In this document: one piece after another, positions 1 to 64,000 of the stretch
Numbering within the stretch: position 1 is the stretch's first letter
How the letters are laid out: each line of letters begins with the position of its first letter
Assembly (NCBI GenBank): GCA_947627345.1
Contig: CANQVS010000010.1
Coordinates: forward strand, 1-64,000
Direction: 5' to 3'
Length of the DNA stretch: 64,000 nucleotides
Origin: an uncultured Clostridia bacterium
GTDB taxonomy: Bacteria > Bacillota > Clostridia > Oscillospirales > Acutalibacteraceae
Position numbers and translations under genes: made by a program
The notes under the pieces: model-generated
What the model was told of the DNA's origin: nothing
The model's input: the letters and a program-made list of their open reading frames with translations, nothing else
Database searches by the model: none

Positions 1-455
1 GTTTTATGCAGTTCATCTGTTATTCTGCGATAACCGTATCTGCTTCTGTGCTTTTTGAATATTTCTAAAATCTTATGATTTAACTGTTTTATCGCTTCTT
101 TATTCTTACCCATGGTATCTACGTAATATTCCTTGCACCAAAACTCGTGATTTCTGTACGCTAATTTAATTTTTAAATATCATTAGAGCTTTTCCTTTTA
201 AGTATTCCGTAAATCCTGAAACACTCATTTTGGGCAGGATGCTTACCAAAATATGAATATGGCCAAGACATACTTCTCATTCTATGGTTTCCACTCCTTT
301 CCATTCACATAATTTTCGTAGTATTTCTATTATCACCTGTCTCTTTTCTTAATAAAACACTTTTCTTCTGTATTTTTGGCAAATGCGATGTGGTACTTGC
401 TGTTCCATTTTGTGTGATAAACTATTTGCATCAATTTTTTCTCGTTTCACTTTTC
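1..455 (-). pseudogene. Decayed IS200/IS605-type TnpA remnant fused to an IS3-like transposase fragment
   Basis: Translating the minus strand in pieces recovers the order of an IS200-family Y1 transposase: 'NSLSH', 'KWNSKYHIAFA', 'KYRRKVFY', 'LCEWKGVETIE', 'GHIHILVSILPKMSVSGF', 'YLKGKALMIF' and 'HEFWCKEYYVDT'. The pieces lie in different frames and are broken by several stops, so no functional enzyme is made. After 'YYVDTMGKNKEAIKQ' the frame continues without a break into 'KKHRSRYGYRRITDELHK'. That resembles the HTH_21 segment of IS3-family OrfB, not the end of TnpA. The remnant runs off the left edge of the window. The plus-strand ORF 383-661 over it is a shadow. The family calls rest on recalled motifs. 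Confidence 0.7.
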
Positions 456-578
456 GTCCCAACGTTTGTGTATTTCTTTCGACTGACAGGTCGTCTCTAT
501 TACACATTCTTCGGATGGGTTCTTTTTATCGGTTAACCTATTTTGAACCATTCTACTATCGCGTGGTTTTCGTTATAC

Positions 579-609
579 GAAAAAAGCGTACGCACAAAGT
601 GCGTACGCT
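579..609 (-). terminator. Intrinsic terminator of ftsZ
   Basis: A perfect 11-bp stem (AGCGTACGCAC/GTGCGTACGCT) with a 3-nt loop lies about 20 bp past the ftsZ stop. On the minus strand it is followed by a T-run, so it ends the dcw transcript. Confidence 0.9.
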
Positions 610-630
610 ATGTATTTTAATTAATTATTT

Positions 631-1713
631 TTATTTATTGAAAATTGACATAATATCGTAGAATGTATCGTCATCATCGGTGTTATCCTTATCCTTTGTT
701 TCATCGTTTTCTACGATTATGTTATCGTCCGCAGGAGAAGCCGTAACTGCCTTGCCGTCTGCGTTAAAGCCTGTAGCGATTACTGTTACGCTGATTGCGT
801 CCTCCATATTTTCATCAATAACGGCACCCCAAATTATATTCGCGTCCTCGGACACCTTATCTTTAATCATTGTAGACGCAGCGTCAATATCGTCAAGGCT
901 TATATCGGGAGATGCTGTAATATTGATAATTACGCCCTTTGCTCCGTCAATAGATGTTTCAAGCAACGGGCTTGAGATAGCAGAGTCCGCAGCTTCGATA
1001 GCTTTGTCCTTGCCTGTAGCAAAGCCCATACCCATATGAGCATAGCCCGCGTCCTTCATAACCGAAGTGACATCAGCAAAGTCAAGGTTAACCATTCCCG
1101 GAACAAGAATAAGGTCGGAAATACTCTGAACGCCCTGACGGAGAACATCGTCGGCAATCGCAAAAGCATTTTGGAGTGTAATCGGAGAATCCGAAACATA
1201 TTTTAACCTTTCGTTAGGAACTATAATAAGAGAATCCACACAAGCGGCAAGCTCCTGTATACCCTGTTCAGCCTGAGCCATTCTTCTTTTGCCCTCAAAA
1301 GCAAAAGGCTTTGTTACAACAGCCGCCGTAAGTATTCCCATATCCTTTGCAATTTTAGCAACCACGGGAGCCGCACCTGTTCCTGTACCGCCGCCCATTC
1401 CGGCAGTTACAAATACCATATCTGTATCCTTTAAGAGAGCCGCAATTTCTTCCTTGCTCTCTTCAGCCGCTTTTTGACCGATTTCGGGCATTGAACCCGC
1501 ACCTTTGCCCTTTGTGAGTTTCTCACCTATCTGAACGGTCTGGGAAGCCTTTGATAATCTTAAAACGTGGTCGTCCGTGTTAACCGCGATAAATTCTACG
1601 TTCTTAACCTCCATAGTAACCATTCGGTTAATAGCGTTTCCGCCACCGCCACCGACTCCGATTACCTTAATAACAGGCATATACTCACTTTCCATCTCTA
1701 AAGCAAAAGCCAT
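631..1713 (-). CDS. ftsZ: Cell division protein FtsZ
   Basis: This is the tubulin-like GTPase that polymerises at midcell into the Z-ring and recruits the divisome. The 360-aa protein has the N-terminal nucleotide-binding glycine loop (GVGGGGGNA, about residues 19-27) and the tubulin signature GGGTGTG at about 108-114. An acidic linker of roughly 330-350 ends in '[10 protein letters not shown]'. That tail does not look like the IPxFLR-type tail of many FtsZs, and no ftsA lies in the cluster. The start follows AAGGAGG closely. It is the last gene of the minus-strand dcw cluster, 172 bp after ftsQ, with a TATAAT (1749-1754) in the gap that could provide extra transcription. Confidence 0.98.
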
Positions 1714-1885
1714 TTTTACTTCCTCCTTAACAATTTACATCCAAAAACATTATAATATAAGAATTTTATACAAATTAATACCTTATTACGTTACCACATT
1801 TTTTCTAAAAAGTAAATATAATTTAAGAAATTTTAACTAAAATCCAAAAAAACATCATAAATTAAGCCATTTTATGGCATTTTTG

Positions 1886-3319
1886 TTACTCAAAAGGCTC
1901 GGTATATCCCTCATTGTCAATGTTATCCTCATTGTCGTCATCTGAAGTTTCGCTGTCTGACGGTGCAACAAAGGTTGTCCGCACGGTAGTTTCTTCTGTA
2001 ACGGCAGAGGTCGGATGGGTTACTTCATCATCCTCATCCTTTATACTGCCCTCTTTAAAGTAGGATTTTTTGGTTTTGTCACAATTAGAAACATTTAAAA
2101 CTCCCTTAATTTTTTCAGTATGATTCGGGTCAAGCTTTTCGTTAATAATTGCGAAAGCAGTTCTGAGCTTATAATCAATAGACTCGGGAATTCCGATTTT
2201 TATTTTTATGCGTTTATCATATGTAACAGAAATTTTGGAAATTTCCCTGATATTAATTTCGTTAATTTTATTATATTTGTTTTTCTTAATGCAACGATTT
2301 ATTTCTTCAAGCGCTTTTGTATACACCTTGTCCCTAAACTCCACCTTATCTCCGATTTCAGTTGATTTCAAACTTGGAGCAATTATCGAGGCAAGCTTTT
2401 TAGGTTTAGAAGAAACCTGTTCAAGTATTCTGTTGTCACCGCTGACTTTAAAATAAATTCCATTGGTTCTTATAGAATACACGGCAGTTTCATTCTCTAT
2501 ATCTATAACAAGGGTATTCGGAATTTGAAACTTGATTTTCGCGGATTTTACATAAGGAAGACTATTGCTTACGGCGTCGGAATTTCCAAACATTGACGCC
2601 ATAAAAATATTTTGTCCCTCGCTTACTCCCGACAGACGGATTATAGTATCGTCCGCATAGTATTCGTTGCCTTTGACATAAATTTTCTCGGTCTTAAAAA
2701 GCACGGTCAGAGAAAGTACAATTCCGATAATTACCACCGCCGCGATTATGGAAACGTAAGCTGAAATCCTTTTTATTCTGCGTTTTTTTGGAGAGATTGG
2801 CTTAGGCATTTTCTTCCTGCGCTTATCAAGCTGTTTTTTCGCCTGCGCCTTTCTCACTTCAACCTCATCGGCATAAAACCCGTCTTTATGGTCGGAGGCT
2901 TCAAGATTACGGACCCGTTTATCGGTTTCTCTCTCGATTATATCAGGGATTGATTTGCTTCTGCGTTTTCTCTTAGCATAGTTCTCATGTATCTTTGAAT
3001 TTCCGTGATTGTTTTCGGAAACTCTGTTAATATTTACAGAGTGTTGTACCTCTGTTTCTTTCCTATACTGTCTGCGGTCAGAGTGACTGCTGAAATCCTC
3101 GGCGCGACTGTATCGGCTTTTTTCAGAGTTCGGCGGAATTTCAACAACAATATGTGACTCACCGTTTTTGCGCGCCCTTTTTCTTGCCTCTTCTCGATAT
3201 TTCGCGTCCCTGCGCTGTGTTCTCTTTTCAATTTCATCCTGTTTTCTGCGCTGTTTTTCGAGCGCCTTTCTCTCTTTAGGGCTTAATTCACGCCTGCGTT
3301 TCGGCCTTTTATCGTCCAT
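1886..3319 (-). CDS. ftsQ: Cell division protein FtsQ/DivIB
   Basis: This bitopic divisome protein links FtsL/FtsB-type partners to septal peptidoglycan synthesis. A very long, Lys/Arg-rich cytoplasmic tail occupies residues 1-185. One membrane helix follows (about 186-208, 'ISAYVSIIAAVVIIGIVLSL'), then a POTRA-like domain beginning 'EKIYVKGNEYYADDTIIRLS' and a beta domain. The tail is acidic and Thr/Ser-rich ('SDSETSDDDNED'). At 477 aa it is much longer than a usual FtsQ (about 260-300 aa) because of both tails. It starts 25 bp after murA behind AAGGGGTG. The call combines the POTRA pattern and dcw position; the family diverges fast. Confidence 0.88.
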   Translation of the reverse strand: MDDKRPKRRRELSPKERKALEKQRRKQDEIEKRTQRRDAKYREEARKRARKNGESHIVVEIPPNSEKSRYSRAEDFSSHSDRRQYRKETEVQHSVNINRVSENNHGNSKIHENYAKRKRRSKSIPDIIERETDKRVRNLEASDHKDGFYADEVEVRKAQAKKQLDKRRKKMPKPISPKKRRIKRISAYVSIIAAVVIIGIVLSLTVLFKTEKIYVKGNEYYADDTIIRLSGVSEGQNIFMASMFGNSDAVSNSLPYVKSAKIKFQIPNTLVIDIENETAVYSIRTNGIYFKVSGDNRILEQVSSKPKKLASIIAPSLKSTEIGDKVEFRDKVYTKALEEINRCIKKNKYNKINEINIREISKISVTYDKRIKIKIGIPESIDYKLRTAFAIINEKLDPNHTEKIKGVLNVSNCDKTKKSYFKEGSIKDEDDEVTHPTSAVTEETTVRTTFVAPSDSETSDDDNEDNIDNEGYTEPFE

Positions 3320-3344
3320 AATCTCACCCCTTTCCTGCTTTTTA

Positions 3345-4598
3345 TCATACCTTGCGTACTTCAGCTCCCAAGGAACTCAGCACAATCTCGAAATTTTCAT
3401 ATCCTCGTTCCAAAAATTCTATTCCGCTTATTTCAGTTTTACCTTCTGCGATAAGCGCCGCGGTAATAAGTGCCGCCGCTCCGCGCAAATCCTGCGCTTC
3501 GACGCACGCTCCGTAAAGCGATTTTACGCCGTTTACTACGGCCACCTTGCTTTGAACTTGTATATCGGCTCCAAGCCTCGTGAGCTCGCCGACGTGCTTA
3601 AAACGGTTTTCAAAAATATTTTCAACAAACACAGAAGTACCGTTGCAAATTGAAGCCACCGCCATAAGCGGAGCCTGCGCGTCGGTCGGAAAGCCCGGGT
3701 AAGGCATAGTCCGAACAAGAGGCATCGGATTAAGTCTTTCGGGAGCGGAAAATTTCATATTACCGTCTTTGACATTAACCTGACATCCTGTTTCCTCAAA
3801 AACAGGAATAACAGAACTCAGGTGATTTTGAATAACTCCGCTTAGAGTTATATCGCCTTTTGTAACGGCCGCCGCGGACATAAGCGTTGCCGCGACTATT
3901 CTGTCGGGTATAATATTATGTGAAACCGCGTTTAACTCTGTAACGCCGTCTATAACAATTACGCCCTCGCCCGCTCCGTAGATTTTTGCTCCCGCGCAAT
4001 TTAAAAAATCGCACAAGTCACAAATTTCAGGCTCCCGCGCCGCGTTGATTATCGTTGTAGTTCCATCGGCTAAAACTGCCGCAAGAATTATATTTTCGGT
4101 TGCTCCTACGCTAGGGAAAGAAAGATTAATCTTTGCGCCTTTAAGTCCGTTTTCCGCACGGCATTGTAAAACGCCGTGGCGCTCGGAAATTTTCGCTCCC
4201 ATTTTCCTGAGAGCTTTCAAATGTAAATCAATCGGTCTCGGGCCTAATTCACAACCGCCCGGAAAGCTAAGCTTTGCCGAGCCTGTGCGTGAAAGTATCG
4301 CTCCCAAAAACACAATGGAACTGCGCATCTCGCGCATTAAGCAATCGGGTATTTCATTTTCGCAAAGTCCATCGCAATTCACTAAAACAGCGCCGTTTTG
4401 CTCCTTGGCGTCACAACCTAAATAGCGGAGTATTCTAAGAGAAGCATCAACATCCGAAAGCTTAGGACAGTTATAAAGTATATTTTCACCGCGGGTCAAA
4501 ACAGTTGCTGAAAGTATAGGCAGAGCGCTGTTTTTCGCGCCTTGAACCTCAACCTCACCGCAAAGCCTTTTTCCGCCGTTAACTACAAACCGTGACAC
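3345..4598 (-). CDS. murA: UDP-N-acetylglucosamine 1-carboxyvinyltransferase MurA
   Basis: It transfers enolpyruvate from PEP to UDP-GlcNAc, the first committed step of peptidoglycan synthesis, in the cytoplasm. The EPSP-synthase-like fold shows 'GAKNSALP' with the substrate Lys near 22, and the active loop 'FPGGCELGPRPIDLH' with the catalytic Cys near 116. The ORF track begins at GTG 4607. The SD AAGGGG (4612-4607) overlaps that codon and is 8 nt before a second GTG at 4598, which I take as the start (417 aa, 'MSRFVVNGGKRL'). An 8-bp hairpin (GCTAAACA/TGTTTAGC, 4616-4637) sits just ahead of the SD. It lies between murG and ftsQ in the dcw cluster. Confidence 0.96.
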   Translation of the reverse strand: MSRFVVNGGKRLCGEVEVQGAKNSALPILSATVLTRGENILYNCPKLSDVDASLRILRYLGCDAKEQNGAVLVNCDGLCENEIPDCLMREMRSSIVFLGAILSRTGSAKLSFPGGCELGPRPIDLHLKALRKMGAKISERHGVLQCRAENGLKGAKINLSFPSVGATENIILAAVLADGTTTIINAAREPEICDLCDFLNCAGAKIYGAGEGVIVIDGVTELNAVSHNIIPDRIVAATLMSAAAVTKGDITLSGVIQNHLSSVIPVFEETGCQVNVKDGNMKFSAPERLNPMPLVRTMPYPGFPTDAQAPLMAVASICNGTSVFVENIFENRFKHVGELTRLGADIQVQSKVAVVNGVKSLYGACVEAQDLRGAAALITAALIAEGKTEISGIEFLERGYENFEIVLSSLGAEVRKV

Positions 4599-4685
4599 CG
4601 AAAGCACCCCTTAACGCTAAACACTTAAATGTTTAGCTGAATAATCATACCGATTATATTTTATGGGAGCTTTAAGTGAATGTTA

Positions 4686-5807
4686 CTAAATTGCGCCCGT
4701 GATTTTTCTTATTACGGAATATATTCTTTCATTGGCGTCTGTAATCGCCATTTTATGTGAATTGTCTGAATATTCTCTCAACCTGTCGGGATTTTGGAGC
4801 AGACCGTCCGCCTTATTTATAACAATCTCCTCCGTCAAATCCTTTTCCTCAATAATCTCCGCCGCCTTATTGTTAACGAGGGCCATAGCGTTATGATACT
4901 GGTGATTTTCAGCTACGTTCGGAGATGGAATAAGAATGGCGGGTTTTCCGAGAGCCTGAATTTCGGAAAGCGTAATTGCCCCTGCTCTTGAAATAACCAA
5001 ATCAGCCGCCGCCATACAGTCAGCCATATTGTCAATATACTCGCGCACATCGAGATTATCGCACTCGTTTATATCAACGCCCTTTTCCTTAACAAGGTCA
5101 GGAAACCAATGTCCATACTTTCCGTAGCCGTGGATATGCTGATATTTCCCGTCTTTACCGCTGCGGGCAACAAGTCCTGCAACTCCCTCGTTTATTTTAC
5201 GGGCTCCTAAAGAACCTCCGAACGAAAGAATAACGGGACGTTCGTCAAGCCCGAGCTTCTTTCTCGCCGTCTGTTTATCAGCCGAGATAATTTCTCTCCT
5301 TACGGGGTTTCCCGTAATAACAAAATTGCAGTTTTTATCTAAATATTTTTCTGCTCCCTTAACCGCAAGCATAACCGTTTTCGCGGATTTTGAGAGCATT
5401 TTATTTGTAACGCCGGGGTAGGCGTTTTGCTCGTGGATTATCGTAGGAATACCCATTTTCGCCGCTGTTCTCAAAACGGGACCGCTTACATATCCGCCTG
5501 TTCCGACGCATATGTCGGGCTTGAATTTCTCTAAAATTTTCTTAGCTTCCGCCGAAGACGAGAAAATTCTTTTTACGGTCAAAATATTTTGCTTTAAGGC
5601 GTCAAAGCTGATTTTTCTCTTAAATCCGCTTATCGTAATAAGCTCCATTTTGAAACCTGCTTTGGGAACGAGAGTTTCCTCCATTCCGCCTCGGTTTCCG
5701 ACAAAAAGAATATCTGCGTTCGGATTTTTTCCTCTTATATATCCCGCAACAGCCAGCGCGGGATTAATATGACCCGCGGTGCCTCCTCCGGCAAACAGTA
5801 TTCTCAT
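4686..5807 (-). CDS. murG: UDP-GlcNAc:undecaprenyl-PP-MurNAc-pentapeptide GlcNAc transferase MurG
   Basis: This GT28 enzyme sits at the inner membrane face and converts lipid I to lipid II. The 373-aa sequence starts 'MRILFAGGGTAGHINPALA', the first glycine-rich donor loop. It also carries 'GTGGYVSGP', 'IIHEQNAYPG', 'SFGGSLGA' and the donor-site stretch 'ISRAGAITLSEIQALGKPAILIP'. Length and motifs are complete. The start follows AAAGGAG. It is 22 bp downstream of ftsW and is followed by murA, a usual Clostridia order. Confidence 0.97.
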   Translation of the reverse strand: MRILFAGGGTAGHINPALAVAGYIRGKNPNADILFVGNRGGMEETLVPKAGFKMELITISGFKRKISFDALKQNILTVKRIFSSSAEAKKILEKFKPDICVGTGGYVSGPVLRTAAKMGIPTIIHEQNAYPGVTNKMLSKSAKTVMLAVKGAEKYLDKNCNFVITGNPVRREIISADKQTARKKLGLDERPVILSFGGSLGARKINEGVAGLVARSGKDGKYQHIHGYGKYGHWFPDLVKEKGVDINECDNLDVREYIDNMADCMAAADLVISRAGAITLSEIQALGKPAILIPSPNVAENHQYHNAMALVNNKAAEIIEEKDLTEEIVINKADGLLQNPDRLREYSDNSHKMAITDANERIYSVIRKITGAI

Positions 5808-5829
5808 ACTTTTTCTCCTTTAATATCCT

Positions 5830-7080
5830 CTATTGTTTCTCTATATTTGCCGTTCTGGAAATTGAAAGTATTAGCCCCATTTGAGCCAAAAGCATTATAA
5901 GGGAGCTTCCTCCAAAACTGAAAAACGGCAAACTGATACCTGTGTTCGGGAGCCAGTCAGTAATAACAAGAATATTAAGCACAACCTGCACTCCGATTTG
6001 TGAGGAAAGTCCGATTCCGAGCAGTTTTCCGAAACGGTCCTTCGCCCTTAAACTCAGCGTAATTCCTCTCCATACCAAGAGAGCGAAAATTAAAAGTATA
6101 ATTAAAGCGCCGACAAAGCCAAGCTCCTCGCACACTATGGCGAAAACAAAGTCGTTTTGAGGTTCAGGCAGGTAAAGATATTTCTGTCTTGACTGTCCTA
6201 AACCCAAGCCAAAAAGTCCTCCTGAACCGATTGAATAAAGCGAGTTTCGCGTCTGCCAGGTTGTCTGCCACATATCTTCGGTTGTATATACGAGCGCCTG
6301 TCCCCAGCCGTCCATACGCTGCATAGCATATGTAAGAATACCTGTCGCCCACGCGATAACTATTACAACTCCTAAGAGCAAGGCTCCGATAATCAGATAC
6401 TTCACCCTCATTCCGCCGATATAGAGCATAATTACTGTTAGTATCGCCGTAATTACTATACCTGAATAGTGAGGCTCTAAAATAAGCAATACAGCGGTAA
6501 TACCAAAAATTACAAGTCCCGGCAAAACACTGTAACGGGCGTACTGCATTTTATCGTAATACAAACTTCCCCAATGGGCAAAAAACAGGATTATCGCGAA
6601 TTTCATAATCTCGGACGCCTGAATATTAATAGGTCCGATTTCAATCCAACGGTGTACATTACCCGGCAAAAACAAAACTAAAACAAGTGTAGCAAACGAA
6701 ACCATAAGCATCGGAAATGCAAACTTATGGAGCTTGTTATAGTTAAAAAACGAAATGCCGAGCATAGCCGCCACGCCGATTATTGCATAGAACATTTGTC
6801 GTCTGACATAGTAATAGCTGTCGTTAAGCTTATAGTACGCAGACGGATAGCTCGCCGAGAACATCATAATCATTCCGATTATGACAAGCACAAGCACTAA
6901 AAGCAGAAACGGCAAATCAAGACCCATACCTCTATCAAGCCAGCGCTGTCGCAATCTTCTTTTACGTGTGCGCGTTTGAGTCTGCGCAGGGGTACTGCGT
7001 CTGTTTCGTGAGTTATTCACTTTTTCATCATAAAGTCGGTTAACGTCAGCACGACGCATTACCTCTACCTGAGGTGCCAT
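5830..7080 (-). CDS. ftsW: Peptidoglycan glycosyltransferase FtsW (SEDS family)
   Basis: This polytopic SEDS protein polymerises lipid II at the septum with its partner class B PBP. About 60 basic cytoplasmic residues precede roughly ten membrane helices, the first near 'LDLPFLLLVLVLVIIGMIMM'. Family motifs seen are 'GNVHRWIEIGPINIQASEIMK' and 'QNDFVFAIVCEELGFVG', and the C-terminal 'LPNTGISLPFFSFGGSSL'. The dcw location beside murG, with a SpoVD/FtsI-type PBP upstream, favours FtsW (or SpoVE) over RodA. The start follows GGGAGAG. Confidence 0.94.
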   Translation of the reverse strand: MAPQVEVMRRADVNRLYDEKVNNSRNRRSTPAQTQTRTRKRRLRQRWLDRGMGLDLPFLLLVLVLVIIGMIMMFSASYPSAYYKLNDSYYYVRRQMFYAIIGVAAMLGISFFNYNKLHKFAFPMLMVSFATLVLVLFLPGNVHRWIEIGPINIQASEIMKFAIILFFAHWGSLYYDKMQYARYSVLPGLVIFGITAVLLILEPHYSGIVITAILTVIMLYIGGMRVKYLIIGALLLGVVIVIAWATGILTYAMQRMDGWGQALVYTTEDMWQTTWQTRNSLYSIGSGGLFGLGLGQSRQKYLYLPEPQNDFVFAIVCEELGFVGALIILLIFALLVWRGITLSLRAKDRFGKLLGIGLSSQIGVQVVLNILVITDWLPNTGISLPFFSFGGSSLIMLLAQMGLILSISRTANIEKQ

Positions 7081-7136
7081 TTAATCTCTCCCGAATATAA
7101 CATCATTTAAGCTATAAAACGAAATTATTAACTATT

Positions 7137-8165
7137 CTAATAAACTCCGTAAAATACGAGTAAAAACGAAACTATTCCGAAAACAACGGTTACTGCGCTG
7201 AAAACGGAAACAATTTTAACTTCCGACCAACCACACATCTCAAAATGGTGGTGTATAGGGCTCATCTTGAACAGTCGCTTTCCGTGAGTTAATTTAAAGT
7301 AAGCGACCTGAAGCACAACGGAACCCATTTCGCAAAGGTAAACTATTCCGAGCGGTAAAAGCAAAATGGGCATATCTACCGCAAATGCTAAAGCGCAAAC
7401 TATTCCTCCGAGGAAAAGCGAGCCTGTATCTCCCATAAATACTTTTGCAGGGTGAAAATTCCAAACCAAAAATCCGAGACATCCGCCCGCAACAGCGGCT
7501 GACATAAACGTAACTCCCATATAACCTATAAGGCTTGCAATAAGCATAAAGAATAATCCTACAAAGAAAGTTAGCGAGCCGTCAAGTCCGTCGATACCGT
7601 CAGTCAGATTAACCGCGTTTACAACGCCGACAATCACAACTGCGCAAATAATATAATACAACCAGCCGAGCTCAACCTCGCCTACAAACGGAATTATTGT
7701 AGATGTGCCGTAGCCCATAAAACCGAGTACGGCAAGATACGCGATTGTTACGGCAAATTGGAATATAAGCTTTTGAACTGCAGTGAGTCCGAGATTGCGC
7801 TTTTTAACGACCTTAATATAATCGTCAATAAATCCTATCGCGCCGTGGCAAAGCGCAAGACCTAATCCCGCGAAAACAAATGTTACGCTTTTTGAGGGAT
7901 CCTGCTGATAAACTCCTACCATAGAGTTTGCAAACATACCGTAAAGGATTACGCTTACGCTTGTTACAACGGTTATTCCGATTATAAACATTATACCGCC
8001 CATAACAGGAGTTCCCTGCTTTTGCTTATGCCACGAAGGTCCTATATCAAGGATAGTCTGACCGAAATTTACCTTATGGAGAAACGGGATAAGGAATTTT
8101 CCGATTACCGCCGTTAACGCAAATGACATAAGCGCTGATAAAAATGTCCATATTCCAAAAGTCAT
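7137..8165 (-). CDS. mraY: Phospho-N-acetylmuramoyl-pentapeptide transferase MraY
   Basis: It transfers phospho-MurNAc-pentapeptide to undecaprenyl phosphate, forming lipid I. The 342-aa membrane protein has about ten helices. It carries 'QGTPVMGGIMF', the Asp-rich 'GFIDDYIKVVKKRNLGLT', 'NAVNLTDGIDGLD', 'FMGDTGSLFLGG' and the HHH loop 'MSPIHHHFEMCGWSE'. The SD is AAAGGA. Upstream (towards pbp) lies a 606-bp repeat-filled gap instead of the usual murE/murF. ftsW follows 56 bp downstream with no murD between. Confidence 0.97.
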   Translation of the reverse strand: MTFGIWTFLSALMSFALTAVIGKFLIPFLHKVNFGQTILDIGPSWHKQKQGTPVMGGIMFIIGITVVTSVSVILYGMFANSMVGVYQQDPSKSVTFVFAGLGLALCHGAIGFIDDYIKVVKKRNLGLTAVQKLIFQFAVTIAYLAVLGFMGYGTSTIIPFVGEVELGWLYYIICAVVIVGVVNAVNLTDGIDGLDGSLTFFVGLFFMLIASLIGYMGVTFMSAAVAGGCLGFLVWNFHPAKVFMGDTGSLFLGGIVCALAFAVDMPILLLPLGIVYLCEMGSVVLQVAYFKLTHGKRLFKMSPIHHHFEMCGWSEVKIVSVFSAVTVVFGIVSFLLVFYGVY

Positions 8166-8192
8166 ATTATAATTCCTTTCTTTTTAGTTTTT

Positions 8193-8660
8193 CTACGTCA
8201 TAAATGCAGTCCCTGTTTTAGAAACATATCCCCCAAACCTTTCTTCCTCTGTCTTGTTTTGGATAGAGGGGGCAGGTTTTGCTTTTTTATATTTCCACGT
8301 CATAAATGCAGTCCCTCTCGGACAATTCATATCCCCCAAATGTTTCTGCCTCTGTATTGTTTTGGATAGAAAGGACAGGTTCTGCTGTAGACTTTTTAAG
8401 AACTTTTCCTTTGAATCTGATTTGAATAGGAATTAAAAGGTTACCTTTAAATTAAATTCTTAATTCTTAATTTTTATATCTCCACGTCATATATGCAGTC
8501 CCTATTTTAGACGCATATCCCCCAAACGTTCCTTACTCTATTGTGTTTTGGATAGAGGGGACAGGTTCTGCGTTTTTTATAACTCCACGTCATAAATGCA
8601 GTCTCTGTTTTAACTTCATATCCCTCAAACGTTTATTCCTATGTCTTGCTTTGGATATAA
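8193..8660 (-). repeat. Four-copy ~90-bp intergenic repeat array
   Basis: Four direct copies lie at 8193-8282, 8295-8385, 8482-8571 and 8585-8660, the last truncated. Shared blocks are cacgtcataaatgcagtc, catatcccccaaa and ttttggatag, then (copies 1-3) acaggttctgc. Starts are 102, 187 and 103 bp apart, so the array is two pairs, each followed by an AT-rich 'cttaattcttaattttt' spacer. On the minus (operon) strand each unit can pair GTCCC with GGGAC around an ATCCAAAAC/GTTTGGGGGAT helix, suggesting a folded RNA. Copies 1-2 also hold a 45-codon minus-strand ORF (8193-8330) with a repeated 'GTAFMT', but copies 3-4 are out of frame. It fills the mraY-pbp gap; I do not recognise the family. Confidence 0.85.
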
Positions 8661-8771
8661 AATATAAATTTATTGTTAATTTCTTAATGCTTAATTCTTA
8701 ATTATTATATATCCACCTATTACATTAATTACATATTTGACTTTCAAAATTTTGAAACGAAAAAATCTTAA

Positions 8772-11024
8772 TCAGTCGTGAACTACCGTACCTCCGGAGA
8801 ACTCAACAGTGATTACAGTTCCCTCGTTTACCGTTTCACCCGCAGAAATACTCTGTGAGGTCGAAACAGCATTGGAGCTTGACGTAACGCCCGAAAAGCT
8901 TACATTAAGTCCGACAGAGGACGCAATTTCGTTAACTGTTGAAACTGAATATCCTACCATATCGGGAACTTCAACCTTTTGTTTTTTAGACTCCTTATCA
9001 GTATACAGTACGATATTACCGTCAACGGGTATTTTTGACGCCGAATAAGGAATTTGCGCGACAACCTTTTTGCCGTTGCCCTTTATTGTTGTTGTAAAGC
9101 CGTCGCTCTTTGCAAGCTCCTGCGCCTTTTTAACGGAAAGTCCAATATACGAGCCTGCGACTGTATCAACATACTGTTTTTCGTCGTCGGTATATTCCGC
9201 CTGCACTTCAAGATACGGAAGAACCTCGCTCATAATATTTACAAACACGGGAGCCGAAACCTGACTTCCGTAATAAGAGGCTCCTCTCGGCGTATCGAAG
9301 AATACAAGACACGCAACCTGCGGATTGTCGGCAGGGGCAAAACCGCAAAACGACGCGATATAATCCTTATGTCCTTTTTGGGACTGACCGATTTTCTCGG
9401 AAGTACCTGTTTTTCCTCCTACGCGGTAACCTGCAATATATCCGTTGTTGACACCGCCTTGAATCGTATTTCTCTCGAGATAATCGCACATTTTTTTACT
9501 TACAGACTCGGAAATAACCTGTCTTTTAACGGTAGTTTCGGTTTTCTTGACTACATTTCCGTCAACATCGGTAATGCTCTTTACTATATACGGTTGTAAA
9601 AGCTTACCTCCGTTCGCAACCGCCGCACACGCTGTCATCATTTGGATAGGCGTAATTGAAAAGTTCTGTCCGAATGACGCAACGGCTAAATCGGTTACGG
9701 ACATTGAACCGTCCTCGTTGAAGAATAAGTCGTCGGATTCTCCGGGCAAATCAATTCCCGTAGGCTCCGAAAATCCGAAAGCCTGATAATATTTATAAAA
9801 TCTTTCAGCGCCTACTCTTGCGCCTATATCAATAAACGCGGGGTTGCAGGAATTTGTAATAGCTTGAAAAAGGTTCTGGCTTCCGTGTCCCGCAGTATAG
9901 TGGCAATGAATGGTATTGTTGTAAATTTTAACCGAACCTCCGCAATAAAATGAGGAATTATCGCTTACAACACCCTCGTTGAGCGCCATCGACGCGGTAC
10001 ACATTTTAAAAACGGAACCCGGATAATATGTATCCGAAATCGCCTTATTTCTCCACATCGCTCCTAAAGCCGCGCTTTCTGCCTCGGCTCTCTTTTTCTT
10101 TGGGAGAGCTCGGATTGAGGCGAGGTCAGCGTCCGATAAATCATAAGGGTTATTAAGACTATAACCGTCAGCTGTTACCATAGCGAGGATTCCGCCCGTG
10201 TTTACGTCCATAATAATGCACACACCGCGGTTTACGACCTCGTTATCCACAAGTCCCTGTTTCATATATTTTTCAGCGATTGACTGGACTGTTTCATCAA
10301 TTGTCAGCGTTATATTGTTGCCGTCTTTAGCGTCAACATTCTGCTCGTACTGGAACGGCATATCGGTTTGATTGGCGTTGCGCGCGGTTATAATTCTTCC
10401 CGGAGTACCCGTCAAATATTTATCGTACTCATACTCAACGCCCTCAAGTCCCTGGTCGTCCGAGCCTGTAAATCCAATAACAGACGACGCTAAATCATCA
10501 TAAGGATAGTAACGGCGGTAATCATCAAACAAAGTTATAACATTACTTAAACCATCGAACTTATCGTTTATTTTTTCGCAGAGTTTAAGGATTTTTTCTC
10601 TCTCGTCGCTCTCGATTTTACGTTTAATTACAACGTAATATATTTTTTGTTTTGTTTTATTGTAAACATCTTTATAGTCAAGGTCTAATATCTTCGCGAG
10701 ATTTTTCGCAACATACTTTCTTTGAGCATTTGTTTCGAGATAGGCGGGAGCTAATACTACTTTCCATACCGATGCGCTCTGGGCAAGAACCTTGCCTTTA
10801 GCGTCGTAAATAGTTCCTCGCTTGGAGTTTACGGTTGTATCAACGAGTTGCTGTTCAACAGCCTTTTCCTGAAGATAAGGTCCCGATACAAGCTGAAGAT
10901 ACGCAAGTCTTACGGAAATTGCGCCGAAACCAACTACGAGGATAATAAGAATAAGTATCGTAGTTCTCATTCTCAAAAGCTGTAAAACGCCTCTTTTTGT
11001 ACGTTTAACGCTCTTTTTCGCCAT
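8772..11024 (-). CDS. Class B penicillin-binding protein with PASTA domains (FtsI/SpoVD type)
   Basis: This septal or cortex transpeptidase crosslinks the peptidoglycan polymerised by its SEDS partner. The 750-aa protein has a basic N-terminus, one membrane helix (about 21-42), a dimerisation domain ('NSKRGTIYD') and a transpeptidase domain. Catalytic motifs are SVFK (337-340), SCN (392-394) and KTGT (538-541). Two PASTA-like repeats follow, from about 622 ('YIGLSVKKAQELA') and about 690 ('MVGYSVSTVNEIA'). It starts after AAAGGAGAGG. A hairpin separates it from ftsL upstream. FtsI (PBP2B) and SpoVD share this architecture, so the symbol is left open. Confidence 0.93.
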   Translation of the reverse strand: MAKKSVKRTKRGVLQLLRMRTTILILIILVVGFGAISVRLAYLQLVSGPYLQEKAVEQQLVDTTVNSKRGTIYDAKGKVLAQSASVWKVVLAPAYLETNAQRKYVAKNLAKILDLDYKDVYNKTKQKIYYVVIKRKIESDEREKILKLCEKINDKFDGLSNVITLFDDYRRYYPYDDLASSVIGFTGSDDQGLEGVEYEYDKYLTGTPGRIITARNANQTDMPFQYEQNVDAKDGNNITLTIDETVQSIAEKYMKQGLVDNEVVNRGVCIIMDVNTGGILAMVTADGYSLNNPYDLSDADLASIRALPKKKRAEAESAALGAMWRNKAISDTYYPGSVFKMCTASMALNEGVVSDNSSFYCGGSVKIYNNTIHCHYTAGHGSQNLFQAITNSCNPAFIDIGARVGAERFYKYYQAFGFSEPTGIDLPGESDDLFFNEDGSMSVTDLAVASFGQNFSITPIQMMTACAAVANGGKLLQPYIVKSITDVDGNVVKKTETTVKRQVISESVSKKMCDYLERNTIQGGVNNGYIAGYRVGGKTGTSEKIGQSQKGHKDYIASFCGFAPADNPQVACLVFFDTPRGASYYGSQVSAPVFVNIMSEVLPYLEVQAEYTDDEKQYVDTVAGSYIGLSVKKAQELAKSDGFTTTIKGNGKKVVAQIPYSASKIPVDGNIVLYTDKESKKQKVEVPDMVGYSVSTVNEIASSVGLNVSFSGVTSSSNAVSTSQSISAGETVNEGTVITVEFSGGTVVHD

Positions 11025-11070
11025 ACAACCTCTCCTTTCTTAAAAAATTGCGCCTGCATAATATAGCCAA

Positions 11071-11105
11071 AATAAGAGTTAAGATTACACATCTCAACTC
11101 TTATT
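11071..11105 (-). terminator. Terminator-like hairpin between ftsL and pbp
   Basis: A 15-bp stem (AATAAGAGTTGAGAT/ATCTTAACTCTTATT, one G-U) with a 5-nt loop is followed on the minus strand by TTGG rather than a long T-run. It may attenuate or process the dcw transcript rather than end it. Confidence 0.55.
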
Positions 11106-11139
11106 CATCCATAACATATTTATTAATTTAATTTGAATG

Positions 11140-11670
11140 TTATGACCAAAGCCCTGTAAATGCGTTTATAATTTTTTGGAAAAAGTTCCGGTTCGCATCT
11201 TTCGAGATTTCGGCCTTGTCGCCCCGTGACAAGGAAACAAACTCTTTTTGAACGTTCTCTGCCTTACTCATTCCAAGCTTGTCCTTAGCATAATTTTCAA
11301 TATCGGTCGTAGAATGTTTCGACTGGATAGCCATTTGGTTTTGAGTATATGTACTTTGGGCGTTGCTTAACTGAGCCTGCTTTTGGATAATCTGCTGATT
11401 TAGTTCGGTTAAAGTAACCTGACCTATAATAATCATAGCCACAATTGCTGTTACAGCCGCGCTCGCCACAGCTCCTATAAAAAGCTTAAACGGGTTGTGC
11501 TTTCTTCTCCTTATTTTTACAAGCTCGTCCTGCGGTATAGATACTACTTTATTTTTTCTGACCTGAGCGGTCTCTTTTTCAGTTTTTTTCTTGGGAAGCT
11601 TTTTGGCTGTATTGTCCTTAAATAGACTAAGGTCATAAGCCGCGCTTCTGTTATCAAATGTCATTGCCAT
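11140..11670 (-). CDS. ftsL: Cell division protein FtsL
   Basis: This small bitopic divisome protein forms a coiled coil with the DivIC/FtsB partner and activates septal synthesis. The 176 aa comprise a charged cytoplasmic segment (1-80) and a membrane helix at about 83-106 ('FIGAVASAAVTAIVAMIIIG'). A coiled coil follows ('LTELNQQIIQKQAQLSNAQ'), with the typical 'IENYAKDKLGMSKAE' end. Placement between rsmH and the PBP is the classic dcw order. The 243-bp gap to rsmH is AT-rich with possible -10 boxes, so a secondary promoter is plausible. The call rests on architecture and position more than on identity. Confidence 0.88.
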   Translation of the reverse strand: MAMTFDNRSAAYDLSLFKDNTAKKLPKKKTEKETAQVRKNKVVSIPQDELVKIRRRKHNPFKLFIGAVASAAVTAIVAMIIIGQVTLTELNQQIIQKQAQLSNAQSTYTQNQMAIQSKHSTTDIENYAKDKLGMSKAENVQKEFVSLSRGDKAEISKDANRNFFQKIINAFTGLWS

Positions 11671-11913
11671 AAATTTTCCCTCAACGGTTATCTATCATAC
11701 ACTAAAAAAATAGTCTTATATTTCTTTTTAGTAAAAATATTACAATTTTTTAATTTTTTCTTTATTTCTGTTACGGAAGTATTTTATATTCTTATCAAGA
11801 ATTATACATAATATAGTGATTTTTTCTCGATTTCGACACAATCTGTTGTGGTTTCATATAATTTACATTTCTGTTATATTTTACACCAAATTGTAATGAA
11901 TGTCTATAGTTAT

Positions 11914-12849
11914 TCAAGAATTTTCATTTATTTTTTTGCAAATTCTTAGTTTTGCACTCCTTGAACGCGGATTTTCGGATAATTCTTGTGAATTTGCTAC
12001 AATGGGTTTTTTAGTTACAAGTTCCGCCCGAGGTTTTTTATTGCAAACGCAAACGGGAAAATCGGGCGGGCAGATACAACCCTGACACCAATCCGCCATA
12101 GTCTTTTTGACAATTCTGTCTTCAAGCGAATGAAATGTAATTACCGCAAGCCTTCCGCCCAAACTAAGCAGGTCAAACGCGTCCTCCATACCCTTTTTTA
12201 AAACTTCAAGCTCGTGGTTAACCTCAATTCTAAGCGCCTGAAATGTTTTTCTTGCAGGATGCCCCGCGCGTCTTACACGTTCGGGAACGCTGTTTCTTAT
12301 AATTTCGGCAAGCTCAAAGGTGGTTTTAATCGGTTTTTGCTGTCTGTACTTTACAATTCCCTTTGAAATGGAGTCGGCAAATTTCTCCTCACCATAGGTA
12401 AAAATAATTCTCGAAAGTTCCTTTTGTGAAAGTGAATTTACCAAATCCTCCGCCGAGGGTCCCGACTGTGACATACGCATATCGAGCACAGCGTCCTCGT
12501 GAAATGAAAAACCACGCTCTGCCGTATCGAGCTGATGAGAGGAAACCCCTATATCAAGCAAAACTCCGTCGACCTGATATATTCCTCGTTCGGCGAGAAG
12601 GCTTTTCATTCGGGAAAAATTACCCTTTATGATTATTGAGTTTTCATTGTCCGCGAATCTTTGCTTAACCGCGTCTATTGCGTCGGGGTCCTGGTCAATT
12701 GAAACGAGCTTTCCCGAGCTAAGTCTTTTTAAAATTTCGGCGGAATGTCCCCCGCCCCCTGCCGTACCGTCAACATAGATACCGCTCGGTTTGATATTAA
12801 GACCGTCTACAGATTCGTTAAGCAGTACGGGGGTATGAGAAAATTCCAT
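11914..12849 (-). CDS. rsmH: 16S rRNA (cytosine1402-N4)-methyltransferase RsmH
   Basis: It makes the N4-methylation of C1402 in the 16S rRNA P-site. The 311-aa sequence has the class I SAM motif 'YVDGTAGGGGHS', 'LVSIDQDPDAI', 'VDGVLLDIGVSSHQLD' and 'AVITFHSLEDRIVK'. A Cys cluster (CQGCICPPDFPVCVC) lies near the C-terminus. It is the second gene of the dcw cluster, 9 bp after mraZ, behind AGAGGTT. Confidence 0.97.
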   Translation of the reverse strand: MEFSHTPVLLNESVDGLNIKPSGIYVDGTAGGGGHSAEILKRLSSGKLVSIDQDPDAIDAVKQRFADNENSIIIKGNFSRMKSLLAERGIYQVDGVLLDIGVSSHQLDTAERGFSFHEDAVLDMRMSQSGPSAEDLVNSLSQKELSRIIFTYGEEKFADSISKGIVKYRQQKPIKTTFELAEIIRNSVPERVRRAGHPARKTFQALRIEVNHELEVLKKGMEDAFDLLSLGGRLAVITFHSLEDRIVKKTMADWCQGCICPPDFPVCVCNKKPRAELVTKKPIVANSQELSENPRSRSAKLRICKKINENS

Positions 12850-12858
12850 ATAAACCTC

Positions 12859-13275
12859 TTACAGACTTAACATTGACAACGCCGCCTCAACTGTAGGCTC
12901 GTTATTCTTGAGCATTTCTTCAAATTTATTCTCGTTCCAAATCTCGATACGGTTGTCCATACCGACTACGACAGCTGATTTTTCAAGAGACGCCGTTTTC
13001 CTCAAATTCGCAGGAATAGGTATTCTTCCCTGCGAATTTGGAGTAACTTCCACGGCAGTAGCAATTATACTGTATTGTAACGCGAGCGCCGCCTGTGCGG
13101 GCAAATTTTTAATATTTTTTCTTAAACCTTCAAATTCGGGGAGAGAGAGAACCTGTACACATTCAAAAAATCCTTTTGCTATTATAAAGGTTTCTCCGAG
13201 TTCCTCTCTGAAACGAGCCGGCAAAATAATTCTGCCTTTTGAATCAATATTGTGACTCGATGTGCCTGAAAACAT
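12859..13275 (-). CDS. mraZ: Transcriptional regulator MraZ
   Basis: MraZ is a ring-forming AbrB-like DNA-binding protein that binds repeats in its own promoter and tunes dcw expression. The 138 aa contain two SpoVT-AbrB-like halves: 'SHNIDSKGRIILPARFREEL' near the start and 'VTPNSQGRIPIPANLRKTASL' at about 77-97. Length and motifs are typical. It starts after AAGGAGG. It heads the cluster directly behind a strong promoter and a phased GTGGC array that fits autoregulation. Confidence 0.96.
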   Translation of the reverse strand: MFSGTSSHNIDSKGRIILPARFREELGETFIIAKGFFECVQVLSLPEFEGLRKNIKNLPAQAALALQYSIIATAVEVTPNSQGRIPIPANLRKTASLEKSAVVVGMDNRIEIWNENKFEEMLKNNEPTVEAALSMLSL

Positions 13276-13309
13276 TTTACCGCCTCCTTATCAATCTCTG
13301 ATGTATAAT

Positions 13310-13355
13310 GCCACTTATCAATCGTTTAGAGCCACTTTATGACACTAATTGCCAC
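13310..13355 (-). promoter_or_regulatory. MraZ-box array (operator)
   Basis: On the minus strand GTGGC, GTGTC and GTGGC begin at 13355, 13345 and 13335, exactly 10 bp apart. Another GTGGC begins at 13314, 21 bp further. The array covers the start of the mraZ leader just past the -10 box, matching the known habit of MraZ to bind short direct repeats about one helical turn apart in its own promoter. Confidence 0.75.
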
Positions 13356-13364
13356 CGTGTAATT

Positions 13365-13393
13365 ATTATACCTTATCAGAAACGAAATTGCAA
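13365..13393 (-). promoter_or_regulatory. Sigma-A promoter of the dcw cluster
   Basis: -35 TTGCAA (13393-13388), 17-bp spacer and perfect -10 TATAAT (13370-13365), reading towards mraZ. Confidence 0.85.
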
Positions 13394-13447
13394 GAAAAAA
13401 GTTACAGCATTTTTACCAAATATACACGCTTGTTTTGCAGTATTTTA

Positions 13448-13499
13448 GACAAAAAATTACACATAACCCCTTATTCTGACGAATAAAAAAGGTTATGTG
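13448..13499 (-). terminator. Terminator after the coaD/coiled-coil operon
   Basis: Stem CACATAACC/GGTTATGTG encloses a second TTATTC/GAATAA helix. The minus strand then runs into TAATTTTTTG. Confidence 0.8.
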
Positions 13500-13584
13500 C
13501 AAATTATTTACAAATATTTTAATTTTTATAAGTGTAAATACACGGCAATAAGCGAATAAAATACAAAGCCGTAATATTTTTACA

Positions 13585-14049
13585 TTATTTCTTGGTTGAT
13601 TTGAAATTCTGACGGGCTTTGCGTATTTCCTGAGCGCAGGAGGTTACCACATCATCGGTGCGCTTCATAATGCCGTCAACATAGTCATTAGCAGCCTTTG
13701 TAACTTCACTTGCCTTTTTCTTGGCGTCTGAAATAATTTCTCTCGCCTGAGCCTCGGCGGCGCGGGTAATTTCACTTTCGCTAACCATTATTCTACGGCG
13801 TTCCTCAGCCTGGCGGATAATTTCCTCACCGTTGTTTTTAGCCTCAGCCAAAATCTGCTCCCTGTCGGCTACGATGTTTTTAGCCTGACGGATTTCGCTC
13901 GGCAGGGTATCCTCAATCTCGTCGAGAATATCAAAAATTCTCTCGCCCGAAATTAAAACCTTTCTGTCCTTAGAAAGAGGCATTGCTTTGGCGTTGTTTA
14001 CCATATCCTGTAATTCAAGAATTAAATCGTCTACTCTCATTTTCTCCAC
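13585..14049 (-). CDS. Coiled-coil protein of unknown function downstream of coaD
   Basis: I do not recognise a characterised family. The 154-aa product is highly charged, with no signal or membrane segment. After a short N-terminal helix ('VDDLILELQDMV') it is almost continuous heptad-rich coiled coil, with Ala/Glu/Lys stretches such as 'AEAKNNGEEIIRQAEE' and 'ISDAKKKASEVTKAA'. This recalls DivIVA-like or ATP-synthase-b-like stalks. The first codon in the track is GTG (14049). ATG at 14040 is also possible, with GGAG just upstream. It follows coaD by 4 bp and precedes a terminator, so it is co-transcribed with rsmD-coaD. Its role is unknown; a cytoskeletal or scaffold role is only a guess. 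Confidence 0.75.
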   Translation of the reverse strand: MEKMRVDDLILELQDMVNNAKAMPLSKDRKVLISGERIFDILDEIEDTLPSEIRQAKNIVADREQILAEAKNNGEEIIRQAEERRRIMVSESEITRAAEAQAREIISDAKKKASEVTKAANDYVDGIMKRTDDVVTSCAQEIRKARQNFKSTKK

Positions 14050-14053
14050 TCCA

Positions 14054-14542
14054 TTATTTAAAATTTTTTAATCTTTCCAATATCTTATCGTGCACGCACT
14101 CAGGAACAAAAGAACTTATATCTCCGCCTAAGGACGCGACCTGTTTCACCATACTTGAGCTTAAATAAGTAAACTCGGAATTACAGGTCAGAAACACGGT
14201 TTCAAGATTCGGGTTAAGCTTTTTGTTCGTAAGAGCCTGCTGAAATTCATATTCAAAGTCAGATACCGCCCTCAGACCTTTTACTATCGCCGTAATCCCC
14301 TTATCCTTGGCGTATTCGGCAAGAAGTCCGTCAAAGCCGACAATCTCGACATTATCAAGCCCGTTTACCGCCTCTTTTAAAAAACAGATGCGCTCGTCCG
14401 TGGTAAAGCAAGGGGTTTTTTCAGCATTTTTCAAAACACCCACTACAACCTCGTCAAACATTTTTGAGGCTCTGGTAATAATATCAATATGTCCTAACGT
14501 AACAGGGTCAAAACTGCCCGGACAGATTATCTTTGTTTTCAT
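14054..14542 (-). CDS. coaD: Phosphopantetheine adenylyltransferase CoaD
   Basis: It adenylates 4'-phosphopantetheine to dephospho-CoA, the penultimate step of CoA synthesis. The 162-aa nucleotidyltransferase starts 'CPGSFDPVTLGHIDII', holding the T/HxGH-type motif. It continues with 'GLRAVSDFEYEFQQALTNKKL' and the C-terminal 'TYLSSSMVKQVASLGGDIS'. Length is typical. It lies 40 bp after rsmD, a pairing conserved in Firmicutes. Confidence 0.97.
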   Translation of the reverse strand: MKTKIICPGSFDPVTLGHIDIITRASKMFDEVVVGVLKNAEKTPCFTTDERICFLKEAVNGLDNVEIVGFDGLLAEYAKDKGITAIVKGLRAVSDFEYEFQQALTNKKLNPNLETVFLTCNSEFTYLSSSMVKQVASLGGDISSFVPECVHDKILERLKNFK

Positions 14543-14582
14543 AAGAAACTTCCCGATTAAAATTTTCAGCCGTCAAGTAAAT

Positions 14583-15134
14583 TTATGACTGAATATATTC
14601 TTTATGCCGATACATAGATATTTTTATTTTACCATAGTGTTTCTGTCTGTCAAGCATAAATTCACCATAATTTTGCAAAATTTCTTCTTTTTCTGGGTTT
14701 TCTACAATAATCACGCCGGTTTTTTTCACCTTTTCGACAATCTTAGGCAAAACTTTCTGCAAAATTCCCGTTCCGTAAGGCGGGTCAAGAAAAACAATGT
14801 CAAAATTTTCATCTGTTATATCAAGATATGAGGAGCTGTCAGTGTGAAAAATTTTTGCTTTGCTGTAAAGACCTGCGTTATTTAAATTTTTTCTGATTAT
14901 ATCAATTGATTTTCTTGAGTTATCCACAAACACGGCGGATTTTGCTCCTCTGCTAAGCGCCTCAATCCCCATCTGACCGCTTCCCGCAAACAAATCGAGA
15001 AATATTCTTCCCTGAATATCAAACTGTATGGCGGAAAAAACCGCCTCTTTCACCTTTGAAGTGGTCGGGCGCACGTCCTCGCCTTCAAGAGTTATCAGCT
15101 TTCTTCCCCGCGCCTCGCCTGTTATAACACGCAT
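14583..15134 (-). CDS. rsmD: 16S rRNA (guanine966-N2)-methyltransferase RsmD
   Basis: It methylates G966 of 16S rRNA. The 183-aa class I methyltransferase begins 'MRVITGEARGRKL', then 'DVRPTTSKVKEAVFSAI', 'FLDLFAGSGQMGIEALSRGA' (SAM loop) and the catalytic 'FLDPPYGTG'. It starts behind GGGAGG. It is followed by coaD, as is common, and lies 36 bp downstream of uvrC. Confidence 0.95.
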   Translation of the reverse strand: MRVITGEARGRKLITLEGEDVRPTTSKVKEAVFSAIQFDIQGRIFLDLFAGSGQMGIEALSRGAKSAVFVDNSRKSIDIIRKNLNNAGLYSKAKIFHTDSSSYLDITDENFDIVFLDPPYGTGILQKVLPKIVEKVKKTGVIIVENPEKEEILQNYGEFMLDRQKHYGKIKISMYRHKEYIQS

Positions 15135-15170
15135 AATTGTCCTCCCAACACGAATGTGTATTTTATTTTG

Positions 15171-17000
15171 TCAATCCGAATGAAAGTAGTTATAGACTGC
15201 CAAAGCGCTGTCGCGAGTCATTCTCGGACAGTTCTCAAGCTCCTTTAAATCGGCGTTTCTTATATTAGCTATAGTCTGAAAATGCTTTAAAAGCGCCTTA
15301 GCCCTTGTTTCGCCTATTCCGTCAATATCGGTAAGCGAGCTTTTAAATGCCGTATTTTTTCGGCGCTGACGGTGGTATCCTATTGAAAACCTGTGAACCT
15401 CGTCCTGCATCTTGCTTATAAAGGTAAATACCGAACGGCGCGAGCTGATTGTAATTTCACCGCCGTTTCCCGTTATCGCTCGGGTTCGGTGATTTCCGTC
15501 CTTTACCATACCAAAAAGGGGAACGCTTATGTTGTGCTTTTTGAGTATCGGCTCAACAGCCGAAACCTGACCTTTACCGCCGTCGAGCAAAATTAAATCG
15601 GGAAGTCTGCCAAAGCCCTCTCCCGTATCCTTGAGATTTTCATACTCGGTAAAACGCCTGTCCAGAACCTCCGCCATTGAGGCGTAGTCGTCCTGTCCCT
15701 CAAAAGATTTTATTTTAAATTTTTTGTATGCCTTTTTCAGAGGTTTTCCGTTCTCGTAGACTATCATTCCCGCTACGTTTTCCGTACCCGCAAGGTTTGA
15801 AATATCGTAAGACTCTATATATTCGGGAATTTTTGAAAGCCCCAAAAGGCCTTTAAGCTCCTCTAAAACAGAATATTCACGCGAAGTTCTTCCCTTAATC
15901 TGCGCCAAAACCTCCACCGCGTTTTTACGGCACATTGAAACAAGCTGTGCCTGCTCTCCCCTTTGCGGATTGGTAATATAAACCCTGCGTCCGAGTTTCT
16001 CGCTAAGCCATTTTTCAACGGCTTCTTTATCGTCAAGTTCTCTGTCAAGGGTTATATTTCGCGGAATTTCACGGTTCATAGAATAATAACTTAAAATAAA
16101 CTGCGAAAGCTCTCCGCCATCGTCCATAGGAGAATTTACCACAAAATTTTCGTGGTCGGTCAGACGTCCTCCCTCAAACCTGAAAATCTGAAAACATCCT
16201 CGTTCGCTGTCGGTAAAATATGCAATTACGTCCTGGTCGGGAACATTAACGGAAACTACCTTCTGTTTATCAGCCATCTTTTTGACTGCAGTAATTTTAT
16301 CACGAATTTTCGCCGCGCGCTCAAAATCAAGGTTTTCGGAGGCCTCTTCCATTTCTGCCGTAAGCTGTTTTAAAGATTTTGTACTTCCTCCCTTTAAAAA
16401 ATCAAGCGCCTGCTCAACATTTTCATTGTATTCCTTAAAGCTCACTTTTCCCGTACAGGGAGCTAAGCATTGTTTTATATGGTAATTTAAGCAGGGGCGC
16501 GCTTTTTTAAAATCCTCGGGAAACTTTCGATTGCAGGTAGGAAGCTTAAATATTTTATTGGCCTCCTCAACCGATTGTTTAACATAGAAACTGTTTTTAT
16601 AAGGACCTATATAGAGAGCGCCGTCGTTTGTTTTCTGGAGTTCATATGTTATTTTACGCCATTTATCCGGGCTTACTCTTATATACGAATAACCTTTATC
16701 ATCTTTAAGCAAAATGTTGTATTTAGGAGAATGCTGTTTAATTAAACTGCATTCCAGAATAAGCGCCTCAAACTCGCTGTCGCAAATAATATACTCAAAG
16801 TAATCAACATTTTCGACCATACGCCGAACCTTTTCGGAGTGGTTGTTCTGCGAACCGAAATATTGCGAAACACGGTTTTTGAGCGCTTTGGCTTTTCCTA
16901 TATATATAATTTTACCGCTTTTATTGTGCATTATATACACACCGGGCGACAGTGGCAACGCCATTGCCTTTTTTCTAAGCTCGGACAATTTCTCGTTCAT
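15171..17000 (-). CDS. uvrC: Excinuclease ABC subunit UvrC
   Basis: UvrC is the dual-incision nuclease of nucleotide excision repair, working with UvrA/UvrB. The 609 aa show the GIY-YIG domain ('LPLSPGVYIMHNKSGKIIYIGKAKALKNR') and a Cys cluster ('CNRKF..CLNYHIKQCLAPC'). A UVR/UvrB-binding segment follows ('LTAEMEEASENLDFERAAKIRDKI'), then an RNase-H-like nuclease domain ('EYIESYDISNLAGT', 'PDLILLDGGKGQ'). C-terminal helix-hairpin-helix motifs ('LTDIDGIGETRAKALLKHF') finish the protein. Full length; the start follows AGAGAGAT. Confidence 0.97.
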   Translation of the reverse strand: MNEKLSELRKKAMALPLSPGVYIMHNKSGKIIYIGKAKALKNRVSQYFGSQNNHSEKVRRMVENVDYFEYIICDSEFEALILECSLIKQHSPKYNILLKDDKGYSYIRVSPDKWRKITYELQKTNDGALYIGPYKNSFYVKQSVEEANKIFKLPTCNRKFPEDFKKARPCLNYHIKQCLAPCTGKVSFKEYNENVEQALDFLKGGSTKSLKQLTAEMEEASENLDFERAAKIRDKITAVKKMADKQKVVSVNVPDQDVIAYFTDSERGCFQIFRFEGGRLTDHENFVVNSPMDDGGELSQFILSYYSMNREIPRNITLDRELDDKEAVEKWLSEKLGRRVYITNPQRGEQAQLVSMCRKNAVEVLAQIKGRTSREYSVLEELKGLLGLSKIPEYIESYDISNLAGTENVAGMIVYENGKPLKKAYKKFKIKSFEGQDDYASMAEVLDRRFTEYENLKDTGEGFGRLPDLILLDGGKGQVSAVEPILKKHNISVPLFGMVKDGNHRTRAITGNGGEITISSRRSVFTFISKMQDEVHRFSIGYHRQRRKNTAFKSSLTDIDGIGETRAKALLKHFQTIANIRNADLKELENCPRMTRDSALAVYNYFHSD

Positions 17001-17070
17001 AAATATCTCTCTTTAAAACAGTAAAAAATTTACTGTTTTTACCTTTTATACAAGAATTTTTCTATAAAGT

Positions 17071-17096
17071 AAAAAAACGGGCGGAAAATCCGCCCG
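17071..17096 (-). terminator. Terminator of the HPr gene
   Basis: Perfect 8-bp GC-rich stem CGGGCGGA/TCCGCCCG followed on the minus strand by seven T. Confidence 0.9.
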
Positions 17097-17114
17097 AAAA
17101 GCTTTTTATGCAGA

Positions 17115-17378
17115 TTAATCTGTAAATCCTGATTCAACAAGAGCGACAAGACCGTCAACTGCCTCCTGCTCGTCAACTCCGTCAGCTATAATCTTAATAT
17201 CCGTTCCGCCGATAATGCCGAGTGAAAGTACGCCGAGAAGACTCTTAGCATTAACTCTTCTCTCTTCCTTTTCTACCCAAATAGTAGCTTTATACTCATT
17301 GGCTTTCTGAATGAAGAAAGTTGCCGGACGTGCGTGTAAACCGGCTTTATTTTCAACTAAAACATCCTTAACGTACAT
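17115..17378 (-). CDS. HPr-family phosphocarrier protein
   Basis: HPr passes phosphate from enzyme I to sugar-specific EII proteins, and in Firmicutes its Ser46-phosphorylated form acts in catabolite control with CcpA. The 87-aa protein has the active-site 'KAGLHARPA' with His15 and the regulatory 'NAKSLLGVLSLG' with Ser46. Both phosphorylation sites are therefore intact, unlike Crh, which lacks the histidine. It is monocistronic between its own promoter and terminator, with no ptsI beside it, so whether it is the main ptsH or a paralogue cannot be told here. Confidence 0.92.
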   Translation of the reverse strand: MYVKDVLVENKAGLHARPATFFIQKANEYKATIWVEKEERRVNAKSLLGVLSLGIIGGTDIKIIADGVDEQEAVDGLVALVESGFTD

Positions 17379-17446
17379 AAGTCAAACCCTCTCTAAATCT
17401 TATATAGTATTTTTAATATACCACTCGGGCATTTCCAATTTATTAT

Positions 17447-17474
17447 ATTATATCACTTTTCCTTTTAACGTCAA
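17447..17474 (-). promoter_or_regulatory. Promoter of the HPr gene
   Basis: -35 TTGACG (17474-17469), 16-bp spacer, -10 TATAAT (17452-17447), reading towards 17378. Confidence 0.75.
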
Positions 17475-17568
17475 CACTCAAAAATAATTTTCGGATTTAG
17501 TAATAATTTAATTGTTTTAATGTATTTTTGCTTTGTGCAACTTAACTAATTTATTCTGCAAAATATTG

Positions 17569-18318
17569 TTACTTATTCAAGCTGTCGGACGTATCATAAT
17601 ACTTCTTTATTACCGCCTTATCTTCTTCTGAAAGTTCATTTTTTTCAAGCATATCGGGACGCTTAACGGCAGTATTTATAAGGCTTTGCTCGTACCGCCA
17701 TCGGTCGACCTTCGCGTGGTCTCCGCTGTAGAGAACAGGCGGAACCTCTATTCCGCGCCAAGAGACAGGCTTTGTATATTGAGGATATTCCAAAAGACCG
17801 TTAAAATGACTTTCTTCGGTAAAACATTCGTTGTTTGAAAGGACTCCGGGCGTGAGCCTTGACAACGCGTCAATAAACACTAAGGCGGGAAGCTCTCCGC
17901 CCGTGAGCACATAATCTCCGATTGAAATTTCTTCGTCAATAAATTCATCAATAATCCTTTGGTCAACGCCCTCATAATGCCCTGCAAGAACGCAGATATT
18001 GTCAAGGGTCGAAAGTGCCTTGAGTTTTTCCTGAGTTAACGGCTTTGCCTGCGGTGACATATATATAAAATAAGGCGTGCAATTCCGTTTTTTACATATA
18101 TCTTCAAAGCAAAGCGCAATAGGCTCACACTTCATAAGCATACCCATTCCGCCTCCGTAGACGGTGTCATCAACCCGTCTGTGTTTATCAAACGCGTAAT
18201 CTCTAAGCTGATGACATTCAATTTCTATCGCGTCGCTTTTTCTTGCCCTGCCAATAATACTCTCGCCCAAAACCGCCTCGCACATTTCGGGAAAAAGCGT
18301 AATTAAATCAATCTTCAT
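17569..18318 (-). CDS. trmD: tRNA (guanine37-N1)-methyltransferase TrmD
   Basis: It methylates G37 next to the anticodon, preventing +1 frameshifting. The SPOUT-class enzyme of 249 aa shows 'DLITLFPEM', 'DDTVYGGGMGML', the knot residues 'LAGHYEGVDQR' and 'EISIGDYVLTGGELPALV'. A C-terminal tRNA-binding domain follows. It overlaps the rimM end by 11 bp, so translation is probably coupled. rplS, the usual next gene, is absent downstream. Confidence 0.97.
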   Translation of the reverse strand: MKIDLITLFPEMCEAVLGESIIGRARKSDAIEIECHQLRDYAFDKHRRVDDTVYGGGMGMLMKCEPIALCFEDICKKRNCTPYFIYMSPQAKPLTQEKLKALSTLDNICVLAGHYEGVDQRIIDEFIDEEISIGDYVLTGGELPALVFIDALSRLTPGVLSNNECFTEESHFNGLLEYPQYTKPVSWRGIEVPPVLYSGDHAKVDRWRYEQSLINTAVKRPDMLEKNELSEEDKAVIKKYYDTSDSLNK

Positions 18319-18823
18319 CTAAAAAAAGCCCTTTCATAGGTCTTATAAAAATTTTTCTGTCATCTACGTTTTTCAATATAACAACGCTGTCAATGACGGG
18401 GACAAGATACTCTTTTCCGTCTGAATCTTTAACGGTATATACATCGTTTGCACCTGTTTTAAACACATCAATAATTTCTCCGTACTCAACATCTTTATTG
18501 TCAGCGTCAAGCACTGTACAGCCGATTAAATCCTGAACAAAATTCTTTCCTTTCGGAAGTTTCACATCGTTTCTGTCTATATATAAAATTTTTCCTCTTA
18601 ATTTTTCCGCGTCTTCTATGGAAGACACACCGTCTACGGTAACGAGAACTATGTTTTTATGAGGACGGCATTTTACCTTCAGCTTGGTCTTTCCCCCGTC
18701 AAAATAAAGGGCTTTAAAGGCGGAAAGAAAATCGGGGCTGTCGCACCACGGATTAACTCTAAGCTCTCCGCGCACTCCGTGAGTGCCTACCACTTTTCCG
18801 ACCTCAAGGTACTGTTTTTTCAT
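18308..18823 (-). CDS. rimM: Ribosome maturation factor RimM
   Basis: RimM binds ribosomal protein S19 and helps mature the 3' domain of 16S rRNA. The 171-aa protein has the N-terminal RimM barrel ('EVGKVVGTHGVRGELRVNPW') and a PRC-barrel C-terminus ('DLIGCTVLDADNKDVEYGEIIDVF', 'YLVPVIDSVV'). The ORF track starts at GTG 18832. AGGTGAT fits ATG 18823, which I chose. It is normally transcribed with rpsP and khpA, but here a plus-strand RNA/SLOG module separates them. Confidence 0.94.
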   Translation of the reverse strand: MKKQYLEVGKVVGTHGVRGELRVNPWCDSPDFLSAFKALYFDGGKTKLKVKCRPHKNIVLVTVDGVSSIEDAEKLRGKILYIDRNDVKLPKGKNFVQDLIGCTVLDADNKDVEYGEIIDVFKTGANDVYTVKDSDGKEYLVPVIDSVVILKNVDDRKIFIRPMKGLFLDED

Positions 18824-18930
18824 AAATATCACCTGAGGTTATTTTAACATATACTCACTCTTTTTACAACAAAAAAGCTTTTAATAAAATTCAAAACCTG
18901 TATCACAACATTAAATTAAAAACCTATATA

Positions 18931-18959
18931 TTGCCAAATTCGAGTTTAAGTGGTACAAT
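18931..18959 (+). promoter_or_regulatory. Promoter of the structured leader RNA
   Basis: -35 TTGCCA (18931-18936), 17-bp spacer, -10 TACAAT (18954-18959). Transcription would begin at or inside the first strand of the P1 helix. Confidence 0.8.
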
Positions 18960-18963
18960 AGCC

Positions 18964-19112
18964 CTGCGACATATCTTAATAACCAGTTATTTATCGTAAC
19001 TTCTGTAAAAGTACGATTTATCGTGCTGTTTTCAGGGGATACTTGTATTTGTAAAAATGCAAGCCTCAAAGTCTCCTGAACGCAAGTTACGGTTACTAAA
19101 GATATGTCGCAG
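18964..19112 (+). ncRNA. Structured leader RNA, riboswitch-like aptamer candidate
   Basis: Folding by eye gives a closed multi-helix domain. P1 is 14 perfect bp (18964-18977 with 19099-19112). P2 is TAACC/GGTTA (18980-18984 with 19091-19095). P3 is GTAACTT/AAGTTAC (18996-19002 with 19084-19090), with an 11-nt left bulge. P4 is a hairpin AGTACGA/TCGTGCT (19010-19027). P5 is TTCAGGGGA/TCTCCTGAA (19031-19039 with 19072-19080), capped by P6 CTTGTATT/AATGCAAG (19042-19063). P4, P5 and P6 each contain one G-U pair. The 3' strand of P1 is also part of an antiterminator downstream. I could not match it to a riboswitch class I know; a 6S-type RNA is less likely. Confidence 0.75.
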
Positions 19113-19161
19113 TATCTGAGGTTTGTGTTTTATGCGCGGTTCCTCGGAACTGCGCTTTTTT
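19108..19161 (+). promoter_or_regulatory. Terminator/antiterminator switch ahead of the SLOG gene
   Basis: Terminator: GCGCGGTTC/GAACTGCGC (19134-19142 with 19147-19155), loop CTCG, then six T. Alternative helix: CGCAGT-(A)-TCTGAGG (19108-19121) pairs over 13 bp with CCTCGGAACTGCG (19142-19154). It uses both the P1 3' strand and the terminator 3' arm. P1 plus terminator and the antiterminator therefore exclude each other. This is the logic of an OFF-type transcriptional riboswitch. Confidence 0.75.
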
Positions 19162-19175
19162 ATTTGGGATTTATT

Positions 19176-19610
19176 ATGTTTTGTTGCGGGTTTGGGCATA
19201 GAGATGTATTCAGCAAAATAGACGATGAGTTGGACAAGGCGATAGCTGATGCTGTCGCTTTAGGATGTGATACGTTCTATACAGGAGCTATGGGAGAATT
19301 TGACGTCTTGTTTTCATCAGCCGTCCTCAAAGCGAAAAAGTCCAACCCCGACATAAAACTCATTTGTGTTAAACCGTATATGACTAAGGAAATCAACGAA
19401 AACAAGGCCTACTACAATGCTATGTATGACGATGTGATGATTCCTACAGAATTGATTGGTGTTTATCATAAGGGAGCTATTAAAGCGAGAAACCGCTGGC
19501 TTGTCGATAACAGTGATGTTATAATCGGATATATAATACGGGATTACGGAGGAGCATACACCGCGGTTAAATACGCCGAGCGTTTGAACAAAAAAATCTT
19601 TTATCTTTAA
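19176..19610 (+). CDS. SLOG-family (DUF1273-like) Rossmann protein
   Basis: SLOG proteins are Rossmann-like nucleotide or nucleotide-sugar binders of mostly unknown role. The 144-aa product shows the family opening 'CCGFGHRDVF', then 'CDTFYTGAMGEFD', 'KARNRWLVDNSDVIIGYI' and 'DYGGAYTAVKYAERLNKKIFYL'. The ORF track start (19104) lies upstream of the leader terminator and overlaps it. ATG 19176 is just past the terminator with a weak GGGA, so I chose it. The gene is alone on the plus strand between two minus-strand ribosome-maturation blocks. It is apparently controlled by the leader RNA. No signal peptide or membrane segment is seen after the corrected start. Ligand and function are unknown. 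Confidence 0.85.
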   Translation: MFCCGFGHRDVFSKIDDELDKAIADAVALGCDTFYTGAMGEFDVLFSSAVLKAKKSNPDIKLICVKPYMTKEINENKAYYNAMYDDVMIPTELIGVYHKGAIKARNRWLVDNSDVIIGYIIRDYGGAYTAVKYAERLNKKIFYL

Positions 19611-19654
19611 AAACAACTCATCAACCGCATATGAAACGGCATCCGTTTTACAAG

Positions 19655-19686
19655 AAAAAAGAGGTTGCCCGAACATAGGCAACCTC
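19655..19686 (-). terminator. Terminator of the ylxM-ffh-rpsP-khpA operon
   Basis: Perfect 9-bp stem GAGGTTGCC/GGCAACCTC followed on the minus strand by TTTTTT. It also lies just after the plus-strand SLOG gene and may work weakly both ways. Confidence 0.85.
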
Positions 19687-19703
19687 TTAATTTAAGGTTA
19701 TTA

Positions 19704-19937
19704 TCAGTCAATCTCAACCATAACCTTCTGCTCAGTTCTAACTGCGGCAGAACGTGCGATTGTGCGGATAGCCTTTGCAATTCTACCCTGCTTACCGATA
19801 ATGCGTCCCATATCGTCCTCGGCAACGTGGATGTGATAAACAACTACGTCCTCCTCGTTGGGAGCGTCTGCTGTAACCTCTACAGCGTCGGGATTTTCAA
19901 CTAAACCCTTTGCAATAATTGTAAGTAAATCCTGCAT
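19704..19937 (-). CDS. khpA: KH-domain RNA-binding protein KhpA (YlqC)
   Basis: This small KH-domain protein pairs with KhpB in Firmicutes RNA regulation and cell-elongation control. The corrected 77-aa product begins 'MQDLLTIIAKGLVENPDAV'. It carries the KH core 'DMGRIIGKQGRIAKAIRTI' with the GxxG loop. The track's upstream ATG (19967) is less likely, because AAAGGAAG lies 9 nt before ATG 19937. It follows rpsP and ends at a strong terminator; rimM-trmD normally follow. Confidence 0.93.
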   Translation of the reverse strand: MQDLLTIIAKGLVENPDAVEVTADAPNEEDVVVYHIHVAEDDMGRIIGKQGRIAKAIRTIARSAAVRTEQKVMVEID

Positions 19938-19990
19938 TTCTAAATCTTCCTTTCCATTTCTTTGCATTTTAATATAGGAACATACTGATT

Positions 19991-20236
19991 TTATTCAATA
20001 TATCCGTTTTTCTTTAAGAGTGCCTTTACGGTATCAGTAGGCTGTGCGCCGTTGGCAATCCACTTCTTGACTGCCTCACCGTCAACCTTGAACTCCGACG
20101 GGTTTTTTAAGATGTCATATGTGCCGATTTCCTCAATGAAACGACCGTCACGTGGATACCTCGAATCGGCTACAACAACACGGTAGAACGGAGCCTTCTT
20201 TGCGCCCATTCTTCTGAGTCTGATTTTTACTGCCAT
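19991..20236 (-). CDS. rpsP: 30S ribosomal protein S16
   Basis: S16 is a primary-binding protein that stabilises the 5' domain of 16S rRNA. The 81 aa match the family from '[25 protein letters not shown]' to '[17 protein letters not shown]'. It starts after a near-perfect GGAGGTGAT. It is between ffh and khpA, as in other Firmicutes. Confidence 0.98.
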
Positions 20237-20315
20237 TTTTCATCACCTCCGATTAATAATTTAATTTATTTATTAACCAAAAGTTATTGGTTCAATAACT
20301 TGGTTTAAAAACAAT

Positions 20316-21674
20316 TTAAAATCCCGGGAAACCTCCGCCCGGCATTCCGGGCATTCCGGGCATACGCATAGCGCGCTTTTTCTTTCCTTTGCCGTTAAAC
20401 TGGCGCATCATTTTCTGCATTTCCCTAAGCTGTTTTAAAAGACGGTTAACCTCTTCGACGCTTCTGCCCGAACCCGAGGCAATTCTGCGCTTTCTGCTCG
20501 GGTTAATAAGGTCGGGTTTTTCTCTTTCCTCGGGCGTCATTGAAAGTATAATTGCCTGCGTCCAGTCAAGCGCTCTATCATTTATATCAACATCGTCAAG
20601 CTTGTTTCCCACTCCCGGAATTTTTGAAAGTATTCCTTTAAGCGGTCCCATTTTCTTAATCTGTTCAAACTGCGCCAAAAGGTCGTTGAAGTCCATTTTA
20701 TTGCGTAACATTTTCTTTGCGACTTCTTCAGCCTTTTTTTCGTCAAGCTTTTCCTCCGCCTGCTCGATGAGGGTTAAAACATCCCCCATTCCGAGAATAC
20801 GGCTCGCCATACGGTCGGGGTGGAATTGCTCCAAATCCTCAAGCTTTTCACCGATACCCGCAAACTTAATCGGAGTACCCGTAACCTGCTTTACGGAAAG
20901 CGCTGCTCCGCCTCGGGTATCGCCGTCGAGCTTTGTTATAATTACGCCCGAAATTTCCAAAAGCTCGTTAAAGCTTTTTGCCACGTTTACTGCGTCCTGA
21001 CCTGTCATTGAATCTATAACAAGAAGAATTTCCTTTGGATTAACCTCGGCTTTAAGGTTTTTAAGCTCGTCCATCAACTCCTCGTCAATATGCAGACGGC
21101 CCGCGGTATCGAGAATTACTACATCATTACCGTAATCTTTAGCATGCTTAACTGCCTCTTTCGCAATTTTAACAGGATTGCTCTGACCCATTTCAAAAAC
21201 GCTCACGCCCGCCTTTTCTCCGACAACTTTCAGCTGTTCTATAGCCGCGGGACGGTAAACGTCGCAGGCGACGAGGAGCGGTCTGTGATTCTGCTTTTTA
21301 AGCATAAGCGCAAGCTTACCGCTGTGGGTAGTTTTACCCGAACCCTGAAGTCCACACATCATAATTACCGTCGGCGGATGGGATGAAAATTCAAGGCGCG
21401 CCGTTTCCGAGCCCATAAGTTCGGTAAGCTCCTCATTAACAATTTTAACTACCATTTGAGCCGGAGTAAGACTTTCCATAACAGCGCTTCCTATAGCTCG
21501 TTCGGTAACCTTATTAGTAAATTCCTTAGCAACCTTATAGTTAACGTCAGCCTCTAAAAGCGCAAGTCTTACTTCGCGCATAGCCTCTTTTACATCGGAT
21601 TCGTTTAACTTACCTTTATTTCTTAGGCGCTTAAACGCACCTGAAAGCTTTTCGGATAATCCTTCAAAAGCCAT
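20316..21674 (-). CDS. ffh: Signal recognition particle protein Ffh
   Basis: Ffh is the GTPase that binds signal peptides and SRP RNA and docks with FtsY. The 452 aa comprise an N domain, a G domain ('GLQGSGKTTHSGKLA', 'DTAGRLHIDEELM', 'TKLDGDTRGGAALS') and a Met-rich M domain ending 'GKGKKKRAMRMPGMPGMPGG'. The start follows AGAGGTAGG. ylxM immediately upstream is the usual partner and regulator of SRP in Firmicutes. Confidence 0.98.
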   Translation of the reverse strand: MAFEGLSEKLSGAFKRLRNKGKLNESDVKEAMREVRLALLEADVNYKVAKEFTNKVTERAIGSAVMESLTPAQMVVKIVNEELTELMGSETARLEFSSHPPTVIMMCGLQGSGKTTHSGKLALMLKKQNHRPLLVACDVYRPAAIEQLKVVGEKAGVSVFEMGQSNPVKIAKEAVKHAKDYGNDVVILDTAGRLHIDEELMDELKNLKAEVNPKEILLVIDSMTGQDAVNVAKSFNELLEISGVIITKLDGDTRGGAALSVKQVTGTPIKFAGIGEKLEDLEQFHPDRMASRILGMGDVLTLIEQAEEKLDEKKAEEVAKKMLRNKMDFNDLLAQFEQIKKMGPLKGILSKIPGVGNKLDDVDINDRALDWTQAIILSMTPEEREKPDLINPSRKRRIASGSGRSVEEVNRLLKQLREMQKMMRQFNGKGKKKRAMRMPGMPGMPGGGFPGF

Positions 21675-21684
21675 AAACCTACCT

Positions 21685-22023
21685 CTATTCGTGTAAGGAT
21701 TTTGCAGTATCTATAATCTGCTGTACCGTGTTTTTATCATAGCTGTCAGCAAGCCCTGCCGCTAAGCTCTCAATCTTATAAAGTCCCCTTTCGGTTTTCT
21801 GAAACCTCTTCATCAGCCCGAGTTTTTGTTCATATGAAAAAAGCAAATTTTCGGCGCGCTTTATAGAATCGCGCACACCTTGTCTTGTTATATTAAGCTG
21901 GTCGGCAATTTCCGAAAGGGAAAGGTCATCATTATAATAAAGAGTTACGGTCTGTTGCTGTTGTTCCTTTAAAAGCTGACCGTAAAAATCAAACAGCAGA
22001 GAGATTTCAATATTTTTTTCCAA
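21685..22023 (-). CDS. ylxM: SRP-associated DNA-binding-like protein YlxM
   Basis: YlxM/UPF0122 is a sigma-factor-like HTH protein that stimulates SRP GTPase activity in streptococci. The 112-aa form reads 'EKNIEISLLFDFYGQLLKEQQQQTVTLYYNDD' followed by the HTH 'SLSEIADQLNITRQGVRDSIKRAE'. The track start (22059) is ahead of GGCGGAG. The better start is TTG 22023, about 5 nt after it. It is the first gene of the operon, 10 bp before ffh. Confidence 0.92.
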   Translation of the reverse strand: MEKNIEISLLFDFYGQLLKEQQQQTVTLYYNDDLSLSEIADQLNITRQGVRDSIKRAENLLFSYEQKLGLMKRFQKTERGLYKIESLAAGLADSYDKNTVQQIIDTAKSLHE

Positions 22024-22078
22024 AGCTACTCCGCCTTTGTCGCGTTTAGTGTAAAGCAATTTTCTTTACAGCAAAGTT

Positions 22079-22107
22079 ATTATAATATAAAGCCGTAAAT
22101 TTGTCAA
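22079..22107 (-). promoter_or_regulatory. Promoter of ylxM-ffh-rpsP-khpA
   Basis: Consensus -35 TTGACA (22107-22102), 17-bp spacer, -10 TATAAT (22084-22079). Confidence 0.9.
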
Positions 22108-22368
22108 TACTTTCTTTATAAGAGAATAATGAAACGTCAAATAATCAGATATATATTCCTAATTTTATTATCAACATTTTTGTTTATTTTGTCTTAATAA
22201 TGTAGACTACTAAGAATAAATTACAATAAAAACTATTTGAAATGAGTAAATTATATGTTAATAACAACCGCATAAAGGCAGATTTTTTATGTGTTTATGC
22301 ACATTTCCTACAAAGTTTAAAAAAAAGTGAAATTAATGGGATTTTCTGATGATTTTTTTGGATTATTA
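22108..22368. other. AT-rich divergent intergenic region
   Basis: This holds upstream DNA between the ylxM promoter (minus) and the phoH promoter (plus). I see no coding potential, RNA fold or repeat in it. Confidence 0.6.
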
Positions 22369-22377
22369 TGTTATAAT
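22369..22377 (+). promoter_or_regulatory. Extended -10 promoter of the phoH operon
   Basis: TGtTATAAT (22369-22377) is an extended -10. The -35 position holds no good match, which extended -10 promoters tolerate. Confidence 0.6.
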
Positions 22378-22421
22378 ACTGTCAACATTGTTCTCACACA
22401 TTAGTTGAAAGAGGAGATTTT

Positions 22422-23390
22422 ATTACGGAAAATTCTTTTAGCATTGGAAGAACTGAACATGCTGTTGCTCTTTTTGGAAGTTTTGACGAAAATATCAAAT
22501 TAATTGAAAGAGAGTTTAACGTTAAAATCACCGTCCGCGGCGATGAGCTTAAAATAAGCGGCGACGACGAGAATGTCCTTAAAACAGGCAAGGTTTTAGA
22601 AGCTCTTATGCATTTTATAAACCGAGGTGAAAATTTAAGTGAGCAGAATGTTCGCTACTGTATCTCAACGGTAAATGACGGTACTTCCGAAAGCTTTGAA
22701 AAGCTTGCAGACGACTGCATCTGCATAACTGCCAAAGGAAAACCGATTAAGCCCAAAACGATAGGTCAGAAAAAATACTGCAAGGCTATTTCGGATAATA
22801 CCATAACCTTTGGAGTAGGACCTGCCGGAACGGGAAAAACCTACCTTGCGGTAGCTATGGCGGTAACCGCTTTCAGAAGCAAACAGATTAACCGTATTAT
22901 CCTCACACGTCCGGCCGTTGAGGCAGGCGAAAAGCTCGGATTTCTTCCGGGTGATTTACAGAGCAAGGTTGACCCTTACCTGCGCCCGCTTTATGACGCG
23001 CTGTTCGATATGCTCGGGGTTGAGACCTACCACAAATACGTCGAAAAAGGAAATATCGAAATCGCTCCGCTTGCATATATGAGAGGCCGTACGCTCGATG
23101 ACAGCTTTATCATTCTTGACGAAGCGCAAAATACTACCAAAGAACAGATGAAAATGTTTCTCACTCGTCTGGGCTTCAACAGCAAAATGGTAGTCACGGG
23201 CGATATAACCCAAATTGACCTTCCGAGCGGAGCCAAAAGCGGTCTGAAGGACTGCCTTAGAATTTTAAGGGGAATAAAGGATATTGCTCAATGTAAGTTC
23301 AACGAAAAAGATGTCGTCAGACATCGACTTGTGCAGGACATAATTAAAGCTTACGAGAAAAACGAGGTGACAAGGAATGACAGAAAATAA
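22422..23390 (+). CDS. phoH: PhoH-family ATPase, apparent AUU start
   Basis: PhoH-like P-loop ATPases are tied to RNA metabolism, and the gene sits beside ybeY in most Firmicutes. The Walker A is 'GPAGTGKTYLA', with 'RPAVEAGEKLGFLPGDL', Walker B 'SFIILDEAQNTT' and 'TGDITQIDLP'. The track starts at ATG 22608, but the frame is open and family-like upstream ('ENSFSIGRTEHAVALFGSFD'). There is no in-frame ATG, GTG or TTG between the promoter and 22608. GAGGAG (22411-22416) lies 5 nt before ATT at 22422, giving 322 aa, the normal length. An AUU start is therefore the best reading; a sequencing error is the alternative. It overlaps ybeY by 14 bp. Confidence 0.9.
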   Translation: MTENSFSIGRTEHAVALFGSFDENIKLIEREFNVKITVRGDELKISGDDENVLKTGKVLEALMHFINRGENLSEQNVRYCISTVNDGTSESFEKLADDCICITAKGKPIKPKTIGQKKYCKAISDNTITFGVGPAGTGKTYLAVAMAVTAFRSKQINRIILTRPAVEAGEKLGFLPGDLQSKVDPYLRPLYDALFDMLGVETYHKYVEKGNIEIAPLAYMRGRTLDDSFIILDEAQNTTKEQMKMFLTRLGFNSKMVVTGDITQIDLPSGAKSGLKDCLRILRGIKDIAQCKFNEKDVVRHRLVQDIIKAYEKNEVTRNDRK

Positions 23391-23880
23391 GATCCGCGTG
23401 ATCATTACCAACAACCAAAAAGCAATTAAAATCCCTACAGGACTTAGGATGCTTATCAGACGTTGCTGCCATGCCGTACTCGAACTCGAACAGTTCGAGG
23501 GTCCCGCTGAAATTAGCGTAACTTTTACTGATAATGAGGGGATTAGGAAACTCAACGCTCAGTACAGAAACATCGATTCGGCAACCGATGTGCTTTCGTT
23601 CCCTATGGGCGAGAACGGGCAGTACGACATTAATCAGGAAACAGGAGCAAAAATTTTGGGAGACGTCGTTATCTCTGTGGAAAAAGCTGTGGAACAGGCA
23701 GACGCGTACGGACATTCACTGCAGAGAGAAGTCGGCTACTTAACCGCGCACAGTATACTTCACTTGCTCGGTTACGACCATACCAGCAATATGGAAAGAG
23801 TAAGAATGAGAGAGAAAGAGGAGCTTGTTATGGACCAGCTCGGACTTCCCGCCTCATCAAGCTACATTGTTAATCAATGA
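23377..23880 (+). CDS. ybeY: Endoribonuclease YbeY (rRNA maturation factor)
   Basis: This zinc-dependent endoribonuclease is involved in 16S rRNA 3' maturation and ribosome quality control. The 167 aa include 'ISVTFTDNEGIRKLNAQYR', 'DVLSFPM' and the metal motif 'HSILHLLGYDH' (HxxxHxxxxxH). It starts inside the phoH end behind GAGGTGACAAGG. It overlaps dgkA by 4 bp (ATGA), indicating coupled translation. Confidence 0.97.
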   Translation: MTENKIRVIITNNQKAIKIPTGLRMLIRRCCHAVLELEQFEGPAEISVTFTDNEGIRKLNAQYRNIDSATDVLSFPMGENGQYDINQETGAKILGDVVISVEKAVEQADAYGHSLQREVGYLTAHSILHLLGYDHTSNMERVRMREKEELVMDQLGLPASSSYIVNQ

Positions 23881-24362
23881 AAAAACAACTGAAAAGCTTT
23901 TGTAACGCAATTAAAGGTTTTTTGTCCGCTTTGAAAAGCGAAGGACATCTGCGGTTTCATTTTATCGCCGCTATTTATGTAATTATATTCAGCTTCTTTT
24001 TCGATTTGAGCATCACTCAATGGGCTGTTGTAATTTTACTTATCGCAGGTGTATTAAGCGCCGAATTATTTAACACCGCTTTGGAGAAACTTTGCAACAA
24101 AGTCACAACCGAATACAGCGAACGTATTAAATTAGTAAAGGACATATCCTCAACCGCGGTTTTGGTTCTTTCAACTTCGGCATTAGTAATCGCGTTTTTA
24201 TTCTATTTTACCAATACGGATAAAATCTCATATATCGCGCTCTACCTTCTTAAAAATCCCGTGCTGTTGATTTTATTTGTTTTATCGCTTATAATATCGG
24301 TAGTATTTATATTTACGGGTTTCAGAGGGATAGCAAGGCTTTTCTGCAAATCAAAGAAGTAA
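23877..24362 (+). CDS. dgkA: Undecaprenol/diacylglycerol kinase (DgkA family)
   Basis: This small membrane kinase, in Gram-positives usually phosphorylating undecaprenol, feeds the lipid carrier pool for cell-wall synthesis. The 161-aa protein has amphipathic 'FCNAIKGFLSALKSEGHLRFHF' and the family core 'AELFNTALEKLCNKV' with 'RIKLVKDISSTAVLV'. An extra C-terminal pair of hydrophobic segments ('ALYLLKNPVLLILFVLSLIISVVFIF') makes it slightly longer than the usual 120-140 aa. Confidence 0.93.
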   Translation: MKKQLKSFCNAIKGFLSALKSEGHLRFHFIAAIYVIIFSFFFDLSITQWAVVILLIAGVLSAELFNTALEKLCNKVTTEYSERIKLVKDISSTAVLVLSTSALVIAFLFYFTNTDKISYIALYLLKNPVLLILFVLSLIISVVFIFTGFRGIARLFCKSKK

Positions 24363-24365
24363 TAT

Positions 24366-24395
24366 ACAGAGCTGTCTTTCAGGGACGGCTCTGTT
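24366..24395 (+). terminator. Hairpin between dgkA and era
   Basis: Stem ACAGAGCTGTC/GACGGCTCTGT (one G-U) is followed only by TTTATC. It probably gives partial termination. Confidence 0.55.
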
Positions 24396-24412
24396 TATCT
24401 GTGAGGTAATTT

Positions 24413-25327
24413 ATGAACAACCATAATAAATCCGCGTTCATAGCGATTGTCGGACGCCCAAACGTTGGAAAGAGTTCGCTTTTAAACTGTATTTTAAAGA
24501 CTAAAGTAGCTATAGTTTCAAGCAAGCCTCAAACGACAAGAACAAAAATCACCGGTATTTTAACCGAGGGCGAAGTTCAGCTCGTTTTCGTTGACACCCC
24601 GGGTATGCACAAACCTAAAACCTCGCTCGGAAAATATATGGTGCGCTCAATAAGCGAAAGCGTAAACGGCGTTGACTGCTGTATGCTCGTAGTCGAGGCG
24701 GACAGAGAACCCTCGCCCGTTGAGCTTAACTTGATTGAAAAATTTAAGAGTATGCAAATGCCCGCAATTCTCGCCATTAATAAAATAGACACTCTGAAAG
24801 AAAAAGAAACTCTTATGAAACAGATTTTAACCTACAGCTCGCTTTATGATTTTGAGGCGGTCGTACCTGTCTGCGCAGTTGACGGAAACGGAATTGACGA
24901 GCTTAAAGACGAGCTTAAAAAACAAGCGGTTGAGGGCGGACATTTCTTTGAGGATGACGCGCTTACCGACCAGCCGGAGAGAGTTTTGGCGAGTGAAATA
25001 ATACGTGAAAAAATCCTAAGGCTCTGCGACAAAGAAATCCCCCACGGAATTGCAGTAGTTATCGAAAAAATGCGTATGCGGAAAGATAAGGAAATTCTCG
25101 ATATCGATGCGACAATTTACTGCGAGAGAGAAACACATAAACGAATTTTAATCGGAAAACAGGGAAATATGCTTAAAAAAATTTCAACCTATTCAAGACA
25201 GGATATGGAAAATTTCTTCGGCTGTAAAGTCTTTTTGCAATGCTGGATTAAGGTTAAGGAGGATTGGAGAAACAGTATCCAAATGATGAGAAATTTCGGA
25301 TACGATGAAAACGACTTTAAACAGTAA
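24413..25327 (+). CDS. era: GTPase Era
   Basis: This essential GTPase binds the 3' end of 16S rRNA and checks 30S maturation. The 304 aa show G1 'GRPNVGKSS', G2 'PQTTRTKITG', G3 'DTPGMH' and G4 'NKID'. A C-terminal type II KH domain contains 'RETHKRILIGKQGNMLKKI'. It starts behind GAGG. The genes around it (phoH, ybeY, dgkA, recO) are its classic partners. Confidence 0.98.
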   Translation: MNNHNKSAFIAIVGRPNVGKSSLLNCILKTKVAIVSSKPQTTRTKITGILTEGEVQLVFVDTPGMHKPKTSLGKYMVRSISESVNGVDCCMLVVEADREPSPVELNLIEKFKSMQMPAILAINKIDTLKEKETLMKQILTYSSLYDFEAVVPVCAVDGNGIDELKDELKKQAVEGGHFFEDDALTDQPERVLASEIIREKILRLCDKEIPHGIAVVIEKMRMRKDKEILDIDATIYCERETHKRILIGKQGNMLKKISTYSRQDMENFFGCKVFLQCWIKVKEDWRNSIQMMRNFGYDENDFKQ

Positions 25328-25443
25328 ATTTTTTGACAGTTTTTTGTATTAACAATATCAGCCTGCTTTGGTAATAATTACTGAACGCTTAATACTGCAT
25401 ACTGAATTGCCGTTCGTAAAAAATAAGTTCGGGTGATATAATT

Positions 25444-25620
25444 ATGAATGAGATAGACGCCTGGAACGCATTTTGGTACAGCGGAAGAATATATGACTAT
25501 CTGATGTACAAAAGTATTCATAACGACCGAGTAAATAGTGGCGAGGCCACGGAGAATAAAAATGAAATTTATAACAAACGGACTTATAATCAGGGAACAG
25601 AATATCGGGGAGAGGGATAA
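25444..25620 (+). CDS. YqzL-like small protein between era and recO
   Basis: A 58-codon ORF, too short for the track, starts ATG 25444 behind a GGTGAT. Its N-terminus 'MNEIDAWNAFWYSGRIYDYL' fits the YqzL pattern (Trp..Phe..(S/T)G.(I)..YL.YK) found between era and recO in Bacilli and Clostridia. The C-terminal half is polar and its last 59 bp overlap the recO start in another frame, so only the N-terminal part is well supported. The function of YqzL is unknown. Confidence 0.65.
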   Translation: MNEIDAWNAFWYSGRIYDYLMYKSIHNDRVNSGEATENKNEIYNKRTYNQGTEYRGEG

Positions 25621-26311
25621 GCTCGTTACGGCTTTAACCGAAAGTCACGGAGTAGTTAAGGGATTTGCCCGCGGAGCAAAAGATATTAAAAGCTCCAAAT
25701 CATCGGCAACGGGACTCCTCTCCTACTCCCGGCTTACTCTCCACAAACGCAGAGACAGCTATCTTATCGGCGACGCCAAAACAATTAAAATTTTTTCGGG
25801 ACTTAGAAAAAGTATTGAAAATATGTATCTGGCTCAGTATTTTTGCGAGCTTTCGGGTGCAGTATGCCCAAAAGAGCAAGAAGCGAAACAACAGCTAAGA
25901 CTGATTTTAAACGCGCTCTACCTGCTTTCTGAAAACAAAAAAGAACTTTCCGTCGTTAAGCCCTGCGTAGAGCTTAGACTTATGTGCCTTTCGGGTTATA
26001 TGCCTGACATTATAATGTGCAGGGAATGCGGTGGATACGAAAAAGACGTTATGATGTTTCTGCCGAAAATCGGGCAGTTAATCTGTAAAGACTGCTACGA
26101 AAAGAAAGAAGATAAAAATTTAAAAATAAAGCTTAATATTAGTACGCTTACCGCAATGAGGCATTGCTGTTATTGCGACGCGGAAAAATTATTCTCATTT
26201 TCTCTTCCCGAAAAAGATTTAAAAACGCTTAATTTCTGCAGTGAAGAATACATAAAATTTATATTGGAACGGGATTTTAAAACATTAAAATTTCTTAAAA
26301 CTATCATATAG
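25562..26311 (+). CDS. recO: DNA repair protein RecO
   Basis: RecO works with RecF/RecR to load RecA on SSB-coated gaps. The 249 aa carry an OB-fold N-terminus ('TNGLIIREQNIGERDKLVTALTES') and a helical C-terminus with a four-Cys zinc site ('CRECGGY' and 'CKDC'). The track begins at GTG 25538. CGGAG lies just before ATG 25562, which gives the standard start. It overlaps the yqzL-like ORF. Confidence 0.95.
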   Translation: MKFITNGLIIREQNIGERDKLVTALTESHGVVKGFARGAKDIKSSKSSATGLLSYSRLTLHKRRDSYLIGDAKTIKIFSGLRKSIENMYLAQYFCELSGAVCPKEQEAKQQLRLILNALYLLSENKKELSVVKPCVELRLMCLSGYMPDIIMCRECGGYEKDVMMFLPKIGQLICKDCYEKKEDKNLKIKLNISTLTAMRHCCYCDAEKLFSFSLPEKDLKTLNFCSEEYIKFILERDFKTLKFLKTII

Positions 26312-26318
26312 GTGGAAT

Positions 26319-28679
26319 ATGTACAGACATTACAAGGCTTTGGAGCTTGATAAAATTTTAAACCTTTTAGCCGAGAGAACTTCTTGCGAGGAAAGCAGGG
26401 AAATGGCGCTCGAACTAAAACCTGAGTTTAATTTAATAAAAGCAGAGCATAATATGAAAATGACGGACGACGCTTATGTCCTTACGGGTAAATTCGGTTC
26501 GCCGTCGTTCGGCAACATAAAGAATGTCGCCAATGAACTGAGACGAGGCGAGGCAGGCGGTATGCTTACTGCTGGAGAACTGCTTAAAATCGCCGAGGTC
26601 CTTAGAATAATCAGAGGGGTTAAAGGGTGGCAGAGCAAATGTGTGAACACCCGTACGACACTTGACGTTTTGTTTCAGGGCTTGGTTTCCAATAAATTTC
26701 TTGAGGATAAAATACACTCGTGCATAATCAGCGAAGAAGAATTTGCGGACACTGCCTCCCCTGCCCTTTCGGATATAAGGAGGAAAATCCGTACTGCAAC
26801 CTCAAAGGTGCGCGAGTCGCTTGACAAAATTATCCATAGCAGTACATACCAGAAGTACCTTCAGGATACTATTGTAACTCAAAGAGACGGGCGGTATGTA
26901 ATACCCGTTAAGGCGGAATGCAGAGGAAGTATTTCGGGACTCGTACACGACACGAGCGCAAGCGGTCAGACGGTTTTTATCGAGCCTATGGGAGTTGTGC
27001 AGGCTAACAACGATATTAAAGTTCTTTTGGCAAAAGAGGAAGCGGAAATCGAGCGGATTTTGTTTGAACTTTCCGCGCTCGCAGGCTCGTACGCGGACGT
27101 AATAATCGGAAGCTACAAATGTCTTTCGGAGCTGAATCTTATATTCGCAAAGGCTGATTTAGCCTACAAAATGAAAGCGACTGTCCCCGTTTTAAACGAT
27201 AAGGGAAAGATTGATTTAAAACAGGCGCGTCATCCGCTTATACCCTCGGACAAGGTCGTCGCGGTAGACGTGAGACTCGGCACGGATTTTGATACTCTTG
27301 TAATCACGGGTCCGAACACGGGAGGCAAGACAGTTACTCTTAAAACAATCGGACTTTTAACTCTTATGGCTATGTGCGGACTTATGATACCCGCAGGCGA
27401 AAACAGCGAGATTTCCGTATTCAGGAGAGTTTTAGTAGATATAGGCGATGAGCAAAGTATAGAACAAAGTCTTTCGACTTTCTCCGCCCATATGACGAAT
27501 ATTGTCGGAATACTAAAGCAGGCTAACGCCTCAACTCTCGCGCTTATTGACGAGCTCGGAGCGGGAACTGACCCCGTGGAGGGCGCGGCGCTCGCTATTG
27601 CGATTTTAGAAAAACTGCGCGGACGAGGCGCAAAAATCGCAAGCACAACGCACTACGCGGAGCTAAAGGAATTTGCGCTTCGTACTGACGGAATAGAAAA
27701 CGGAAGCTGTGAGTTTGATATAAAAACCTTACGGCCGACCTACAGGCTTTTAATCGGAGTACCCGGAAAAAGTAACGCTTTTGCGATAAGCAGACGTTTA
27801 GGTATGGATGAAAAAGTTGTAAACCGCGCCAAAGAGCTTGTAAACAGTGAAAGCCGTCAATTTGAGGACGTTGTCACAACGCTTGAAAGCAGACGCCAGA
27901 GCCTTGAAAAACAGCTTGAAAACGCGCAGAGGCTTACCCAAAAGGCAAATACCGAAAAGCAGAAAGCTGAAAATGAACTTGCTAAGGCTAAAAAACACGC
28001 CGAACAGGAAATCGAACACGCCAAAGAAGAGGCTGAAAGAATTGTATCGCGCACTAAAGCGCAGGCTTACGCGCTTATGGACGAGATAGAAAAGGCGAGA
28101 AAGGCTAAATCCGACAACGAGGGTATTCGTGCCAAACTGCGCAGAGAAATTAATAAAATTGAGGACAGCTCCAATCCTGTTCAAAAGAAACCCGAAGAGA
28201 AAAGCTATAAGCTCCCCAGACCGCTTAAAGTCGGGGATAATGTCCTTATATACGATATTGACAAGGACGCCGTTGTACTGGAGCTTCCCGACAAGGACGG
28301 TATGGTATTGGTTCAGGCAGGTATTATAAAAACACGAGTTGAGCTTTCCAATCTCCGCCTTAAAAAATCCGAGGAAAAGAAAGTTAATCCTTATCAGAAC
28401 CGCAGAAGAAACATTCCGTCAAATGTAGATATTCACCCCATTACAGAAGTCGATGTTCGCGGTCAAAGCGCTGTAGAAGCAATTATGGCGGTTGACAACG
28501 CGATAGACAACGCGATTTTGTCGAACGTAGAGCATATTACTATTATCCACGGCAAAGGTACAGGCGTACTGCGGACTGAAATTCAAAAGCATCTGCGTTC
28601 TGTAAAATTTGTAAAAAGCTTCAGGCTCGGAACATTCGGAGAGGGCGAAAGCGGAGTTACAATCGTTGAGTTAAAATAA
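26319..28679 (+). CDS. mutS2: Endonuclease MutS2 / ribosome collision factor
   Basis: This MutS-family ATPase with a nuclease Smr domain suppresses recombination and, in Bacilli, splits collided ribosomes. The 786 aa have a MutS core and clamp, Walker A 'GPNTGGKT' (about 330), 'STFSAHMTNIV' and 'LIDELGAGTDP'. A long Lys/Glu/Ala coiled coil (about 510-640) and a C-terminal Smr domain ('DVRGQSAVEAIMAVD', 'IIHGKGTGVLR') follow. Complete; starts after TAGGTGG. Confidence 0.97.
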   Translation: MYRHYKALELDKILNLLAERTSCEESREMALELKPEFNLIKAEHNMKMTDDAYVLTGKFGSPSFGNIKNVANELRRGEAGGMLTAGELLKIAEVLRIIRGVKGWQSKCVNTRTTLDVLFQGLVSNKFLEDKIHSCIISEEEFADTASPALSDIRRKIRTATSKVRESLDKIIHSSTYQKYLQDTIVTQRDGRYVIPVKAECRGSISGLVHDTSASGQTVFIEPMGVVQANNDIKVLLAKEEAEIERILFELSALAGSYADVIIGSYKCLSELNLIFAKADLAYKMKATVPVLNDKGKIDLKQARHPLIPSDKVVAVDVRLGTDFDTLVITGPNTGGKTVTLKTIGLLTLMAMCGLMIPAGENSEISVFRRVLVDIGDEQSIEQSLSTFSAHMTNIVGILKQANASTLALIDELGAGTDPVEGAALAIAILEKLRGRGAKIASTTHYAELKEFALRTDGIENGSCEFDIKTLRPTYRLLIGVPGKSNAFAISRRLGMDEKVVNRAKELVNSESRQFEDVVTTLESRRQSLEKQLENAQRLTQKANTEKQKAENELAKAKKHAEQEIEHAKEEAERIVSRTKAQAYALMDEIEKARKAKSDNEGIRAKLRREINKIEDSSNPVQKKPEEKSYKLPRPLKVGDNVLIYDIDKDAVVLELPDKDGMVLVQAGIIKTRVELSNLRLKKSEEKKVNPYQNRRRNIPSNVDIHPITEVDVRGQSAVEAIMAVDNAIDNAILSNVEHITIIHGKGTGVLRTEIQKHLRSVKFVKSFRLGTFGEGESGVTIVELK

Positions 28680-28737
28680 TTGCAAAACAATTTTTATTGT
28701 GTTACAATACAAAAAACAAACTACGGAGGTATAGATT

Positions 28738-28935
28738 ATGACAGTTACTAAAGATTCAGTTATCGGTGACGTTCTTGACGCATATCCAAAAACCGCTGCG
28801 GTTTTTATGTCAATAGGTATGCACTGTCTGGGATGTCCCGCGTCACGAGGCGAGAGTATTGCCGACGCGTGTATGGTACACGGAGTAGACGCTGACGAGC
28901 TTATCCAGGAAATCAACAAAGTTATTTCCGAATAA
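28738..28935 (+). CDS. DUF1858 domain protein (redox-disulfide type)
   Basis: A 65-aa stand-alone DUF1858 domain, a family often linked to hybrid-cluster proteins and to the N-terminus of ScdA/RIC-type repair proteins. It has the diagnostic 'AVFMSIGMHCLGCPASRGES', with a CxxC at residues 30 and 33, and 'LIQEINKVI' at the end. It starts behind an excellent GGAGG. The stop codon overlaps the trmK start by 1 nt, so it is co-translated in the repair/tRNA operon. Substrate and role are unknown. Confidence 0.88.
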   Translation: MTVTKDSVIGDVLDAYPKTAAVFMSIGMHCLGCPASRGESIADACMVHGVDADELIQEINKVISE

Positions 28936-29597
28936 TGGACAAGCTTTTCAGTCTTGATGAGAGATTAAAAACGTGCGCAAGCCTTGTACGGAAAAGTGCA
29001 AGGCTTGCTGACGTTGGAAGCGACCACGCGTATCTGCCCGTATGGCTTTTAAAACAGGGGAAAATCTCTTTCGCCATAGCATCGGACATCAACGAAAAGC
29101 CCCTCGAAAACGGAAAGCTTACCGCCGAAAAATACGGCGCTGAAAACATAAAGTTTCGTCTCGGAGCGGGACTTGACGCAATAAATAAAAGCGATAATAT
29201 TACAGACGTTGTAATTGCGGGAATGGGCGGAGAGGTTATAAGCGAAATCATACTTAAAAGTCCGCTTACGAGAGATACAAATCTTAATATTATCCTCCAG
29301 CCGATGACAAAAAGCGGTGAGCTTATCTCCTTTTTGTACGAAAACGGTTTTGAAATTCAAAAACAAAAGTGTGTAATTTCAAAGGGAAAATGCTACACGG
29401 TTATGGCGGTACGCTACACTTCGCAAAAAATTGAAATCAGCGATATTTTTCCGTATATAGGAAAACTTAATTTAAACGATGAGGTAAACCTGCGTTTTAT
29501 AAACGCGCATATAAAACACCTTGAGAATAAAAGCCTGGGCGATAATTCTCTTATCCCCCTCGTTAAAAAATTAAAAAAGATAATAAAAAATAATTGA
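28935..29597 (+). CDS. trmK: tRNA (adenine22-N1)-methyltransferase TrmK
   Basis: It makes m1A22 in tRNA. The 220-aa class I methyltransferase shows 'RLKTCASLVRKSARLADVGSDHAYLP', 'IASDINEKPLENG', 'VVIAGMGGEVISEII' and 'ILQPMTKSGELISFLYENGF'. In Firmicutes it is regularly next to a Nif3-like gene, as here (13 bp). It overlaps the DUF1858 stop. Confidence 0.95.
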   Translation: MDKLFSLDERLKTCASLVRKSARLADVGSDHAYLPVWLLKQGKISFAIASDINEKPLENGKLTAEKYGAENIKFRLGAGLDAINKSDNITDVVIAGMGGEVISEIILKSPLTRDTNLNIILQPMTKSGELISFLYENGFEIQKQKCVISKGKCYTVMAVRYTSQKIEISDIFPYIGKLNLNDEVNLRFINAHIKHLENKSLGDNSLIPLVKKLKKIIKNN

Positions 29598-29610
29598 AGA
29601 AGATGATAAA

Positions 29611-30366
29611 ATGAAAACCGTAAAGGATATTTTGAATTTTACAGAAACCTTTGCTCCTCTTGACTCTGCAATGGAGTACGACAACGTTGGACTGCTTGTA
29701 GGAAACGATAAAACGAAGGTCAGCAGAGCGGTTGTCGCCCTCGACATAACCGACAGCGTTATTGACGAAGCTTTAGAGAACCGCGCGGAACTAATCATCA
29801 GCCATCACCCCGTAATATTCAATCCGATTAAAAACATTTCAAGTGACAGCATAGTCTACAGATTAATTGAAAACAACGTAAGCGCTCTCTGCCTGCATAC
29901 GAACCTTGATTTAAGCGAAAGCTTTGGAGTTAACACCTGTCTTGCAAAGGCTGTCGGAGTTAAAAATGCAAAGTTTGTTCAGGGAGAGTGCCTCTACATA
30001 GGCGAACTTGATAAGGAAGTAAGCAACCTCGAGTTTGCGAAATCGGTTAAAAAAGCTTTACACTGTAAAGGGTTAAGGCTTACACTTAAAGACAAGAAAG
30101 TAAAAAAAATAGCGGTATGTTCGGGAAGCGGAGGAGAGTACGCGCCCTTGGCTAAATCCCTCGGCGCAGACGCCCTGCTGACGGGAGAGATTAAACATCA
30201 CGAAATTTTAGAGGCTGTAAAACTAAATATTGCTATTGTTGACGCAGGTCATTTCAAAACAGAGGATATAGTAACAGCTCCGCTGACAGACAAGCTTAAC
30301 AGAGAATTTAAAGACGTTGAGTTTATAAGGAGCAAAAGCTGTACAGATACAGTTGAATATCTTTAG
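29611..30366 (+). CDS. Nif3-like dinuclear metal centre protein (YqfO type)
   Basis: This is a member of the Nif3/GTP cyclohydrolase I type 2 family, whose hexamers bind two metal ions per subunit. Metal-site motifs are 'LDSAMEYDNVGLLVG', 'LIISHHPVIF', 'CLHTNLD' and the C-terminal 'DAGHFKTED'. At 251 aa it lacks the PII-like insert seen in longer YqfO proteins. It follows trmK in the usual pairing. The precise reaction is not settled for the family. Confidence 0.93.
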   Translation: MKTVKDILNFTETFAPLDSAMEYDNVGLLVGNDKTKVSRAVVALDITDSVIDEALENRAELIISHHPVIFNPIKNISSDSIVYRLIENNVSALCLHTNLDLSESFGVNTCLAKAVGVKNAKFVQGECLYIGELDKEVSNLEFAKSVKKALHCKGLRLTLKDKKVKKIAVCSGSGGEYAPLAKSLGADALLTGEIKHHEILEAVKLNIAIVDAGHFKTEDIVTAPLTDKLNREFKDVEFIRSKSCTDTVEYL

Positions 30367-30370
30367 ATAA

Positions 30371-30424
30371 AATTCGGCAGGGAATCGAGAAAATCAAAAT
30401 GTTCTCGTTTTTCCCTGCCGAATT
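30371..30424 (+). terminator. Terminator after the phoH-to-nif3 operon
   Basis: 13-bp stem AATTCGGCAGGGA/TCCCTGCCGAATT with an inner GAGAA/TTCTC helix. The downstream T-tract is poor (CTTTGAGTTT). Confidence 0.7.
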
Positions 30425-30522
30425 CTTTGAGTTTATTATTAACATTATACCCTTTTGGAATGTCATTTTTACTTTATTGTAATAATTCTTTCACAATTAT
30501 TATTCTTTTATGGAATATTGTA

Positions 30523-30582
30523 ACTGTTTTTACAGATTTTTAATTATTTAAAGGAATTAAATGCACGAAATGTAAAAACAGT
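30523..30582. promoter_or_regulatory. Perfect 12-bp inverted repeat upstream of trmB promoter
   Basis: ACTGTTTTTACA (30523-30534) and its exact complement TGTAAAAACAGT (30571-30582) are 36 bp apart. Each half is itself near-palindromic (CTGT-N4-ACAG). They end 10 bp before the -35 box, so a pair of regulator sites is likely. The regulator is unknown. Confidence 0.55.
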
Positions 30583-30592
30583 AAAATAATAA

Positions 30593-30621
30593 TTGCAATA
30601 TCGTAGAATATTTGTTATAAT
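30593..30621 (+). promoter_or_regulatory. Promoter of trmB-lipoprotein-(two-component system)
   Basis: -35 TTGCAA (30593-30598), 17-bp spacer, -10 TATAAT (30616-30621), the same boxes as the dcw promoter. Confidence 0.85.
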
Positions 30622-30669
30622 GTTTAATGATTATAAGTAATAGTATGTAAAAATATACAGGTGTATTGT

Positions 30670-31347
30670 ATGCGTATTCGTAAAAAGAAATGGGCAGAAC
30701 CTGAGCTTAACGTATGCGACTTTTATGTTTCAGAGCCAAAGCTTTATAAAAACCGCTGGAGTTGTTTTTTCAACAACGAAAACCCGATTATGCTTGAGGT
30801 CGGTTGCGGTAAAGGCTCTTTTGTCGGACAAATGGCGCTTTTAAATCCCGACATAAATTTTATAGCGGTCGATATAAAACTCGATATGCTCGGGGTAGGA
30901 CGCAGAAATATAGTAAAGCTTTTTTCTGAAAAAAACAGAGAGGTAGACAATATCGCGCTGGTCAGATACAATGTTGAGATGCTTGACGAGATAATCGGCA
31001 AGGAGGATAACATTCAGAGAATTTACATAAATTTCTGTAACCCGTGGCCGAGAGAAAAACACAAAAAGCGCAGACTTACCCACCCGAGAAAACTAAGACT
31101 TTATAAAGAAATTCTCTCAAACGGACGTGAAATACATTTTAAAACAGATGACGATGAACTGTTTTCTGAAAGTCTTGAATACTTTGAAAGTGAGAATTTT
31201 AAGCTTAAAAAGATAAGCTACGATTTACACAAAAGCGATATAGACCCCAAAACAACTCCTATGACAGAACACGAGAAAATGTTCTCCGACGAGGGAATTA
31301 AAATAAAATACTGCATAGCTGAAAACAAAGGAAATGATGTCCTATGA
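30670..31347 (+). CDS. trmB: tRNA (guanine46-N7)-methyltransferase TrmB
   Basis: It makes m7G46 in the tRNA variable loop. The 225-aa class I enzyme shows 'MLEVGCGKGSFVGQMALLNPDINFIAVDIK' motifs, 'RIYINFCNPWPREKHKKRRLTHP' (the signature tRNA/catalytic stretch) and 'EIHFKTDDDELF'. The track starts at GTG 30661. AGGTG lies 6 nt before ATG 30670, the preferred start. It overlaps the lipoprotein gene by 4 bp (ATGA). Confidence 0.95.
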   Translation: MRIRKKKWAEPELNVCDFYVSEPKLYKNRWSCFFNNENPIMLEVGCGKGSFVGQMALLNPDINFIAVDIKLDMLGVGRRNIVKLFSEKNREVDNIALVRYNVEMLDEIIGKEDNIQRIYINFCNPWPREKHKKRRLTHPRKLRLYKEILSNGREIHFKTDDDELFSESLEYFESENFKLKKISYDLHKSDIDPKTTPMTEHEKMFSDEGIKIKYCIAENKGNDVL

Positions 31348-32678
31348 AAAAAATGGCGGGGATTTCGGCTGTAGCTTTGAGCCTCTGTATGATTTTTTCA
31401 GGATGCTCCTTAGGCATAAATGACTCAAGCCTTTTACATCCTCCCAAAACGGCGGGACGCGAAGCGGAACTTGAAAGACTTATTGAGGAAACCGCAAACG
31501 GCACTTATAAGCTTAAATACCCGCAGAGCGGTGCATATCGTTCGGCAATTATTACAGAGGATTTGAACGGAGACAAAAAAGACGAGGCTATCGCCTTTTA
31601 CTGTACCGACGATACTTCGACAAAAATTCTCGTTATGTACGACGACGGAAAGAAATGGTCGATAAGCCAAAGCTTTAAGATAAATTTAACTGAAGTTGAC
31701 TGCGTTCAGTTTGCTGATTACGATTACGACGGAACCGAGGAAATTTTTGCAGGATTTGCCTCTTTGAATACGGGGCTGAATGAACTTAATATTTTCGACT
31801 GTAATACCGAAAATCACACAACAAGCCATATTGATTTTAAAAGCTCCTATTCAAGCTTTACGACTGGCGATTATGACCGCGACGGGGCTAATGAAATTCT
31901 TACTTTTATTTTAAACTCAAACGAGGCGGACGCGCAGGCTGTTCTTACTGATTACGATAAAAACGAACTCTACACTCTCGCACGGTGCGATATGGACCGG
32001 GCAGTTACCAGATTTGAAAAGGTGACTTCGGGACTCATAAACAACGATACTATGGGCGTTTGTGTGGACGGATCTCTTGAAAACGGCTACAACAGTCAAG
32101 TTGTTTACTACAACCCTGACAGGGAGGAGCTTATAAGCTATCCTATTACATTGGGCAAAAAACAAAACCAAACCGTAAGAACCTACAATGTAAACTGTAC
32201 GGATATTGACGACGACGGATTTTTGGAAATCCCGATTATAAAAGATATTTCGCCTAAATCGTATCCCAAAGAAGAAACCATTGCGCCAATAATAAACTGG
32301 AGCTGTCTTAATACTGAAAAGGTTAAGCTTTCTACAAAGGTTAAATGCGTTACAAATTTTGAATTCGGCTACTATTTTAAGCTTAGCGGAAAGCTTTCAA
32401 ACAACACTATAGCTACTTTAAGCGATGATATGAAAACTCTTAAAATTTACTCTGAAAAGACTGAATCCACTCAGTCACTTATAGCCACATTCAAGGTTTT
32501 TGACGTTGGAACGTCAACCGACGGTATGAGTGGCTACTCCACGCTTGAAAGCTATAACCAGTACATATATGCCTTTAAAATTGAGAATAATTCTCCGATT
32601 TATATAAATGAGGATATGATTAAGGAAAACTTTGCGCTGAACGATTCAGCGTCCGAAAATACAGAAGTTTATTTTTAA
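31344..32678 (+). CDS. Lipoprotein with FG-GAP/VCBS-like calcium loops
   Basis: A secreted lipoprotein of unknown function. A signal peptide (1-19) ends in the lipobox 'FSGC', so Cys20 would be lipidated. The 444-aa body contains repeated acidic loops of DxDxDG type: 'DLNGDKKDEA', 'DYDYDGTEEI', 'DYDRDGANEI' and 'DIDDDGFLEI'. These sit in a beta-rich background, as in FG-GAP/VCBS beta-propellers that bind Ca. It overlaps trmB and lies 18 bp before a response regulator-histidine kinase pair, so it may belong to that sensor system. That link is inference from gene order. Confidence 0.85.
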   Translation: MKKMAGISAVALSLCMIFSGCSLGINDSSLLHPPKTAGREAELERLIEETANGTYKLKYPQSGAYRSAIITEDLNGDKKDEAIAFYCTDDTSTKILVMYDDGKKWSISQSFKINLTEVDCVQFADYDYDGTEEIFAGFASLNTGLNELNIFDCNTENHTTSHIDFKSSYSSFTTGDYDRDGANEILTFILNSNEADAQAVLTDYDKNELYTLARCDMDRAVTRFEKVTSGLINNDTMGVCVDGSLENGYNSQVVYYNPDREELISYPITLGKKQNQTVRTYNVNCTDIDDDGFLEIPIIKDISPKSYPKEETIAPIINWSCLNTEKVKLSTKVKCVTNFEFGYYFKLSGKLSNNTIATLSDDMKTLKIYSEKTESTQSLIATFKVFDVGTSTDGMSGYSTLESYNQYIYAFKIENNSPIYINEDMIKENFALNDSASENTEVYF

Positions 32679-32696
32679 ATTAACGGAGGTTTTAAA

Positions 32697-33401
32697 ATGA
32701 AAAAGGTACTTGTTTGTGAGGACGAATCCGCTATCCGCGACTTCGTCGTAATTAACCTGCAACGTGCCGGATACGAAGTTGTCGAGGCAGACAGCGGAGA
32801 GGCAGCTTTAAAGCGCTACGAAGAAAACGGCGGTGACTTTGACGTTGCGATTTTAGATGTAATGCTTCCGGGAATCGACGGTTTTCAGGTTTGTAAAGAG
32901 CTTAGAAATAAAAACGGCGGTCTTGGAATTATTATGCTATCTGCAAAAACTCAGGAAATGGATAAGGTTACGGGACTTATGCTCGGAGCCGACGACTATG
33001 TAACAAAGCCATTTTCCCCTTCGGAGCTTTTAGCGAGAGTAGACTCTCTCCACAGGAGAGTTTCGCTTGCTCAGGCCAATGCCGAAAACAACTTTAAAGA
33101 GGAGCTGCATTCGGGTGATTTTACTCTTAACCTGAGAAACCGCTCGCTTCTTAAAAACGGCGAGGTCATCGAGCTTACGCAGGTTGAGTTTCAGATTATG
33201 GAATACTTCTTCTCAAATCCGGGAGAAACACTCGACCGTACCGATATTCTAAGTCATGTTTGGGGTGACGCTTACGTCGGAGAGGAAAAAATTGTTGACG
33301 TAAATATCCGCAGGCTCAGAATGAAAGTTGAGGACGAGCCGTCAAACCCAAAATACATCGTTACTGTTTGGGGCTTAGGATATAAGTGGGACACTAACTG
33401 A
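32697..33401 (+). CDS. OmpR/PhoB-family response regulator
   Basis: A two-component transcription factor of 234 aa. The receiver domain (1-~115) has acidic 'EDE', phospho-acceptor 'AILDVMLPGIDGF', 'MLSAKTQ' and 'ADDYVTKPFSPSELLARV'. The winged helix follows ('LTQVEFQIMEYFFSNPGETLDRTDILSHVWG', 'EDEPSNPKYIVTVWGLGYKW'). It starts after ACGGAGG, 18 bp past the lipoprotein, and is followed by its histidine kinase. Targets are unknown. The inverted repeat at 30523-30582 is a candidate site but is unproven. Confidence 0.95.
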   Translation: MKKVLVCEDESAIRDFVVINLQRAGYEVVEADSGEAALKRYEENGGDFDVAILDVMLPGIDGFQVCKELRNKNGGLGIIMLSAKTQEMDKVTGLMLGADDYVTKPFSPSELLARVDSLHRRVSLAQANAENNFKEELHSGDFTLNLRNRSLLKNGEVIELTQVEFQIMEYFFSNPGETLDRTDILSHVWGDAYVGEEKIVDVNIRRLRMKVEDEPSNPKYIVTVWGLGYKWDTN

Positions 33402-33436
33402 TTACATATTAAAAAATAAAAGGAGGCAGAAAGGAT

Positions 33437-34867
33437 TTGTTTAAGGGTATTACCAGACGATGGGTATTCAGCACAATACTGCTTATAGTTCTGATAATAG
33501 TTCTGATTGTTACAGGTCTTATTTACGGAACTGTCTACCTTTTTAATAACGAGGTTGAACGCACGCTCACGACAGCGGGTTCAGAGCTTACCTCGGTTTT
33601 TGAAAACTACGAGGCGGACAACTCGACCGCCTTTACCTCAGGCGCAAGGAGTTATGTTGAAAATTTTCAGCATAAGGAACAAATGGAGGTAATGTTAGTC
33701 AATTCAACGGGGAGAATCATTCTTACCTCGACAGGCTTTTCTTATGACGAAAACGAGGACGTTAAAGACTTTGAAAACGCCAAAAACAACAATCTCGGCT
33801 ATTCTTTTGAGCATGGAATATCGCTCTCGGGAGAGCCTGTTACAAGCTATATACGCATAATTAACAACAGAAACGGCTACGCCATAGGTGCGGTACGGTA
33901 TGTCGTTTCCACTACCGATGTTACAAATCGTATAGTTATAATATCCTCGATTATTATCTTCTCGGGGCTTGTGATACTTTTTATAATAATCGTTTCAGGC
34001 TCCTGTTTTATCCGCTCGATTGTAACTCCCGTACGAGAGCTTAGCGAAACAGCCAACAAAATTGCCCACGGCGACTTCAGCACAAAAATAGAAAAACGCT
34101 ATAACGATGAAATAGGAGATTTGTGCGACGCTATTACCGATATGGCAAAGGATTTAGAGGCAACGGAACAGATGAAAAACGACTTCATTTCCCGTGTTTC
34201 TCACGAGCTTAGAACTCCGCTTACGGCAATTAAAGGCTGGGCGGAAACTATGCAACTATCGGGCAGAAAAAAGCTTGACAGAAAGACCTTTGACAAGGGT
34301 ATGGACGTTATTATAAAGGAAAGCGGACGTCTTACAGGAATTGTTGAGGAGCTTTTGGATTTCTCAAGAATACAGACGGGAAGAATGGTTCTCATCAACG
34401 AAAAGCTTGATATTTTAGCGGAGCTTGACGAGGTAATATATATTCTCAAAGACAGAGCCGTAAACGAGGGTAAACACCTAATTTACGATGAACCTGTTGA
34501 AATGTTCCCTCCCGTTTACGGTGACAGAAACCGCCTTAAACAGGTGTTCATAAACGTAATAGACAACGCTCTCAAATACACTCCCGAGGACGGAGTTGTG
34601 GCTATTGAAATAAAATACGATAAAGAAAACGACCCCGATAATATTATAATCACAATTACTGACACGGGATGCGGAATATCCGCTGAGGATTTGCCGAAAG
34701 TTAAAGAGAAATTTTATAAGGCGAATCAAAAGGTCAACGGTTCCGGAATCGGACTTGCCGTTGCGGACGAAATTATGCAGCTCCACAAGGGAAAGCTGGA
34801 TATTGAATCGGGCGTAGGCGTAGGGACTACGGTGACAATTACATTGCCTGTACTTAACGAAGGTTAA
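33437..34867 (+). CDS. Membrane sensor histidine kinase
   Basis: The partner kinase of the preceding regulator. The 476 aa (TTG start after AGGAGG...AAAGGA) comprise TM1 (about 12-36) and an extracytoplasmic sensor of about 135 residues. TM2 (about 175-198), HAMP ('RSIVTPVRELSETANKIAHGDFS') and HisKA with 'SRVSHELRTPLTAIKGW' follow. The HATPase boxes are N 'NVIDNALKYTPEDG', G1 'DTGCGI' and G2 'GSGIGLAVADEI'. All catalytic motifs are intact. The sensed signal is unknown; the calcium-loop lipoprotein two genes upstream is a plausible partner. Confidence 0.95.
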   Translation: MFKGITRRWVFSTILLIVLIIVLIVTGLIYGTVYLFNNEVERTLTTAGSELTSVFENYEADNSTAFTSGARSYVENFQHKEQMEVMLVNSTGRIILTSTGFSYDENEDVKDFENAKNNNLGYSFEHGISLSGEPVTSYIRIINNRNGYAIGAVRYVVSTTDVTNRIVIISSIIIFSGLVILFIIIVSGSCFIRSIVTPVRELSETANKIAHGDFSTKIEKRYNDEIGDLCDAITDMAKDLEATEQMKNDFISRVSHELRTPLTAIKGWAETMQLSGRKKLDRKTFDKGMDVIIKESGRLTGIVEELLDFSRIQTGRMVLINEKLDILAELDEVIYILKDRAVNEGKHLIYDEPVEMFPPVYGDRNRLKQVFINVIDNALKYTPEDGVVAIEIKYDKENDPDNIIITITDTGCGISAEDLPKVKEKFYKANQKVNGSGIGLAVADEIMQLHKGKLDIESGVGVGTTVTITLPVLNEG

Positions 34868-34891
34868 TTTGATATAGAATGAAGGTATTTT

Positions 34892-35878
34892 ATGAGTAAA
34901 AAAACGGAAACAAAAAAAATTACTTCAATCGGCGGAAGCGCGCTGATTGAGGGTATTATGATGAGGGGTCCGAAAAAAAGCACGGTCGCAGTAAGAACGG
35001 GCGAGGACGAAATATATACAGAGGACGTTAAAATAAAATTTTTAAGCCAGTCAAATAAATTCTGGCGGTTACCTCTTATAAGAGGCGTTTCGGGTATGAT
35101 AGACTCAATGCGTTTAAGCTATAAATGCCTTATGCTCTCAGCAAACAAGGCGCTTGAATCGGGTGAAATCGAGGAAGAAGAACCGAGTAAATTTGAAAAA
35201 TGGATTGACGAAAAATTCGGCGATAAATTTATGAAAATTCTTATGGTTTTTTCAAGCCTTATAGGAGTTGTGCTTGCGGTACTTTTATTCTTCTTTTTGC
35301 CGACCTGGATTTTCGGCCTTTTAGGCTTAGCGTTTCCCGCCCTCAACACAGGAGGCGAGGGAATAGCGTTCTGGCAGTCGGTTATAGAAGGAGTTTTGAA
35401 AATAGCAATCTTTATTTCGTATATTATGCTTGTTTCTATGACGCCCGATATGAAGCGTGTTTTTCAATATCACGGCGCGGAGCATAAAACGATTTTCTGT
35501 TATGAAAGAGAACTTGAACTCACCCCCGAAAACGTAATGAAACAATCACGTTTCCACCCGCGGTGCGGAACAAGCTTTATTCTCCTTATGCTTTTAGTCG
35601 GAATTGTTATCGGACTTTTTATTCCGCCGGGACTTTTTTTAAGACCGCTCATAAAAATACTTCTTTTACCGCTTACTATGGGAATAGGCTATGAGTTGAT
35701 CAAATTCTGCGGAAAGCACGATAATTGGTTAACAAGAATAATCGCCGCGCCCGGACTTTGGGCACAGCGAGTTACTACGAAAGAACCCGACGAGAAAATG
35801 TGCGAGGTTGCCATTAAGGCGATTGAGGCGGTTATTCCCGATGACGGTTCGGATATTGTGAAAAATGGTTGCTGTTAA
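34892..35878 (+). CDS. yqhQ: DUF1385 membrane protein YqhQ
   Basis: A conserved Firmicutes membrane protein of unknown function. The 328 aa show 'IGGSALIEGIMMRGPKKSTVAVR', 'PLIRGVSGMIDSMRLSYKCLM', several membrane helices (about 112-140, 155-180, 230-270), the invariant 'QYHGAEHKTIFCYE' and 'RFHPRCGTSFILLM'. In many Clostridia it precedes prmC and prfA. Here prmC follows with a 14-bp overlap, but prfA is absent. Confidence 0.93.
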   Translation: MSKKTETKKITSIGGSALIEGIMMRGPKKSTVAVRTGEDEIYTEDVKIKFLSQSNKFWRLPLIRGVSGMIDSMRLSYKCLMLSANKALESGEIEEEEPSKFEKWIDEKFGDKFMKILMVFSSLIGVVLAVLLFFFLPTWIFGLLGLAFPALNTGGEGIAFWQSVIEGVLKIAIFISYIMLVSMTPDMKRVFQYHGAEHKTIFCYERELELTPENVMKQSRFHPRCGTSFILLMLLVGIVIGLFIPPGLFLRPLIKILLLPLTMGIGYELIKFCGKHDNWLTRIIAAPGLWAQRVTTKEPDEKMCEVAIKAIEAVIPDDGSDIVKNGCC

Positions 35879-36707
35879 GTTTTTATATAATAAAGCTAAA
35901 GAGGAATTGGATAAGGCAGGAATTTCATCTCCTGCCTTTAATTCTATGTGCCTTATTGAAAAGGTTTTCGGGATAAATAAGGCAGAACTTTTATCGGGAA
36001 ATCATATTGCCGATGACGATAAATCGGTAGAATTTATAACGCTTTTGGGCAGAAGACTGAGCGGAGAACCTCTGCAGTATCTGCTCGGAGAATGGGAATT
36101 TTACGGCTATAAATTCAAGGTTGGAAAGGGAGTATTAATTCCGAGAGATGATACCGAGGTTCTTTTAAGAGTTTGCTTAAATTATCTTAAAGATAAAAAA
36201 TACACAAAAGTTCTCGACCTTTGTTCGGGAAGCGGGGCGCTCGCAATAGCAATAGCAAAGGAAACAGACGCGCAGGTAACCGCGATTGAAAAATCCGCCG
36301 AGGCTCTCCCCTACCTCTGCGAAAACATCAGCTTAAACAAAGCGGACGTAGAGGTTATTGCAGGCGACGTTTTTAAATGCTCGGGGGAATTTGACGACGG
36401 GTATTTTGACCTTATTCTCTCAAATCCTCCGTATATAATACGAAGTGAGATTGACTCTCTTCAAAAGGAAATCTCCTTTGAACCGAGAATTGCACTTGAC
36501 GGCGGAGTGGACGGATACGATTTTTACCGCTGTATTGTAAGGGACTATTCAAAAAAGTTAAAAAGTGGCGGAATGATGGCGCTTGAAATCGGAGAGGGTC
36601 AGTTTTCAACAGTTAAAAATCTTTTGGAAAAAGAAAACTTTATCAAAATAGGCTATGAACTTGACCTTGGAAATATTCAGAGGGCTATTTATGGTACTTT
36701 GGTGTGA
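35865..36707 (+). CDS. prmC: Peptide chain release factor N5-glutamine methyltransferase PrmC
   Basis: It methylates the GGQ glutamine of release factors. The 280 aa have an N-terminal helical domain ('LLSGNHIADDDKSV'), 'LQYLLGEWEFYGYKFKV', 'LIPRDDTEVLL', the SAM loop 'VLDLCSGSGALAIAIA' and the catalytic 'LILSNPPYI'. The start lies inside yqhQ with a poor ribosome site, so expression is probably coupled. Its usual partner prfA is not next to it. Confidence 0.96.
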   Translation: MVAVKFLYNKAKEELDKAGISSPAFNSMCLIEKVFGINKAELLSGNHIADDDKSVEFITLLGRRLSGEPLQYLLGEWEFYGYKFKVGKGVLIPRDDTEVLLRVCLNYLKDKKYTKVLDLCSGSGALAIAIAKETDAQVTAIEKSAEALPYLCENISLNKADVEVIAGDVFKCSGEFDDGYFDLILSNPPYIIRSEIDSLQKEISFEPRIALDGGVDGYDFYRCIVRDYSKKLKSGGMMALEIGEGQFSTVKNLLEKENFIKIGYELDLGNIQRAIYGTLV

Positions 36708-36745
36708 CTTTAGAAAATTTGTTCGATAAAAATACGGCTTTAATA

Positions 36746-36774
36746 TTGATTTTTTCCCCGTAATAATTTATAAT
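36746..36774 (+). promoter_or_regulatory. recA promoter
   Basis: -35 TTGATT (36746-36751), 17-bp spacer, -10 TATAAT (36769-36774). AGAAAATTTGTTCG at 36712-36725 matches only one half of a Gram-positive LexA box (CGAACnnnnGTTCG), so SOS control is uncertain. Confidence 0.75.
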
Positions 36775-36822
36775 TGAGTAGTAAGTTTGAATTAAATATA
36801 CACGAAAACGGAGGTATGAATA

Positions 36823-37926
36823 ATGGCAGTTGATAAGGCAAAAGCGCTTGAAACAGCGATGACGCAAATTGAAAAACAATTTGGCAAGGGTGCGGTTATG
36901 CGCTTGGGACAGAATCAGCATATGGCGGTTGACCATATTTCAACAGGCTCGCTTTCTCTCGATATTGCGCTCGGTATCGGCGGACTCCCGAGAGGAAGAA
37001 TCGTAGAAATTTACGGACCTGAATCATCGGGTAAAACCACACTGTCCCTCCACTGCATCGCGGAGGGACAGAAAAACGGCGGAAACGTCGCTTTTATAGA
37101 CGTTGAACACGCGCTTGACCCCGTATACGCGGAGGCATTGGGAGTGGATATTAATTCGCTTTTGGTTTCACAGCCGGACACGGGCGAGGACGCATTGGAA
37201 ATTGCGGAGGCGCTTATCAGGAGCGGAGCGATTGACGTTATCGTTGTCGATTCCGTTGCGGCTCTTGTTCCGAAAGCAGAAATTGAGGGCGAAATGGGCG
37301 ACAGCCACGTCGGACTTCACGCAAGGCTTATGTCGCAGGCTTTGAGAAAGCTTGCGGGCGCTATCAACAAGAGCAACTGCGTTGCAATTTTCATTAATCA
37401 GCTTCGTGAAAAGGTCGGAGTAATTTACGGAAATCCCGAGGTTACCACAGGAGGACGCGCGCTTAAATTCTACTCCTCTGTTCGTATTGACGTAAGACGT
37501 GTGGAAACCTTAAAGCAGAACGGCGAGATGATTGGTAACCGCACAAGGGCAAAGGTTGTTAAAAATAAAATTGCTCCCCCGTTTAAAGAGGCGGAGTTTG
37601 ATATTATGTACGGTAAAGGTATAAGCCGTATCGGCGAACTTGTAGACTTGAGCGTAAAGGCTGACGTCATTCAGAAAGCGGGTGCGTGGTTCAGCTACAA
37701 CGGGGAACGTCTCGGACAAGGACGCGAGAACGTAAAGGACCTTTTGACAAATAATCCCGAGCTTGCCGAGAAAATCGAAAAAGAACTTTGGGAAAATATA
37801 GATAAACTCGGACCGAAAAAGAAAGCTGCGCCTAAGGCTAAGACTGTAGAGGTAAAATCAGAGGTTAAGGAAAATTCCGTTTCAACCTCCAAAAAAGCTA
37901 ACATTGATATTTTAGTCGAAGACTGA
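36823..37926 (+). CDS. recA: Recombinase RecA
   Basis: RecA is the strand-exchange ATPase and LexA co-protease. The 367 aa show '[15 protein letters not shown]', Walker A 'GPESSGKT' (about 65-72), '[14 protein letters not shown]', '[19 protein letters not shown]' and the L2 loop region '[20 protein letters not shown]'. An extended acidic/Lys-rich tail follows. No intein. Starts after GGAGG. recX overlaps its stop by 1 nt, the usual regulatory pair. Confidence 0.99.
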
Positions 37927-38540
37927 TGATTATTACCGATATCGTTCCTAAGAGAAAGAAACTCTCCGCACTTTATATTGACGGAGAATTTGCGCTTAAA
38001 ATAGACAGCGAAACCCTGCTTGCGAGTCCATATTCCATCGGCTCTGAAATTTCAGACGAACAGCTTAAAGAGCTTATCGACTCCTCAAAAGAAAAGCGGG
38101 CTAAAGAAAAGGCGCTTTGGCTTCTTTCAACACGAGACCACAGCAAGCGTGAGCTTGAAATAAAAATACGAAGAACCTCCGACGGGGATTCCGCTAAAAA
38201 AGCGGTTGAGCGTATGGAGGAACTCGGACTTGTAGACGATGAAAAATTCGCGAGAAGATACGCGGACGAACTCATAAACATAAAACACCTATCCGAAAGA
38301 GGCGTTAAATACAAACTTTTGGAAAAAGGTATCGAGCGCGATTTGGCTGAAAAAATTCTGGGAGAACTTTCTCCCGACCCGCGCGAGCATATTGGTATTT
38401 TAATCGAGAAAAAATACCTAAGATACCTCTTTGACGAAAAAGGAAGACGAAAAACCGTGTCGGCTCTTGAAAGAATGGGATACTCGTGGAGCGATATCAG
38501 CACGGTAATGAATAAATATTTTGAGGACGAATACATATGA
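37926..38540 (+). CDS. recX: Regulatory protein RecX
   Basis: RecX modulates RecA filaments. The 204 aa fit the three-repeat helical family: 'LWLLSTRDHSKRELEIKIRR', 'ERMEELGLVDDEKFARRYADELI' and 'LSERGVKYKLLEKGIERDLAEKIL'. It begins at the last base of the recA stop and overlaps rimO by 4 bp. The large minus-strand ORF over it is a shadow. Confidence 0.94.
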   Translation: MIITDIVPKRKKLSALYIDGEFALKIDSETLLASPYSIGSEISDEQLKELIDSSKEKRAKEKALWLLSTRDHSKRELEIKIRRTSDGDSAKKAVERMEELGLVDDEKFARRYADELINIKHLSERGVKYKLLEKGIERDLAEKILGELSPDPREHIGILIEKKYLRYLFDEKGRRKTVSALERMGYSWSDISTVMNKYFEDEYI

Positions 38541-39865
38541 AATACAAGGTAGGTATCGTATCTTTGGGCTGTTCTAAAAACCAAGTTGACGCCGAGATGT
38601 TGCTTGCGATTTTAAATAAAAACAATTTTGAGATTGTGCAGAATGTCGCTATGTCTGACGCCGCAATCGTAAATACCTGCGCTTTTATCGACCCTGCTAA
38701 GCAGGAAAGTATTGAAGAAATACTCGAACTTGCAAAGCTTAAAGCAGAGGGTAAAATTAAATGTCTTATCGTAACAGGCTGTCTTGCAGAGAGATATAAG
38801 AAAGAGGTTATGCAACAGCTCCCCGAAATTGACGCCTGCATAGGAATCGGCGCTAACGACAAAATTGCCGAGGTTATTTTAAACGCACTTGCAGGAAAAA
38901 AACAGGAGCTTTTTTTGCCTAAGGAAAATCTTCCGCTTGAGGGCGAAAGAATACAGAGTACCCCGAAACACTACGCGTACCTTAAAATTGCGGAAGGTTG
39001 TGACAATCATTGTACTTACTGCGCTATTCCGATGATACGCGGACGCTACAGAAGCCGTACGATTGAGAACCTCGTAAAGGAGGCAAAGTGGCTTAGCGAG
39101 GGCGGAGTACGGGAACTTATCTTAATTGCTCAGGATACCTCATATTACGGTTGCGACATTTACGGAAAGCCAATGCTTTCAAAACTTTTGAGAGAACTTT
39201 GTAAAATCGACAGGCTTAAATGGATACGCGTTTTATACTGTTATCCCGAGCGTATAACAGACGAGTTGATTGACACAATCGCAACAGAGGATAAAATCGT
39301 AAAATACCTTGATCTGCCTCTACAGCATTGTAACAAAGATATTTTAAAGCGTATGAACCGAAAAGGTGACCTTGAATCCCTGACGGCGCTTATCAATAAG
39401 CTTAGAAAGCGTATTCCGAACATAACCCTGCGCTCAACCTTTATCGCAGGTTTTCCGGGAGAAAGCGGAGAGCAGTTTGAGGAATTGTGCAAGTTTGTTG
39501 AAGATATTAAATTTCAGCGTATGGGATGTTTTCCGTATTCACAGGAGGAGAACACACCTGCCTCAAGACTTCCCGACCAGATTGACGAGGATATTAAGAA
39601 AAAAAGAGCGGAAATTATTACCGACCGCCAGCAGTTAATTATGGAAAACTATGCCGAAAAGTCAATCGGCAGTGAGGTTGAAGTCCTTGTTGAGGGATTT
39701 GACCGTTACGCGGAATGTTATTTTGGAAGAACCGCAGGAGACTGTCCTGAGGTTGACGGAAATATTTTCTTTACCGCAAGCACAGTTAAGCCTGCCGAGG
39801 GCAGTTTTGTTAAGGTTAGAATAACAGACTGTCTCGGAATTGACCCCGTAGGAGAAATGATTTAA
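38537..39865 (+). CDS. rimO: Ribosomal protein S12 methylthiotransferase RimO
   Basis: This radical-SAM enzyme installs the beta-methylthio group on Asp88 of S12. The 442 aa have the UPF0004 domain with three Cys ('SLGCSKNQVDAE', 'NTCAFID', 'VTGCLAER'). The radical-SAM motif is 'GCDNHCTYCAIP', followed by 'CFPYSQEENTPA' and a C-terminal TRAM domain. 'SLGCSKNQVDAE' and 'CAFIDPAKQESI' mark RimO rather than MiaB. It is in the recA-recX-rimO-pgsA operon. Confidence 0.95.
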   Translation: MKYKVGIVSLGCSKNQVDAEMLLAILNKNNFEIVQNVAMSDAAIVNTCAFIDPAKQESIEEILELAKLKAEGKIKCLIVTGCLAERYKKEVMQQLPEIDACIGIGANDKIAEVILNALAGKKQELFLPKENLPLEGERIQSTPKHYAYLKIAEGCDNHCTYCAIPMIRGRYRSRTIENLVKEAKWLSEGGVRELILIAQDTSYYGCDIYGKPMLSKLLRELCKIDRLKWIRVLYCYPERITDELIDTIATEDKIVKYLDLPLQHCNKDILKRMNRKGDLESLTALINKLRKRIPNITLRSTFIAGFPGESGEQFEELCKFVEDIKFQRMGCFPYSQEENTPASRLPDQIDEDIKKKRAEIITDRQQLIMENYAEKSIGSEVEVLVEGFDRYAECYFGRTAGDCPEVDGNIFFTASTVKPAEGSFVKVRITDCLGIDPVGEMI

Positions 39866-40458
39866 TGAATTTACCTAATAAATTGACGATTATAAGAATT
39901 GCGCTCGTCCCGTTTTTTATGGCGGCAATTCTCATAAATTTTCCGTTTCACTATCTTGTCGCGCTCGCAATCTTTGGAGTTGCGAGCCTTACGGATATGT
40001 TTGACGGAAAAATCGCGAGAAGCCGTAACCTTGTAACTAATTTCGGAAAATTCAGCGACCCTCTTGCCGATAAAATACTCGTTCTCTCTACTCTGCTTTG
40101 CTTTGTGCAAAACGGACTTTGCGACGCGATTATAGTTGTAGTCGTACTTTTCAGAGAATTTGCCGTTATGTCGGTACGGCTTATGGCGGCGAGCGAGGGC
40201 AAGGTAGTCGGAGCAAATATATGGGGCAAGGTAAAAACCGTAACACAGATTATCGCGATAATTATAATCTTTGTTTTGCAGTTTTCAATCGAACTTATGA
40301 ATCTCGGCATTATCCCGATTAACGTCTACGATATAGCTTTAATAAGCAGGGCGTTCTTTGTTATCGGCGAGGCCGTGCTTTGGATTTCAACAATTTTCTG
40401 TATTATTTCGGGCGTCATTTACCTTATCGACAACAGAGAGTTTATAAGTATGGAGTGA
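39865..40458 (+). CDS. pgsA: CDP-diacylglycerol-glycerol-3-phosphate 3-phosphatidyltransferase PgsA
   Basis: It makes phosphatidylglycerol phosphate at the membrane. The 197-aa CDP-alcohol phosphotransferase begins 'MNLPNKLTIIRIALVPFFM'. It carries the catalytic pattern DG..AR..G..D..D within 'SLTDMFDGKIARSRNLVTNF' and 'GKFSDPLADKI'. About five membrane helices. The start overlaps the rimO stop by one base. Confidence 0.95.
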   Translation: MNLPNKLTIIRIALVPFFMAAILINFPFHYLVALAIFGVASLTDMFDGKIARSRNLVTNFGKFSDPLADKILVLSTLLCFVQNGLCDAIIVVVVLFREFAVMSVRLMAASEGKVVGANIWGKVKTVTQIIAIIIIFVLQFSIELMNLGIIPINVYDIALISRAFFVIGEAVLWISTIFCIISGVIYLIDNREFISME

Positions 40459-40465
40459 TAAATCT

Positions 40466-41857
40466 ATGATTTTATATAATACATTAGGTCAGAAAAAGAC
40501 CGAGTTTATACCGCATAATAAAAACAAGGTCAATATGTATACCTGCGGTCCGACCGTTTACCACTATGCGCATATCGGAAACCTAAGAACATATATTATG
40601 GAAGACGTACTCGAAAAATATCTGCGATATTCAGGCTACGATGTAACCCGTGTTATGAATATTACCGACGTGGGACACCTCACCTCCGACGCGGACACGG
40701 GCGATGATAAAATGCTCGAGGGAGCAAAACGCGAGCATAAAAGCGTAATGGAGATTGCTAAATTTTATACCGACGCATTTTTTGAGGACTGCAAAAAGCT
40801 CAATATAAAAACTCCCGACGTTGTCGAACCCGCGACAAACTGCATTGACGATTTTATAAATATGGTAAGCGTTCTTATGGATAAGGGCTACGCTTATTTT
40901 TCAGGCGGAAACGTCTATTTTGACACATCTAAGCTTGATAATTACTATGTTTTCGGAAACATCAACGCCGACGACCTCGAAGTTGGTGTTCGTGAAGACG
41001 TTGAACACGACGATAACAAGAGAAACAAAACAGACTTTGTTTTATGGTTCACAAAGTCAAAATTTGAGGACCAAGCGTTAAAATGGGACAGTCCGTGGGG
41101 TACAGGCTACCCCGGTTGGCATATTGAATGTTCCTCAATAAGCATTAAACACCTCGGCGAATATCTTGATATTCACTGCGGAGGCGTTGATAACGCTTTC
41201 CCCCACCATACAAACGAAATTGCGCAGAGCGAAGCATTTCTCGGTCATAAATGGTGCAACTACTGGTTTCACGTTCTTCACCTAAATGACGCGAGGGGCA
41301 AAATGAGCAAATCAAAGGGCGAGTTTCTGACCGTTTCCCTGCTTGAAGAAAAGGGATATAACCCTCTTGTTTACAGAATGTTCTGTCTTCAAAGCCACTA
41401 CAGAAAACCCCTCACCTTTTCATACGACAGTCTTGATAACACGGCTAAGGCTTACGACAAGCTTGTTAAGCGTATCTCCTCCTTAAAAGCTGACGGCGAA
41501 ATTCAGCAGGACAAGGCGGATGAACTTAACGGCAAATTCCGTGAGGCTTTGGACAACGATTTAAACACCTCGCTCGGTTTGACCGCGGTTTATGATGTGC
41601 TTAAATCCGATATAAACGACGCGACTAAGCTTTATCTTATCAAAAAATTTGATGAGGTTCTCGGACTTGACTTAACAAATTACAAAGCGGAAGAAACAGA
41701 AAATCTCGACGCTGAAATCGAAGAGCTTATTAAAAAACGTCAGCAAGCGCGAGCAGATAAAGATTTTGCTACAGCTGATAAAATCCGTGACGAACTGACC
41801 GCGAGAAACATAAAGCTGATTGACACTCCCGAGGGCGTTAAGTGGGAGCGGATTTAA
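40466..41857 (+). CDS. cysS: Cysteinyl-tRNA synthetase
   Basis: A class I aminoacyl-tRNA synthetase charging tRNA-Cys. The 463 aa show 'MYTCGPTVYHYAHIGNLRTY' (zinc Cys and HIGH-type motif), 'GYPGWHIECSSISIKHLGE', 'HHTNEIAQSEAF' and 'KMSKSKG'. The C-terminal DALR and tail regions are complete. It begins after GGAGTGAT, 7 bp past pgsA, and is followed by a terminator-like hairpin. Confidence 0.98.
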   Translation: MILYNTLGQKKTEFIPHNKNKVNMYTCGPTVYHYAHIGNLRTYIMEDVLEKYLRYSGYDVTRVMNITDVGHLTSDADTGDDKMLEGAKREHKSVMEIAKFYTDAFFEDCKKLNIKTPDVVEPATNCIDDFINMVSVLMDKGYAYFSGGNVYFDTSKLDNYYVFGNINADDLEVGVREDVEHDDNKRNKTDFVLWFTKSKFEDQALKWDSPWGTGYPGWHIECSSISIKHLGEYLDIHCGGVDNAFPHHTNEIAQSEAFLGHKWCNYWFHVLHLNDARGKMSKSKGEFLTVSLLEEKGYNPLVYRMFCLQSHYRKPLTFSYDSLDNTAKAYDKLVKRISSLKADGEIQQDKADELNGKFREALDNDLNTSLGLTAVYDVLKSDINDATKLYLIKKFDEVLGLDLTNYKAEETENLDAEIEELIKKRQQARADKDFATADKIRDELTARNIKLIDTPEGVKWERI

Positions 41858-41948
41858 GGATTGTATTTATCTGAACATCACCAAATCCGCAAAATAATTT
41901 TTCGTTTAATTAGAGTTAAGCTCAACAAATGTAATAAGAAAAAACTAA

Positions 41949-41986
41949 AACGCATATAATCTATCGGTGATTATATGCGTTTTTTA
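41949..41986 (+). terminator. Terminator-like hairpin containing the deacetylase start codon
   Basis: Perfect 13-bp stem AACGCATATAATC/GATTATATGCGTT with a 7-nt loop, followed by TTTTT. The ATG of the next ORF (41975) is in the 3' arm and its GGTGA ribosome site spans the loop and the base of that arm. Confidence 0.75.
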
Positions 41987-42748
41987 ATTCTTACCAAACG
42001 GTCAATTTTAATTATAATGCTATGCGCGATTTTGGGAATTGCCTCTGTTTCCATCGGGCTTAATTCGGTCAGCGAAGCGGTCGCTACCGCCTCAACCGAG
42101 AGGAAAATTCCGATTTATTGCGTTGATAAGCAGGATAAGGTCTGCGCAATTTCGTTTGACGCGGCGTGGGGCAACGAGCAGACGGACGACCTTCTTAAAA
42201 CTTTGGACGAATATAATGTAAAAACGACCTTTTTCCTTGTGGGCGATTGGGTCAGAAAATATCCGAAGTCGGTTAAAAAGATTGCCAAAAAAGGACACGA
42301 TATAGGAAACCACAGCTCCAACCACCCGCATATGACGCAGCTTTCGGTTGACGAAATGAAAAATCAGCTTACCGACTGCAACAGCGAGGTAAAGAAGCTT
42401 ACGGGCAAATGTCCTACCCTGTTCCGTCCGCCATACGGCGACTATGACAACAATGTTGTCAATACAACCAAGGAAATGAATATGTACTGCGTCCAATGGA
42501 ATATCGACAGTCTCGATTGGAAAGACCCGAGCGTTGACCAGATAGTGCAAAACTGCACGTCAAAGCTTGTACCCGGCTCAATTATTCTTCTTCACAACGG
42601 AGCGAAAAACACCCCCGAAGCCCTGCCAAAGGTTATCGAGGCAATTAAGGACGAGGGATATAAGATAGTCCCAATATCAAAGCTTATTCCGAAAGGCGAT
42701 TACACTACCGATGTTCAGGGAAAAATGTGTTTAGTAGATGATGATTAG
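41975..42748 (+). CDS. Polysaccharide deacetylase (NodB domain), PdaB-like
   Basis: An exported carbohydrate esterase 4 protein, probably acting on peptidoglycan. The 257 aa have an N-terminal membrane anchor or signal (about 9-28, 'SILIIMLCAILGIASVSIGL'). The NodB domain has 'ISFDAAWGNEQTDDLL' (catalytic Asp), the metal site 'GNHSSNHPHM', 'FRPPYGDYDN' and 'IILLHNG'. Similarity in layout to sporulation PdaB-type enzymes is likely in this spore former but not proven. The start codon lies in the 3' arm of a strong hairpin, so translation or transcription may be conditional. Confidence 0.92.
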   Translation: MRFLILTKRSILIIMLCAILGIASVSIGLNSVSEAVATASTERKIPIYCVDKQDKVCAISFDAAWGNEQTDDLLKTLDEYNVKTTFFLVGDWVRKYPKSVKKIAKKGHDIGNHSSNHPHMTQLSVDEMKNQLTDCNSEVKKLTGKCPTLFRPPYGDYDNNVVNTTKEMNMYCVQWNIDSLDWKDPSVDQIVQNCTSKLVPGSIILLHNGAKNTPEALPKVIEAIKDEGYKIVPISKLIPKGDYTTDVQGKMCLVDDD

Positions 42749-42782
42749 TAAAAATATTTAAGCATAGATTTTTCCAAAATTT

Positions 42783-42812
42783 AAACAGCCGTAATTTTAC
42801 GGCTGTTTTTCT
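42783..42812 (+). terminator. Terminator of the deacetylase gene
   Basis: 12-bp stem AAACAGCCGTAA/TTACGGCTGTTT followed by a T-run on the plus strand. It lies between convergent genes and may serve queT too. Confidence 0.88.
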
Positions 42813-42835
42813 TTGCAATATCTGATTTTAAAATT

Positions 42836-43372
42836 TTATTTAAGTATTATATCGTTTAAATGTCTCTTCTCAAAAATAACTATAAACGGAAGTCCGAGTA
42901 CAAAAAGAACTCCTAACTCTCCCAAAGCTACAAATCCGCCTTGAATGAGAAAATCAACAAAATTAAAACTCATACTTCCTATAAAGAAGAAGTCTATCTC
43001 AAAGCCAACAAAAATTCCGTTGAATAAAGCAGGCATTAAAACAGCCAATAAAGGCAGATTTTTTATTCGAACATTCCTTAAAAGATACATTGTAATTGCC
43101 GCAAGCAACGTAGCCGCAGAGCCGAAAATCATATCATAAAATCCAAGCCCTGCCGTAACGGAGCTTATATTGGCTATAATACAGCCGATGGTAAGCCCCG
43201 GTATGGCCGCGCGCGTATAAAGCGCAAGAACTGTCAGAACCTCCGCAACTCTGAACTGCACCGCCATTGATGCAGTTCCGGGCAAGAGCATATTCTGCCC
43301 CACCGTAAGCACAGCGTACAGAGCCGCGATAACCGCGCCCTGCACTAAAAAAGCGGTTGATTTTTTTGTCAT
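42836..43372 (-). CDS. queT: Queuosine precursor ECF transporter S component QueT
   Basis: The substrate-binding subunit of an energy-coupling-factor transporter for queuosine precursors. The 178-aa protein starts 'MTKKSTAFLVQGAVIAALYA' and has about five or six membrane helices. Family-like stretches are 'VQFRVAEVLTVLALYTRAAIPGLTIGC' and 'GLGFYDMIFGSAATLL'. The track start (43438) would run through a preQ1 riboswitch; GGAGGA sits 6-7 nt before ATG 43372. The riboswitch upstream independently supports the substrate. Confidence 0.94.
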   Translation of the reverse strand: MTKKSTAFLVQGAVIAALYAVLTVGQNMLLPGTASMAVQFRVAEVLTVLALYTRAAIPGLTIGCIIANISSVTAGLGFYDMIFGSAATLLAAITMYLLRNVRIKNLPLLAVLMPALFNGIFVGFEIDFFFIGSMSFNFVDFLIQGGFVALGELGVLFVLGLPFIVIFEKRHLNDIILK

Positions 43373-43382
43373 ATTAAATTCC

Positions 43383-43422
43383 TCCGTAGTTTTATTTATA
43401 GTCTGGATATTGCGAACAGACT
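43383..43422 (-). promoter_or_regulatory. preQ1-I riboswitch
   Basis: Minus-strand RNA: P1 AGUCUG/CAGACU closes loop UUCGCAAUAUC. An A-rich tail AUAAAUAAAACUA then runs into CGGAGG. Loop UCG can pair with CGG at the ribosome site, the preQ1-I pseudoknot, giving translational repression of queT. Confidence 0.78.
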
Positions 43423-43440
43423 CGGCAAACGCCGACAAAT

Positions 43441-43469
43441 ATTATATCAGGGAATTTAACATTTTGCAA
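43441..43469 (-). promoter_or_regulatory. queT promoter
   Basis: -35 TTGCAA (43469-43464), 17-bp spacer, -10 TATAAT (43446-43441). Confidence 0.85.
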
Positions 43470-43494
43470 CAATGTTTTTAACTCAAAAAACTAA

Positions 43495-43527
43495 ATAAAA
43501 CCGAGAAAGGCTGCCTAAACGGCAGCC
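43495..43527 (-). terminator. Terminator of the small orphan gene
   Basis: 7-bp GC-rich stem GGCTGCC/GGCAGCC, with flanking bases that extend it, then GGTTTTATTT on the minus strand. Confidence 0.7.
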
Positions 43528-43587
43528 AATCCCGGATTTAGAAGTTTTGAAATTAACGTGAAAACGTGGATGTCTGTTTTAGTGACT

Positions 43588-43842
43588 TTAGCAAACCTCA
43601 TCAAAAAGATTAAGTCTGAAAAGTTTGCTTTCATCAGTCTTGTTCTCGCAAACAATAGATGCTTCCGCAATCCTGCCTCCCTCAATAAGCTGGGTAAGCC
43701 CTACAAGCTGTGAAAGTTTGCTACGAAGATTTAACTTATCTCCATCTCTGGTAACGAGATATACGTTACCCTCGCAGGTATCAAGCACAGCTAAGAATTC
43801 AGAAACATTGATGTCGTGAATGTTGAGAATAGGGGTCATCAT
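43588..43842 (-). CDS. Small conserved-looking protein of unknown function (84 aa)
   Basis: I do not recognise a named family. The corrected start, the first of two ATGs at 43842, follows a perfect AAGGAGG. The track's 144-aa version reads through the promoter. The protein is soluble and compact: 'ILNIHDINVSEFLAVLDTCE', then 'YLVTRDGDKLNLRSKLSQL', a Gly turn, and a C-terminal 'SKLFRLNLFDEVC'. No Cys pair, signal or membrane segment. It has a strong promoter of its own (43949-43976) and a terminator, so it is expressed as a single gene. Confidence 0.85.
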   Translation of the reverse strand: MMTPILNIHDINVSEFLAVLDTCEGNVYLVTRDGDKLNLRSKLSQLVGLTQLIEGGRIAEASIVCENKTDESKLFRLNLFDEVC

Positions 43843-43948
43843 TCTTTCCTCCTTTATTATGTTCTGTTGCCATTTACCATTTGTCGATAATGTGCAATTG
43901 GTTGTCAACCGTAGCAATGTCAAGTAAAATATCTGCTTGACAATTATC

Positions 43949-43976
43949 ATTATATCCATTTTTTCGGAAAAGTCAA
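43949..43976 (-). promoter_or_regulatory. Promoter of the small orphan gene
   Basis: -35 TTGACT (43976-43971), 16-bp spacer, -10 TATAAT (43954-43949). About 100 nt of leader follow. Confidence 0.8.
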
Positions 43977-44218
43977 CAATTTTTATAAACTTTGTTTGTA
44001 CATAATTACGAGCAAAAAGCAAATTTATCTAATTGTATTGCAATATAATTGTGCATATCTAACAATAAAATACTACGGAGAAAACAGCAATCGACAACAC
44101 TTACCTCATAAATTCGTCAATTTGTACTTTACTGAAATTAAATTCTTATTATCATTTTACATTTTTCACAAACTTCCTTTTGGATAAAATATGTATGCTC
44201 TTAAATTAAAAAGAGCAG

Positions 44219-44247
44219 TTGAGAAAAAAAGCTTTTTAGTGTATAAT
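44219..44247 (+). promoter_or_regulatory. Promoter of the phosphohexomutase gene
   Basis: -35 TTGAGA (44219-44224), 17-bp spacer, -10 TATAAT (44242-44247). It shows that the true start is downstream of the track start at 44191. Confidence 0.85.
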
Positions 44248-44277
44248 TTGCATATATTAGAAAAGAGGGGTCATTTT

Positions 44278-45777
44278 ATGCTTAATACCTTTTACAAAAA
44301 CTTTAAAAGCGGAACAGATATAAGGGGAGTTGCCGTTGAGGGCGTAAAGGGGCAGGATATAAACCTCACAGACGAGGTCGTTTCGGCTATGGCAAACGGT
44401 TTTGCTCTTTGGCTGTCAGAAAAGGTTAAAAAGCCCTGCGACAAGCTCACGGTTTCTATCGGCAGAGACAGCAGAATAAGCGGTCCGAAAATTCTGGATA
44501 TTGTTTCACAAACGCTTAAAAACGCAGGCGTAAGCGTGCTTAACTGCTCGCTCGCGTCAACTCCGTCTATGTTTATGACAACCGTTGATTTAGAATGTGA
44601 CGGCGCGGTTCAGATAACGGCGAGTCATCATCCCTTTAACCGAAACGGCTTAAAATTCTTTACACGAGAGGGTGGACTTGAGGGAGAAGATATTGAGAAA
44701 ATACTTCAGTACGCGCAGGACAACAAAACTCCCCTCCGCTCACAAAACGGCGCAATAAAAGAAATTGACTATATGAAACAATATTGCTCTCATTTAGAGG
44801 ATATTATAAAAAAAGGCATAAACGCCGACGATTACGAATATCCGCTCAAAGGCTTTAAAATCGTAGTGGACGCGGGAAACGGCGTCGGCGGATTTTACGC
44901 GGACGTTCTGAAAAATTTAGGAGCAGACACAACGGGAAGCCGTTATCTTGACCCCGACGGAATGTTTCCTAACCATATCCCGAACCCTGAAAACAAGGAG
45001 GCTATGCAGTCGATTTGCGAGGCTGTACTTGAAAACGGGGCGGATTTAGGCGTTATATTCGACACAGACGTTGACCGAGGCGGAGCGGTTGACAAAAGCG
45101 GTAACGAAATTAACCGCAACCGTCTTGTTGCGCTGGCTTCGGCTATCGCCCTTGAGGGAAACGACGGAGCAACTATTGTAACAGACTCGATTACATCAAG
45201 CGGACTTAAAGAATTTATTGAAAACACATTAGGCGGAAAGCACTACCGCTACCGCAGAGGATATAAAAATGTTATAGACAAGGGAATTGAGTTAAACAAT
45301 AAGGGAATCAACTGCCCGCTTGCGATTGAAACTTCAGGCCACGCGGCTATGAGGGAAAATTATTTTCTCGACGACGGAGCGTATCTCTGCACAAAAATCA
45401 TCATTAAAATGGCTCAGCTGAGTAAAGAGGGCAAAAGCATAGAAAGTATAACCTCCGATTTAAAGGAGCCTTTAGAGGAAGAAGAAATACGCTTTAAAAT
45501 TGTTGAGGACGATTTTAGAGCGTGCGGAGAGAGAATCATTAAAGAGCTTAACGATTACGCTAAAAATGCCAGGGGTTGGATATTGGCTGACGACAACCGC
45601 GAGGGCGTGAGGGTTTCCTTTGATAAAAACAACGGCAACGGCTGGTTTTTGCTAAGGCTTTCGGTTCACGACCCGATTATGCCTCTTAATATTGAAAGCG
45701 ACAGCGCGGGTGGAGTTGATATAATCAAGGAGAAGCTTTTCAAATTCCTTAAAACAACAAATGGTCTGGAAATATAA
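44278..45777 (+). CDS. Alpha-D-phosphohexomutase (phosphoglucomutase/phosphomannomutase family)
   Basis: It moves phosphate between C1 and C6 of hexoses. The corrected start ATG 44278 after AGAGGGG gives 499 aa. Domain 1 holds the phosphoserine loop 'TASHHPFNRNG' (a variant of the usual TASHNP). Domain 2 has the metal loop 'DTDVDRGG'. Domain 3 has 'ETSGHAAMRENYFLDDGAYL'. Domain 4 ends near 'GWFLLRLSVHDPIMPLNIES'. The substrate (glucose, mannose or glucosamine) cannot be set from the motifs; the longer length and 'SGHAA' loop do not fit GlmM well. Confidence 0.92.
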   Translation: MLNTFYKNFKSGTDIRGVAVEGVKGQDINLTDEVVSAMANGFALWLSEKVKKPCDKLTVSIGRDSRISGPKILDIVSQTLKNAGVSVLNCSLASTPSMFMTTVDLECDGAVQITASHHPFNRNGLKFFTREGGLEGEDIEKILQYAQDNKTPLRSQNGAIKEIDYMKQYCSHLEDIIKKGINADDYEYPLKGFKIVVDAGNGVGGFYADVLKNLGADTTGSRYLDPDGMFPNHIPNPENKEAMQSICEAVLENGADLGVIFDTDVDRGGAVDKSGNEINRNRLVALASAIALEGNDGATIVTDSITSSGLKEFIENTLGGKHYRYRRGYKNVIDKGIELNNKGINCPLAIETSGHAAMRENYFLDDGAYLCTKIIIKMAQLSKEGKSIESITSDLKEPLEEEEIRFKIVEDDFRACGERIIKELNDYAKNARGWILADDNREGVRVSFDKNNGNGWFLLRLSVHDPIMPLNIESDSAGGVDIIKEKLFKFLKTTNGLEI

Positions 45778-45782
45778 ATCTG

Positions 45783-45821
45783 AAAGCACAAAAAGCACCT
45801 CTATGGTGCTTTTTGTGCTTT
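45783..45821. terminator. Bidirectional terminator
   Basis: Perfect 17-bp stem AAAGCACAAAAAGCACC/GGTGCTTTTTGTGCTTT between convergent genes. Confidence 0.85.
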
Positions 45822-45831
45822 ATTATTAAAT

Positions 45832-46884
45832 TTAACAGCAAAGTACATATGGCTCATTTTTTGTATATGTAAAATAACTCAACGAAGTTATCCCTAAAAA
45901 CAAATAAGGAAACGCGTTTAACAAGAGATTAACTGTAAGAGCAAGCTGAACCGAACCGCTGTCTAAAAAGGCGACAAAAATTGCTGATAATAAAAACAAA
46001 CCAGCAAAAATAAAATTCATCACGGAGAAAAACATCGCTGTTTTACGTCTTATCTTTTCGTCTCTTACGCTCTTTCTCACAGAGCCTGCAAACAGAAACT
46101 GTGAAATTGCAAGCAGTAAAATCAAGGCGCATATAACCAATAAAACCGTAAACAGTACGGCAATTACCCCGACTGAAATTACAGCAACCGGCAAATATCG
46201 TATTAAAAAAATCGCTGTGCCGAAAAACAAAGCAAAAACCATAAAGCACGCTAAAGCCAATGAAAGTAACAAGAGAATTAAGCTGATTATTGAGCCTGTT
46301 CTGAAAAAAGCAGATGCAAAGTTCAGATTTCCGTTTTTTGAACGACTTTTAATAAAAAATATCAGCAAAGCCACCGCGACAAATATCTCAAAAAGATTTA
46401 TGTTATATTTCTCAATTATCCTAATAAAATTATTTTTCTCCTCAAAAATTACGCTCAAAAAATCTATACGCGAAAATCCCGTAAGGCTGAGCGAAAGATT
46501 TATAACAGCAGTAAGAAAAATTACCGCCGAGGTCACAGCTGTAATGGGCTTGCAAAAGAAGCTTTTTAAAATATTATTTCCCGTCTTTCTTTGCAAGAAG
46601 TCACTTTCACAGTCGAATTTCCTGACCTTATCATTTTCATAATTGTGGGTGGAATTTTTATAATTTTCCGTTTCGGTTTCTTTTTTTACCTTAAAAAGTT
46701 CGTCGAGAGTTACCCCGTAAATCTTTGCCAAACTGATGAGATTATCGGTATCGGGCGACGCTTCCGCACGCTCCCATTTTGAAACAGCCTGACGGCTGAC
46801 GCCGATTTTCTCTGCAAGCTCCTCCTGCGAAAGGCCTCGGGCTTTTCTATACTGTAACAATCTGTCTGCAATTTCAATATTCAT
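45832..46884 (-). CDS. XRE-family HTH regulator fused to a multi-pass membrane domain
   Basis: The N-terminal HTH (about 1-65, 'YRKARGLSQEELAEKIGVSR', 'KWERAEASPDTDNLISLAKIYGVTLDELF') is joined by a polar linker to a C-terminal membrane part. Helices lie at about 115-135, 155-177, 190-225, 230-265, 285-310 and 320-345. Such membrane-tethered regulators are common in Clostridia; ligand and targets are unknown. The first ~75 codons and the promoter are nearly identical to the adjacent pseudogene, showing a local duplication. It starts after AAGGAG. Confidence 0.88.
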   Translation of the reverse strand: MNIEIADRLLQYRKARGLSQEELAEKIGVSRQAVSKWERAEASPDTDNLISLAKIYGVTLDELFKVKKETETENYKNSTHNYENDKVRKFDCESDFLQRKTGNNILKSFFCKPITAVTSAVIFLTAVINLSLSLTGFSRIDFLSVIFEEKNNFIRIIEKYNINLFEIFVAVALLIFFIKSRSKNGNLNFASAFFRTGSIISLILLLLSLALACFMVFALFFGTAIFLIRYLPVAVISVGVIAVLFTVLLVICALILLLAISQFLFAGSVRKSVRDEKIRRKTAMFFSVMNFIFAGLFLLSAIFVAFLDSGSVQLALTVNLLLNAFPYLFLGITSLSYFTYTKNEPYVLCC

Positions 46885-46957
46885 AAATCTTTCTCCTTAA
46901 ATCGTGCCACAATTATACCCCGAATTTTTGCGTTTTCGCCATACATTTTAGTTTTCA
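46692..46957. repeat. Duplicated segment, copy 1
   Basis: 266 bp that recur at 47382-47647, a constant 690-bp offset without indels and with about eight substitutions. It spans the promoter, ribosome site and HTH-coding 5' end. Confidence 0.95.
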
Positions 46958-47574
46958 TTAGATTTATTTATCATTTCAACTATACCGTAATACACGGGAA
47001 TAGTCAGATAAGCTGTCCAGCCCCAGCTCCAGCCGTCAAATAAAAAACCTGTTATCATCTGAAATACTACGCAAATAACGGGATAGGCAAAGCAATCGGC
47101 ATTGTGTTTATGAACCGCTTCAACAAAGGAATGATATACAGGAATAGCTAACAAACAAATCCACGAAAGTGCAAATCCGCAGAATTGTCCCGAAAATCCC
47201 CAAAAAAGCGTTCCCATTAAGGCAAGTATACCTATTAGAAAAATATGAACGATTTTTTTATATTTTTTACCTTTAATTTTCTCATCTTCTGTAATGTTTT
47301 CGCTTTCGTCAGCCTGAAAGTCCTTATTAACATATGCGGTTTCTTTATCAGGTTCTGCCTTATCGTCTTCGATTTTTCCTTTTAAAAGTTCGTCAAGAGT
47401 TACCCCGTAAATCTTTGCCAAACTGATGAGATTATCGGTATCGGGCGACGCTTCCGCACGCTCCTATTTTGAAACAGCCTGACGGCTGACGCCGATTTTT
47501 TCGGCAAGCTCCTCCTGCGAAAGGCCTCGGGCTTTTCTATACTGCAACAATCTGTCTGCAATTTCAATATTCAT
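46948..47574 (-). pseudogene. Second HTH-membrane gene, interrupted by an amber codon
   Basis: This paralogue of the preceding HTH-membrane gene begins ATG 47574 after AAGGAGG. Codon 37, TGG (Trp) in the intact copy's 'SKWERAEA', is TAG here (47466-47464). After it the frame continues correctly through 'YGVTLDELLKGKIEDD', an acidic linker and a membrane domain of four or five helices ending 'GIVEMINKSNEN'. The track's 157-aa ORF is only the part after the stop. The C-terminal domain is unrelated in sequence to the intact copy. Everything but the stop looks well kept, so the loss is recent, or the codon is read through. Confidence 0.88.
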
Positions 47575-47647
47575 AAATCTTCCTCCTTAAATCGTGCCAC
47601 AATTATACCCCGAATTTTTGCGCTTTCGCCATACATTTTAGTTTTCA
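47382..47647. repeat. Duplicated segment, copy 2
   Basis: Partner of 46692-46957 at about 97% identity by eye. It carries the amber change and ends just upstream of the shared promoter. Confidence 0.95.
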
Positions 47648-47686
47648 ATTGCGCAACTATAGGTTGCGTTTCAGTTTTTATGCGCT

Positions 47687-49588
47687 TTACAGGAGATATG
47701 TAAGATTTTCGGTATCAAGCTCCGCCGTGTTAAGCGCTGGCTTTGCGAGAGGAATATTTTTTCCGTTTTTTATAAACAAAGGCACCTCGTTAAGCGCTAC
47801 ATCAATATAATTCAGTCCTTTTTTGAGCTTTTCGGTTTTTATATTTTCTCCGCTTAGTTTTACAAATGTCATATCCTCGGGAAGATATACTGCTCTGCCG
47901 TTTTTGTTCTGTTCATAAATCGGCGCAATCATACATTCATCGCCGAGCATAAGCTGGTCCTCAATCTCCCTCGCGATTTTATCATCGGGATAATCAAACG
48001 CGAGCGGACGGAACATCATATCATCGTTTTCACTGCAACGTCTAAATGTTGAATAAAGATACGGAATAAGCCTGTAACGCACACAAAGAACGTCTGAAAA
48101 GTCTTTGCAGTCGCCGAATTGATATGCCTCCTGAACACGCGTACCGAGAGCGCGGTGATTACGCATAAGCGGAGTGAATACGCCGAGCGCAAGCCATCTC
48201 AAAAGCAAATCTCTCGTCACATTGTTATTGAATCCGCCGAGGTCCGCTCCGCAGTAGAGAAAACCGCACATATTGGCAGACGCAAGCATTTTGAGGTTGA
48301 GAAGAATATGCGACCACCAGCTGAAATTATCGCCGAACCATATTCCGCTTGTTCGGTGAGCGCCTATATATGAAGCCCTTGAAAAAATGAGTATCTTTTC
48401 CCTGCCGAATTTTTCCTCAAAAAATCCGCTCGCGGCGTTCGTCATAAACGCTCCGTAGAGGTTATGGACATCTTTATGGCAGACCATTTTTCCGCCAACA
48501 TTGTGATAGAAAGAGCAATAATCGTCCATACTGTTCTGAATACCCAAAACGGCGTCTTTCATCTTGAAAAAGCCCCATATATCAACTTCATCACGCCTTA
48601 TCTCGTCAAGCTTATCCAAAGCCTTGTTAAGACCGTTTGCGGAATAGAAAATAGCAGGCTCGTTCATATCATTCCAAAAGCCGTCAATCCCGACGTCTGT
48701 CAAAACCTTGTATTGACTTCCAAACCAACGGCGCGCGTCCTCGTTAAGAAAATCGGGAAGTCCTACAATGCCTGGCCATACTCCGCACTCAAAATCCGTA
48801 CCGTCGGCGTTCTTACAAAAATATCCGTTTTTATGCCCCTGCTCATAGACCTCATAACCCTCTTCCTTTTTTACTCCCGCGTCAATAATCGGGATAAGGT
48901 GGATATTATTTGCCCTCATATCGTCAACAAAGGCTTTAAAATCGGGAAATAAATCACGGTTTACCGTAAAATCCTTAAAGCGCTCCATATAATCTATATC
49001 CATATAAATACAGTCAAGCGGAAGATTATTTTTTCTGTGATTTTCCCGTACGTTTACAAAGTCTTCCTGCTTAGCGTAACCCCAACAGCTTTGCTGATAG
49101 CCGAAAGCCCAAAACGGAGGGATATAGCTTTTTCCGATAATTTTTCTGAAACTCCGCACAATTTCCCTCTCGCTGTTGCCTTCAATATAATAAAAATCAG
49201 CGTTTTCTCCGTCAAGAATAATTTTTACCTCGTCCGTTTTGCTGTAGGCTAAGTCCCATTTTACACGCGCGGGGAAGTCAATAAACAGTCCGAATTTTTT
49301 CTTCGCACTGACCACGATAAAATTGTGCGCACCGTACAGAGAGCGTTTGTCCTCTGTGTGATTTGTTTCATCACTGCACCAGCTTTCATAAACCCAACCG
49401 CGCTTATTAATTCCGCGGACCGCCTCGCCGAGTCCGAAAATCATATCACCTTCGCCGATATTGAATTTTACAACCGCCTTTTCATCAACAGAAAGTTCAA
49501 GAGGAAAGTCCCTTATATCACTTATCTCAATATTTTCAACTACCGCTTGCGTGTCAAACGGATTTCCTATTCTGAATTTTTTTACCAT
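47687..49588 (-). CDS. Glycoside hydrolase family 31 (alpha-glucosidase type)
   Basis: A retaining alpha-glycosidase. The 633 aa show 'FGLGEAVRGINKRGW' (N-terminal beta domain) and 'IPPFWAFGYQQSCWGY'. The nucleophile is in 'DGFWNDMNEPAIF' and the acid/base is 'RTSGIWFGDNFSWW'. 'GADLGGF' and 'RWLALGVFTPLMRNH' also fit. No signal peptide, so it acts on imported sugars in the cytoplasm. Whether it cleaves alpha-glucosides or alpha-xylosides cannot be told. It has AGAGGTG as ribosome site and no sugar transporter beside it. Confidence 0.93.
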   Translation of the reverse strand: MVKKFRIGNPFDTQAVVENIEISDIRDFPLELSVDEKAVVKFNIGEGDMIFGLGEAVRGINKRGWVYESWCSDETNHTEDKRSLYGAHNFIVVSAKKKFGLFIDFPARVKWDLAYSKTDEVKIILDGENADFYYIEGNSEREIVRSFRKIIGKSYIPPFWAFGYQQSCWGYAKQEDFVNVRENHRKNNLPLDCIYMDIDYMERFKDFTVNRDLFPDFKAFVDDMRANNIHLIPIIDAGVKKEEGYEVYEQGHKNGYFCKNADGTDFECGVWPGIVGLPDFLNEDARRWFGSQYKVLTDVGIDGFWNDMNEPAIFYSANGLNKALDKLDEIRRDEVDIWGFFKMKDAVLGIQNSMDDYCSFYHNVGGKMVCHKDVHNLYGAFMTNAASGFFEEKFGREKILIFSRASYIGAHRTSGIWFGDNFSWWSHILLNLKMLASANMCGFLYCGADLGGFNNNVTRDLLLRWLALGVFTPLMRNHRALGTRVQEAYQFGDCKDFSDVLCVRYRLIPYLYSTFRRCSENDDMMFRPLAFDYPDDKIAREIEDQLMLGDECMIAPIYEQNKNGRAVYLPEDMTFVKLSGENIKTEKLKKGLNYIDVALNEVPLFIKNGKNIPLAKPALNTAELDTENLTYLL

Positions 49589-49647
49589 ATTTTCACCTCT
49601 GTAAATGCTGTATTTTTATTGTACGATATAATGTCTTAAAAATCAAT

Positions 49648-49681
49648 AAATCCCTTTGCATTACCAAACGCAAAGGGATTT
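49648..49681 (-). terminator. Terminator after the acyltransferase (end of aro operon)
   Basis: 12-bp stem AAATCCCTTTGC/GCAAAGGGATTT, then TATTGATTTTT on the minus strand. Confidence 0.75.
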
Positions 49682-49689
49682 TTCTTATA

Positions 49690-50733
49690 TCACACCGCGT
49701 GTTTAGGAGGGTTTTTCTGAATTTTTTGAACGGCGAGCCGTATCCACTTAAACGGATACTCAAAAACAGGTATTGAAAGCACGCCGACTATTGTAGCCAC
49801 CGCAAGCAGAAGAAGAAGAAAATCAGTAACGGAAACAATCTGAATTTCCTCTAAAAACTCCGTATCCATCAGCGAAATAACCAACGGCATATGGAATAAA
49901 TAAATGCTGAGAGTATGTCTGCCGATATACGAAGTAACAAGCCTGCAGGCGGGAATAATGAGCAGTACGCCCGCAATCATCAGCAGGGCAATCGCCAATG
50001 CCTGAAGCCTTAAAAGAGCGCCGTAACGGAACCACACTTCAAGCTCCGTGAAGTTAGCCTTTCCGTAAAAAAGCTTTATGGGAATATCGTCACGATTTTG
50101 CAAAGACCAAATTAAAATCGAACAGATGACAAACAAAGAACCCAGCAAAAGCCTGATGAAAAGATTAATTTTTCTGATTTTCATAAGCGCGTTGTTCGAC
50201 ATATAATATCCGATAAAGAAAAACGGCGCGAAAACAAAAATTCTATGCACGGCGAGCAGAATACCCGCGTCGGGAGCGTCGCTGATTAAAACAGAAAGAA
50301 GAACGGAAACAGTAATTGTTATATATGCGGGGAGTTTTTCGGCAATCGGAATCAAAAGATAATAGAAAATAATCGCGAGCAAATACCAAAGTCCCCTGTT
50401 GGAGTGGAATATATCAAGAATACTTGCTCCCTCAACCTCAATTCCGACTAACATCTTATAACCCGTTAAAGCGAGCTGAAAAACAAGATAATACGCCGAA
50501 AATATAAGCACCTTTTCCGCGCGGACCTTACCGTCTTTACAGTAGCTTTTGGAAAGAAATCCCGATACAAATATAAACGCCGGCATATGGAAGGTGTAAA
50601 TCCAGTAATCGAAGTCCTTGGCAAACGGTAGCAGGAGTTTTGTTCCCTCCAAAAGATGTCCCGCCACGACTAAGAAAATTAAAAATGTTTTTATATTATC
50701 CCAAAGATAATTTCGTTCCTTTTTCAGTTCCAT
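49690..50733 (-). CDS. Acyltransferase family 3 membrane protein
   Basis: An integral membrane O-acyltransferase of the OafA/fucose-4-O-acetylase type. The 347 aa have about ten helices and the early family pattern 'LWDNIKTFLIFLVVAGHLLEG' (catalytic-type His), then 'YWIYTFHMPAFIFVSGFLSKSY', 'RGLWYLLAIIFYYLLIP' and 'LSIYLFHMPLVISL'. There is no extracellular SGNH domain. It begins 12 bp after the pheA stop, behind GGTG, so it is probably the last gene of the aromatic operon although it has no obvious role there. The acceptor is unknown. Confidence 0.9.
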   Translation of the reverse strand: MELKKERNYLWDNIKTFLIFLVVAGHLLEGTKLLLPFAKDFDYWIYTFHMPAFIFVSGFLSKSYCKDGKVRAEKVLIFSAYYLVFQLALTGYKMLVGIEVEGASILDIFHSNRGLWYLLAIIFYYLLIPIAEKLPAYITITVSVLLSVLISDAPDAGILLAVHRIFVFAPFFFIGYYMSNNALMKIRKINLFIRLLLGSLFVICSILIWSLQNRDDIPIKLFYGKANFTELEVWFRYGALLRLQALAIALLMIAGVLLIIPACRLVTSYIGRHTLSIYLFHMPLVISLMDTEFLEEIQIVSVTDFLLLLLAVATIVGVLSIPVFEYPFKWIRLAVQKIQKNPPKHAV

Positions 50734-50745
50734 TTTTACACCAAA

Positions 50746-51873
50746 TTAAATCTCGCTGTAGTTTCCCAAAAATGAAAATCCCGGCATTTCTTCCGAAAGC
50801 TGGCAGATAAGGTCAACCGCGTCCCTGCTGTGAACATTGCCCGTAAAATCAAGATAGAAAAGATACTCAAACTTACTTCCCTGAATCGGTCTTGACTCGA
50901 TTTTCGTAAGATTAAAGCCGAGCGAGTTGAATCTGCACAGCACGCTGTAAAGAGAACCCGAAACGTGAGGCAGACTGAAACACAGGCTGATTTTATCCGC
51001 ATTGTCGGGGATAAAAAGCTTTTTTGAAATGACGATAAAGCGCGTCATATTCGCATCGTTATCCTGAAGATGATTGTCTAAAATCTTTAATCCGTACTCC
51101 TCGGCTGCCCTGTAGGAACAAATCGCCGCTACATTCAGCCGTTTCTCACGCGCTACGTCACGAGCCGCAACCGCGGTATTAGCGCAGGGAGTAGGCTCAA
51201 AATTATGGGAGGCTATGTAATTCTCGCATTGAGAAATTGACTGCGGATGCGTCCAGACCTTTTCTATATCGCCTATCTCGGACTGTTTAAGTCCGCCAAG
51301 ACAATAGTCAATCGGCAAATCGAGCGCGCCGACAATATAAAAACGATGCTTTAAAATGAGGTCGTAAACCGCAGAAACGGAACCTGCCGTTGAATTTTCC
51401 ACGGGAAGAACTCCGTAATTCACTTCTCCTCTGTCTACGGCGTTAAAAACATCGGCAAAGGTTTTAAAGGGTAATGGCTCTCCCTCGGGGAAAAGTCTTA
51501 ATGTCGCCTCGTGTCCGTTAGCACCCTTTATTCCCTGATAGGCAATTTTGACGTTCCTTTCAGGCAGAGAATTTTCAGCGCTCGAAAGAACGCTCTTAAT
51601 AGCCTTTCCGCTTCCCACAATATTATGCTGTAAAGCTCTTGAAAGCTCCATTATGTTGGAATACAAAAGCCTCGCCGACGGCCCGTATTCTCCGCCCTCT
51701 TGCTGAACCCTGTCGAGAATTTCATTCTCACGGTTTTCGTTTAAAACGGGAATACCGTTCATTTTTTTGTATTCTCCGACGTCTTTAGCGCAATCCATAC
51801 GCTGTTTAAAAAGCTCAATAATACGCTCGTCTATGTCGTTTATTTCCTTGCGTATTTCGGATAAATCTCTCAT
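50746..51873 (-). CDS. pheA: Bifunctional chorismate mutase / prephenate dehydratase
   Basis: It converts chorismate to prephenate and then phenylpyruvate, the phenylalanine branch. The 375 aa comprise an AroQ chorismate mutase (1-~88, 'IRKEINDIDERIIELFKQRM') and prephenate dehydratase (about 108-285, 'AYQGIKGANGHEA', 'GVLPVENSTAGSV', 'ANMTRFIVIS'). A C-terminal ACT domain for feedback by Phe (about 295-370) contains 'TKIESRPIQG'. All three parts are complete. It lies 19 bp after aroC in the aromatic cluster. Confidence 0.96.
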   Translation of the reverse strand: MRDLSEIRKEINDIDERIIELFKQRMDCAKDVGEYKKMNGIPVLNENRENEILDRVQQEGGEYGPSARLLYSNIMELSRALQHNIVGSGKAIKSVLSSAENSLPERNVKIAYQGIKGANGHEATLRLFPEGEPLPFKTFADVFNAVDRGEVNYGVLPVENSTAGSVSAVYDLILKHRFYIVGALDLPIDYCLGGLKQSEIGDIEKVWTHPQSISQCENYIASHNFEPTPCANTAVAARDVAREKRLNVAAICSYRAAEEYGLKILDNHLQDNDANMTRFIVISKKLFIPDNADKISLCFSLPHVSGSLYSVLCRFNSLGFNLTKIESRPIQGSKFEYLFYLDFTGNVHSRDAVDLICQLSEEMPGFSFLGNYSEI

Positions 51874-51892
51874 ACTTTCACCCTATTTAACA

Positions 51893-52960
51893 CTATAGTA
51901 AGTCAAAAACCGCTATCGCCGTTACTGCCTCGACTACAGGTACGGCTCTGGGTACAATGCAGGGGTCGTGCCTGCCCTTTACAACGAGTTTATCGTTCCT
52001 TTTTGTCTGCAAATTTACGGTATCCTGCTCCTTTGCGATTGACGGGGTAGGCTTAAACGCAGTTTTAAAAACAATCGGCATACCGTCCGTTATTCCGCCG
52101 AGTATCCCTCCGCAATTGTTGGTTTTTGTTACTACCTTATCATTTTTATATTCAAACGCGTCATTGTTAACGCTTCCCGTAAGTTTTGAACTTTCAAATC
52201 CTTTTCCGAACTCAACGCCTTTAACGGCAGGAATCGCAAAAAGCGCCTTGGCCAAAGCTCCCTCCACTCCGTCAAAAAGCGGACCGCCGACTCCGACGGG
52301 CATTCCGACAACGGCACATTCGACCGTACCGCCCACACTGTCGCAGTCAAGGCGTGCGTTTTCAACAACTTCACGCATTTCCTTTTCCTTTGATTTATCA
52401 ATCAGCGCAAAGCTTGAGTTATTTAACTCGTCAATAAGTTTATCGTCTATCTCAACAGGGTTAAAAGGCTCGTCGTTAACGTCTTTAATGGAACTGATGT
52501 GAGCCGCAATTTTAATTCCCTTTTGCTCTAAAATTTGTCTTAAAACCGCACCGACAAATACAATCGGAGCCGTTAATCTTCCGCTGAAATGTCCTCCGCC
52601 TCTGATGTCGTTATTACCCTCGTATTTAACAAAAGCGGTATAGTCGCTGTGACCGGGACGCGGAGTGTCTAAAAGATTTGAGTAATCCGCGCTTTTTGTG
52701 TTTGTGTTTTCGATAACGCAGGCAATCGGAGCGCCCGTCGTAACGCCGTTTAAAATGCCCGATTTAATATTAGGAAAATCCTTTTCCACTCTCTTGGTCG
52801 CGGTTTTATCCTTTCCTGGAGCTCTGCGCGCCATCTGCGCGAGCACCTTGTCCATATCAATTTTACAGCCCGCAGGCACTCCTTTGATTACCGCTCCTAT
52901 CGCCTCTCCATGGCTTTCGCCGAAAACCGTCAGCTTTATCTTTTCGCCGTAGTCAGACAT
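51893..52960 (-). CDS. aroC: Chorismate synthase AroC
   Basis: An FMN-dependent enzyme converting EPSP to chorismate. The 355 aa show 'GESHGEAIGAVIKGVPAG', 'RRAPGKD', 'TPRPGHSDYTA', 'DIRGGGHFSGRLTAP', 'GGILGGITDGMP' and 'GRHDPCIVPRAVPVVEA', all standard signatures. The track start (52993) lies inside aroA. GGGGGTG fits ATG 52960, overlapping the aroA stop by 8 bp. Confidence 0.98.
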   Translation of the reverse strand: MSDYGEKIKLTVFGESHGEAIGAVIKGVPAGCKIDMDKVLAQMARRAPGKDKTATKRVEKDFPNIKSGILNGVTTGAPIACVIENTNTKSADYSNLLDTPRPGHSDYTAFVKYEGNNDIRGGGHFSGRLTAPIVFVGAVLRQILEQKGIKIAAHISSIKDVNDEPFNPVEIDDKLIDELNNSSFALIDKSKEKEMREVVENARLDCDSVGGTVECAVVGMPVGVGGPLFDGVEGALAKALFAIPAVKGVEFGKGFESSKLTGSVNNDAFEYKNDKVVTKTNNCGGILGGITDGMPIVFKTAFKPTPSIAKEQDTVNLQTKRNDKLVVKGRHDPCIVPRAVPVVEAVTAIAVFDLL

Positions 52961-54212
52961 CAAATACACCCCCGAGCCTTTTATATTCATCAAAAAAATT
53001 GGGAAAGCTTTTATTTATACTTTCTCTATCGGTTATTTTTACATCGTCTTTGCACGCAAGCGCCGCAATCGCTGCTGACATTACAATTCTGTGGTCGTTT
53101 GAGCCGTCAACCGTACCGCCTTTAAATCCGCCTGTTCCAAAAATTACAAGACCGTCCGATTTTTCCTCAACCTTTCCTCCGATAGACTTCAGCATATTAG
53201 CAGTCGTTTTAAGCCGGTCGCTTTCTTTAATACGAAGTCTTTCGGCAGAGTGGATTAAGGTATTGTTTTTCGCGCATCCCGCCAAAACCGAAAGTATAGG
53301 TACTAAATCGGGAATCTGACTTGCGTCTATATCAGCCTTGGAAAGCTCTGATTTTCTCACCCTTACGCTGTTGTCGGAAACTTCAACATCTGCTCCGAAG
53401 CTTTTAAGCAGGTTTACGATTTCCTTATCGCCCTGCGTTGAGTTTATATCAATTCCGTCAACGGTCACATCGCCCGAAACCGCGCCCGCCGTAAGGAAAA
53501 ACGCCGCCTGCGACCAGTCGCCGTCCGTTCGGTAATCGCGTGATACATACTTTTGATTGCCTTTTACAAACCAGCCATAATCGGTTGTTTCAACATTAAC
53601 TCCGAACTTTTTCAAACAGGCGATTGTCATATTAATATAGCCGATGCTCTGGAGCGGAGTTGTGAGTACAATTTTACTGTCGCCGTCTAAAAGCGGAAGC
53701 GCGAATAAAAGTCCCGTTATAAACTGCGAACTGATATTTCCCGCAACCTTAAATGTTCCCGCTTTAAGCTTTCCTTTTATCTTTAACGGAAGTGTTCCCG
53801 AGGTTTCACAGTCAACTCCTGCCTTTGGAAGAATATCCGCAAAAAGCCCTATCGGACGTGAAACTAAGCTTCCTCGTCCGTTAAAATCGGTTTCAATTCC
53901 GCCTGCCGCAGCAACGGGTACGAAAAATCTCAGCGTAGACCCGCTTTCTTTGCAGTCCAAAGAGGCGGTTTTATTTTTAAAAATGTCAGTTCCGTCCACA
54001 GTCAGCACATCGCCGTTAATTTTGGCGGCAGCGCCGAGCGAACGCACGCAACCAATCGTTGCCTTTATATCGTCAGACAGTGCGACAGGAGCAATCCTGC
54101 AAACGCCTTTCGATAAAGCAGCGCAGATTATTGCTCTGTGGACATCGCTTTTTGACGGAGGAGCGGTTACTCTTCCGTAAAGTTGTGACGGTTTTACAAT
54201 AATATCCGACAT
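52953..54212 (-). CDS. aroA: 3-phosphoshikimate 1-carboxyvinyltransferase (EPSP synthase)
   Basis: It adds enolpyruvate to shikimate-3-phosphate. The 419 aa show 'APPSKSDVHRAIICAAL', 'DCKESGSTLRFFVPVAA', 'SSQFITGLLFALPL', 'DWSQAAFFLTAGA' and 'RIKESDRLKTTANML'. The phosphate-binding and catalytic patterns are complete. The track start 54242 is less likely than ATG 54212, which follows GAGGA. A 138-bp palindrome-rich spacer separates it from aroB, and aroC overlaps its end. Confidence 0.97.
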   Translation of the reverse strand: MSDIIVKPSQLYGRVTAPPSKSDVHRAIICAALSKGVCRIAPVALSDDIKATIGCVRSLGAAAKINGDVLTVDGTDIFKNKTASLDCKESGSTLRFFVPVAAAGGIETDFNGRGSLVSRPIGLFADILPKAGVDCETSGTLPLKIKGKLKAGTFKVAGNISSQFITGLLFALPLLDGDSKIVLTTPLQSIGYINMTIACLKKFGVNVETTDYGWFVKGNQKYVSRDYRTDGDWSQAAFFLTAGAVSGDVTVDGIDINSTQGDKEIVNLLKSFGADVEVSDNSVRVRKSELSKADIDASQIPDLVPILSVLAGCAKNNTLIHSAERLRIKESDRLKTTANMLKSIGGKVEEKSDGLVIFGTGGFKGGTVDGSNDHRIVMSAAIAALACKDDVKITDRESINKSFPNFFDEYKRLGGVFDV

Positions 54213-54242
54213 AATTTCCTCAAACTTTCCAAATCGGATCAA

Positions 54243-54376
54243 CGCTATGCTCTGCTTGCAAAGAGCAGAGTGCGCGACAGATTTTATCCTGCGCAGGGAG
54301 CGTTAGCACCGCAGGATCAGGGGATTATATCCCCTGCTGAAATTCTGAATGCGACCCGCCTAAAAGGCGTGGGTCT
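54243..54376. repeat. Palindrome-rich intergenic element between aroB and aroA
   Basis: Four hairpins in series: CTCTGCT/AGCAGAG (54250-54270), ATCCTGCG/CGCAGGAT (54286-54317), CAGGGGAT/ATCCCCTG (54318-54336) and GACCCGCC/GGC..GGGTC (54353-54375, 2-nt bulge). It is more GC-rich than other gaps here, with no ORF or T-run, and looks like a dispersed REP/MITE-type element. No second copy is in this window. Confidence 0.7.
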
Positions 54377-54380
54377 GCGC

Positions 54381-55427
54381 TTAGGTTATAAAATTCTCAA
54401 GCTCCGAAAGCGGAGTTTTTCTCGTAAAGCTTTCGCCGATTTTTTTAAGCAAAACGAGGTTTACACTTCCGCCGCCCGCTTTTTTATCTCCTGCGCAGGT
54501 TTTTGCAATCTCTCCTATATCGGCTTTATCATCAATGGGAAGATTATATTTTTTACAAAGAGAAATAATTTTATCAAGCGTTCCCTTTTCTGTAATTCCT
54601 GCCTTTTCGGAGGCTTTAGTAATCATAACCATTCCGATTGCAACAGCCTGCCCGTGCGAAAGCCCCTCAAAATTATAAATTTTCTCAAGGCTGTGTCCGA
54701 GAGTATGTCCGAAATTGAGGAGCATTCTCTCGCCTGCCTCTTTTTCATCTCTGTTTACAACATCTCTCTTTATGCTTACGCATCTCTCGATAACATCATC
54801 GATAATCTCAAGAGCATTTTTATCCTCTAATGTTTTAAATAGCGCGCCGTCCTTGATACACCCGTACTTTATAACCTCCGCCATACCGTCGTTTATATAA
54901 TACTCGGGCAGGGTTTTAAGCGTATTCGGGTCTATAATTACCAAAATCGGCTGATGAAACGCTCCGACGAGGTTTTTCCCCTGCTTTATATCGACGCCTG
55001 TTTTTCCGCCGACCGAGGAATCAACCTGCGCCAAAAGCGAGGTAGGAATCTGAACAAAATCAATTCCACGCATATAGGTTGCCGCGGCAAAGCCTGCCAT
55101 ATCCCCTGTTACTCCTCCGCCGAGGGCGACTACCAAATCTTTCCTCGACATATGAAACTCTGCCATATGGCCGTACATATCGGAAACGGCAGACAGGTTT
55201 TTGCTCTTTTCTCCTGCAGGGAACACAAACAAACTCGTATCGAATCCGTTCTCCTTCAGCGAGAGAACAACGTCCCGCGCGTAAATTTTTTCAACATTGC
55301 TGTCGGTTATGACAGTAACCTTTGACGCGTCCGATACATTTTTTATAAGCCTGCCTGCGTTTTTAATTAATCCGCGCTCTATAAGAATATCGTAGGGAGT
55401 ATTCGTTTGTACCTTTACAACTCTCAT
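54381..55427 (-). CDS. aroB: 3-dehydroquinate synthase AroB
   Basis: It cyclises DAHP to 3-dehydroquinate using NAD and a divalent metal. The 348 aa show 'FPAGEKSKNLSAVSDMY', 'LVVALGGGVTGDMAGFAAATYMRGIDFVQIPTSLLAQVDSSVGGKTG', 'AEVIKYGCIKD' and the zinc site 'LNFGHTLGHSLE'. Complete. The ATG overlaps the tyrA stop (ATGA). Confidence 0.97.
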   Translation of the reverse strand: MRVVKVQTNTPYDILIERGLIKNAGRLIKNVSDASKVTVITDSNVEKIYARDVVLSLKENGFDTSLFVFPAGEKSKNLSAVSDMYGHMAEFHMSRKDLVVALGGGVTGDMAGFAAATYMRGIDFVQIPTSLLAQVDSSVGGKTGVDIKQGKNLVGAFHQPILVIIDPNTLKTLPEYYINDGMAEVIKYGCIKDGALFKTLEDKNALEIIDDVIERCVSIKRDVVNRDEKEAGERMLLNFGHTLGHSLEKIYNFEGLSHGQAVAIGMVMITKASEKAGITEKGTLDKIISLCKKYNLPIDDKADIGEIAKTCAGDKKAGGGSVNLVLLKKIGESFTRKTPLSELENFIT

Positions 55428-56254
55428 TCTCCGAGCGCCTCCTTAGTTTTATGAGCCTTTTCCAAAAGCTCCTCTATCCTTTTCTTATCGTTAGCTTTTA
55501 CCGCATCTGTTATGGCGTGAATATTATCAATAAGAGTGTCAAGCTCGCCGATTAAAGGCTCTCTGTTTTCCAAAAAAAGCTCGCTCCATAGTTCAGCGTT
55601 GATGTTGGCAACTCTCGAAACATCCTTATAGGAACCCGCGGAAAAACCCTTGTGATTTTTACAGCACGGGCTTAACACATAGGCGCAAGCCAAAACGTGC
55701 GGAAGCTGTGATGTAAAGGCTATCATTCTGTCATGTTCTTCGGGAGTAGTTATCTTAACCATTGCAAATTTCAGCTCTAAAGCTAAATCGGAAAGAACCT
55801 GTACGGACTTTTCACTCGCGTTACAGGGAACAATAATATAGCTTGCGCCGTTATAGAGAGTTTCGTCCGCTGAATCATAGCCGTTCGTTTCCTTGCCCGC
55901 CATAGGGTGGCTCCCCACAAATTCAAATCCGAACTTTTCAGAAAGCTCGGAAAGCTTGGGGCAGATTTCTGATTTAATACCTGCGGAATCGGTTACAATT
56001 GCGCCCTTTTTTATATATTTGCCGTACTTTTCAACAAAGCTTACCGACGCCTTGGGATAAAGAGCAAGAATAATCACGTCGGCTTGACTCAGACTTTTTT
56101 CATCGCCCATTTCGTCTATTGCTCCGTCGTCGTAGGCCTTTTTTAATGTAGATTTTGTGCGGTTCATTCCAATTACATAATGGTTGGTATATTTTTTTAT
56201 CGCCTTGCAAAAGCTTCCGCCGATAATACCCATACCGATGACCGCGATTTTCAT
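55424..56254 (-). CDS. tyrA: Prephenate dehydrogenase TyrA
   Basis: It oxidatively decarboxylates prephenate to 4-hydroxyphenylpyruvate for tyrosine. The 276 aa show the NAD loop 'GMGIIGGSF', 'VTDSAGIKSEI', 'FVGSHPMAGKETNGYDSA' and the catalytic-region 'QLPHVLACAYV'. It lacks a C-terminal ACT domain, so feedback control is probably at other steps. It lies between aroF and aroB. Confidence 0.95.
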   Translation of the reverse strand: MKIAVIGMGIIGGSFCKAIKKYTNHYVIGMNRTKSTLKKAYDDGAIDEMGDEKSLSQADVIILALYPKASVSFVEKYGKYIKKGAIVTDSAGIKSEICPKLSELSEKFGFEFVGSHPMAGKETNGYDSADETLYNGASYIIVPCNASEKSVQVLSDLALELKFAMVKITTPEEHDRMIAFTSQLPHVLACAYVLSPCCKNHKGFSAGSYKDVSRVANINAELWSELFLENREPLIGELDTLIDNIHAITDAVKANDKKRIEELLEKAHKTKEALGE

Positions 56255-56276
56255 ATAATCACTAACTTTCCAAGCC

Positions 56277-57284
56277 TCAGCCCAAGGCTTTCTTTAAGTC
56301 AAAAATTTTCTTCGCAACGTTGTCAAACTGCTTTGGAGTGAGTGACTGAGCGCCGTCCGAAAGCGCATGGGGCGGGTCGTTATGCACCTCGATAATAAGT
56401 CCGTCCGCTCCCGCGGCAACAGCCGCCATTGCAAGCGGTTCAACGAGCCAGCTTTTTCCCGAGGCGTGGCTCGGGTCTGCAATTACGGGAAGATGCGAAA
56501 GCTTTTTAATAATCGGAATAGCCGAAACGTCCATCGTGTTTCTTGTAAAGTTTTCATATGTACGAATACCGCGCTCACAAAGAATAACCTTGTTGTTTCC
56601 GCCTGCCATAATATACTCGGCAGACATCAGCCATTCCTCAATCGTCGCGGAAAGTCCGCGCTTTAAAAGAATAGGCTTATCAATTTTCCCGAGTTCTTTT
56701 AAAAGTTCAAAATTCTGCATATTTCTCGCGCCGACCTGAATTATGTCAACGGACTCAAACATATCTATATGAGAGGTTCTCATAATTTCCGTAACAATGG
56801 GAAGTCCCGTCTCCTTGCGCGCGATTTTCAGAAGGTCCAAGCCCTCGGATTTAAGCCCCTGAAAGGCATAGGGCGAGGTTCTCGGCTTAAACGCTCCGCC
56901 TCTTAAAATCGTTGCCCCGCTCTTTTTAACAGCCTTTGCGACTTCGACAATTTGTTTTTCGCTTTCAACCGAGCAGGGTCCCGCCATAATATTAAGACTT
57001 CCGTCACCGATTCTGATTCCGTTTCCGAGGTCAATAACGGTATTCTCGGGGTGAAATTTTCTGTTTGCCTTTTTATACGGCTCCTGTACGCGTTTTACGC
57101 TTTCAACTATGTCCTGCGCGTCAATATATTCAATGTCAATTTGGGTAGTATCGCCTAAAAGTCCGAGTACGGTTGAATGAACTCCGTTCCATACATTAAC
57201 TTTCACGTCATATTTTTCTTTAAGCATTTCAGAAAAATTAAGCTGTTGTTCTTTAGTACATTCGGGTTTTAATACAATAATCAA
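56277..57284 (-). CDS. aroF: 3-deoxy-7-phosphoheptulonate synthase (DAHP synthase, type I-beta)
   Basis: This first enzyme of the shikimate pathway condenses PEP and erythrose-4-phosphate. The 335 aa begin with the regulatory ferredoxin-like/ACT-like domain (1-~70, 'MIIVLKPECTKEQQ'), as in Bacillus/Thermotoga-type enzymes. The barrel follows: 'IMAGPCSVES', 'ILRGGAFKPRTSPYAFQG', 'ILLKRGLSATIEEW' and 'IADPSHASG'. The start is TTG 57284 with AGGGAT upstream. An internal promoter precedes it. Confidence 0.95.
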   Translation of the reverse strand: MIIVLKPECTKEQQLNFSEMLKEKYDVKVNVWNGVHSTVLGLLGDTTQIDIEYIDAQDIVESVKRVQEPYKKANRKFHPENTVIDLGNGIRIGDGSLNIMAGPCSVESEKQIVEVAKAVKKSGATILRGGAFKPRTSPYAFQGLKSEGLDLLKIARKETGLPIVTEIMRTSHIDMFESVDIIQVGARNMQNFELLKELGKIDKPILLKRGLSATIEEWLMSAEYIMAGGNNKVILCERGIRTYENFTRNTMDVSAIPIIKKLSHLPVIADPSHASGKSWLVEPLAMAAVAAGADGLIIEVHNDPPHALSDGAQSLTPKQFDNVAKKIFDLKKALG

Positions 57285-57335
57285 TTCAAATCATCCCTTT
57301 ATATTTAATAAATTCGTGTATAATATCCGCAAAAT

Positions 57336-57364
57336 ATATTAGCACTTTAAAGCGCTGATGTCAA
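57336..57364 (-). promoter_or_regulatory. Internal promoter ahead of aroF
   Basis: -35 TTGACA (57364-57359), 17-bp spacer, -10 TAATAT (57341-57336), right after the aroK stop. The spacer holds a palindrome-like AGCGCTTTAAAGTGCT. Confidence 0.65.
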
Positions 57365-57366
57365 GC

Positions 57367-57867
57367 TTAACAAAGTATACCGATGATTATATCCGCAACA
57401 TATCCCGAAGCAAAATTTCCGTCAACATAAACCGACGACGCTCCCTTGTAAACCGGAGTTCTTTTGCCGAGCAGTTCCCTGATTTTTTCATCACGGTTTT
57501 CAACCTGCAAAAGCGGTCTTTTCGTATCGTGCCTAAGCCTTTCGCAGAGAATTTCATACTTAACATCAATAAAAACAATTCTTCCCGTTTTATTAAGAAT
57601 GTCGATATTTTTTTGAAAAGTCAGGGTTCCGCCCCCCGCGGCGATAATAATACCGCTCTTTTGTGAAAGCTCAAAACAAACTCCGCTTTCAATTTCACGG
57701 AATTTTTCCTCTCCGTATTTCTCAAAAATTTCGCTCACCGTCATATTTGTTTTTTTCTCGATATATCTGTCCATATCAATAAACGGTCTTTTTGTTTTCT
57801 CGGAAAGTATTTTTCCGATTGTGCTTTTTCCGCAACCCATAAATCCGCAGAGAATAATATTCTTCAT
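57367..57867 (-). CDS. aroK: Shikimate kinase AroK
   Basis: It phosphorylates shikimate at O3. The 166-aa P-loop kinase has 'GFMGCGKSTIGKIL', 'FIDMDRYIEKK', 'FREIES', 'IIAAGGGTLTF' and the lid 'RHDTKRPLL'. It overlaps the aroE stop by 4 bp. Confidence 0.96.
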   Translation of the reverse strand: MKNIILCGFMGCGKSTIGKILSEKTKRPFIDMDRYIEKKTNMTVSEIFEKYGEEKFREIESGVCFELSQKSGIIIAAGGGTLTFQKNIDILNKTGRIVFIDVKYEILCERLRHDTKRPLLQVENRDEKIRELLGKRTPVYKGASSVYVDGNFASGYVADIIIGILC

Positions 57868-58703
57868 CGGCTAATAAGCTCCTTTGCCGAGTCAGCGCAT
57901 AACCTTTCAATATCACTCACGTCATATGTGCTTTTATCCCAATGATAGTGAGAAACTACAGCCTGCCAGACGAGCATTGACATTCCACTCTGCGCGTTGC
58001 TTCCGTTTTTCTTTGCGTTTTTAATGAGCTTGGTTTCGAGAGGATTATAAACAGCGTCAAAAACATTGGCGCATTTTTTAAGCTGAACATCGCTTACAGG
58101 CTGAAAATCCGTATTAGGCGACATACCAACAGGAGTAGCGTTTATAAGCGTAGTAATATCTCCCGAAAGCTCGGGAATCGTAATACAGCTTACCTTGGGA
58201 TTTTCAAGCGTCAGATTAATTTCGGAAATCAGCTTTTCCGCCATTTTTATATCTTCTTTTCTGACAGCAAACTCAACCGCTACATTTCTAAGCAAAACCT
58301 CATACGCCATAGTACGGGCCACGCCTCCGCAGCCGAGAATTACAACTCGTCCGTCAATCGGAATTTCAGCGTATTCAAGCGCTTTTATGAATCCGTCGGG
58401 GTCTGTTGTATATCCCTTTGATACTCCGTTTTTATTGGAAACGGTATTTACGCTTCCGTACATTTTCGCTTTTTCATCAATGCCGTCCAAAAACGGTATT
58501 ATCGCCTGCTTATGGGGAATAGTTATATTATAACCGTCAAGATTTTTTAAAATCCCGTTGTAGTCTTGCTCAATATTCTTCGGGTCAATATCTAAAACAC
58601 CGTAATCCGCGTCTGTTCCCGAAAGTTCAAAAAGTCTTTTGTGAATAAACGGCGACATTGTGTGACCTATAGGATGTCCGATAACCGCATATTTTTTAGA
58701 CAT
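57864..58703 (-). CDS. aroE: Shikimate dehydrogenase AroE
   Basis: It reduces 3-dehydroshikimate to shikimate with NADPH. The 279 aa show 'AVIGHPIGHTMSPFIHKRLFE', 'GYNITIPHKQAIIPFLD', 'GSVNTV', 'VVILGCGGVARTMAYE' and 'INATPVGMSP'. The track start (58718) is ahead of GGGAGG, so ATG 58703 is chosen. It is the first gene of the aromatic cluster. Confidence 0.96.
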   Translation of the reverse strand: MSKKYAVIGHPIGHTMSPFIHKRLFELSGTDADYGVLDIDPKNIEQDYNGILKNLDGYNITIPHKQAIIPFLDGIDEKAKMYGSVNTVSNKNGVSKGYTTDPDGFIKALEYAEIPIDGRVVILGCGGVARTMAYEVLLRNVAVEFAVRKEDIKMAEKLISEINLTLENPKVSCITIPELSGDITTLINATPVGMSPNTDFQPVSDVQLKKCANVFDAVYNPLETKLIKNAKKNGSNAQSGMSMLVWQAVVSHYHWDKSTYDVSDIERLCADSAKELISR

Positions 58704-58769
58704 AACTTCGCCTCCCAAAGCATAATATAAGTTAAATATATAAAAATAGTAAAATTTTTGAAATAATTA

Positions 58770-58798
58770 TTGACAAAGTGGTAATTTACTAATAATAT
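58770..58798 (+). promoter_or_regulatory. acpP promoter
   Basis: -35 TTGACA (58770-58775), 17-bp spacer, -10 TAATAT (58793-58798). Confidence 0.8.
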
Positions 58799-58808
58799 AG
58801 TTTAGTAA
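58786..58808. promoter_or_regulatory. Inverted repeat overlapping the acpP -10 box
   Basis: TTACTAA-N9-TTAGTAA is a perfect 7-bp inverted repeat centred on the -10. This is the position of a repressor operator of a fatty-acid regulator (FapR/FabT type), but the sequence does not clearly match either. Confidence 0.45.
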
Positions 58809-58913
58809 CAACTAAGTTGTTTGCTTAGATGTTTGCTTAAACCATTGTAACAAAAAAACACCGCTTTGTCTATAGCAGGTGTTCTGAGAAAATTATTTTA
58901 GGAGGATAATAAA

Positions 58914-59141
58914 ATGGTATTAGAAAAAGTAAAAGCTATCTTAGCTGAACAGTTTGACGTTGAAGAAGATAAGATTACGGAAGAAACTGACCTTCAGGAC
59001 GATTTAGGTGCGGATTCTCTTGACGTTGTTGACCTTCTTATGTCGATTGAGGACGAGTTTGAAATTGAAGTTCCTGACGACGAAATTGAGAACATTAAGA
59101 CTGTCGGCGCTCTTGTAAGCTACATCGAAGCTAACTCATAA
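58914..59141 (+). CDS. acpP: Acyl carrier protein
   Basis: Carries growing acyl chains on phosphopantetheine. The 75-aa acidic helical protein has 'DLGADSLDVVDLLMSIEDEF' with the modified Ser35. Monocistronic: own promoter, AGGAGG ribosome site and a following terminator. No fab genes are adjacent. Confidence 0.97.
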   Translation: MVLEKVKAILAEQFDVEEDKITEETDLQDDLGADSLDVVDLLMSIEDEFEIEVPDDEIENIKTVGALVSYIEANS

Positions 59142-59154
59142 TTTTTTAAAATTT

Positions 59155-59186
59155 GCAGGGACGTATGTCCCTGCCTTTTCTTTTTT
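59155..59186 (+). terminator. acpP terminator
   Basis: Perfect 8-bp stem GCAGGGAC/GTCCCTGC with GTAT loop, then CTTTTCTTTTTT. Confidence 0.92.
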
Positions 59187-59247
59187 GGGGTATTTAATTT
59201 TTTTTAGATAAAATAATGCTTACTTTAAACATTCAAGGGTAAATTGC

Positions 59248-59276
59248 TTGAAAAACGTGCGGATTTTATGTATAAT
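59248..59276 (+). promoter_or_regulatory. proS promoter
   Basis: -35 TTGAAA (59248-59253), 17-bp spacer, -10 TATAAT (59271-59276). Confidence 0.82.
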
Positions 59277-59316
59277 AGGAATGTTATAGATATAGAATTG
59301 TAATTCGGAGGAAAGT

Positions 59317-60756
59317 ATGGCTGATAATAAAAAAATGGTTGAGGCGATTACAAGCCGAGACGAGGATTTTGCGAAATGGTACACGGATATTGTAAAGAAA
59401 GCGGAGCTTGTCGATTATTCGAGCGTTAAGGGCTGTATGGTTTTCCGCCCGTACGGTTACGCGATATGGGAAAATATCCAGGCGGATATGGACAGACGCT
59501 TTAAGGAAACAGGCGTTGAGAACGTTTATATGCCGATGTTTATTCCCGAAAGCCTTCTCCAAAAGGAAAAGGACCATGTTGAGGGATTCGCTCCCGAGTG
59601 CGCGTGGGTTACAATCGGCGGTCAGGAAAAGCTGAACGAACGCCTTTGCGTTCGTCCTACCTCTGAAACATTATTTTGCGAGCATTATAAAAAGGTCATA
59701 GAAACATACCGTGATTTGCCAAAGCTTTACAACCAATGGTGTTCCGTTGTAAGGTGGGAAAAAACGACGAGGCCTTTCCTGAGAAACTCCGAGTTTTTGT
59801 GGCAGGAAGGTCACACAATGCACGAAACAGCGGAAGAAGCGCAGGAAGAAACTCTGCGTATGCTGAAAGTTTACGAGGACTTTTACCGCGACACCCTCGC
59901 GATTCCCGCCGTTGTTGGCAAAAAAACCGAAAAAGAGAAATTTGCCGGAGCCGAGGCTACATATACAATTGAGCCTATGATGCACAACGGAGTTGCTCTG
60001 CAGGGCGGAACATCTCACTACTTCGGCGACGGTTTCGCAAAGAACTTTGATATAAAATTCCAGGGTCGCGATAACAAACTCCATTATCCTCATCAAACCT
60101 CGTGGGGGGCCTCAACAAGAATGATTGGCGCGATTATTATGGTTCACGGCGATGACGACGGACTTATCCTCCCTCCGAAAGTAAGTCCTGTTCAGGTTGC
60201 GATTATTCCTATTGCTATGCACAAAAAAGGCGTTTTGGAAAAAGCGGGGGAGCTTAAAGAAAGACTTCAAAAACAATTCCGCGTTAAGCTTGACGACAGC
60301 GACCACGCGCCCGGCTGGAAGTTCTCGGAATACGAAATGAAAGGCGTTCCCGTAAGAGTTGAAATCGGCCCTAAGGATATTGAAAACGGTCAATGCGTGA
60401 TTGTGCGCAGAGATACGCGCGAAAAGATTTTTACCCCTCTTGAAAATCTTGAGGAAACGGTTAAAAAAACCTTAGAGGAAATTCACAACGATATGTACGA
60501 CAGAGCGCTTAAAAATATGCAGGAGAAAACCCACGTCGCAACAACCTATGAACAATTCGTTGAGCTTGGAAAAGAGCAGGGCGGATTTATCAAAGCGATG
60601 TGGTGCGGTGACAGCGAATGCGAAGAAAAGCTGAAAGAAGTTACAGGCGGAGTTAAGAGCCGTTGCATCCCGTTTGAGGAGGAGCATTTGGCCGACACCT
60701 GCGTTTGCTGTCAGAAAAAAGCCAAACATATGGTATACTGGGGCAAGCAGTATTAA
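59317..60756 (+). CDS. proS: Prolyl-tRNA synthetase (archaeal/eukaryote-like type)
   Basis: A class II synthetase charging tRNA-Pro. The 479 aa show '[13 protein letters not shown]', '[11 protein letters not shown]', '[12 protein letters not shown]', '[18 protein letters not shown]' and '[16 protein letters not shown]'. An anticodon domain and a C-terminal Cys-rich zinc-like tail ('CGDSECEE...CVCCQ') follow. The short length without a large editing insert and the tail mark the archaeal-like form found in some bacteria, including Clostridia. Starts after GGAGG; metA follows by 20 bp. Confidence 0.97.
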
Positions 60757-60776
60757 TTTGATTTAACGGTGATTAT

Positions 60777-61706
60777 ATGCCAATTAAAGTACAAAGCCAT
60801 CTGCCCGCTATAAAAATACTTGAGGGCGAAAACATCTTTATTATGCCCGAAGAAAGGGCAATGGCGCAGGACATACGTCCGCTTAAAATTATTATTTTAA
60901 ATCTTATGCCTACTAAAATCGAAACAGAAACCCAGCTTATGCGGCTTCTCGGCAACAGCCCCCTGCAGGTGGATATTGAACTTTTGCAAATGGCAACTCA
61001 TAAGTCGAAAAACACCTCGCGCAGACATCTGACCACCTTTTACAAAACCTTTGACGAAATTAAAAATCAGCGCTTTGACGGTATGATTATCACGGGTGCT
61101 CCCGTTGAACTTTTGGATTTTGAGGAGGTCGATTACTGGGAAGAGCTTTGTGAAATTATAGACTGGACGAAGAAAAACGTCTATTCAACATTTCACATCT
61201 GCTGGGGCGCGCAGGCGGGGCTATACCACCGTTACGGCGTAAGAAAATTTGAGTTTGAAGAAAAGCTTTCGGGCGTTTTTGAACACAAGATTCTAAACCC
61301 CCTCCACCCCCTTTTAAGAGGTTTTGACGACACATTCAAGATACCTCACTCGCGTTTTACGGGAGTCGAGGAGGACGATATTTTAAAAAAAGATAAGCTT
61401 GAAATACTCGCAAAGGGCGATGAGGCGGGAGTCGCAATAGTCTGCAACAAAAACGGCCGTGAATTTTACGTTCTCGGTCACGCGGAATACGACCGCGACA
61501 CTCTTGCAAGAGAATATTTCAGAGATATTAACAGAGGACTTGACGCAAGTATTCCCTCAAACTATTTTCCCGACGACGACCCGAGCAAAACTCCGCCGAT
61601 GAGTTGGCGCAGTTACGCCTCTCTCTTGTTTTCAAACTGGCTCAATTACTACGTTTATCAGCAGACGCCGTACGACTTGGAAGACTTAAAAAAGATGTAC
61701 GAATAA
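60777..61706 (+). CDS. metAA: Homoserine O-acetyltransferase (MetA family)
   Basis: It activates homoserine for methionine synthesis. The 309-aa glutamine-amidotransferase-like fold shows '[20 protein letters not shown]', '[18 protein letters not shown]' and the nucleophile in '[10 protein letters not shown]' (Cys142). Residue 111 is Glu. In MetA studies Glu at this site marks acetyl-CoA use (Bacillus cereus type) and Gly marks succinyl-CoA, so acetyltransferase is the better call. It starts after CGGTGAT and is probably co-transcribed with proS. No SAM riboswitch is seen upstream. Confidence 0.95.
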
Positions 61707-61758
61707 CAATAAAGCTTACAAATGTGCCGAAAACATTAATTGAACATTAATTGACTTT

Positions 61759-61800
61759 ATAGGATAACGCCTGATAAATCCAAAGCGTTATCCTATTTCT
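61759..61800 (+). terminator. proS-metA terminator
   Basis: Perfect AGGATAACGC/GCGTTATCCT stem (61761-61770 with 61785-61794) followed by ATTTCTATT. Just before it a TGAACATTAAT direct repeat occurs. Confidence 0.75.
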
Positions 61801-61813
61801 ATTCTAATTGACA

Positions 61814-61846
61814 AAGGGACTGTATCTTCTTTGATACAGTCCCCTT
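61814..61846 (-). terminator. Terminator of the spoIIA operon
   Basis: 11-bp stem GGGACTGTATC/GATACAGTCCC with flanking A/T pairs. On the minus strand TTTG follows. It may act in both directions between convergent operons. Confidence 0.65.
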
Positions 61847-61881
61847 GTCTGGAGATTTTATGAAAGGCAGATTATAGGCTA

Positions 61882-62541
61882 TTAAACAGAAAGCTTTTCC
61901 CTCATAAAAGTGAGGATTTTTTTCTCCCTGCGGCTGACTTGAACCTGCGTCATATTTAAAACCTTAGCGGTTTCGCTTTGGGTCTGAAACTTAAAATAAC
62001 GCAGTTCAATTATCTTTTTATCATCATTGCTCAAAAGATTTATAACCTCGCTGAGCGCAAGCTTTTCGGTCAGCTTATCCATTATATCATCGGTCGGCAA
62101 ATCAATCTGTCGGTTTTCGTCGTCTTCACTGCTGTTGGTAAGTGAAATCGGGTAACGTGAAGCGTTTATCGCGTCGGCTACTTTTTCCTCGGGTACGCAT
62201 AAATTTTTTGACAGCTCCGAAACAGTCGGGCTTCTCCCGAATTTATCCTGAAAAATTTGAGTTTCCCTGTTAATTTTAAGCGAAAGCTCTTTTAAACTAC
62301 GGCTGACTTTAACCGTTCCCCCGTCGCGGAACAGACGCTTTATTTCTCCGAGAATTACGGGAACCGCATAGGTGGAAAGCTGAAGCTTTAAATCGGGGTT
62401 AAAATTATTAACCGCCTTGACAAGACCGACACAGCCCGCGGAAAAAAGCTCCTCATACTCAATACCGCGGTTTCTAAAGCGCTTACAGCACGCGTGAACA
62501 AGAGCCAGGTTGTCCTCTACAATTTTATCGCGCTCGTTCAT
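61882..62541 (-). CDS. sigF: Sporulation sigma factor SigF
   Basis: The first forespore-specific sigma factor. The 219 aa carry region 2 ('DNLALVHACCKRFRNRGIEYEELFSAGCVGLVKAV', 'STYAVPVILGEIKR'), region 3 ('SRSLKELSLKI', 'GRSPTVSELSKNLCV') and region 4 HTH ('QSETAKVLNMTQVQVSRREKKI'). It is the third gene of spoIIAA-spoIIAB-sigF and its ATG overlaps the spoIIAB stop. Confidence 0.96.
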   Translation of the reverse strand: MNERDKIVEDNLALVHACCKRFRNRGIEYEELFSAGCVGLVKAVNNFNPDLKLQLSTYAVPVILGEIKRLFRDGGTVKVSRSLKELSLKINRETQIFQDKFGRSPTVSELSKNLCVPEEKVADAINASRYPISLTNSSEDDENRQIDLPTDDIMDKLTEKLALSEVINLLSNDDKKIIELRYFKFQTQSETAKVLNMTQVQVSRREKKILTFMREKLSV

Positions 62542-62972
62542 CTAAGCGGTACTATTTTTTTCGTAAGGGTAACGCTTGTCCCCTTTTCGGGTACGGAGTG
62601 AACCTTTACGCTGTCCATAAAGCTCTGCATAACGGCAAAACCAAGTCCCGCGCGTTCCTCGTCCTTTGCGGTTGTAAACAGCGGCTGCATAGCCTCTTTA
62701 ACATCCTCAATCCCAACGCCTTTATCACGGATTTTTATTATAACAAGCTTGTCCTCGGTAATTTTAGCGTCTATGTAAACCGTACCGATTTCACGGCGGT
62801 AGCCGTGAACTATACAGTTTGTAACCGCCTCGCTGACCGCAGTTTTTATATCGGCAAGCTCCCCGATTGTCGGGTCAAGCTCCATAACAAACGCTGAGAC
62901 CGCGCTCCTTGCAAAGCTTTCGTTAACGCTTTTGCTTGGAAAATTCAAGTGCATTTCATTTACCACATTCAT
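62538..62972 (-). CDS. spoIIAB: Anti-sigma F factor SpoIIAB
   Basis: A GHKL-type serine kinase that holds SigF inactive and phosphorylates SpoIIAA. The 144 aa show the N box 'DIKTAVSEAVTNCIVHGY', G1 'IRDKGVGIEDV' and G2 'RAGLGFAVMQSFMD'. It begins directly after the spoIIAA stop (TAAATG). Confidence 0.96.
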   Translation of the reverse strand: MNVVNEMHLNFPSKSVNESFARSAVSAFVMELDPTIGELADIKTAVSEAVTNCIVHGYRREIGTVYIDAKITEDKLVIIKIRDKGVGIEDVKEAMQPLFTTAKDEERAGLGFAVMQSFMDSVKVHSVPEKGTSVTLTKKIVPLR

Positions 62973-63272
62973 TTATAACACCCCCAATGAAGTAACACCG
63001 CTAAGTTCGATTATGCGGGAAAGATTCTCGGGTATATTTTTAATTTTCAATTCTCCGCCTACAAGCCCCACGGCACGGTAACGGCCCATAATAAGTCCTA
63101 TCCCCGAGCTGTCCATAAAACTCACCTTTGAAAAGTCGAGTTCAAGACGGCGCGGTCTCAGGGAATTAATACGGCTGTCGATTGTCGTGCGGAGATTGGC
63201 GGCGCGGTTATGGTCAATTTCTCCGTTTAAATAAACGGTCAAAACATCATTTTTATAGTCTGTTTGTATCAT
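62973..63272 (-). CDS. spoIIAA: Anti-sigma F factor antagonist SpoIIAA
   Basis: A STAS-domain switch protein that frees SigF by binding SpoIIAB. The 99 aa contain 'EIDHNRAANLRTTIDSRI' and the phospho-site loop 'FMDSSGIGLIMGRY', with the equivalent Ser at about 56. It starts after GGGAGAAG. I found no clear SigH promoter in the short upstream gap. Confidence 0.95.
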   Translation of the reverse strand: MIQTDYKNDVLTVYLNGEIDHNRAANLRTTIDSRINSLRPRRLELDFSKVSFMDSSGIGLIMGRYRAVGLVGGELKIKNIPENLSRIIELSGVTSLGVL

Positions 63273-63295
63273 AAGTCTGCTTCTCCCAAATAAAT

Positions 63296-63325
63296 AGCCT
63301 GTACCAATAATAATTGATACAGGCT
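63296..63325 (-). terminator. Hairpin between folC and spoIIAA
   Basis: Stem AGCCTGTA/TACAGGCT with an inner CAAT/ATTG helix, then ATTTATTT on the minus strand. A weak terminator, allowing possible read-through into spoIIA. Confidence 0.6.
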
Positions 63326-63353
63326 GAAAATTATGTCGTTTAATGTTATATAA

Positions 63354-64000
63354 TTATTTTATTTTCGGGCGGATTTCACTTGCAAGATACAAAGACCCTG
63401 CAATAACTATAAGACTGTCGTTTTTAACCGCTCTATCACTTGCAGATTTAAGCGCGGAATTAACATCATTAAACGCCTTAACCTCTTTAAAATACGGTCC
63501 GCATCTTTTGGCGAGTTCCTCCGAATTAAGCGACCGCGCATTGTTAACGGGAACAGTATATACCGCGTCAAATATGCCCTCAAGAATTTTTATGGAGCTT
63601 TTGCTGTCCTTATCCGCAAGCATTCCGAGAATTAAAACCGAGCTTTTCTTTGTGTTGAATTTTTCAACCGCGCGTCTTAATGCTGATATTCCGTCGGGAT
63701 TATGCGCCCCGTCAAGAATAATCATCGGATTTTCGGATAAAAGCTCAAACCTCGCGGGATTTACCGCGTTTTTAAATCCGTCACGAATATTTTTATCGGT
63801 AATATTAAAATATTTCTTTACAACCTCAACCGTACTAAGCGCCGTCCTTGCGTTTTCAATCTGGTGTTCTCCGACGAAAGGCAAAGTAATTTCAAAACCG
63901 TTGTAAACAAACTTCGTTTCGGTAATACTTTCTTCGATAATATTAATCTCGGTATTTTCACTTTTTATAATTTCAACGTTTTTTTCAAGGCAGTTTTTTT
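63354..64000 (-). CDS. folC: Folylpolyglutamate synthase/dihydrofolate synthase FolC (partial)
   Basis: This Mur-ligase-like enzyme adds glutamate to folates. Only the C-terminal ~215 codons lie in the window and the gene runs off the right edge. The reading frame stays open from the track's false start at 63884 to 64000 ('NCLEKNVEIIKSENTEIN'). Motifs: 'LPFVGEHQIENA', 'NPARFELLSENPMIILDGAHNPDG' (family signature), 'LILGMLADKD' and the end 'LIVIAGSLYLASEIR'. Confidence 0.93.
   Translation of the reverse strand, partial: KNCLEKNVEIIKSENTEINIIEESITETKFVYNGFEITLPFVGEHQIENARTALSTVEVVKKYFNITDKNIRDGFKNAVNPARFELLSENPMIILDGAHNPDGISALRRAVEKFNTKKSSVLILGMLADKDSKSSIKILEGIFDAVYTVPVNNARSLNSEELAKRCGPYFKEVKAFNDVNSALKSASDRAVKNDSLIVIAGSLYLASEIRPKIK

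Follow-up and report, generated by a model that had tools for sequence, protein, structure and literature searches.

Riboswitches for c-di-GMP (GEMM) occur in multiple copies per genome and lie upstream of genes for secreted and adhesin-type proteins. In the P4 CI RNA and in c4 of P1/P7, one segment is complementary to two others of the same leader, and the gene downstream is controlled by these pairings. The leader RNA that we describe here is like the GEMM riboswitches in being multi-copy and in standing ahead of secreted-type genes, but its family has no Rfam match, and the host genome (G000) contains several copies and no GGDEF match. With P4 CI and c4 it has in common that one segment has two complementary partners in the leader, but there is no Rfam C4 match, and the segments coevolve within each locus and not in common to the copies of a genome. 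Transcriptional OFF riboswitches with pseudoknots (preQ1, ZTP and similar) are comparable in leader position, own promoter, structured domain, competing antiterminator and terminator, and a pseudoknot-like contact to the expression platform. The family differs from them in that it matches no Rfam class, and in that its switching strand copies a strand of the apical hairpin, which it can displace over 15 bp. Type III toxin-antitoxin loci, finally, have the same sequence of promoter, RNA, terminator and small gene, whereas the family is without repeats and without a ToxN-like toxin, and is followed by many different genes.

The window, i.e. the whole analysed stretch of 64,000 nucleotides from an uncultured Clostridia bacterium, contains this RNA in front of a gene for a YpsA/SLOG-like protein. 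Judging from sequence comparisons, it is likely that the window RNA belongs, as a divergent member associated with SLOG, to an unclassified and class-wide family of leader RNAs that attenuate transcription in cis and whose linker may be captured either by the apex (OFF) or by the terminator (ON).

Results

Architecture of the leader in the window

All elements lie on the forward (+) strand. The sigma-A type promoter that an earlier note on this DNA had claimed was found by sequence and tools at 18931-18959 (TTGCCA-17-TACAAT, with TG ahead of the -10 element). At about +1 begins the 5' strand of P1 (CUGCGACAUAUCUU, 18964-18977), which forms the perfect 14-bp helix described in that note with the 3' strand AAGAUAUGUCGCAG (19099-19112; -21.0 kcal/mol), and pairing energies indicate that this 3' strand can, via GCAG, also lengthen the antiterminator. 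P1 is followed by the hinge region J1/2 (UAAUAACC, 18978-18985, with approximate boundary), which homologue comparison and a loop census identify as the counterpart of the consensus (U)GAAUA. Side hairpin and capped arm, which had also been read from the letters, appear together with a middle stem in the fold inside P1: the side hairpin corresponds to the region GUACGAU-UUAU-CGUGC (19010-19027), and the upper stem P4 (UUCAGGGGAU / GUCUCCUGAA, 19031-19082) encloses the apical hairpin P5 (CUUGUAUUUGUAAAAAUGCAAG, 19042-19063; -8.5 kcal/mol) together with its 3' bulge. The RNA (153 nt) folds with -57.5 kcal/mol in comparison to -27.2 +/- 3.4 kcal/mol for shuffled sequences (z -8.97), and z is -7.44 when the terminator is folded along with it. 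The window RNA is single and has no short tandem repeats.

The intrinsic terminator (GCGCGGUUC-CUCG-GAACUGCGC plus T-run, 19134-19161) is supported by a terminator call, by pairing energies and by the family copies. Its hairpin (19134-19155) has -15.7 kcal/mol, and the ATG of the SLOG gene at 19176 lies 14-20 nt downstream, which agrees with the terminator-before-SLOG arrangement noted earlier. The gene (19176-19610) encodes 144 amino acids, and the protein matches Pfam YpsA with 23.1 bits, which is below the curated cut-off of 27.7 bits; none of the solved structures resembles it by sequence. A SLOG paralog in the same genome (L036, G000:C28:16155-16517) is 76% identical to the window protein, contains an in-frame TAA and is probably a pseudogene.

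The ortholog of a sister species (rimM-linked locus, L043/L160) differs from the window at 13 of 203 nt. Eight of these differences are at paired positions, pairing is retained in all eight cases, and none of the 13 is in the linker or the terminator. They include G-U changes that retain the side hairpin and, at position 19037 in P4, a change from G-U to A-U in the ortholog. An Rfam scan of the window RNA gave no family at threshold, and relaxed thresholds yielded chance-level matches alone, in line with the earlier statement that no known class was recognized.

Two alternative pairings of the linker

Between P1 and the terminator lies a switching linker (UGAGGUUUGUGUUUU, 19117-19131) that is complementary to the apex and to the terminator 5' arm. 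Its apical partner is the P5 3' strand with the adjoining bulge (AAAAUGCAAGCCUCA, 19054-19068), which is assigned by this complementarity and by coevolution with the linker. The resulting helix X comprises 15 bp without any bulge and has -18.2 kcal/mol vs -8.5 kcal/mol for P5, and we propose that CCUCA within the P5 3' strand and bulge serves as toehold. In the alternative pairing, UCUGAGG (19115-19121) pairs with the 5' arm and loop of the terminator (CCUCGGA), and this antiterminator is lengthened by the P1 3' strand (GCAGU:ACUGC) to a total of -24.8 kcal/mol; the extended antiterminator hairpin likewise ends at the T-run, which is a caveat on its read-through effect. P1 at +1, an apical GUAAAAAUGCA motif, the linker with complementarity to apex and terminator, a GUGUUUU linker and the terminator are thus all present in the window leader.

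The earlier note had proposed a switch in which the P1 3' strand and the terminator 3' arm pair, with the architecture of an OFF switch. The antiterminator is real and excludes the terminator, and the position as a cis leader stands as well, but the switch is more complex than this, and the 15-bp helix X had been overlooked.

A multi-copy family in gut Clostridia

As BLASTN searches for close DNA relatives gave almost no homologues, homologues were sought at SLOG neighbors and then by covariance models. Upstream of related SLOG genes (L010, L026, L043, L065, L073, L084, L087), very different sequences were found that share one plan: a promoter and a closed rod with or without a side hairpin, then an apical hairpin, the terminator and the ATG. 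The side hairpin is present in the window, L010, L026 and L073, and minimal members are without it. P1 came out misaligned when divergent members were aligned with MAFFT, and the first covariance model (R1) was therefore built from a seed of three members; a second covariance model (R2) followed. Within the genus, which is Ruminococcus-like to go by those SLOG relatives that carry names, the R1 census detected copies in 100 of 161 genomes, a single genome containing as many as 15. R2 found the family in an order sample at E<=0.01 (88 of 295 genomes and 53 of 148 genera) and in a class sample at E<=1e-4 (59 of 291 genomes and 36 of 181 genera). The host genome contains six significant copies besides the window RNA, and isolates with copies include Ruminococcaceae bacterium P7 and Lachnoclostridium sp. 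MSJ-17.

The window RNA itself is scored weakly by the models (R1: 24.4 bits, E 0.3; R2: 22.1 bits, E 0.19, at exactly 18964-19132), and it was not returned in the genome-wide model search of the host at E<=10. As the scores are weak, its assignment as a putative divergent member is based on architecture, exact position and ortholog. The family is absent from Rfam 15, with no match to any class, and no description was found in the literature searched, with supplements and subscription papers outside reach; a plasmid search with a consensus member gave no match. The RNA, which had been regarded as an orphan, probably belongs to a previously unclassified, multi-copy family that is found across many gut Clostridia.

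Family anatomy and covariation

In the homologues, P1, P4 and P5 covary, as 95.4% of the cells are paired and both-sided changes occur in 14 of 23 pairs, which was reached in 0 of 500 shuffles, and slid controls were far lower. Minimum-energy folds, which give approximate lengths, indicate a P1 of 15 bp in the median (10-90% range 13-19) and an upper stem of 15 bp (12-19). Between these stems there is a 5'-side loop of about 4-8 nt, often GAAUA, with little on the opposite side, and P5 is followed on the 3' side by a bulge of about 14 nt. The GAAUA hinge and a CAAUC spacer recur but are short, and conservation of unpaired positions is modest for a small-molecule aptamer. The two stems of about 15 bp and the GAAUA hinge suggest a bent rod. 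Promoters are found 2-12 nt ahead of the model start in 56 of 82 copies vs 4.3% of shuffles, and terminators follow 78 of 82 copies vs 1.6% of shuffles, and neither element belongs to the covariance model.

Four copies (L133, L154, L145 and L108) lack the 3' arm of the terminator. L133 and L154, which come from different genera, are followed by almost identical sequence, and L145 stops at a contig end.

Coevolution of both pairings

Throughout the family, the linker (consensus GGAGCUAUGCGUUUUU) has two complementary partners, namely the 5' arm and loop of the terminator and the P5 3' strand with the adjoining bulge (consensus AAAAAUGCAUGCUC). The latter pairing is found in nearly all of 67 non-redundant copies, with a mean of -15.95 kcal/mol vs -13.48 kcal/mol when partners are permuted, and the linker:terminator pairing of these copies has a mean of -14.45 vs -13.02 kcal/mol; in both cases 0 of 2000 permutations reached the observed value, and reversed and unrelated controls were flat. 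Shorter elements support the coevolution as well. Permutations ignore the kinship between genomes, and much of this is taken away by a test within single genomes, in which own partners again paired better than permuted ones (-12.66 vs -10.88 and -13.28 vs -12.03 kcal/mol; 0 of 2000 each). This preference for own partners within a genome argues for an action in cis.

Individual positions change in the same way. At one bulge/linker position, G:C or G:U alternates with A:U (Fisher p 0.0004), and L212 shows joint changes of linker, apical strand and terminator arm. In the alignment-based count, helix X is paired in 93.4% of cells, with 14 cells showing both-sided changes (0 of 500 shuffles) and a covariation score reached by 0 of 500. 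The number of pairs with both-sided changes was reached by 141 of 500 shuffles, so that this alignment count is the weaker one, with the same direction as the permutation tests.

Downstream genes, arrays and gene-less copies

A sequence resembling a ribosome binding site with an open reading frame follows on the same strand within <=60 nt of the T-run in 82 of 133 copies (median 23.5 nt), and in about 38% no gene lies this close. Some copies occur in arrays or alone. About two thirds of the downstream reading frames (53 of 82) begin with a signal-peptide-like sequence according to a simple heuristic. The downstream genes mainly encode secreted BspA-LRR, lectin and Ig-like proteins and lipoproteins, and also HTH regulators. 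Family matches of 72 such proteins, drawn from the census, are LRR_5 (BspA-type) in 16, Big_2 in 5, HTH_3 in 5 and YpsA/SLOG in 3, the window being one of these three, and others are lectins, CHAP, M23 and zinc ribbon proteins. No regulator gene accompanies the family copies throughout. At L003/L042 (G013), the family RNA and terminator are not accompanied by SLOG, and a gene for a predicted secreted protein follows.

Viewed from the side of the protein, most close SLOG relatives have no family RNA upstream, and SLOG genes are mobile. In L046-L051, L054-L064 and others, there is often an apparent divergent gene for a small HTH or ribbon-helix-helix regulator upstream, as judged by eye. SLOG as the general target was thus discarded, as close SLOG genes mostly have the divergent regulator and most RNA copies precede other genes. 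The tie to SLOG that had been assumed for the RNA does not extend to the homologues, and the nucleotide ligand derived from it is unsupported: SLOG is a recurrent but minor target among genes mainly for secreted proteins, and the ligand therefore cannot be guessed from it.

Some copies occur in tandem arrays with a spacing of about 200-250 nt, or without a gene. At L162 and L163 (G136), L212 (G297) and L177 (G169), two to three complete promoter-RNA-terminator units with this spacing precede one gene, and at L185 (G015) three RNA-like units are arranged back to back with a spacing of about 118 nt. At L043 and L084 (G136), tandem RNA units carry an identical truncated SLOG piece of 41 residues ending in FYTEAFD*. 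Promoters and terminators of these units are near-identical, the RNA bodies differ strongly, and the last L043 unit has the full SLOG gene. These cut SLOG pieces show that the RNA can increase in copy number in the absence of a complete SLOG gene, and they leave room for a role in trans. Family copies were also found on phage-like contigs. Two fecal phage records (MT835845.1, MT837627.1) resemble a family member with 75.6-79% identity, and seven IMG/VR contigs (L227-L233) carry the apical motif.

Discussion

Proposed mechanism

The family appears to be riboswitch-like and would work like a transcriptional OFF switch, in which the alternative pairings are likely to decide on termination. Each copy would consist of its own promoter, a bent rod closed by P1, a switching linker and a terminator, with a gene just downstream in most cases. 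In the OFF state, the linker would pair with the P5 3' strand, with helix X being started at the adjoining bulge, and the terminator could form. In the ON state, the linker would occupy the terminator 5' arm, the terminator would be blocked, and the polymerase could read through. As helix X crosses P1, the rod must fold back for this pairing, and the similar stem lengths together with the one-sided hinge may well make such a fold-back possible. A bending at the GAAUA hinge would bring the linker and the apical strand together, and the balance would be tipped by a ligand, which is probably a small molecule or an ion, though a protein is possible as well.

A more far-reaching reading, which we regard as slightly less likely than not, is that the family is a putative new riboswitch class of gut Clostridia with up to 15 copies per genome, in which one signal, acting through a folded-back rod and toehold strand exchange, would govern genes for secreted and adhesin-like proteins and genes of mobile elements as one regulon. 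In analogy to GEMM one might think of c-di-GMP, but this is unlikely as a general ligand, because no GGDEF match was found in the host genome, nor in the RNA-carrying genomes G470, G527, G531 and G541.

What alternatives exist for this switch? The same attenuator might respond to a protein or another macromolecule, such as an RNA-binding protein or an antitermination factor. Fixed stem lengths, variable helix sequences and few conserved unpaired bases would suit a recognition of shape, but a constantly linked regulator gene is missing, and the conserved hinge and spacer could equally make a small aptamer, so that we consider a macromolecular signal possible but doubtful. A released leader might also act in trans as an antisense RNA, its apical strand binding to the linkers of other copies in a way known from P4 CI RNA and P1 c4. 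The apical strand is indeed antisense to the linker, and the many copies per genome, the tandem arrays, the gene-less copies and the occurrence on phage-like contigs would fit well with such an action. However, linkers pair better with the apical strand of their own copy than with apical strands from elsewhere in the genome (0 of 2000 permutations), and the fixed spacing at which genes follow favors cis as well, which renders the antisense model improbable.

A type III toxin-antitoxin-like unit, with the RNA as antitoxin, the terminator, and SLOG as effector, is still far less probable. The order of promoter, RNA, terminator and small gene is the same, and SLOG genes, which are mobile, often have a small regulator gene as partner in place of the RNA, but the same RNA precedes many unrelated genes that mainly encode secreted proteins, the short tandem repeats are lacking in the window RNA, and by sequence SLOG is not a ToxN-type nuclease. 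The remotest of the alternatives is a second 6S RNA that happens to precede a gene. A long closed rod, a similar length and an own promoter would be in line with this, and a 6S match had been named in the earlier note as an observation that would speak against a switch, but the window RNA does not match RF00013, the family reaches 15 copies per genome with downstream genes, and the 6S RNA of the host genome lies elsewhere (C13, 57.8 bits), so that 6S was rejected.

For the attenuating leader with its two-way linker, the triple competition of strands can be read from the sequence, and the family may be a leader RNA in which nature makes use of toehold-type switching. That an RNA family this common is missing in Rfam 15 and in the literature searched points to a widespread signal that may govern surface and secreted proteins in gut Clostridia.
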